From NCBI GenBank assembly GCA_029865345.1, contig JAOUHD010000016.1, positions 1-33,179 of the forward strand: a stretch of 33,179 nucleotides of DNA, in the 5' to 3' direction. Below the pieces are notes generated by a model. It searched no databases. It had not been told where the DNA came from and saw only the letters and a program-made list of their open reading frames with translations. The position numbers and the translations under genes are program-made. The DNA is from Nitrospira sp. Lineage in GTDB: Bacteria > Nitrospirota > Nitrospiria > Nitrospirales > Nitrospiraceae. Below, in pieces: positions 1-33,179 of this stretch (positions are counted from its first letter, which is position 1; every line of letters starts with the position of its first letter).

Positions 1-1
1 C

Positions 2-413
2 TGGATTAATCCGCCGACGAAAGAATCGACCGCGCAGAACGGCGTAGGAACCACGATCGCGATCGCAGACGATCCACGGGTCGCACAACAGAGTGAAGAA
101 ATCGGGGTGGTCGCGGAGATCGGAGGCATCACGCCATACGCGATCACGGATCCGACAGACGAGGTTCTACACTACATGCCAACGGCAAGTGTCCCAAACT
201 CATTGACACGTTCCGCGGACTCCGAACGCCATCCTATCCAAAGGAACCAGAACCATCGCACCTTATCGCATTGACCGGAGTCCGACAAGCGTCGGCGTTC
301 AGTTCACCCGTCTCGACAAGACGTCACAGGATGGAACAGTCCTCGCATGAAGCTGCCATGCGCTCATCAACCTAATGAGGGATTACGTGAAGGAGAACAC
401 CGTCATGACCTGA
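2..413 (+). other. possible degraded or frameshifted coding remnant; no intact gene in 1-447
   Basis: No intact gene is recognisable in the first 447 bases. One plus-strand frame is open from the window edge (base 2) to TGA at 272-274, with coding-like GC-rich third positions over roughly its first 55 codons. A second plus-strand frame is open from 207 to TGA at 348-350 and reads like a protein C-terminus (ending TSQDGTVLA). It resumes after that stop to TGA at 411-413. The frames overlap around 200-210, which would fit one gene broken by a frameshift, or simply chance open frames. No family was recognised. A tail of a gene starting outside the window is also possible. Confidence 0.25.
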
Positions 414-447
414 CTGCGGGGGGTTGAGTGGCCAGATTCAGCAATCA

Positions 448-2787
448 TTATCCCGCCTCGCGGTAGCCGCATTCTTGGTTGCGACATTGGACGCTGCGAC
501 CGTCTTGCTTACTGATTTTTTCAATGAGGAACGGAGCCTGACACGTCGGACAGACTTTGGGCACCGGCCGGTCCCAGAGGGCATACTCACACTTGGGATA
601 ATGGCTGCAGGCAAAGAATGAGCGAGCCTTCTTCGTCCGTTTCTGCACGAGGTCGCCGCCGCAATCGGGCTGCGGGCATTTGACACCAAGCGCCAGCGGC
701 TTGGTCGTCTTACACTGGGGATAGGCGGAACAGGCGATGAACTTGCCGAAGCGTCCGGTCTTCACCACCATCGGACTAGCGCATTTGTCACAGACCTGAT
801 CAGTGGTGATCTCCTCCTTGGGAACGATTTTGATCGTGCCATCCGGAAGCTTTTCGAAGTTCTGTGTATTCTTACAGGGAGGATCGTCTTTATAGGCAGG
901 ACAGGCGAGAAACTTTCCGTTCCGCCCCCACTTGATTTCCAACATTCGGCCGCACTTCTCGCACGGAATGTTTGTCGGCGGCTCGACGATGTCTTTCGGC
1001 CCAGGAATCGTCTTCGCTCGCTCCAGTTCTCTGGTGAATGGTGTATAGAAATCGCGTACCGCTGTAACCCAGGGTTTACTCCCCTCTTCTACTTCATCCA
1101 ACTGTTCTTCAAGCTGCGAGGTGAAATCCACATTAATAAGTTCGGGAAAGCCTTTCATCAAGAAATCGTGGACGGTTTTCCCCGTCTCCGTCGGCACGAG
1201 CCGCCCTTCGGTCTTTTCCACATACTTGCGATCCTGGATCGTAGAAATAATGGCGGCGTAGGTCGATGGACGTCCGATACCTTTTTCCTCCAACTCCTTG
1301 ATCAACAACGCTTCGTTATAGCGTGGCGGCGGTTGCGTGAAATGCTGTTTCGACAACATTCCTGGGACCGTCTGCCCATCCTGCTCGACCAATCGCAACC
1401 GCTCCCCTTCTGTCAAGGCTGGGAGCTGTCGCTCGTCGTCGTCCGCCTCTTGGTCGGCCTTCGGCTTCTGCGACGGCGCTTCTTTGTCAACACCCTCCAT
1501 GTAGACGATCGTATGGCCGGGAAACTTCACGACCGTTCCGGTAGAACGGAACACGTACCGCTCCTTGGTGCTGACCGGTGTTGAATCAATACGCGTGACA
1601 TCCAAGATGGCCGGCACCATCTGCGAGGCGATGAACCGATTCCAGATCAACTTATAGAGATTGTACTGATCGTGATCCAAGTACTGGCGGATCGACTCGG
1701 GATCGCGGCTCGCCGACGTCGGCCTGATGGCTTCGTGCGCTTCCTGGGCAGCTTTCGATGTTTTATAGACATTCGGCGTGCCTGGAAGATAGTTCGCACC
1801 GAATCGGGACTGAATCACCTCGCGGGCATCGGCCATCGCTTCGTTGGAAATACGGGGCGAGTCAGTTCTCATATAGGTAATGAGACCGGTCGCGCCTTCA
1901 GCTCCGATTTCGATACCCTCGTAGAGCTGCTGCGCCAGCGTCATCGTTTTCTTCGGCGAAAAGTGCAACTTTCTGGAGGCTTCCTGCTGCAAACGGCTGG
2001 TAATGAACGGCGCGACGGGATTCCGTTTCTTTTCTCGGCGCTCGATGGATTGGATGACGAAGGCCTTGCCTTGAATCTCACCGACGATGCGGCCGGCTTG
2101 CTCAGCGTTTTCAATCGACGCCTCTTCGCCGTTGATACTGTGGAGTTTCGCCTCGAATGACGGTGGATTGGTTCCGGCCAGCAGCGCAATGATCGACCAA
2201 TACTCTTCAGTTCGGAAGGCTTCCCGCTCTGCCTCTCGCTCGCAAATCAACCGCATGGCCACCGACTGCACTCGTCCCATGCTGAGCCCGCGCCGAACCT
2301 TACTCCACAGTAACTGGCTGCCTTGATACCCCACGATGCGATCCAGCACGCGGCGTGCCTGCTGGGCATTCACCCGCTTCATATCGATCTCGCCCGGCGA
2401 CTGGAGCGCACGCTTGATGGCTGATTCCGTAATTTCGTTGAAGAGGACCCGAAAGATCTTCCCATCTTTCTTTTTCTTCTTCGATTTTCCGAGCAGCTCT
2501 TGCTCAAGGTGCCAGGCAATCGCCTCCCCTTCCCGATCTGGGTCCGGTGCCAAAAAGATCTTGTCGGCTTCTTCAGCCTTCTTCTTGATCTCGGCCAACA
2601 CCTTCGACTTGCCTTTGATCGTGACGTACTGCGGTTCGAAATCATGCTCGATATCGACGCCCAACTTGCTGGTCGGAAGATCCTTGATATGCCCCACCGA
2701 GGCCATGACGGTATAGCCGCGTCCCAGATATTTCGTAATTGTCTTCGCCTTGGTCGGCGACTCAACAATGATCAAAGTTTTTGCCAT
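448..2787 (-). CDS. topA: DNA topoisomerase I (type IA)
   Basis: This enzyme relaxes negative supercoils through a transient tyrosine-DNA link. The 779-residue protein starts with the TOPRIM domain (LIIVESPTKA, catalytic E9; acidic motif PDPDREGE at 81-88). The active-site motif GLITYMRTDS puts the nucleophile at Tyr305. The C-terminus carries about four tetracysteine zinc-ribbon modules from roughly residue 600 to the end, the last beginning CPTCQAPF. The ATG is preceded by a GGAG-type site. The length and order of parts are normal for bacterial TopA (E. coli 865 aa). It lies 146 bp downstream of dprA in the same direction, a frequent pairing in bacteria. Nothing looks broken. Confidence 0.97.
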   Translation of the reverse strand: MAKTLIIVESPTKAKTITKYLGRGYTVMASVGHIKDLPTSKLGVDIEHDFEPQYVTIKGKSKVLAEIKKKAEEADKIFLAPDPDREGEAIAWHLEQELLGKSKKKKKDGKIFRVLFNEITESAIKRALQSPGEIDMKRVNAQQARRVLDRIVGYQGSQLLWSKVRRGLSMGRVQSVAMRLICEREAEREAFRTEEYWSIIALLAGTNPPSFEAKLHSINGEEASIENAEQAGRIVGEIQGKAFVIQSIERREKKRNPVAPFITSRLQQEASRKLHFSPKKTMTLAQQLYEGIEIGAEGATGLITYMRTDSPRISNEAMADAREVIQSRFGANYLPGTPNVYKTSKAAQEAHEAIRPTSASRDPESIRQYLDHDQYNLYKLIWNRFIASQMVPAILDVTRIDSTPVSTKERYVFRSTGTVVKFPGHTIVYMEGVDKEAPSQKPKADQEADDDERQLPALTEGERLRLVEQDGQTVPGMLSKQHFTQPPPRYNEALLIKELEEKGIGRPSTYAAIISTIQDRKYVEKTEGRLVPTETGKTVHDFLMKGFPELINVDFTSQLEEQLDEVEEGSKPWVTAVRDFYTPFTRELERAKTIPGPKDIVEPPTNIPCEKCGRMLEIKWGRNGKFLACPAYKDDPPCKNTQNFEKLPDGTIKIVPKEEITTDQVCDKCASPMVVKTGRFGKFIACSAYPQCKTTKPLALGVKCPQPDCGGDLVQKRTKKARSFFACSHYPKCEYALWDRPVPKVCPTCQAPFLIEKISKQDGRSVQCRNQECGYREAG

Positions 2788-2933
2788 GACAACTCCGTCT
2801 GCCTCTCAAGGATTCTATCATCCGTACCAAATATCGGAGTTTCGTGCAACTAGAATGGCAGTCGGCAACAATCCGCTCACCCACGGATGCTCACAAACTC
2901 AGTTCAACGCCGGCGGAATGGTCCAGTCTCCTG

Positions 2934-4052
2934 CTAAAGGCGAATGTATTGTTGACCGGGAAGTTGGCGGATCCGCCCGTTCAATTCTAACGAAAGCAAT
3001 GTCGCCGATACTTGCGCGGCGCTCAGTCCTGTGCTCTCGATGACGGCATCGACGGATCGCGCCTCATAGGACAGGGCGTCATATACCAACGCATCTTCTT
3101 TTACTAATGGTGCGCGCGCGTCCATCACGGCTTCGTCAAGATGCAGCATGGCCCGTTGCCGCGCATCGATTTGTGGAAGAATCTCATCGAGAATGTCTTG
3201 GGCCCCTTCAATCAGTTTCGCCCCCTCTTTGATCAAGCGATTTGATCCACGACAGGCTTCTTCCTTGATGGAACCGGGTACGGCAAACACCTCTCGACCT
3301 TGCTCCAACGCCAGTTTTGCGGTGATCAAGGAACCACTGTCAGTTGCGGCTTCACCGACGAGCACGCCCAATGACAGCCCACTGATGATCCGATTCCTTC
3401 GAGGGAAGTGATGACTTTGCGGCGCAGCACCGATCGGCAATTCGGAGATGACGGCGCCATGCGATTCGATGTTCCGCCTCAGCGTGTGATGCTCTGATGG
3501 ATAGGTCCGATCAATGCCGCACCCCAGTACTGCAATCGTGCGGCCCTTCCCCGTTAGCGCGCCTCGGTGCGCCGCGGCATCGATTCCACGAGCGAGGCCG
3601 CTCACGATCGTCACCCCACATCCTGCCAAATCCTTCGCAATCTCCTCGGTGATGAGTCTGCCTGATGGCGTCGCCCGCCGTCCACCCACGATCGCCACCG
3701 CGACCTCGTCCTTCAGCAAGACGCTTCCGCTCACATATAACAATGGTGGCGGATCGGGAATGGCCTTCAGACGGGCCGGATAGGATCGATCGAACAGGGT
3801 GAGGGTTTGGATCTTGAGGCGTTCAACTGTCTTCACTTGGCTATCGATCTGCCGCCGGATACTCGATTCTGGGCCTCGCCGCACAGATTCAGCCAGTTCC
3901 GGACTGCAACCGATACCAATTAAGTCATCCATCGTTGCGCCGAGCACCGCATCGGGCGCTCCAAACGCATGGATCAGCTTGAGAAGGGTGCGATCGCCGA
4001 CACCGTCAACCGCTTGAAGCGTGAGCCAGGAGGTCAAAGATGCATCATCCAT
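2934..4052 (-). CDS. dprA: DNA processing protein DprA (RecA loader in transformation)
   Basis: DprA binds incoming single-stranded DNA and loads RecA. The 372-residue protein has an N-terminal helix-hairpin-helix/SAM-like part (about 1-65), a Rossmann DprA core (about 80-290) and a C-terminal winged-helix domain (about 315-372). The core shows AIVGGRRATPSG (120-131), IVSGLARGIDAAAH (149-162) and later PRRNRIISGLS. The start codon ATG gives the expected N-terminus. It is upstream of topA on the same strand. DprA is widespread even in bacteria not known to be competent, so its presence alone does not show natural transformation. Confidence 0.95.
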   Translation of the reverse strand: MDDASLTSWLTLQAVDGVGDRTLLKLIHAFGAPDAVLGATMDDLIGIGCSPELAESVRRGPESSIRRQIDSQVKTVERLKIQTLTLFDRSYPARLKAIPDPPPLLYVSGSVLLKDEVAVAIVGGRRATPSGRLITEEIAKDLAGCGVTIVSGLARGIDAAAHRGALTGKGRTIAVLGCGIDRTYPSEHHTLRRNIESHGAVISELPIGAAPQSHHFPRRNRIISGLSLGVLVGEAATDSGSLITAKLALEQGREVFAVPGSIKEEACRGSNRLIKEGAKLIEGAQDILDEILPQIDARQRAMLHLDEAVMDARAPLVKEDALVYDALSYEARSVDAVIESTGLSAAQVSATLLSLELNGRIRQLPGQQYIRL

Positions 4053-4153
4053 GATCGGTCTTGAACATCAGGAGGAAGTTCGTTTCAACAGTTGGAGGGT
4101 CCGGCAGGCAGCACATCTCCCCCGACACAAGCGGCGGCAGCGATGACGCTCAA

Positions 4154-5668
4154 CTAGAACACGACCAGATCGTACTGTTCAAGATGCAACTGATTATCCG
4201 GTGTCACGATGATTTTCGCGGAACAGTCTCGCTCCAATACTTCCACTCCGTGTCGTTCTTCGTCTTGTAACAATTCCGCCACTGTGGGATGGGCTCCCAC
4301 GAAAATCCGTTGCTGATCAGTCGATGATTCAATCCGTCGGATCTCGCGGAAAATTTCGTACGCCACGGTCGTAGGAGACTTCGTGTATCCACGGCCCTCG
4401 CAATAGCGGCACGGCTCTGACAGCGACCGTAACAGATCCTCTCGTACCCGCTCACGTGAGATTTCGATCAGGCCGAGGTCGGAAATCCTGGAAATCCTCG
4501 TTCTCGCCTTATCCGATGCCATGGCATCCACCAACGCATGATAGACCTTATCCCGATTCTTCTCCCGCTCCATATCGATAAAGTCGACAATGATAATGCC
4601 GCCGATGCCCCGCAACTTCAATTGATAGGCGACCTCTTTGGCTGCCTCGAGATTGTTGCGAAGGATCGTCTCTTCTTGATCTCGCTTCCCCACGAAGCGT
4701 CCCGTATTGACATCGATCACCGTCATCGCTTCGGTATGATCGATCACGAGATGCCCTCCCGACTTGAGCCAGACTTTCCGGCTCATTGCGCGGGCAATTT
4801 CTTGCTCCACCCCGAGATGCTCGAACAAGGGCGCATCCTTATCGTAGAAATGAATCCGCGAGGTCTGTTCAGGAGAAAATCGCTGCACAAAGCCTCGAAT
4901 GGCTTCGTATTCCTCTCGTGAATCAATCCATAATCGATCCACCTTTTTGCCGAACAAGTCCCTCACGACACGGAAGCTCAAGCTCAAATCCGAATGCAAC
5001 AATGCGGGAGCTGGCAAACGTTCTCGCTTCGTCAAAATGTCCTGCCAAAGAACGTGGAGAAAGTCGACATCGGACTTCAATTCATCTTCCTTGACGCCTT
5101 CACTGACCGTCCGCACGATATAACCAAACCCAGGGCGCCTCACCCGGCGCATGATCTCTTTCAGTCTCGCCCGTTCTTCATCCCGCGGAATTCGCCGAGA
5201 CACGCCGATATGGTCGACGTTCGGCATAAAAACCAGATAGCGTCCTGGAAGCGAGACGTAGGCCGTCACGCGCGACCCCTTGGTGCCGATCGGGCCCTTT
5301 GAAATCTGAACCATCAACTCCTGGCCTTCACTGAGCAGTTGTTCGATCGGCTTCGCGCTCTGACGCTTCGGCCGGGGCATATCCGAGTCTTTATCGTCTT
5401 CTTCGGCTTCGGCCTCAACCAGCATGTCCCCAGGCTCGGCATCCACTAGTAGATCCGAGACATGCATAAACGCCGCCTTGTCCAGGCCGATATCCACAAA
5501 CGCAGCTTGCATCCCCGGCAAGACCTTGGCCACCTTTCCCTTATAGATATTTCCGACAAAATCCTTATGCTTCGCGCGGTCTCCGAACAAGTCGGTAACG
5601 ACTCCGCCATCCAGCACGGCCACACGGGTTTCTTCCCGCGCAACGGTGATCGCAATTTCACTTCCCAT
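4154..5668 (-). CDS. rng: ribonuclease E/G family endoribonuclease
   Basis: Single-strand-specific endoribonuclease that matures rRNA 5' ends and initiates mRNA decay. At 504 residues it matches RNase G (E. coli 489), not the long RNase E with a degradosome scaffold. The S1 domain is at about 35-140 (VGNIYKGKVAKVLPGMQAAF) and contains an acidic stretch at 78-96. Catalytic metal ligands are visible as D319 (VIDVNTGRF) and D362 (IVDFIDME). The zinc-link motif CRYC is at 420-423. The chosen ATG has AAGGAG five bases upstream. A longer in-frame start seven codons earlier has no such site. It follows the rodA gene after about 160 bp. Confidence 0.94.
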   Translation of the reverse strand: MGSEIAITVAREETRVAVLDGGVVTDLFGDRAKHKDFVGNIYKGKVAKVLPGMQAAFVDIGLDKAAFMHVSDLLVDAEPGDMLVEAEAEEDDKDSDMPRPKRQSAKPIEQLLSEGQELMVQISKGPIGTKGSRVTAYVSLPGRYLVFMPNVDHIGVSRRIPRDEERARLKEIMRRVRRPGFGYIVRTVSEGVKEDELKSDVDFLHVLWQDILTKRERLPAPALLHSDLSLSFRVVRDLFGKKVDRLWIDSREEYEAIRGFVQRFSPEQTSRIHFYDKDAPLFEHLGVEQEIARAMSRKVWLKSGGHLVIDHTEAMTVIDVNTGRFVGKRDQEETILRNNLEAAKEVAYQLKLRGIGGIIIVDFIDMEREKNRDKVYHALVDAMASDKARTRISRISDLGLIEISRERVREDLLRSLSEPCRYCEGRGYTKSPTTVAYEIFREIRRIESSTDQQRIFVGAHPTVAELLQDEERHGVEVLERDCSAKIIVTPDNQLHLEQYDLVVF

Positions 5669-5829
5669 ATTGACTCCTTTGGTCTGCAAGCCACAGGACT
5701 CGGTTGAGAGCGGTAGAACGCAGGCCCAAGCCCAGGTCCGTCACTCGCTCCACACACCGGCGCTCCCGGCTTTCGATAGTAGCTTCTCCGAATGACGAAA
5801 CTCGAGCGTTCCGCCTGATCGGTCACCGT

Positions 5830-6951
5830 TTAATAAAACAGGCTTAACCTCTTCCGCTTGACGTTCAATAACAAGCCTAATGCCGCCATGGTCATAATCG
5901 TGGCGCTTCCACCGTAGCTCACCAAGGGCAGGGGAATGCCGACGATCGGAAACATCCCCACCGTCATGCCGATATTCACCACGACACAGAAACACAACAT
6001 CGCCACGATCCCCACGGCAAGCAGTGCTCCAAGTTGATCCTTCGCCTTGGACGCGATCTCCAGCGAGAGCCAAATCAGCCCCACAAACAATGTCAACAAG
6101 ACCAGCACGCCGAGAAAGCCCCATTCCTCTGCAAAGACGGCGAATACAAAATCGGTATGGCCTTCCGGCAAAAACTTCAGCTGACTTTGGGTGCCGCCGT
6201 AGAGCCCCTTCCCCAGTAGTTCCCCGGAGCCAATCGCGATCTTCGATTGCAGAGCATGGTACCCCTTCCCGCCAGGGTCGTAACCGGGGTCGACAAACGC
6301 CATAATGCGCTGTCGCTGGTAATCATGCAAGGACCCCCACACACCCTCCCAAGCAAACGGGAACAGCATGATCGAGAAGAGCAGTATAAACCCTAAGGCT
6401 TTCGAACGAACGCCCACCATGAGCAACATCGCGGCATACACCGCGACAAAGCTGAGCCCACTCCCCAAGTCGGGTTGTTTTAAAATGAGGAGGAGACCAG
6501 GCAACACTAACAACCCCGGAACGATGACACGCTGCAGCCACCCTACACGCGGGGCCTTCGAGTAGTAATGAGCCAACACCAAGATGAGGATAAGCTTGGC
6601 GAATTCAGACGGTTGAAATGTAAACGGGCCCAGCGCGATCCACCGCTGCGCGCCCTTGCTGGTTCGCCCTTCGAATAATACAAACACCAGCATCAGCAAG
6701 ATCACAGCGTAGGCGGGATAGGCAAACCGCGCAAGAGAATGGTAGTCCGATGCCCACATGACGAGAAAGGCCGCCGCACCGAGACCGATCCATACCAACT
6801 GCTTGAGATAATACGGCGCCATCCCACCCTTCTGCCCATGCGTGACGCTATAAATGGACAACACACCGATCCCCAGGATGGCCAGGATCAAGGCAACATA
6901 ACGGATGTCAAAACTATCGAGTCCTCGATGTTCAGTCAATCGATCGATCAT
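5830..6951 (-). CDS. rodA: peptidoglycan glycosyltransferase RodA (SEDS family)
   Basis: RodA polymerises lipid II during cell elongation together with PBP2. The 373-residue protein is highly hydrophobic with about ten membrane segments. It contains the SEDS signatures KGAQRWIALGPFTFQPSEFAK in the middle and GIPLPLVSYGGSA near the end. Its ATG overlaps the stop codon of the preceding mrdA gene (ATGA), implying translational coupling. It is the last gene of the RDD-mreBCD-mrdA-rodA operon. The partner, context and motifs favour RodA over FtsW. Confidence 0.96.
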   Translation of the reverse strand: MIDRLTEHRGLDSFDIRYVALILAILGIGVLSIYSVTHGQKGGMAPYYLKQLVWIGLGAAAFLVMWASDYHSLARFAYPAYAVILLMLVFVLFEGRTSKGAQRWIALGPFTFQPSEFAKLILILVLAHYYSKAPRVGWLQRVIVPGLLVLPGLLLILKQPDLGSGLSFVAVYAAMLLMVGVRSKALGFILLFSIMLFPFAWEGVWGSLHDYQRQRIMAFVDPGYDPGGKGYHALQSKIAIGSGELLGKGLYGGTQSQLKFLPEGHTDFVFAVFAEEWGFLGVLVLLTLFVGLIWLSLEIASKAKDQLGALLAVGIVAMLCFCVVVNIGMTVGMFPIVGIPLPLVSYGGSATIMTMAALGLLLNVKRKRLSLFY

Positions 6952-8819
6952 GAGTCTTTCGCGGATCGCTCCGACCTCTTCACGCTGGATAGATCCGAGG
7001 TGACGGCTGGCACCTGTGGAGCGAGCTTCATATATGTTTCAATCACTTCCTTCGCAAGAGGAGCCGCGGCGGCCCCACCGTGCCCCATATGTTCCGCAAG
7101 CACGGCGACGGCGATCTTCGGCGATTCCACCGGCGCAAAGGCGACGAACCACGCATGGTCTCTGAGCTTTTTTGGAATATTTTCTTCCGGTCCGGTTCGG
7201 AGCGCCGCCACCTGAGCCGTGCCCGTCTTTCCACCGATCGTCACCATAGAGGATTTCGCCCTCGTCGCCGTGCCCTTGGTGACGACGTCGGCGAGCGCGT
7301 CCTTGATGATGCGAAAGGTTTCCGGTTTCGCATTGATTTTTCCACGCGGAACGGCCGGCAACTCTTGAAGGTTCCCCGACGTTCGATCCATGACCGCCTG
7401 CACCAGACGAGGCCGGTAGATCACGCCATTGTTCGCCACCGTACCGACGAGACTCGCCATCTGCAATGGTGTCACCGTCACATAGCCCTGTCCAATGGCG
7501 GCTGAAATAGTCTCGCCAGGCAACCACTGCTCATGCTTGGCCTTTTGTTTCCAGGCAGTTGATGGCATGATACCGGATCGCTCCGATGGCAACTCCACGC
7601 CTGTGGCCTTTCCAAGCCCGAAATCCTTCCCAAACTCGGCCATCACATCGATCCCCATCCGTTGACCGATCGTATAAAAGTACACGTCACACGAATGAAC
7701 TAACGCATTGTGCAGATCAACGTACCCGTGCCCGCTGGCTTTCCAGTCATGATACACCCGCTTGCCAAACTGGTATCCCCCATTACAGAACACGGTACTG
7801 GAGGGCGACATCGTTTTTGTCTCCAACGCGGCGACGGCCATAGGAATCTTGAAGGTAGAACCGGGGGGGTATTGCCCCTGTGAGGCTCGATTGTTCAAGG
7901 GACGTCCTTCGTCCTGCACGATTTCCACCCACTGCTTTGCAGTCAGTTCCCGTGAGAGCACGTTTGGGTTAAAGCCCGGACGGCTGGCCATCGCCAGAAT
8001 ATCACCGCTGTTGGGATCAAGCGCGACGATGGCGCCGTATTCTCCACCCAGTAGATCCTCGGCAACCTTCTGGAGCCGCACATCGATCGTGAGGTAGAGG
8101 TCATTTCCTGCTTGCGGTCTCTCGACAACCACAGCTTTCTTCTCATGGCCAAGCGCATCGACTTCGACGTTCTTTTGTCCAGCCATTCCACGCATGTGTC
8201 GATCATAAGACTTTTCCACACCATATTGCCCCACAATGCTGCCTTGGTGGAGATCCACAAACTCGGGTTTCTCCAATTGATCCGCTGAAATTTCTCCCAC
8301 ATAGCCCAGGAGATGGGCCGCCGTCATTCCACCTGGATAATTGCGCTGCGACTCGACCTGAATCATGACCCCAGGCATATCGAGACGGTTGGATTCCACC
8401 AACATGGCATCGCGCAAGGTCATACGGTCTTTGATCTTGCGCGGAAGCAGCTTGCTGCCTCTGGCGGTCATTTTTTTTCGAACGAGGGTCGGGTCAAAGC
8501 CGAGCAAGTTGCTCAACTGCTGAATTAACGCTTCGCGATCCTTCACGTCTTCCAGCGTCACGTAGAGGCTGAAGCTCGGGACGTTATTCGCCAAGAGAAC
8601 ACCGTGCCGGTCATAGATCAGGCCACGTGCCGGTTCGAGCAGCACCAGTCTGGTACGATTGTTTTCCGACAAGTCTCGATAGTACGGCCCTTCACGAATT
8701 TGAAGATGCCAGAGGCGAAGACCGAGCAGCGCCACCACCAACAAGAGCCCCACACGGAGAATGAAAAGCCGTCGATGGAGGTCGCCAAATTCTGCTTCAG
8801 GATAGTGCACAGTCGCCAT
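6948..8819 (-). CDS. mrdA: penicillin-binding protein 2 (elongation transpeptidase)
   Basis: Class B transpeptidase that crosslinks new peptidoglycan in the lateral wall. The 623-residue protein has an N-terminal membrane anchor (about 18-38), the dimerisation/pedestal domain, and a C-terminal transpeptidase domain. The catalytic motif GSTFK places the nucleophile at Ser321. A later KTGTAQ motif is the third penicillin-binding box. It follows mreD by nine bases and overlaps rodA by four, so both are probably co-translated. The neighbouring mreBCD and rodA genes identify it as the elongation enzyme PBP2 rather than the division enzyme FtsI. Confidence 0.96.
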   Translation of the reverse strand: MATVHYPEAEFGDLHRRLFILRVGLLLVVALLGLRLWHLQIREGPYYRDLSENNRTRLVLLEPARGLIYDRHGVLLANNVPSFSLYVTLEDVKDREALIQQLSNLLGFDPTLVRKKMTARGSKLLPRKIKDRMTLRDAMLVESNRLDMPGVMIQVESQRNYPGGMTAAHLLGYVGEISADQLEKPEFVDLHQGSIVGQYGVEKSYDRHMRGMAGQKNVEVDALGHEKKAVVVERPQAGNDLYLTIDVRLQKVAEDLLGGEYGAIVALDPNSGDILAMASRPGFNPNVLSRELTAKQWVEIVQDEGRPLNNRASQGQYPPGSTFKIPMAVAALETKTMSPSSTVFCNGGYQFGKRVYHDWKASGHGYVDLHNALVHSCDVYFYTIGQRMGIDVMAEFGKDFGLGKATGVELPSERSGIMPSTAWKQKAKHEQWLPGETISAAIGQGYVTVTPLQMASLVGTVANNGVIYRPRLVQAVMDRTSGNLQELPAVPRGKINAKPETFRIIKDALADVVTKGTATRAKSSMVTIGGKTGTAQVAALRTGPEENIPKKLRDHAWFVAFAPVESPKIAVAVLAEHMGHGGAAAAPLAKEVIETYMKLAPQVPAVTSDLSSVKRSERSAKDS

Positions 8820-8828
8820 ACTGAACGC

Positions 8829-9329
8829 CTAGATTCGAGATTCGGACATCACCTGCTCAATATTCAACCGACTCCACATCAGCCAGTAGATCACTCCTCC
8901 AATGACCGCATCAAGGCAAGCTTGTGGCAGTACGACCGTCCAGGCAGCCCACCATAGATCTTGCTGAGGGCTGAGCGTCAGGGCAAGCGGCGTCACCAGT
9001 CCGATCACACACGAGACAACGAGCAGCCCAATAACGAGCACAACGGGGCTTAGATACACCACCTGCCGGCCTGCGAGACCAGCGATATACCCTACGGCTC
9101 CCTTGAGGATCACGCTCGAAATCAGGTCTTGTGCGGAGAACAGGCTCATCGCCCATCCAAGTGCGAGCCCGACCAACAAGCCATCGAGCTCTCCTGCTAT
9201 GAGACCGATCAAACACACCGCTACAAAACCCAGATCCGGCTTCACCCCCCACACGCTGAGGTGCGAGAGAAGGACAGACTGAACCGGCACAAGACCAACG
9301 ATGACGGTACAATAAATAAGCGCTTTCAT
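8829..9329 (-). CDS. mreD: rod shape-determining protein MreD
   Basis: Small integral membrane protein of the elongasome, linking MreC and the RodA/PBP2 machinery. The 166 residues form about five hydrophobic membrane segments, with the typical N-terminus (short charged start followed by a long hydrophobic stretch) and polar turns such as the SHLSVWGVKPD segment near residues 23-33. MreD sequences diverge greatly, so identification rests on size, hydropathy and its place between mreC and mrdA. Its ATG overlaps the mreC stop codon (ATGA), typical of coupled translation. Confidence 0.9.
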   Translation of the reverse strand: MKALIYCTVIVGLVPVQSVLLSHLSVWGVKPDLGFVAVCLIGLIAGELDGLLVGLALGWAMSLFSAQDLISSVILKGAVGYIAGLAGRQVVYLSPVVLVIGLLVVSCVIGLVTPLALTLSPQQDLWWAAWTVVLPQACLDAVIGGVIYWLMWSRLNIEQVMSESRI

Positions 9330-10198
9330 GGCTTGGGCTTTGGAACGCTAAGTCTCTCTCCCTCGGTCGGAAGCGGGAAGGACCGAATAACTAAGACGTC
9401 CTCAACCCGATTCGGATCTACCTCCGGAGAAAGCTCCGCAGATTGGAACAGCGCTTCCTCTTCTTTATCGATTCGTATGATCGTGCCGATCGGGATACCG
9501 CGAGGAAACCCCCCAACCAGTCCTGACGTGACAACGTGATCACCCGGCCGTGCGTTGGACAACAGCGGGATGTACTTGAGCCGGGCCTGTCCCTGCGTCG
9601 TCCCTTCGACGATTCCCTCATCTCTCGTACGTTGGATAAGTCCGGCGATCGCATTATTGGGATCTGTCACGAGCAGGACAACGGCCGTGGAGGCCGTTGT
9701 CTTGACGATGCGCCCGACCACACCTGCCGGAGTAATCACGCCCTGGTCTGATTGAATCCCGTCGGATGCCCCTTTGTTCAAAATGATCGTCTTATACCAA
9801 TTACCGATATCACGTCCGATCACTTGGGCGGCCACGGATGTGGGAAGGGCTTGCCTTTTAAACTCCAGCAGCGCTGACAGCCGCTCCGTCGCCGCCGACG
9901 CTTCTCGTAGTTGCCCATTTTGTTCCTTGAGCAGATCCAGCTCTCGCTTCAACTGCTGATTTTCTTCTTCAACCCCTTGGAGGGCCACGTATCGTCCCCA
10001 GATATCGGCGATCCGATCATGGATCCCAGCCACGGCCTGGAGCGGCCAACTGATAACCCATCCTAGGGGACTGCCTATCGATTGAAAGACACTTTGGAGT
10101 TGGCCGGGTAGAAGCAGGAAGCCGAGCACGAGAATGACGGCAAGACCGAGAGCGATACGCCGAGCGTTGTACGATACGCGTAAATTGACCATCCGCAT
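9326..10198 (-). CDS. mreC: rod shape-determining protein MreC
   Basis: Periplasmic scaffold that activates PBP2 and connects it to MreB. The 290-residue protein has a short cytoplasmic start, one membrane segment (about 12-30), a coiled coil (about 70-110, rich in E/L/K: EENQQLKRELDLLKEQNGQL), and then the paired beta-barrel domains (IGRDIGNWYKTIILNKG; ITPAGVVGRIVK; VTSGLVGGFPRGIPIGTI). It lies 13 bases after mreB and overlaps mreD by four bases. Length and domain order are normal. The start could alternatively be the second in-frame ATG three codons later. Confidence 0.95.
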   Translation of the reverse strand: MRMVNLRVSYNARRIALGLAVILVLGFLLLPGQLQSVFQSIGSPLGWVISWPLQAVAGIHDRIADIWGRYVALQGVEEENQQLKRELDLLKEQNGQLREASAATERLSALLEFKRQALPTSVAAQVIGRDIGNWYKTIILNKGASDGIQSDQGVITPAGVVGRIVKTTASTAVVLLVTDPNNAIAGLIQRTRDEGIVEGTTQGQARLKYIPLLSNARPGDHVVTSGLVGGFPRGIPIGTIIRIDKEEEALFQSAELSPEVDPNRVEDVLVIRSFPLPTEGERLSVPKPKP

Positions 10199-10211
10199 AA
10201 GGGATGGAACC

Positions 10212-11787
<1,576 letters not shown>

Positions 11788-11812
11788 GGGATCTCCTTCT
11801 AATTAGTCGCAA

Positions 11813-11841
11813 AGTATAGCAAAAAACAGCAACTTGCACAA
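11813..11841 (-). promoter_or_regulatory. sigma70-type promoter for the RDD-mreBCD-mrdA-rodA operon
   Basis: On the minus strand a -35 box TTGTGC (11836-11841) is followed after exactly 17 bases by a -10 box TATACT (11813-11818). The predicted start lies near 11806, leaving a leader of about 20 bases with AGAAGGAGA just before the TTG start of the RDD gene. The position between divergent genes supports the call. Confidence 0.6.
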
Positions 11842-11985
11842 ATAAAGTACAATCTTTTTGGGAGCGTTGCGTTCGGAGCCATCCTGAATCCTCTCATGAC
11901 TCTCCCTGAAAGATACGACCCTTCGGCACACTCCCGAAACCAGCGACTCCAACACATCTCCTGACATCCTCATTAAAAGCGGCTC

Positions 11986-12014
11986 TTGTCTTCCAGGTTA
12001 TCCATAAGTACACT
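11986..12014 (+). promoter_or_regulatory. candidate sigma70-type promoter for the SurA_N-type gene
   Basis: TTGTCT (11986-11991), a 17-base spacer and TACACT (12009-12014) match four of six consensus bases each. Transcription would start near 12021, about 23 bases before the ATG at 12044, with AAGGAAGAGG in between. Confidence 0.4.
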
Positions 12015-12043
12015 GTTGGCTTCACAAAAGGAAGAGGATTCAG

Positions 12044-12745
12044 ATGATTAAGACGATGCGCGATGCTGCTCACAACTACCCGTGGCTCCTCAAGTCCATC
12101 ATGGGGACCCTGGCTGTTGCTTTCATAATTACGATGGGCTGGTGGGGATTCGGTGAACAAGCTGGCGGACCCGTTGCCACGGTCGGGGATCAATCGGTCT
12201 CCCTCGACGAATTTAAGCGCACCTACGAAAACATGCACCGCCTCTACAAAGACAACGTCAAGACCGATTTCAAGGAAGAAGAGTTCAAGGACTTCGTCGT
12301 CGGACAACTGGTCGACAGTCGTATCTGGATCATCGCAGCCGAAGAAATGGGCGTGCGGGTCTCTGATGCCGATTTGCGTGAGCTGATCATACAAATGCCG
12401 GTCTTTCAGAAAAACGGCGCCTTCGACCCAGAGCTCTACAAGCGCGTCCTCGCCGCGAATCATCTCACGCCAGCCTCGTTTGAGTCGATGCAACACCAAG
12501 AAGTCCTGGCCAATAAAGCGCGAATGATCGTTCGGGATTCCGTTGCGCTCACCCCCGAAGAGATCGCCGAAGGGCAATCGCTCATAACCAGACCTGCGGA
12601 TAGTAACGACCCCGCGAAGATGGCTGGGGCCAAGCAACGAGTGTTGGATGACATGCTCTTGCAGAAACAGCAACGAGCCCTGGTCTCATTCCAACAGTCC
12701 ATGAAAGCGAAGCTGCCGGTTATCATCCGCCGCGAACTGCTGTAA
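12044..12745 (+). CDS. membrane-anchored SurA/PpiD-type N-terminal chaperone domain protein, no PPIase domain
   Basis: The 233-residue protein has a short positively charged start, one membrane anchor (about 15-37), and then a periplasmic SurA_N/PpiD-like chaperone segment (VATVGDQSVSLDEFKRTYEN around 43-62, followed by the helical block typical of this fold). PpiD and SurA continue with parvulin peptidyl-prolyl isomerase domains. Here the protein ends after the helical chaperone part, so isomerase activity is not expected. A purine-rich site precedes the ATG. It is the first of only two clear plus-strand genes in the window and stands alone between two minus-strand operons. The role is inferred: folding or holding of exported proteins at the inner membrane. 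Confidence 0.8.
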   Translation: MIKTMRDAAHNYPWLLKSIMGTLAVAFIITMGWWGFGEQAGGPVATVGDQSVSLDEFKRTYENMHRLYKDNVKTDFKEEEFKDFVVGQLVDSRIWIIAAEEMGVRVSDADLRELIIQMPVFQKNGAFDPELYKRVLAANHLTPASFESMQHQEVLANKARMIVRDSVALTPEEIAEGQSLITRPADSNDPAKMAGAKQRVLDDMLLQKQQRALVSFQQSMKAKLPVIIRRELL

Positions 12746-12776
12746 AGCCAGCTCGTTTTGTTAAGCTATGCTGGCT
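12746..12776. terminator. possible bidirectional terminator between convergent genes
   Basis: A perfect 7-bp inverted repeat (AGCCAGC / GCTGGCT) with a 17-base loop begins directly after the stop codon of the SurA_N-type gene and lies just before the 3' end of queA on the other strand. There is no strong T-tract on the plus side and only a short one on the minus side, so terminator function is uncertain. Confidence 0.35.
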
Positions 12777-12790
12777 GGCTCAATAGGCAG

Positions 12791-13810
12791 CTAGAGAATT
12801 AGCATCGCATCACCGTAGCTATAGAAGCGATACCGTTCGTTAACTGCTGCTTCATAGGCCGTGCGAATGGGCTCGATTCCGGCGAAGGCGGACACCAGCA
12901 TCAATAGCGTGGTCCGTGGGAGATGGAAATTCGTCATGAGAGCATCGACGATCTTGAACTGGAATCCCGGTGTGACGAAGAGCCGGCTCTCGCCGGACAT
13001 CGGAACGACCTCCCCCTTTTCTTTGGCAACCGTTTCAAGCGTACGAACCACTGTCGTACCGACAGCCACCACTCGGCCACCGGCCCGTTTGGTCGCCTGG
13101 ACCACTTTCGCAGTATCTTCGCTGATCGTGAATCCTTCTACTCCCATCTGGTGATCCTCAATTCGCTCGGTCGCCACCGGTTTGAACGTGCCGGGGCCAA
13201 CATGGAGCGTCACCGTCGCCATGTTGATCGTGGCTTCGCGCAGTCGTCTAAACAAGTCTTCCGTAAAGTGAAGCCCCGCCGTCGGGGCAGCAATCGCACC
13301 CTCGTGTTTAGCAAAGACCGTCTGATACCAGCGATGATCTTCCTGCGTCGCTGCGCGCTTAATGTACGGCGGAAGCGGCATGACCCCTCGTGCTTGAAAT
13401 AATTGTGTCATTGGAACCGGACTGTCTACCAACACTTCGGTGCCTGTTGCATCACGCTTCACGATAGTTGCGCGAGATTGTTGATCGAATTCAATAACCT
13501 GGCCAGCGCGGAACGAACCTTTCACCATGATTTCCCACCGGCCCTGACCAAGATCCTTCACGAACAACACCTCGACCGATGTCCCAGTCGGCTTCTTGAC
13601 TCCAGATACTCGTGCGGCCATCACCTTTGTGTCGTTCACGACAAGAAGGTCACCCGGCTCCAACAATGCAGGAAGCTCGGCGACATGACGATGGGTCAGC
13701 TGTTGGGTTGCTCGGTCCAACACCAGCAATCTCGCGCGGTCACGCGGGATAACGGGCTCCGACGCGACCAGGGATGGATCGAACGGAAAATCAAACTCGG
13801 AGAGTTGCAT
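12791..13810 (-). CDS. queA: S-adenosylmethionine:tRNA ribosyltransferase-isomerase
   Basis: QueA transfers the ribosyl part of S-adenosylmethionine to preQ1 in the wobble position of tRNAs, making epoxyqueuosine. From the ATG at 13810 the protein is 339 residues and begins MQLSEFDFPFDPSLVA, the usual QueA start. Family motifs include RDRARLLVLDR, GDLLVVNDTKVMAARV, the GAIAAPTAGLHFT segment, and TNFHLPRTTLLMLVSAFAG near the end. The ATG overlaps the stop codon of the upstream spoIID-like gene (TGATG), so translation is probably coupled. The frame remains open upstream of that ATG, but those extra codons only duplicate the spoIID region. Confidence 0.96.
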   Translation of the reverse strand: MQLSEFDFPFDPSLVASEPVIPRDRARLLVLDRATQQLTHRHVAELPALLEPGDLLVVNDTKVMAARVSGVKKPTGTSVEVLFVKDLGQGRWEIMVKGSFRAGQVIEFDQQSRATIVKRDATGTEVLVDSPVPMTQLFQARGVMPLPPYIKRAATQEDHRWYQTVFAKHEGAIAAPTAGLHFTEDLFRRLREATINMATVTLHVGPGTFKPVATERIEDHQMGVEGFTISEDTAKVVQATKRAGGRVVAVGTTVVRTLETVAKEKGEVVPMSGESRLFVTPGFQFKIVDALMTNFHLPRTTLLMLVSAFAGIEPIRTAYEAAVNERYRFYSYGDAMLIL

Positions 13811-15048
13811 CAGGATGGAGGTGCCGCAGGGATCGGAGGCACAGGAGGTGCTTGAGTCAATGACGCATCCTGAATCTCTGTCCCAGGATAGTAGTAACGA
13901 AGAATGCTCGAAAAAGAATAGCCCAATTCCGCCAACTCTTTCGCGCCCCACTGGCACAGGCCAACCGCATGACCGGCTCCGTAGCCGGAGAAGACGACAT
14001 CCTGCCCGACCGATTCGATGGTAAATTGCGTACTGGGCACCACCGTATACCCTACCGCTTTACGCAGGTCTTCGCCCCGTAGCGTCAACTCCCCGCTCGA
14101 GTGCACAATCCGTATGGTCGCCACTCGTCCGGCACGGCTATAAGCAAGCGGTGTGATTGCCGAGATTGTTCCTACCGCAAATCCTCGTTGCCGCAAATTC
14201 TTTTCCAACGTGTCGAGCTTGACGGAAGCCTTCCATTGATAAAACGGAGACTCGAGATCGAACGGGCATTCGACACCTTTCAAATACGGGAGATCCTTCG
14301 ACCACACATTCATGGCATCTTCCGTGATTCCTGCGGCAGTCGACGAGAACGCCGCATAGATCGGAGCACCTTGGTACGCCACCACCAAGCCTCTCGTCGA
14401 TTCTACCGCCTGTATCACCCGTTCATCGATACCGTGACGGCCACGATAGACCTGATCTTGGGTACTGGCAACGACATCGTAGTCCCGTGTGGCACTGAGC
14501 ATATGTTGGTACAGCGCATAGGTCCTGGCAGCGACGGCCTGAACCTTCAACATCTCGGGATGCCAAGCAGAATTGACCTCCGCCGGTACCACCCCTTTGA
14601 CATACTCTTCCAAATCGACATGATTGACGAGGAGCAGCCCCTTCCCTCGCCGAACCAGCTGGATCACCCCACTGATCTGTAGGCCACCTTTGTCATCACT
14701 CGCATGCAGTGCTGTACTCCTGCCGTTCCCATTGAGCCAGAGCTTGAGGTCGTGGTTCCCAGCCCGTAGCGTCAGCTGATCACTCACGACCGGTTTGCCA
14801 TTGAGAATCAACGCACGGCCACGCACCTTAATCCGCAAAACAGGCCGATACGACCATGCCTCATCATGTTCATCAGTGACCCAAATGGTCTGATCGGTAT
14901 GTACCTCCAGCTGCTGGACATCAGGAGCCAATAGCACGCGAATCGATTGCGACGCCCCCGCCTCCGGCATCATGATCGAGCCGAGGCAGATCCCCACTCC
15001 CGCTGCGCCGGCCCAGAACCGCGCGGCTATCATCGGCGAAAGAGCCAT
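13810..15048 (-). CDS. SpoIID/LytB domain protein (probable peptidoglycan lytic transglycosylase)
   Basis: Exported 412-residue protein with an N-terminal signal peptide (about 1-33, ending near AGAS). SpoIID-type enzymes cleave glycan strands. The family core is clear: NHVDLEEYVKGVVPAEVNSAWHPE (about 160-183), KVQAVAARTYAL, TQDQVYRG, then YAAFSSTAAG and the C-terminal GYGAGHAVGLCQWGA. A proline-rich tail ends the protein. It overlaps the DUF2905 gene upstream by 19 bases and queA downstream by one, so the three form a tight operon. The name comes from sporulation, but homologues are common in non-sporulating Gram-negatives, and nothing else here suggests sporulation. Confidence 0.88.
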   Translation of the reverse strand: MALSPMIAARFWAGAAGVGICLGSIMMPEAGASQSIRVLLAPDVQQLEVHTDQTIWVTDEHDEAWSYRPVLRIKVRGRALILNGKPVVSDQLTLRAGNHDLKLWLNGNGRSTALHASDDKGGLQISGVIQLVRRGKGLLLVNHVDLEEYVKGVVPAEVNSAWHPEMLKVQAVAARTYALYQHMLSATRDYDVVASTQDQVYRGRHGIDERVIQAVESTRGLVVAYQGAPIYAAFSSTAAGITEDAMNVWSKDLPYLKGVECPFDLESPFYQWKASVKLDTLEKNLRQRGFAVGTISAITPLAYSRAGRVATIRIVHSSGELTLRGEDLRKAVGYTVVPSTQFTIESVGQDVVFSGYGAGHAVGLCQWGAKELAELGYSFSSILRYYYPGTEIQDASLTQAPPVPPIPAAPPS

Positions 15049-15284
15049 CCTATAAAATAGAATAGCAGACTCAGAAGGATGCTGAGAACAATACTTGTCG
15101 CGATAGGGAAATAGAAGCTGAAGCTCTCACGCTTGATAGAGAGGTCGCCCGGCAGCTTGCCGAGCCAACTGAAGGCGTTCCCTAATCCAGGAATTCGGTC
15201 CACAACGACCAACAGAACCCCGAGTGCAACAATACCTAACCCGATTCCGATCAGAATCTTGCCGAAGGGGGTCCATTCCGGCAT
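15030..15284 (-). CDS. DUF2905 family small membrane protein
   Basis: An 84-residue protein with two membrane segments (about 8-28 and 58-80) flanking the conserved polar piece RIPGLGNAFSWLGKLPGDL, which is diagnostic of DUF2905. Its function is unknown. The ATG is directly preceded by an in-frame TTG, so the start could be one codon longer. It is the first gene of the DUF2905-spoIID-queA set and overlaps the next gene by 19 bases. The 190 bases upstream, to the end of asd, show no convincing promoter or terminator to me. Confidence 0.85.
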   Translation of the reverse strand: MPEWTPFGKILIGIGLGIVALGVLLVVVDRIPGLGNAFSWLGKLPGDLSIKRESFSFYFPIATSIVLSILLSLLFYFIGWLFRR

Positions 15285-15475
15285 CAATTTTCATCCCAGT
15301 TTACAGGCGACCGACTAAGCTCAACCGCGTTGCTCTTGCATCACACACAGGCCCAACGTACACCCTGAGAAGAGCCTGTTTTATCAGCGTGGCATAGGCT
15401 GGACACGAATCCTCCACGCATCACCTCTTTACTCGCTCCGCCCTTCCTTGCCACCAAATGGGTTGAGCATCCTGG

Positions 15476-16498
15476 CTAGTTTTTGACCAAATATTCTGCG
15501 ATCTGAATGGCATTCAGAGCGGCTCCTTTGCGAAGATTGTCGGAGACCACCCACAGATTGAGGCCGTTCGTGATCGATTCATCCTCCCGTACGCGACCGA
15601 TATAGACCTCATCTTTTCCGGTCGCATCGAGCGGCATCGGATACAGTTTCTTCACTGGATCGTCATAGACAATCACACCGGGCATGGCTGCCAGTGCAGC
15701 ACGCGCCTCGTTCGCCGTCAATGGACGCTCCAATTCAACATTGATTGCCTCAGAATGGCAGCGCAGCACGGGAACCCGTACGGTCGTGGCGGTGACCCGA
15801 AGGCCCGGTGCATTGAGAATCTTTCGCGTTTCCTTGGCAATCTTCACCTCCTCCGAACAGTCACCCCCATCATTAAACGAGCCGATGTGCGGCAATAGAT
15901 TGAAGGCAATCTGGTGGGGATAGACTTCGATTTTGATGTCTCGAAACGCCAGGAGATCTTTGGTTTGCTCCATCAGCTCGTCCATCGCTGCCGAACCCGT
16001 CCCCGAAACGGACTGAAACGTCGTCACCACCACACGCTTCACCCCCACCGCGTCATGAAGGGGCTTGAGCGCCATCACCAACGGAGTGGTCGTACAGTTT
16101 GGAATAGCCACGATTCCTCGAGGCATCAAGCCTAATGCTGCGGCATTCACTTCGGGAACCACCAAAGGAACCTGATCATCCATCCGGAACACAGCACTAT
16201 CGTCGATGACGACGATTCCAGCCGCGCCCAATCGCTGGCCATACTCTTTGCTGATGGCATCAGTAGCCGAGATAAACGCCAAGTCCACTCCCTCGAACGA
16301 TGAGGATTCGGTCAGCTCTTCAACTGTCCACTCCCTGTCCTGACAGGTCATCACCTCGCCGGCTGACCGTTTAGATGCAAAAAGCCGGAGGCTGGCAAGT
16401 GGGAATTTCCGCTCCTCTAAAATCTCCAGCGTTTCTTGCCCAACCGCGCCGGTGGCTCCAAGAACGGCCACCGTATACCCTGGTTTCTTCTTGATCAT
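15476..16498 (-). CDS. asd: aspartate-semialdehyde dehydrogenase
   Basis: Reduces aspartyl phosphate to aspartate semialdehyde for lysine/diaminopimelate, threonine and methionine synthesis. From the chosen ATG the protein is 340 residues. The NADP-binding start is VAVLGATGAVGQETLEIL (10-27), and the catalytic cysteine is C135 in AIPNCTTTPL. The frame is open much further upstream, but that part overlaps the NHL-repeat gene in another frame and lacks family similarity. A GGAG lies about ten bases before the ATG, at the end of the NHL gene. It is the last gene of the long leftward biosynthetic run, as in other bacteria where asd follows leuB. Confidence 0.95.
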   Translation of the reverse strand: MIKKKPGYTVAVLGATGAVGQETLEILEERKFPLASLRLFASKRSAGEVMTCQDREWTVEELTESSSFEGVDLAFISATDAISKEYGQRLGAAGIVVIDDSAVFRMDDQVPLVVPEVNAAALGLMPRGIVAIPNCTTTPLVMALKPLHDAVGVKRVVVTTFQSVSGTGSAAMDELMEQTKDLLAFRDIKIEVYPHQIAFNLLPHIGSFNDGGDCSEEVKIAKETRKILNAPGLRVTATTVRVPVLRCHSEAINVELERPLTANEARAALAAMPGVIVYDDPVKKLYPMPLDATGKDEVYIGRVREDESITNGLNLWVVSDNLRKGAALNAIQIAEYLVKN

Positions 16499-16505
16499 GA
16501 AGCGC

Positions 16506-17714
16506 CTACTCCAATGCCAATACGCGAATACGATGATTAAAGGTGTCGGCCACCAGCAGCGCCCCGTCGCGATCGGCAACGATACCGAATGGGTAACACA
16601 AACTTGCTTCTCGTGCGACGCCGCCATCGCCGGAATAGGATGGAACGCCTTGCCCCGCGACGCAGAAGCCCACCCCCGATTCCCAATCCCACTGCCGGAT
16701 GACATGATTATCTGAATCGGTCAGAAAGAGATGTCCCTCATGATCGAATGCAATTCCAGTCGGGCGCGAAAGGCTGGCTGACGGCGCATCCGATGGCGAC
16801 TCATATCGATAGACTCCGCCGTCGCCGGCCACCGTGGTCATCAATCCCGACGAGAGTTCGACGCATCGCACTCGGCCATTGAACGTATCAGCAACATAGA
16901 GCCGATCAGCCACCAAAGCCAATCCACTGGGACCGGCAAGAGCGATCTCGATCGCTTGCTTCCCATCACCATCGTACGTCGCAATCCCGTTTCCAGCAAT
17001 CGTCTGAATCACACCAGTCTTGAGATCGACCATCCGTACACGATGATTGCTTTGATCGGCGATATAGAGTCGGCCCTCGTTGTCGATGGCCAGCGCCGCT
17101 GGTTCATTGAGTGCCGCCTGGTTGGCAGGGTCGCCATCGCCGGAGAATCGTGCCTGACCAGTTCCGGCCACGGTCGAAATGATCCCGGTTTCAGAATCGA
17201 CCATCCGCACACGATGATTCATCGTATCGGCGATATAGAGATTCCCCTCCCGATCCACCACGACCGCCGTAGGGAAGTTGAGATGGGCACTCACCGCTGG
17301 CCCGCCGTCTCCGCCATACCGGTTGGGAGACGCGGCTGCATGATTCGTCCAATACCGGACCGTTCCGCTCACATCAGCATGTTGAGTAAATTTTGCGGGA
17401 CTACGTTCGCCAGCATCATCGGCCAAAGGGTCTTCATCCGTGAGTGGGACGGGAGCGTCCCGTTGTACAGCCGCATGCATGTGCTCCCCGCCGAACGTCC
17501 CAGCTACGGTTGATAGAATACCGGTGGCACGATCGACTTTGCGAACGAGATGATTTTCGGAATCGGCGACATAGACATTCCCGTGGCAATCGATCGTCAC
17601 ACCCTTCGGCTCGTTCAAACAGGCCTGCATTGAAGGTCCGCCGTCTCCCGTACAACCAGGTTCGCCGTTGCCGGCGAGGGTTCTGATCATCCATGTGGAA
17701 AGAATGGTTGCCAT
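16506..17714 (-). CDS. NHL-repeat beta-propeller protein of unknown role
   Basis: The 402-residue protein is built of about six repeats of the kind TVAGTG...GDGG.A..A.LNEP..LA.D..G.LY.ADQ.NHRVR.VD, a classical NHL propeller. Examples are at about 148-190, 205-250 and 370-402. Between the first and second blades there is an insertion of roughly 60 residues (about 74-135) rich in acidic residues, alanine and histidine. No signal peptide or membrane segment is seen, so it appears cytoplasmic, which is less common for this family. It sits 16 bases after leuB and 7 before asd, and hence is almost certainly co-transcribed with both. No enzymatic motif is visible and I do not assign a function. Confidence 0.85.
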   Translation of the reverse strand: MATILSTWMIRTLAGNGEPGCTGDGGPSMQACLNEPKGVTIDCHGNVYVADSENHLVRKVDRATGILSTVAGTFGGEHMHAAVQRDAPVPLTDEDPLADDAGERSPAKFTQHADVSGTVRYWTNHAAASPNRYGGDGGPAVSAHLNFPTAVVVDREGNLYIADTMNHRVRMVDSETGIISTVAGTGQARFSGDGDPANQAALNEPAALAIDNEGRLYIADQSNHRVRMVDLKTGVIQTIAGNGIATYDGDGKQAIEIALAGPSGLALVADRLYVADTFNGRVRCVELSSGLMTTVAGDGGVYRYESPSDAPSASLSRPTGIAFDHEGHLFLTDSDNHVIRQWDWESGVGFCVAGQGVPSYSGDGGVAREASLCYPFGIVADRDGALLVADTFNHRIRVLALE

Positions 17715-17730
17715 GGTTCAGCGTCGAGGA

Positions 17731-18804
17731 CTAATTCAAGTTTCGGACAATCGCCTCGCCCATCTCCACAGTCCCGACAATCTTTGCTCCGGGGCTCTGA
17801 ATATCTTTGGTTCGATAACCAAGGTCGAGGGTTTTCACGATGGCCTGTTCGATGGCTTCCGCTTCTTGATCGAGTTGGAAGGCATACGACAGCATCATGG
17901 CAGCCGATGAGATCGTGGCGATGGGGTTCGCGATATTTTTCCCTGCGATATCCGGGGCACTCCCGTGAATCGGCTCAAAGAGGCCGACCTTGGCCCCGAT
18001 ACTCGCCGATGGCAACATACCGATCGAGCCGGTCAGCATCGCCGCTTCATCGCTCAGAATGTCTCCGAACATGTTGTTGCAGAGCAGCACGTCAAATTGT
18101 CGTGGGTTCCGCACCAGTTGCATGGCAGCGTTATCCACATAGATATGTCCCAGTTCAACGTCCGGATAGGACGCGTGGACGTCGATGACCACCTTGCGCC
18201 ACAGCTCGGATGATTCCAACACATTCGCCTTGTCGACCGAGGTGACCTTCTTGCGCCGTTTCCGCGCCGCCTCAAACGCCACCTTGGCGATCCGTCGAAC
18301 CTCTTCCGTTGTATAGACTTCCGTATTGACCCCTCGCTCTTCGCCGTTCGGCAACTTTTCGATCCCTTTCGGTTTGCCAAAGTAGATACCGCCGGTGAGC
18401 TCGCGGATCACGAGGATATCGATCCCCTCGACAACCTCGCGCTTCAATGTGGATGCATCCACCAAATTCGAATAGAGCTTCGCCGGCCTCAAGTTGGCAT
18501 AGAGTCCTAAGGCTTCCCGGATTCCGAGCAGCGCGCGTTCCGGTCGCAGGCTGTACTCCAAGCTCTCCCATCGAGGCCCCCCGACGGCGCCCAGCAAAAC
18601 CGCATCGCTTTGCTTGGCAAGCGCCAAGGTGTCCTTCGGCAGAGGTACGCCAAACTTGTCGATCGCCTGCCCACCGATATCAGCGGACGTAAATTCGAAT
18701 GAATGTCCATATTTCTCTGCGATCACCTTCAAAACCTTTACGGCTTCAGGAACGATCTCGCGCCCCACTCCGTCCCCGGCCAACACTGCAATCTTGGCCT
18801 TCAC
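17731..18804 (-). CDS. leuB: 3-isopropylmalate dehydrogenase
   Basis: Oxidises and decarboxylates 3-isopropylmalate in leucine synthesis, using NAD. The protein is 357 residues. It shows [20 protein letters not shown] at the N-terminus, the substrate-binding region [15 protein letters not shown], and the metal/NAD motif [19 protein letters not shown]. The start is GTG, supported by AAGGAG six bases upstream. It follows the cupin gene by 35 bases. leuC and leuD, which make its substrate, are not in this window. Confidence 0.97.
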
Positions 18805-18839
18805 TGGTGCTCCTTTCGATGAGTCAATCGGTTCAGATC

Positions 18840-19202
18840 CTATTCCAGTATCGCTTCATCTTCCATCCGCCAGGCCGGATCGACGAGGCAGAGAAACTCA
18901 ATATCGGTCTCTCCGGTATTTTCCACGAACTGTTGCCCTCCCGGCGGCACATAGATGGTCGTTCCGGCTTCGATCAGTGTGACGTGGTCGTCGATCGTGA
19001 AGCAGCCCCGTCCTGAAATGAAATAATAGACTTCGGACGAAGCCAATACATGGCGCTTCGAGCGTTGACCAGACGGTAATGTCCCGTGGGCAAGACTATA
19101 ATTCAGGTTGAGCTGATGCTTGGCAGGGTGAAAAATCTCCCGCAAGCGAGTCTCGTCCCCAGCCAGGAACTCGGGGCGATCCGCCAGCGTCACCTTGAAC
19201 AC
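18840..19202 (-). CDS. small single-domain cupin protein
   Basis: A 120-residue single-domain cupin (cupin_2 type) located between leuA and leuB. The two cupin motifs are recognisable as [19 protein letters not shown] and [18 protein letters not shown]. The usual metal ligands are depleted: the first HxH reads KRH, the glutamate is kept, and the second-motif histidine is glutamine (GGQQF). Metal-dependent catalysis is thus doubtful; a ligand-binding or regulatory role is possible. I chose the GTG at 19202 because AGAGGG lies about seven bases upstream; a TTG two codons earlier is the alternative. It ends 35 bases before leuB, so co-transcription is likely. Confidence 0.8.
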
Positions 19203-19267
19203 GGACAAGCCCTCTCAATCCAACAGGCCTCACCACAGACAGTGAAACTGTACCGTGGAGATCCGCG

Positions 19268-20815
19268 TCAAATCAAGTTCACCTTCTGCTCGCCTTGCGC
19301 CTGTTTTGTCGCCAGGTAGGCCAACTTATTCAGGGCGCTGATATACGCCCGAGCAGACGCCGTAATGATATCGGTATCGGCGCCGTGGCCTGTGACCGTC
19401 CGACCATCCTCTTGCACCCGCACTGACACTTCACCCTGTGCATCTGTTCCACCAGTGATGGCCTTCACGACATACATCAGCAACTTGCTCTTCGTCTGTG
19501 TCATGACCGCAATGGTGCGGTACACGGCATCCACCGGCCCATCGCCGGTCCCGGTTTGAACGATGGGGGTGCCGTCGATTTCCAGTTCGACCGTGGCTGT
19601 TGGAACCCGATCCGTCCCACTCGATACTTGTAGTCCCTTGAGCCCAATGCGCTCGGCCATCTTCGACAACTCTTCGGAGACAATAACCTCGAGATCTTCC
19701 TCGAAAATCTCTTTCTTTTGATCGGCAAGTTTCTTGAACCGCTCGAAGGCATGGTTGACCTCTGCCTCGCCGAGCTTGTACCCCAACTCTTCTAGACGCT
19801 GCCGGAAGGCATGACGCCCAGACAACTTACCCATCACCATCTGGCTTTCGACCAGTCCGATTGATTCCGGACGCATAATTTCATAGGTCGTCTTCTCTTT
19901 GAGCAAGCCATCCTGATGAATACCTGACGTATGGGCAAAGGCGTTCGCCCCGACGATCGCCTTATTGGGTTGCACCACCATCCCCGTGATCTTGCTGACC
20001 AGACGACTGGTCTTCGCAATTTCCTCGGTTCGAATACGAGTATCCGCCTGATAGAAATCCGTCCTGGTACGGAGTCCCATCGCGATTTCTTCCAAGGATG
20101 TGTTACCAGCACGCTCTCCGATTCCGTTGATCGTACATTCCACTTGGCCGGCCCCATTCATAATCGCCGCCAAGCTGTTCGCCACCGCGACACCCAGATC
20201 GTTGTGGCAATGGACCGAAATCACCGCCTGTTTAGCATTGGGGACCTTGTCGCAAATCCCCTTGATCAGTGCGCCGAATTCTTGTGGGACGGCGTACCCT
20301 ACCGTGTCAGGAATGTTCACAGTGCTAGCTCCGGCAGCGATGACCGCCTCAATGACCTCGTAGAGAAACGAGGGATCTGATCGGCTCGCATCCATTGGAG
20401 AAAATTCGACATCATCCACATAACCCCGCGCCCGCTGGACCATCTCCACAGCACGCTGCTTGGCTTGCTCCCGCGTCATCCGAAACTGGTGCTTCAGATG
20501 AATATCGGACGTTGACAAGAACGTATGGATGCGGACTTTCGGTGCGCCTTTCAACGCCTCCCATGCTCGATCGATATCTTCGGGTCGAGCCCGTGCCAGA
20601 CTACAGATCGTCGGTCCTTCGACCTCCTGTGCGATACGCCGCACCGCTTCAAAGTCTCCGGGGGAGCTATAGGCAAATCCTGCCTCAATAATATCGACAC
20701 CGAGCCGGGCCAGTTGTTTGGCGACCATGACCTTTTCTTCCACGTTCATACTGGCGCCAGGCGATTGTTCGCCATCTCTCAAGGTCGTATCGAAAATTTT
20801 GATCATGCGTGTCAT
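19268..20815 (-). CDS. leuA: 2-isopropylmalate synthase
   Basis: Condenses acetyl-CoA with 2-oxoisovalerate, the first committed step of leucine synthesis. From the chosen ATG it is 515 residues. The catalytic HMGL-like barrel begins [16 protein letters not shown] (8-23) with metal-binding HCHNDLGVA further on. The C-terminal LeuA regulatory domain (about 385-510) is present, so leucine feedback inhibition is expected. GGAGGT lies five bases before the ATG. The frame stays open for another 64 codons upstream, but these fall within the palindromic element and T-box leader and are not coding. The leader predicts tRNA-Leu-dependent transcription control. Confidence 0.97.
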
Positions 20816-20830
20816 GGTTGACCTCCGATG

Positions 20831-20954
20831 CAAGCTGCTCAAAAAGTCCTTCCGGCAAGGCCGCAAGGAGTGAGAACCCCGAGGCGTACGCGTTTGGTAC
20901 GTTGAGGGGTTCGAACGACTGAGAACGCAGCGGGAAGGCTTTTTCAGCAGCTTG
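20831..20954. repeat. MITE/REP-like palindromic element in the leuA leader
   Basis: A 124-bp segment with imperfect terminal inverted repeats: CAAGCTGCTcAAAAAGtCCTTCC on the left and the complement of GGAAGGCTTTTTCAGCAGCTTG on the right, differing by one mismatch and one extra base. The centre is a second inverted repeat (AACCCCgAGGCGTAC against GTACGTTGAGGGGTT), so most of the element can fold into one long hairpin. It carries no reading frame of its own. No target-site duplication is obvious. Similar AAAAAG...CGAGGCGTACG...TTTTTCAGC repeats are, from memory, abundant in Nitrospira genomes; this needs checking. It separates the T-box terminator from the leuA ribosome binding site. Confidence 0.8.
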
Positions 20955-20955
20955 T

Positions 20956-21000
20956 AAAAACAAAAGCCTCCATCCCTATGAGACCCAGGGACGAAGGCTT
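20956..21000 (-). terminator. T-box-controlled intrinsic terminator upstream of leuA
   Basis: On the minus strand AAGCCTtCgTCCCT pairs with AGGGAtGgAGGCTT across a 9-base loop (20964-21000), followed by TTTTGTTTTT. This is the off-state hairpin of the leuA T-box. Its 5' arm begins shortly after the T-box antiterminator sequence, as expected for mutually exclusive structures. Confidence 0.85.
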
Positions 21001-21230
21001 GACGCACTCCGTGGTACCACCCTGATTTGGTCTGAGGACCAACTGGTCGTCAAACCCTTCATTCAGCCTCTTACGGAGGCAAGGCGGAATCTCCTACTTC
21101 ATGTTCGGAGATTCGGCTCGGAGGCGAGTTCGGCGACATCTAGGCTGGTTTGCACCACCCACCAGCTCTCTTCACAACACTTACCACCCCGTGTCTAGAT
21201 GGCTCGCGTACTATTCCTCGTCTTCGCCGT
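20956..21230 (-). ncRNA. T-box riboswitch, leucine specifier, controlling leuA
   Basis: Read on the minus strand, this leader has all parts of a T-box. The AGTA motif of stem I is at 21209-21212. A perfect 7-bp helix CATCTAG/CTAGATG joins 21195-21201 with 21137-21143. The distal stem I consensus GAGAGCTGGTGG...GTGCAAACCAGC spans 21144-21170. The specifier loop reads GAACTCGCC, giving the codon CUC (21126-21128), a leucine codon. The 14-base T-box AGGGTGGTACCACG is at 21010-21023, and the UGGU bulge suits a tRNA ending ACCA. A terminator with a U-tract follows. Uncharged tRNA-Leu should stabilise the antiterminator and allow leuA transcription. I found no clear promoter directly upstream, so transcription may arrive from pssA. 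Confidence 0.93.
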
Positions 21231-21267
21231 TCACAACTTTTTCAGTTCCTCCCACTGTTATCCGCCG

Positions 21268-22074
21268 TTATGAATTTGATTCGATCGGCGGAGGCTCGAC
21301 TTTTCCGATGCTCTTTTTCCCAGCTGCCGGAGCAACCAGCGAAAAGACTTTTTCGACCGGTCCCATCAATGCATAGCCGGCAAAGATGACAAATAACATG
21401 ACCGCCGGCCAGGCTGCCACCAGCATCAGCGTCAGAATACCCCAGACCAGGTAGGTAATCTGCCGGTGGCCCTTAAACTTCAGCTCTTTAAAGCTGCGAT
21501 ACTTGATCGTGCTGACCATTAAAAACGAAAGCGCCAACGTCATGAGCAGAACCACGATTGGCCTGACATCGCCTCCCATCTTGAGGAGGTAATGATCAAA
21601 GACCACCAGCGACGCCACCACCCCGGCCGCGGCTGGGATCGCGAGACCAGTAAAGTACTTCCCATCTGCTAGCGCTACGGTAGAGTTGAATCGCGCTAAC
21701 CGCACGGCACCCATGGCCACGTAGGCAAACATCACGGCCACGCCAAACGTACCCTGCCCGCTTAACGCCCACGAGTAGATCAACAACCCCGGTGCGACAC
21801 CAAATGACACCACATCGGACAGCGAGTCATACTCCAGCCCGAACTGACTCGTACTATTAGTCAATCTGGCCGACTTGCCATCCAATACGTCAAAAATCAT
21901 GGCGACAAGAATCGCGATGGCTGCTTCCAGATAGTTACCGTTGAAAACGGACAGGATGGCGAACACGCCGCAAAATAAGTTACCGGTCGTGAAGAGATTT
22001 GGAATGAGATGCATAGCGGCTTTCCGCCGTTTCCCATCTTTCCCGAAGGAATTCTTGAAGCCTGCCGTTTTCAT
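21268..22074 (-). CDS. pssA: CDP-diacylglycerol-serine O-phosphatidyltransferase
   Basis: Makes phosphatidylserine from CDP-diacylglycerol and serine in the inner membrane. The 268-residue protein contains about seven membrane segments and the complete CDP-alcohol phosphotransferase motif, DG..AR........G...D...D, at 65-87 (D62, D65, D83 and D87 in the active site). It overlaps the psd stop codon by four bases (ATGA), so the two sequential steps to phosphatidylethanolamine are coupled. The membrane-embedded type II enzyme is the expected form outside gamma-proteobacteria. The leuA T-box leader begins about 40 bases after its stop. Confidence 0.95.
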   Translation of the reverse strand: MKTAGFKNSFGKDGKRRKAAMHLIPNLFTTGNLFCGVFAILSVFNGNYLEAAIAILVAMIFDVLDGKSARLTNSTSQFGLEYDSLSDVVSFGVAPGLLIYSWALSGQGTFGVAVMFAYVAMGAVRLARFNSTVALADGKYFTGLAIPAAAGVVASLVVFDHYLLKMGGDVRPIVVLLMTLALSFLMVSTIKYRSFKELKFKGHRQITYLVWGILTLMLVAAWPAVMLFVIFAGYALMGPVEKVFSLVAPAAGKKSIGKVEPPPIESNS

Positions 22075-22721
22075 GGCAACTCTCCAATAATGGTTTCGCC
22101 GCCCTTCACACGATCACCCACCGCCACCCGAATCTTTGTACCCATCGGAAGGAACGTATCCATGCGCGACCCGAACCGGATCAAGCCATATCGTTCACCA
22201 CGTATCGCCTGCTCCCGATCCGAGATCCAACAGACGATTCGCCGAGCGATCAGCCCCGCGACTTGCACACACAACACCTTGATCCCGTCGTGCGTCTTGA
22301 TCATCACGGCATTCTGTTCGTTCCTCAGCGTCGCCTCCGGCTTGCTCGCAACCAAAAACAACCCCGGCTGATACTGAATACCTTCCACCACCCCATCGCA
22401 AGGCATACGATTGATGTGGACATCGAAGACATTCAAAAAAATCGTAAGCCTGACACTACGCTCTTTCAGGTAGCGGGGCTCAAACTCTTCCTCGATGGCG
22501 ATCACCTTGCCATCGCCGGGTGCAACAATCAGATTGGGACCTTGTGGGATCACCCGGGCCGGGTTGCGAAAAAACCAGGCAGAGAACAGCGTCGCAATCC
22601 CACCAAGAAACGCAACAACTGGCCATCCCAGCCATGCTGTCAAGAGTGTAACGCCGACAGGAGCTGCAATGAAGGGAATTCCTTCTTTGGCAAAGGGAAC
22701 ACCGACTGCACGATCCACCAT
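22071..22721 (-). CDS. psd: phosphatidylserine decarboxylase proenzyme (short form)
   Basis: Decarboxylates phosphatidylserine to phosphatidylethanolamine. The proenzyme cleaves itself to create a pyruvoyl group. At 216 residues this is the short form, as in archaea and many bacteria. The cleavage site is visible as G184-S185 in RFGSRMD. Hydrophobic segments lie at about 15-50, and FLNVFDVHINRMP (95-107) is the conserved core. TGAGG at the end of ilvC serves as ribosome binding site about seven bases before the ATG. It follows ilvC by nine bases and overlaps pssA by four. Confidence 0.95.
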   Translation of the reverse strand: MVDRAVGVPFAKEGIPFIAAPVGVTLLTAWLGWPVVAFLGGIATLFSAWFFRNPARVIPQGPNLIVAPGDGKVIAIEEEFEPRYLKERSVRLTIFLNVFDVHINRMPCDGVVEGIQYQPGLFLVASKPEATLRNEQNAVMIKTHDGIKVLCVQVAGLIARRIVCWISDREQAIRGERYGLIRFGSRMDTFLPMGTKIRVAVGDRVKGGETIIGELP

Positions 22722-22730
22722 GGACTTGCC

Positions 22731-23759
<1,029 letters not shown>

Positions 23760-23802
23760 TCATCTCGTCAGTATAGAGTAACACTGCGTGCGCAGCAGAA
23801 CG

Positions 23803-24321
23803 TTAGTCGCGGGCAACCTTCTTCGTTTGGACAGCAACGGGACGGGCCGGTTCCCGAGCGACGGCCACCCGGCCAGTACGGACCAAATCCTTGATCCCTA
23901 GGGGCTGTAACAAGTTGATGATCGCCTCAATCTTCTTAGGGTCTCCGGATACTTCAATGGTATAGGTGCTCGGGGTCGAATCGATCACGTTCGCTCGAAA
24001 GATATCCACGATTCTGAGCGCCTCGGCTCGATCCGCATCCTTCGTATGCACCTTGATAATTGCCGTCTCTCGCGAGACAAACTCCGTTTCGTTCAAATCC
24101 ACGACCTTGATGACATCGATGAGTTTGTTCAGCTGTTTGACGATCTGCTCGATGATCCGCTCATCACCCGATGTCACAATCGTCATCTGAGACATGGACG
24201 GATCAAGCGTCGGAGCAACCGACAAGCTCTCGATATTGAACCCACGACCGCTGAATAACCCAGCGACCCGTGACAGGACCCCAAATTTATTTTCAACCGT
24301 TACTGAAATAATGTGTTCCAT
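23803..24321 (-). CDS. ilvN: acetolactate synthase small (regulatory) subunit
   Basis: Regulatory subunit that activates the catalytic IlvB and confers valine feedback inhibition. The 172-residue protein has the N-terminal ACT domain (HIISVTVENKFGVLSRVAGLFSGRGFNIESL at about 3-33) and the C-terminal ALS_ss domain. The extra C-terminal 15 residues are basic and low-complexity. It lies 39 bases downstream of ilvB. The name ilvH is used in some genomes for the same gene. Confidence 0.96.
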   Translation of the reverse strand: MEHIISVTVENKFGVLSRVAGLFSGRGFNIESLSVAPTLDPSMSQMTIVTSGDERIIEQIVKQLNKLIDVIKVVDLNETEFVSRETAIIKVHTKDADRAEALRIVDIFRANVIDSTPSTYTIEVSGDPKKIEAIINLLQPLGIKDLVRTGRVAVAREPARPVAVQTKKVARD

Positions 24322-24360
24322 ACAATGCTTTCAGCTGAGAGCCATCCGCCGACGATTTCC

Positions 24361-26136
24361 CTATGCCGTGAGGACCGTATCTTTGTCCTCCGGCGTCACT
24401 TTTTCCGAACCGACCTGTTTCTTCTTCAACTCCGGTGGATCTTCCAGGAGCATCTCGTGGTTGCAGCCGCCAGCAGGGATCATCGGATAACAATTCTCAT
24501 AGGGATAGGTCGGCACATCCACGATGACGGGTTTATCGGTCTCCATCGCTTCTTTCAGAACGGCATCGAGGTCTCCGACCTTCTTGACCCGTAATCCCAC
24601 TGCGCCATAGGCTTCCGCCAGTTTCACGAAATCCGGCGTCGTGCCAAGGTCGCTCGACGCGTAACGCCCTTCGTAGAACAAGTCCTGCCATTGGCGGACC
24701 ATGCCGTGAAAACCATTGTTCAAAATGATGATCTTCACCGGCAACTTGCTCACCACAGCCGTGGCCATTTCCTGCATATTCATCTGAATGCTGCCGTCTC
24801 CCGCAATACACAAGACTAGTCGGTTCCGGAACGCGGCTTGGGCCCCCATTGCGGCAGGAAATCCAAACCCCATCGTGCCAAGCCCGCCCGATGTCAACCA
24901 TCGATTTGGCTTTGCCAACTTGAAATACTGTGCGGCCCACATTTGATGTTGGCCGACATCCGTCGAGACGATTGGGTCCCGGTCTTTAGTCAGCTCATAC
25001 AACCGCTTGACGACCTGCTGCGGCTTGATCGGTCCGTCTTGCTCTTGGTGATAGGTCAATGGATGGGCCTGCTGCCATTCGCGTATTTGATCCCACCAGG
25101 GCTTCCGAAGGTCTTTCTGTTCCCCATTCACCGTCGCGCGCAGGATCTGGTTCAACTCCCGAAGCACCGTCTTACAGTCGCCCACAATCGGAATATCGAC
25201 ATTGATGTTTTTCCGAATAGAGGTCGGGTCAATATCGACATGAATCACTTTTGCATAGGGACAGAACTCCGACACCTTCCCCGTCACCCGATCATCAAAC
25301 CGTGCGCCGATGGCAATCACCAGATCGGAATAATGCATGGCCATGTTGGCTTCATAGGTGCCATGCATCCCCAGCATCCCCATGGAGAGAGGATGCTCTC
25401 CCGGAAACACCCCGAGCCCCATCAGTGTCATGTCGACCGGAATCTGCGTCATCTCAGCCAATTCAAGCAGTTCCTGTGAGGCGCCTGAAAAGCCGACACC
25501 GCCGCCAACATAGAGAATCGGCTTCTTGGCCTTCATGATCGCTTCAGCGGCCTGCTTGATCTGCCACTTATTCCCTTCGTAGGTCGGATTGTAGCCACGA
25601 ATCGAAACGGAATTCGGATAGGTGAATTCCGCTTTAGCCATCGAGACATCTTTCGGGATATCCACCAAGACCGGGCCCGGACGACCGGTCGTCGCAATAT
25701 AAAACGCCTCTTTGATCGTGGCCGCCAAATCGTTCACATCTTTGACGAGAAAATTGTATTTCGTGCAGGGGCGGCTCAAACCGATGTTGTCCGCTTCCTG
25801 AAAAGCATCGTTTCCGATCAGACTAGTCGGGACTTGGCCGCTGAAACAGACCATAGGAACAGAATCCATATAGGCATCGGCTAACGCCGTAATGACGTTG
25901 GTCATGCCAGGGCCCGAAGTGACCAGACACACGCCGGCCTTTCCCGTTGCCTTCGCGTAGCCTTCGGCCATATGGCCAGCACCCTGCTCATGGCGTGTCA
26001 AAATCACTTCAATGTCTTTTTGTTGATGAAGTGTATCGAAAATCTTCAGGACGACGCCTCCGGGAAGCGCAAAGAGCGTCTTGACTCCTTCCCGCTTCAG
26101 ACATTCGATGAAGATTTCAGCACCGGTGAGTTTCAT
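24361..26136 (-). CDS. ilvB: acetolactate synthase large (catalytic) subunit
   Basis: Thiamine-diphosphate-dependent enzyme making acetolactate or acetohydroxybutyrate, the first common step of branched-chain amino acid synthesis. The protein is 591 residues. The N-terminal PYR domain starts with TGAEIFIECLKREGV and FALPGG. The catalytic glutamate lies in TRHEQGAGHMAEGYA. The C-terminal ThDP motif reads GDGSIQMNMQEMATAV...NN. GGGAGGG lies five bases before the ATG. It is the first gene of the ilvBNC-psd-pssA-leuA run, with a promoter candidate about 120 bases upstream. Confidence 0.97.
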   Translation of the reverse strand: MKLTGAEIFIECLKREGVKTLFALPGGVVLKIFDTLHQQKDIEVILTRHEQGAGHMAEGYAKATGKAGVCLVTSGPGMTNVITALADAYMDSVPMVCFSGQVPTSLIGNDAFQEADNIGLSRPCTKYNFLVKDVNDLAATIKEAFYIATTGRPGPVLVDIPKDVSMAKAEFTYPNSVSIRGYNPTYEGNKWQIKQAAEAIMKAKKPILYVGGGVGFSGASQELLELAEMTQIPVDMTLMGLGVFPGEHPLSMGMLGMHGTYEANMAMHYSDLVIAIGARFDDRVTGKVSEFCPYAKVIHVDIDPTSIRKNINVDIPIVGDCKTVLRELNQILRATVNGEQKDLRKPWWDQIREWQQAHPLTYHQEQDGPIKPQQVVKRLYELTKDRDPIVSTDVGQHQMWAAQYFKLAKPNRWLTSGGLGTMGFGFPAAMGAQAAFRNRLVLCIAGDGSIQMNMQEMATAVVSKLPVKIIILNNGFHGMVRQWQDLFYEGRYASSDLGTTPDFVKLAEAYGAVGLRVKKVGDLDAVLKEAMETDKPVIVDVPTYPYENCYPMIPAGGCNHEMLLEDPPELKKKQVGSEKVTPEDKDTVLTA

Positions 26137-26260
26137 AACAACCCTCCCTACGACTGCATGAGACGATCTGCCTTAAATAATCAGATATCAAAAGAACACG
26201 TCCGGCGGAGGACGCATCATCATGCAGAAATATCTTTAAAATCAAGGGGAAAGATTCGAG

Positions 26261-26289
26261 ATCCTAGCATCCCCATCAAGACCCGTCAA
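26261..26289 (-). promoter_or_regulatory. candidate sigma70 promoter for ilvB operon
   Basis: TTGACG (26284-26289), a 17-base spacer and TAGGAT (26261-26266) on the minus strand. The predicted start near 26254 gives a leader of about 117 bases before ilvB. That leader contains no T-box, no terminator and no leader peptide enriched in Leu, Ile or Val that I can see. Confidence 0.5.
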
Positions 26290-26340
26290 TACAGCGCCAC
26301 GTGAATCACCGAGAACACTGGCCACGAGGCGTTTGAGAAG

Positions 26341-26777
26341 AAGCGTGAGCGGAAGACCTATAAGCCGGATTCTGTCCCGCAAAGAAGTTGCCCTCTTTGC
26401 TTGGATGATCATTTCTCTGGGATTCGAGTTACCTCGAACCTCAAGCGACCTACCCGAAGACCTCGACCGGGCCAGCCGGCGTACAACGGTCCGTGAGGAA
26501 CGCTGTACATGTCTTCCTATTTGGCCTTGCACCAGGCGACGCTTACCGTGCCGGTGATGTCGCCACCCCCGCGGTGGGCTCTTACCCCACCGTTTCACCC
26601 TTACCTGAGCCGCAGCGACCAGATGGGATCCCGTCGCGTTGGCCATCGGCGGTTTGTTTTCTGTGGTGCTGGTGTCGGATTGCTCCGCCTGGGAGTTACC
26701 CAGCGCCCTGCCCATGGAGTCCGGACTTTCCTCTCGACGCCGAAGCACCGAGCGACCATCCAGTCTTCCACCCACGC
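26341..26777 (-). ncRNA. rnpB: RNase P RNA (bacterial type A)
   Basis: Catalytic RNA subunit that removes tRNA 5' leaders. On the minus strand the universally conserved 5' part GAGGAAAGTCCGGACTCC (about 26716-26733), followed by GGGCAGGGCGCTGG, and the conserved 3' part ACAGAATCCGGCTTATAGG (about 26358-26376) are both present. The ends pair as helix P1 (GCGTGGGTGGAAGAC with GTCTTCCGCTCACGC), fixing the boundaries to within a few bases. The length of about 437 nt is slightly larger than E. coli M1 RNA (377), because of longer peripheral helices such as the one near GGTTCGAGGTAACTCGAATCC. Open frames across it are accidental. Confidence 0.95.
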
Positions 26778-26783
26778 CTGCTC

Positions 26784-26813
26784 AGTATAAAGGACCAGGA
26801 TCGGTCGCGACAA
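26784..26813 (-). promoter_or_regulatory. promoter of rnpB
   Basis: TTGTCG (26808-26813), an 18-base spacer and TATACT (26784-26789) on the minus strand. Transcription starting about seven bases downstream of the -10 box would begin at about 26777, exactly where helix P1 of the RNase P RNA starts. Confidence 0.65.
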
Positions 26814-26873
26814 GCAGACCGCCCAGGTGTATTCGACGAATGGTCGATTAGGAGTTGCATAGGACAAGAACCG

Positions 26874-27740
26874 TTATCGTCCACCAACGTCCGGTAACGG
26901 AGCCGCCGGTACAGGTGTCCGCTTCTGATAAATAGCCATGGCCTCCGGCATCCACTCCTTCAATTGATCAATTCGGGTATCATGGCTGGGATGGGTGGAG
27001 AGAAATTCAGATTGTCCCCCACCACCCGATGCTTGCCCCATTCGTTCCCAGAGCGCCACCGATTCGCGCGGGTCATAGCCGGCATCGGCCGCCAGGAGAA
27101 TCCCCACATAATCAGCCTCAGATTCATGCTTGCGACTGAAGGGCAGCAACACACCAACCTGCGCCCCTGCACCAAGCGCCGCCATCGTCGCCTGACCAAG
27201 CATGGGATTGCCACCACTGAGACCAATCGCCGTGCCCGCCACCTGCAACACCGTGTTCGTCAATTGTCCCTGACTCATGCGCTCCGCGCCATGGCGAGCC
27301 AAGGCATGCACGACTTCATGTCCCATCACGGCCGCCAACCCTGCTTCCGTCTTCGCCATGGGAAAGATACCGGTGTACACCGCCATCTTTCCGCCAGGCA
27401 GAGCAAAGGCGTTCGCAGTCTTGTCATCCTTAATGATCGTCACTTCCCACTGAAACTGCTGAGCCATCTGCGCATACTTCGAGCGTTTGGCCGCTTCGAC
27501 GATGCGAGCCGCAACCCGCTTCACCGGTTCCACCTCACGAGGATCTTGTGACGGTCTCATCTTCGGGTCGCTCTTGACCTGATCGAAAGCCTGATCTCCC
27601 ATTTGCACTTCTTGACCAATCGACGTCATGAGTAACTGCTTCCGACCGGTATAGGGATTGGTCTCGCATCCCACCAAGGCTACTCCTCCAGCCAGAAGAC
27701 AAACCATCGTTGTTACGCGCATGAGTGTTGAGGTACGCAT
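26874..27740 (-). CDS. M48 family metalloprotease, predicted lipoprotein
   Basis: Zinc metallopeptidase of the M48 (Ste24/HtpX-like) family, related to periplasmic LoiP/YcaL- and BepA-type proteases that act on outer-membrane proteins. From the chosen ATG it is 288 residues. The signal peptide ends in the lipobox LVGC (C25), predicting a lipid anchor. The zinc motif HEVVH is at 141-145 and the third ligand lies in HESEADYVG. A tail with STHPSHDTRI, typical of this subfamily, follows. GGAGG lies six bases before the ATG. A longer frame start 14 codons earlier lacks both this site and signal-peptide logic. No TPR domain follows, unlike BepA. Confidence 0.92.
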   Translation of the reverse strand: MRTSTLMRVTTMVCLLAGGVALVGCETNPYTGRKQLLMTSIGQEVQMGDQAFDQVKSDPKMRPSQDPREVEPVKRVAARIVEAAKRSKYAQMAQQFQWEVTIIKDDKTANAFALPGGKMAVYTGIFPMAKTEAGLAAVMGHEVVHALARHGAERMSQGQLTNTVLQVAGTAIGLSGGNPMLGQATMAALGAGAQVGVLLPFSRKHESEADYVGILLAADAGYDPRESVALWERMGQASGGGGQSEFLSTHPSHDTRIDQLKEWMPEAMAIYQKRTPVPAAPLPDVGGR

Positions 27741-27862
27741 CGTCAACCTCCAGCCAAACGGAACTGTTTCTAGATCCATCATGATTCATTGACCAACGAA
27801 CAAGCGATTGAGTAGATTACCGTGCCCCTAAGAAGAATTTCTAGAGTGGCGCGGACCATCTC

Positions 27863-28522
27863 ATGACTCCACAACCCTCTCATACGATTGAGCGTATCGG
27901 TATCGACGAATCCGGAAAGGGCGATTACTTTGGCCCCCTCGTCATCACCGCCGTGTTTGTTGACGCCACGACACAGGGGGAACTCAGGCTCATGCAGGTC
28001 CGGGATAGCAAGAAGATTTCAGACGGGCGGATTCTTGAGATGGCTCCCGACATCAAGACCATCTGCCCGCACAGTGTCATCGCGATCGGGCCGCAGAGGT
28101 ACAACGAACTCTATGAAAAAATCCGCAACTTGAATCGCCTGCTGGCCTGGGGTCACGCCAAAGCGCTCGAAACCCTGCTCGAACGAGTAACATGCGAGCG
28201 AGCCATCTCCGATCAATTCGGAGACGAGCGGTTGATTCTGAATGTGCTGCAGGAAAAAGGACGAAAGATCGTGCTGGAGCAACGGACGAAAGCGGAATCG
28301 GACTTGGCCGTGGCCGCCGCTTCGATCTTGGCCCGCGCTGAATTTCTGCTTCGATTGAAACGCCTCTCCAGCGAAGTCGGCACCACTCTGCCCAAAGGTG
28401 CCTCTCCTGCCGTTGACCTCGCGGCCAAGATGATCATCAAAAAACACGGACAGGAACGGCTTGGCTCAGTGGCAAAACTGCATTTCAAAACGACGAAGGC
28501 CGTGATTGCGGGACTCGCCTAA
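27863..28522 (+). CDS. rnhC: ribonuclease HIII, short form
   Basis: Endonuclease cutting the RNA strand of RNA-DNA hybrids. The N-terminus GIDESGKGDYFGPLV (13-27) is the RNase HIII signature, distinct from the GIDEAGRG of RNase HII. Catalytic residues inferred by motif are D15, E16, D117 (SDQF) and E145 (KAESD). At 219 residues it lacks the N-terminal TBP-like substrate-binding domain (about 80-90 residues) of typical HIII enzymes. An in-frame TAG 21 bases before the ATG rules out an unseen extension. It is one of two clear plus-strand genes and converges with the zinc-ribbon gene. The preceding 120 bases hold no promoter I trust. Confidence 0.9.
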   Translation: MTPQPSHTIERIGIDESGKGDYFGPLVITAVFVDATTQGELRLMQVRDSKKISDGRILEMAPDIKTICPHSVIAIGPQRYNELYEKIRNLNRLLAWGHAKALETLLERVTCERAISDQFGDERLILNVLQEKGRKIVLEQRTKAESDLAVAAASILARAEFLLRLKRLSSEVGTTLPKGASPAVDLAAKMIIKKHGQERLGSVAKLHFKTTKAVIAGLA

Positions 28523-28572
28523 ACCGATTCCCCTACTTCGAGTTCCGACGGCTTACTGCCTGGCGCGGACGG

Positions 28573-29292
28573 CTATACCGTGACCGGCTCTCCCTCCCAG
28601 TACAATATCCGCCGACAGTAGGGGCAGATCTGTAGATCATCGGAGCGTTTGACTTGCGCAATGAGCTGAGGCGGGATCTGGAGACGACACCCAGCGCACA
28701 TCCCATCGCGCACCGCCGCCAGCGGTTGATCTTTCCGCGAGGCCCTCACCTGGTTATACCGATCGAGCAAACCCTTCTCAATCCGCCCGGCAGCCTCTCG
28801 ATGGCGGAGTTCGAGTTGAGCCAGTTCTGTCGCCAGCTCCTTATCCCGTGCGTCTAGTCCCTGCTTCTCCCCCGTAAAGACGTTCTCCAGCATGGTCTTT
28901 TTCTCCTGAAGCTCTTGGATGGTCTTCTGAAGTTGATCGACCTTGTCCATGGCCAAGAGAATTCTCTCTTCAAAGTCTCCCCGCTTCTTATTCGCTAACT
29001 CGACTTCGAATAAATGCGCTTGATACTCTTTATTGGTCTTCAGACTCGCCGCGTGCGATTTCATCTTTTCGGTCTGCGCTTCATGAGCTTCCAGATCCTT
29101 TTCGTGAGCGCGCCGTTCCTTGACGGCAGCCTCACCGGCGGCTTTCGTGTCATTCAGGAGCTGGGTTGCTTCTCGAAGAGGTACTTCCGCAGTGTATAGA
29201 CGGTCGGGGATTTTTCGGCGGATCTCATTGATCTCCGTGATCCGGAGATCGAGTTTTTGTAGGTCAATGAGCGGGGACAGCTTTTGGTTCAA
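28573..29292 (-). CDS. coiled-coil protein with C-terminal C4 zinc ribbon (COG1579-like)
   Basis: A 239-residue protein of long charged coiled coil (about 5-185, heptads rich in E, K and L) followed by a four-cysteine zinc ribbon (CAGC and, about 22 residues later, CPYC). This is the COG1579 / zf-RING_7 family, proposed to bind nucleic acid but without an established function. The start is probably TTG at 29292: GGAAAGGA lies four bases before it and the family usually begins close to LSPLIDLQKLD. A GTG at 29337 also opens the frame but has no such site and lies only ten bases from the tRNA 3' end. The gene is likely read through from the tRNA promoter. Confidence 0.8.
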   Translation of the reverse strand: MNQKLSPLIDLQKLDLRITEINEIRRKIPDRLYTAEVPLREATQLLNDTKAAGEAAVKERRAHEKDLEAHEAQTEKMKSHAASLKTNKEYQAHLFEVELANKKRGDFEERILLAMDKVDQLQKTIQELQEKKTMLENVFTGEKQGLDARDKELATELAQLELRHREAAGRIEKGLLDRYNQVRASRKDQPLAAVRDGMCAGCRLQIPPQLIAQVKRSDDLQICPYCRRILYWEGEPVTV

Positions 29293-29347
29293 CGTATCCT
29301 TTCCAGCAATGCTGATGCACCGACATGGGTCAGGCACCGGTCCCGAC

Positions 29348-29424
29348 TGGTGGGCCCACTAGGACTTGAACCTAGGACCAGCTGATTATGAGTCAGCCGC
29401 TCTAACCACCTGAGCTATGGGCCC
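29348..29424 (-). tRNA. tRNA with CAU anticodon, probably tRNA-Ile2 (lysidine type)
   Basis: A 77-nt cloverleaf on the minus strand. The acceptor stem is GGGCCCA / TGGGCCC with A73 and encoded CCA (29348-29350). The D arm contains AGCTCAGGTGGTTAGAGC, the anticodon stem-loop is CTGACTCATAATCAG (anticodon at 29388-29390), and the T arm is CCTAGGTTCAAGTCCTAGT. A CAU anticodon can belong to elongator Met, initiator Met or Ile2 (C34 modified to lysidine by TilS). G1-C72 pairing excludes the initiator type. The loop CTCATAA and the GGTC..AGGTTCAAGTCC arm resemble known Ile2 tRNAs (E. coli ileX) more than elongator Met, but this is not certain. Confidence 0.9.
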
Positions 29425-29519
29425 GATCGGAATGGTTCGGACTCAGGCTGATGTCTTGTTGGGCCAATCATTTCTAGCGGCTTCCGTCAGCCTCAACAGG
29501 TGTCGCCACCCGAGCCGTG

Positions 29520-29549
29520 ATTTTAGTCCGCCGCTCCGAGTAGAGTCAA
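29520..29549 (-). promoter_or_regulatory. candidate promoter for tRNA(CAU) and the zinc-ribbon gene
   Basis: TTGACT (29544-29549), an 18-base spacer and TAAAAT (29520-29525) on the minus strand, starting 27 bases after the rpoD stop codon. Transcription would begin near 29513, about 90 bases before the mature tRNA 5' end, leaving a leader to be removed by RNase P. Confidence 0.5.
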
Positions 29550-29575
29550 TTGACGCTGCCTGATCACTCTGAAAG

Positions 29576-31390
29576 CTATACGCTCTCGACAAAACTCCTC
29601 AGCTTTTTACTGCGGCTCGGATGTCGCAATTTCCTCAGGGCCTTGGCTTCGATTTGCCTGATGCGCTCACGCGTCACTTCGAAGTCCTGTCCGACTTCTT
29701 CCAGGGTATGATCCGTCGCCTCTCCAATGCCAAACCGCTTGCGCAGCACTTTCTCCTCGCGAGGCGTCAAGGTCTCCAAGGCACTGTTGATCTGCCGCTG
29801 CAAGTCGTAGCGAATGGCGGCTTCCAGCGGAGACACGGCCTTCTTGTCTTCGATAAAATCGCCCAGATGGCTGTCTTCTTCTTCACCGATCGGCGTTTCA
29901 AGCGAGATGGGCTCGCGGGCAATCTTGAGAATCTTCCGAACCTTGTCCAACGGGAGGTCCATACGCTCGGCAATCTCTTCGGGAAGTGGTTCACGACCAA
30001 GCTTCTGCACGAGGTGCCTGGAAGTTCGAATGAGCTTATTGATGGTTTCAATCATGTGAACCGGGATCCGGATCGTTCGGGCTTGATCCGCAATCGCTCG
30101 GGTGATTGCCTGCCGAATCCACCACGTGGCATAGGTACTGAACTTGTACCCACGCTTATACTCGAATTTATCCACCGCCTTCATCAGCCCAATGTTGCCT
30201 TCCTGAATCAAATCGAGGAACTGCAGACCGCGGTTCGTGTATTTCTTGGCGATGCTGACCACAAGCCGTAAATTCGCCTCGACCAGCTCCGCCTTCCCTC
30301 GCTTGACCTTTTCTTCGGCAATATCCAGATGCTTGACGGCATCCTTGATCTCTTCAGCCGGAGCCAGTGCCTCTTCCGTTTCCAACTGGCGAATCTTTGC
30401 TTTGGCGTTTTGGTAGACCTTCCGAATCTCCACCAGCGCGTCTTCTGACACTCCGGTCTTCCGCTTGACCGCCAAGAAGTCCGGCCGACTCCGGCACATC
30501 TTCCTCAGCAGTTCGGCACCTGCCTCTCCCCCCACGCCGATCCTCCGTTGGCAGCTGATCGCTTCCCGTTCGACAACCCGGATCTGCACCGCCAGATCGC
30601 GGACACGCTGTACCATTCGATCTTTCAGCACACCATGGAGGTTGACGGATTCAATTTTGTCCACCACTTGCTGGCGGATTGCTTCGAACTGCTTCTTGAA
30701 CTTCTTCTGCTTGACCGGATCACTGCCGAGATGCTTGCCTTTTTCGGCCAAGACCTTCAGTACAAGCGAAACTTTCCGCACGGCATTGAGCGACTCGAGG
30801 GTCTTGACCCGCAACTCCTCGTAATCCCGTTCCACCGGTGGCTGGTCTTCTTCAAACTCCTCCTCGGTCTCCTGGATCGGCACAATCTCACGCACGTCGA
30901 TCTTGGCGTTCTTGAGCTGATCCCGGAGAGCCAGGACGAACTCGATGGTCATCGGCATGCCGTAGATCACCGACGCGATATCTTTTTTCCCCTCTTCAAT
31001 CCGTTTGGCGATTTCAATCTCGCCTTCGCGGCTAAGGAGGGCCACACTCCCCATTTCCTTGAGATAGAGCCGCACGGGATCGTCGGTCCGGCTGAGCGCG
31101 CCCGGCGTCAGGTCGATCGCCTTCTCGTTTTCCTCCTCGGCCTCCGACTCAGCCTCTTCCACCTCTTCGCCCGCGTCACCTTCAGATCGCTTCTGCGGCC
31201 GATCCCCATCGCCTGCCTCGACGATTTCGATATCCATTTCACCGAACATCGCCATGATGCTACCAAACTGATCCGATGCCACGACTTCAGCAGGCAAGGT
31301 GCTATTGAGCTCATCATACGTCAGAAAGCCTTTTTCCTTCCCGATCGTAATCAGCTTCTTCACCTCACTGAGCAACTCTTGTTTCGACAT
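29576..31390 (-). CDS. rpoD: RNA polymerase primary sigma factor (sigma70/RpoD)
   Basis: Housekeeping sigma factor of 604 residues. Region 1.1 is at about 1-60 ([18 protein letters not shown]), followed by an acidic linker (about 68-92). Region 1.2 starts near [11 protein letters not shown]. The non-conserved region lies at about 150-330. Regions 2.1-2.4 include [20 protein letters not shown] and [15 protein letters not shown], with the promoter-reading helix intact. Region 4.2 ends with [28 protein letters not shown]. The ATG follows the dnaG stop by two bases with AAGGAG inside the end of dnaG. This dnaG-rpoD pairing is the core of the macromolecular-synthesis operon. An extra promoter for rpoD within dnaG is possible but not evident. 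Confidence 0.98.
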
Positions 31391-31392
31391 GA

Positions 31393-33179
31393 CTACTCCT
31401 TCACCAATGAAACCACACCGGCGGTCGGCGTGCCGGCTTTCCGCATCCGTACCTCGTTAATCTGCATATTCAGCATACCTGCATCGTCCACACGGCCTTC
31501 GCGCTCAGCCGTTTTCAGCTTGGCAATCAGCTCTCTCAGAACCTGCTCCGATCGCTTTCGGTCCAGGCAATCCAAACAGGCCATAATATGCGCCGGCGCG
31601 TCGTCGAAATGATCGTCACGAAGCGACAACTCCGTCGCCAGGGCGCCACACGCAGGGTCGTCCACTGACTCATCCAGCAGCGACTGGACCTGAATGCGCC
31701 CATCGCGATCCAGATGGGTTAGAGCAAGCTCCGCAAGCTTGCGACAGGCTTCGACCGAAAACTTCTCAGGCTGCAGTCGCCGGACATCGGCTGAGGACAG
31801 CGTGCCCCGCAACAGGAGGAGTATTAAGTCTCGTTCCTCGGGGATTCCCTTGAAGAGGGAGTCCCCCGACTTTCCGACAGCGGCAGGTCGAAGTGTTCCT
31901 GAACCTGGCTTTTGTTGAGCCATGAGTGCGGGGTACCGTTCGATCAGCCGTGATTGATTGATCCCCAGACGTTCCGCGACGAGCTTGAGACGCTCTTCCC
32001 GCTCAATCGGATGCTCGCTCTTCTGTAAAATACGCAGCACTTCATCCACACTTCGGATCCGTCCTTCGATCGTACTTGCCTCTGTGGCCTTCAAACTATA
32101 TTCCAAAGCAAAGTCCAACAGGCTAGGCGCCTGCTCTTCCAGGCGTACAAACGATTCTGGCCCATGTTTCCGCACATAGGTGTCGGGATCGTCCCCGGAC
32201 GGCAGCGTCACCACTTTGACGCCCAACCCACTGTTCACAAACAAGTCCAACCCTCTCAACGCCGCTCGGACGCCTGCCGCATCAGGATCGAAGAGCAAGA
32301 CGACCTTCGACGCAAACCGCCGGAGGACTTGGATATGTTCCGGCGTCAAGGCCGTACCCAAGGTGGCCACCGTATGCGTCAACCCAGCCTGATGAAGCGC
32401 AATCGCATCGAAATATCCTTCGACCACAATGACCGTCTTCGTCCGGGTAATCGCTTCCCTGGCGTGGTCGAGCGCAAACAGCGTCTGCCCTTTCTTGAAG
32501 AGCGGCGTATCGGGAGAGTTCAGATATTTGGGCGTCCCCTCGCCCAGTATGCGCCCGCCGAATCCCACCACACGTTTCCGCAAATCCGTGATCGTGAACA
32601 TGACACGACCGCGGAACCGATCGTAGAACCCAGTCTTGTCGGTTCGGGCGATCACAAGACCCGCCGACGCAACCTCGCTCTGTGAAAACCCCTTCCTGGC
32701 AAGCCCCCTCAACAACCCATCCCATTCGGCCGATGCCACTCCGATTCCGAACTGATCGATCGTACGAGGAAGAAGCTCCCGGCTCGTCAAATACTCACGA
32801 GCGACAAGGCCTGCACGTTCATCACGTAAGTTCTGTTGAAACCAGGCGGCAGCGGCTTCATTCACTCGCTCAACCGTCTGGGCCAGGTGGGCCTGCGGCC
32901 CAGAACGAGCCGTCGCCTCCTCAATCTCAATCCCGACCGTTCGTCCGAGGTCGCGCACCACTTCCGGGAAGGTTCCTCCCGTGACCCGAGTCAAAAATGT
33001 GAAGACATTCCCCCCGGCCCCGCAGCCAAAGCAGTGAAAAATTTGTCGGGATGGGCTGACCGTGAACGACGGAGTCTTTTCAAGATGGAACGGACATAAG
33101 CCCTTGAGGTTCTGTCCAGCCTTGCTCAAGGACACATGTCGGTTGACAATGTCGACGATGTCGAGACGGTCCTTAATCA
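31393..33179 (-). CDS. dnaG: DNA primase (5' end outside the window)
   Basis: Synthesises RNA primers at the replication fork. The reading frame runs off the right edge. The visible protein begins within the usual [18 protein letters not shown] segment, so only about 10-20 N-terminal residues are missing. The GTG at 33135 is an internal valine, not the start. The CHC2 zinc finger reads [12 protein letters not shown]...[10 protein letters not shown]. The TOPRIM domain shows [17 protein letters not shown] and [14 protein letters not shown]. The C-terminal part (about the last 150 residues) is the DnaB-binding domain. It is transcribed straight into rpoD with a two-base gap. Confidence 0.96.

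Follow-up and report, generated by a model that had tools for sequence, protein, structure and literature searches.

A leucine T-box preceding leuA in Nitrospira and its extra stem I arm, the likely remnant of an inserted palindrome

T-box riboswitches are described in the available part of Wels 2008 (PMC2494555) from Firmicutes, Actinobacteria, Chloroflexi, Deinococcus/Thermus and two Proteobacteria, in the last of these at leuA, and Firmicutes account for over 95% of the T-box hits in one survey (PMC2494555, same excerpt). The leuA T-boxes of Geobacter and Pelobacter are likewise placed in front of leuA in Gram-negative bacteria, and that of Geobacter metallireducens is predicted, as is the one in Nitrospira, to respond to tRNA-Leu GAG (PMC2494555 and PMC2700814, available excerpts). 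According to the accessible sections of a review (PMC7583486), lineage-specific insertions, of unknown structure and function, occur in every T-box domain. The main text of the TBDB paper, in the portion available, contains no words beginning with nitro or proteobacteria. The original prediction for the locus described here held that its T-box would widen the known phylum range, or at least belong to a poorly described part of it, which fits the literature that we found: the phyla table of Wels 2008, in the excerpt available, has no row for Nitrospirae. No paper treating a T-box RNA in Nitrospira was returned by our literature search; the member lists of Rfam and TBDB may contain such matches. 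The two terms co-occurred in two papers: in the accessible part of PMC10941002 this is chance wording, and the second is on an immunology topic. On T-box stem I insertions, or on T-boxes together with leader peptides, the search gave background only.

The window, by which we mean the whole 33,179-nt stretch that was analyzed (contig JAOUHD010000016.1 of the Nitrospira sp. assembly GCA_029865345.1), carries leuA in the Pfam-based gene order ilvB-ilvN-ilvC-psd-pssA-[T-box]-leuA-cupin-leuB, on the minus strand throughout. The family to which this genome belongs is Gram-negative and includes nitrite oxidizers. Our reading of the leuA leader, to which we give a probability of about 0.85, is a leucine T-box that would let transcription proceed into leuA when tRNA-Leu(GAG) is uncharged, with an additional arm in its predicted stem I that is likely what remains of an inserted palindrome, itself probably mobile. 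The genes around the leader are as follows.

19268..20815, minus strand: leuA, 2-isopropylmalate synthase, 515 aa (Pfam PF00682 and PF08502)
20821..20826, minus strand: ribosome-binding site of leuA, GGAGGT (from the sequence)
21268..22074, minus strand: pssA-like gene, CDP-alcohol phosphatidyltransferase (Pfam PF01066)
22071..26136, minus strand: ilvB, ilvN, ilvC and psd, upstream (Pfam)

The ATG start codon of leuA is at 20815-20813, and 34 nt lie between the end of the pssA-like gene and the T-box match. Since the segment 20800-21500 yielded no sigma-70-like promoter when one was looked for, the T-box may act within the operon. The window also carries, both on the minus strand, an RNase P RNA of bacterial class A at 26345-26771 (287 bits) and a tRNA with anticodon CAU at 29348-29424.

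The leader matches the Rfam T-box model RF00230 at 20984-21233 of the minus strand, over positions 1-219 of 219 of the model, with an E value of 2.3e-19 and a cmscan score of 93.1 bits, which exceeds the gathering score of 93 by just 0.1 bits. It is the sole RF00230 match within the 3.33-Mb genome. A leucine T-box before leuA in Nitrospira, as had been predicted, is borne out by the RF00230 match (the covariance check, at 93.1 against 93), the CUC specifier and the identification of LeuA by Pfam. The AGTA motif, 7-bp stem I helix, distal part, CUC codon, T-box sequence and terminator that had been named were all located in the sequence, among the following elements.

20984..21233, minus strand: T-box leader, RF00230 match over model positions 1-219
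21209..21212, minus strand: AGTA motif at the base of stem I (from the sequence)
21195..21201, minus strand: stem I helix, 5' strand CATCTAG (from the sequence; changes on both sides in relatives)
21173..21193, minus strand: extra arm of stem I, CACGGGGTGGTAAGTGTTGTG, likely the stump of an inserted palindrome
21144..21171, minus strand: AG bulge (AGAGAG) and distal loop region of stem I (alignment to the RF00230 model)
21166-21161 / 21149-21144, minus strand: distal part, GCTGGT / ACCAGC (from the sequence)
21137..21143, minus strand: stem I helix, 3' strand CTAGATG, partner of 21201-21195 (from the sequence; changes on both sides in relatives)
21126..21128, minus strand: specifier codon CUC, leucine (from the sequence; CUC or CUG across 125 genomes)
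21087..21114, minus strand: stem II, GAATCTCC / GGAGATTC (model alignment and sequence)
21029..21056, minus strand: stem III, GGTTTGA / TCAGACC (model alignment and sequence)
20987..21023, minus strand: antiterminator, formed by the AGGGTGGTACCACG box at 21023-21010 and a 3' strand reaching to 20987
20956..21000, minus strand: intrinsic terminator, with its stem at 21000-20964 and a T-rich tail to 20956

The AGGGTGGTACCACG box is intact, with the 7-nt antiterminator bulge TGGTACC at 21019-21013, and a terminator scan assigns 15 pairs to the hairpin at 21000-20964. In silico, the terminator folds at -22.7 kcal/mol and the bulged antiterminator at -12.1 kcal/mol; the strand GCCUUCGUCCC is common to both, being the 5' strand of the terminator, so that the two predicted structures are mutually exclusive. 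A plain energy fold of 21105-21240 did not return stem I (z 0.26), and support for the structure therefore comes from the covariance model and the comparison with relatives, and not from folding energy. The leuA leader of the window is accounted for by the T-box.

Matches to RF00230 at E <= 0.001 are present in 125 of 395 Nitrospirota genomes, belonging to 24 of 169 genera; 58 of these genomes score above the gathering score and 67 below it. The leucine T-box is nearly fixed in the window's family, where 108 of 110 genomes have a match; of the two others, G388 has a LeuA match that starts at residue 110, with the first base of its contig, and G336 gave no LeuA either. Further matches occur in six genomes of families f6 and f9 of the same class and in 11 genomes of families f15, f16 and f19 of the phylum. 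leuA lies downstream in 122 of the 126 hit loci, which come from 125 genomes with G316 counted twice, and the remaining four run into a contig end first. In G316 (L049 and L050) one T-box is split across two overlapping contig ends, which resembles an assembly break. The distance from T-box to leuA is long in two of the 122 loci (780 nt in G022 and 1161 nt in G197). As specifier, 122 genomes have CUC and three (G236, G165 and G362) have CUG, which is also a leucine codon; the CUG codons at L017, L022 and L107 replace CUC in three related genomes. By motif, a T-box is found in 56 of 80 named loci, one of them (L222) assigned by hand.

Stem I itself shows compensatory change. Over 54 distinct 72-nt segments, three helices and 16 pairs, 84.5% of the cells are paired, a percentage lowered by rows in which the distal helix is out of register, and 170 cells are changed on both sides. 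When the partner strand was slid by one to three columns, at most 49% of the cells were paired and at most 66 were changed on both sides, and 200 shuffles gave at most 68.9% and 86, respectively. Terminator arms are present in 172 of 178 leaders, a set in which some contigs are entered under two names, and show changes matched between the two sides, for example CUUCG/CGAAG and CUCCG/UGGAG. The terminator is predicted to be the more stable of the two alternative structures in all 143 leaders that could be excised for folding, out of 177 with a T-box. The expectation that specifier and stem I would be kept in relatives has thus held, with 108 of 110 family members matching.

The genome contains 35 tRNA matches, and reading the identities of the one in the window and of the other 34 gave the leucine anticodons UAG, UAA, CAG, CAA and GAG. 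The 3' end of tRNA-Leu(GAG) is GGCACCA, which makes this tRNA able to pair with both CUC and UGGU. The window thus combines a specifier that fits the amino acid of leuA with a genome that encodes the cognate tRNA, and in the conserved AGGGUGGNACCRCG with its bulge, UGGU fits the ACCA end of tRNA-Leu(GAG). In the mechanism that these elements suggest, the GAG anticodon would be read by the CUC codon of stem I and the tRNA elbow would be held by the AG bulge and the distal loop. The ACCA end of an uncharged tRNA would then pair with UGGU in the bulge and hold the antiterminator, GCCUUCGUCCC would be kept out of the terminator, and transcription would continue into leuA. A charged tRNA would be unable to pair at the bulge, and the terminator would win.

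The stem I arm and the palindrome before leuA were not part of the original prediction. The spacing between AGTA region and specifier is ordinary in 84 of the 125 genomes, exceeds this by 17-21 nt, forming a short arm, in 20 genomes including that of the window, and exceeds it by about 60-128 nt, forming an insert, in 13; the others comprise three genomes with an insert in the distal loop, four with an ultrashort stem I and one (G131) with another long insert. These classes were set by hand for the second piece of G316, G346 and G314 (anchorless; 3 of 126 rows) and for G380, G091, G304 and G286, as were, from the sequence, those of some named loci, and the four hit loci lacking leuA were classed from their sequences. 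The long insert of G131 (L039), a different one, is found at the site in stem I where the short arms and the 13 inserts lie, immediately ahead of the AG bulge.

The insert in the 13 genomes is a palindrome with a full length of about 127 nt and a predicted hairpin energy of -19 to -59 kcal/mol; one of the 13 shows 80% identity to the query of the palindrome family over 107 nt. Used as a query in 11 genomes, this one insert gave at least 29-45 matches in each, with about 40 candidates scored per genome. The ends of the insert, CAGAATG..CATTCTG, match the CAGGATG..CATCCTG of the dispersed copies, and most of the copies aligned from the genome of the window end in CAGGATG..CATCCTG or close variants. 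In G332 and G091, the short arm consists of the ends of the insert closed by five bases.

All T-box elements are kept in the 13 genomes despite the full or partial insert, which suggests that the structure would tolerate the insertion. The window's T-box could in principle be a functionless relic, as its score barely above the cut-off and the foreign arm in stem I might indicate; we consider this very improbable, given that its specifier, T-box, stems and terminator are intact, that the stem I helices covary in relatives and that those 13 genomes retain their elements.

Pairing within the 20 short arms amounts to 88.4%, a value that 30 of 500 shuffles reach, against a maximum of 52.9% when slid; the covariation score of the arms was reached by 5 of 500 shuffles and their number of both-sided changes by 98 of 500. 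The arm in the window ranks with the weakest of them: aligned in register with those of its relatives, it contains a mismatch as well as several G-U pairs.

In a LeuA tree of 180 rows, in which the closest row to the window is L063 (G256), 99% identical, the arm and the insert together form one group of 38 rows with a support of 89, and G384 stands apart, so that the presence of either on this tree needs two changes. Inside the 38-row group, whose internal branching is poorly resolved, arm and insert each need 11 changes, four of them forced by starred branches. In a smaller tree, the armless G394 falls inside the arm/insert group. We read the main group as one insertion followed by repeated trimming, and G384 as a separate insertion. 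The palindrome would most likely have entered stem I in an ancestor of one Nitrospira clade, at a point where a side arm leaves stem I unbroken, and would afterward have been worn away on several occasions until just its two ends remained.

The order of events might also be the reverse: the short arm would be the older, a native hairpin of stem I, and the palindrome would have been inserted into its loop, perhaps repeatedly. The nearly uniform length of the arm throughout the group (17-21 extra nt), the alternation of arm and insert on the LeuA tree and the occurrence at that spot of two further inserts, one separate (G384) and one unrelated (G131), would all suit such an order. We nevertheless judge it unlikely, as the 7 outermost arm bases are the ends of the dispersed palindrome, which is expected of a stump. 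In addition, identity to the insert query is 91-100% for the stem I inserts in six genomes, and still 91-95% for those of distant members, whereas the best-scoring other copy reaches 83%, with a few shorter stretches up to 85%. The inserts are thus more alike than the paralogous copies, which argues for one inherited insertion and not for repeated ones. Insertion first and trimming to an arm afterward is accordingly the direction that we favor, as the one to which these comparisons point.

A second copy of the palindrome family lies next to the T-box.

20831..20954, minus strand: 124-nt palindrome, member of the dispersed family, in the gap between terminator and leuA (sequence comparison)

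This copy runs opposite to the stem I insert and, used as a query, gave 19 matches in the genome, itself included. Its hairpin is predicted at -55.5 kcal/mol. Being placed after the terminator, it would have to be transcribed along with leuA every time. A member of the family is present at E <= 1e-3 in 73 of 122 gaps between T-box and leuA, that of the window included, and 70 of these share the window's orientation; 67 of the 73 gaps measure 150-240 nt, and three of the 73 hits, in gaps of at most 70 nt, are probably due to chance. In other relatives, the gap of about 34-66 nt is too small for a palindrome. One could imagine from this strong hairpin between the T-box and the ribosome-binding site, and from the 73 of 122 gaps that hold the family, that the T-box acts on translation, or that the palindrome near leuA is the real switch, through fold-back of the ribosome-binding site or an end to transcription. 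We regard this as scarcely probable: the intrinsic terminator is strong, has a T-rich tail and stands at the position typical of a transcriptional T-box, and in some relatives leuA begins 34-56 nt past the match, where the palindrome cannot fit. Control by the T-box at the terminator thus remains our reading of the leader.

The palindrome family is found in at least 52 of 57 genomes of the order, with up to 15 candidates scored per genome. In the window, no Rfam families other than T-box, RNase P and tRNA reach the gathering score, so that the palindrome is nameless in Rfam at that threshold. A search of the genome for a transposase tied to the palindrome found none. A REP/RAYT origin was considered and is unsupported, as no family member occurs at the two Y1_Tnp loci of the genome. 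These two Y1 transposase matches are L255 and L256 (G000); one has an internal stop, and neither bears a copy of the palindrome. On contig C48 of G000 (L288), a copy adjoins a tRNA-Leu(CAG) gene. Among the 10 papers listed, of 304, in our literature search on palindromes in Nitrospira, none contains that name; PMC12542641, which mentions both Nitrospira and miniature inverted repeats, was set aside, as its available part deals with other contigs.

A different modification of stem I is seen in family f9 (G232, G163, G296, G326 and L253), where 24-29 nt separate the AGTA region from the specifier and stem I is devoid of the AG bulge and the distal loop, the elbow-binding end. Rfam scores are 68-86 bits, under the gathering score. 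These leaders have a CUC specifier as well as stem II, and their terminators are predicted at -31 to -36 kcal/mol; in five of six loci, with one genome counted twice, TTGACA-18-CATAAT lies directly upstream of the T-box. Leucine T-boxes of this family with an ultrashort stem I are found at loci L040-L043, L250 and L253. As transcriptional T-boxes generally require a long stem I according to a review (PMC7583486, available excerpt), f9 merits a separate study. At L131, L134, L135, L193 and L194, an extra hairpin is present in the distal loop of stem I, the expected contact of the tRNA elbow.

In the neighboring family f2, the 18 genomes that had been listed without a match gave no T-box, and Rfam at the gathering score found none among 20 loci scanned. 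Visual inspection shows that one of those 20, L194, which is not of the f2 kind, carries a T-box with a distal-loop insert, and its absence at the gathering score indicates that this threshold is insensitive here. leuA leaders of the f2 kind devoid of a T-box are L155-L170, L172, L175-L192, L195, L240, L244 and L301-L303. Some f2 leaders retain AGCCTTCGTCCC and a matching 3' arm ahead of a T run, some have an altered terminator behind short, leucine-rich open reading frames such as MDQWQGKGRAPLLLGDATLTLASLLKIAVTP or MRKLQGKGRATLLLCKNHLTLLGLLETSALI, and some have no remaining terminator at all. Two leaders of family f3 (L296 and L300) likewise have no T-box and keep a similar terminator, beginning with GCAGCCTTCCTCCC. 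In five of nine f2 leaders tested, no more than 1 of 300 shuffles equals the leucine content of the reading frame; in the other four, 27-72 of 300 do. Variable columns number 21, 18 and 22 of 30 at the three codon positions, with no excess at the third; being even in this way, they give no sign of selection on a peptide beyond its leucines. In a LeuA tree of 64 rows, rooted on outgroups that bear the T-box, the T-box state needs four changes, three of them forced by starred branches, and we read these changes as losses. We hypothesize that in f2 the T-box was replaced by peptide attenuation at a similar terminator.

Taken as a whole, a tentative scenario, which we hold to be nearly as probable as its contrary, would run as follows: a mobile palindrome invaded the aptamer and the riboswitch survived; its trimmed stump became a new arm, which may contact the tRNA or tune the switch; and elsewhere in the order, an ancestral leucine T-box gave way to a peptide attenuator that reused the terminator. 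If so, one leuA leader would display both the gain of a riboswitch domain and the replacement of a sensor. The T-box of the window's family opens a way to study amino-acid control in bacteria that are difficult to culture, and the armed clade offers an origin for one T-box insertion of the unexplained kind. As full, partial and stump stages coexist, effects on tRNA binding would be measurable stepwise. The relatives add two test cases, a terminator T-box that has no elbow platform and a family that seemingly swapped the T-box for a leader peptide.

Compared with known systems, the palindromes resemble the short, dispersed, multi-copy palindromes of REP and MITE elements, from which they differ by their length of about 122-127 nt and by having no Y1 transposase gene alongside. 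The LEU element of Actinobacteria (PMC1262725, available excerpt) is also a leuA leader for which co-option from a transposition-linked element has been suggested; it is a pseudoknot and not a T-box, and the co-option idea is based on one transposase gene. The translational T-boxes of Actinobacteria with intermediate or ultrashort stem I (PMC7583486 and PMC1262725, in the parts available) share with f9 the missing elbow-binding end and the retention of stem II, whereas f9 has a terminator, leuA downstream and a CUC specifier. Geobacter and Pelobacter belong to a different phylum, and the accessible parts of PMC2494555 and PMC2700814 mention neither an insert nor an arm in their stem I. With the canonical class I transcriptional T-box (RF00230; PMC7583486, available sections), the Nitrospira leader shares the stem I with AG bulge and distal loop, the specifier, stems II and III, the antiterminator and the terminator, and it differs from this canonical form by the extra arm beside the AG bulge.
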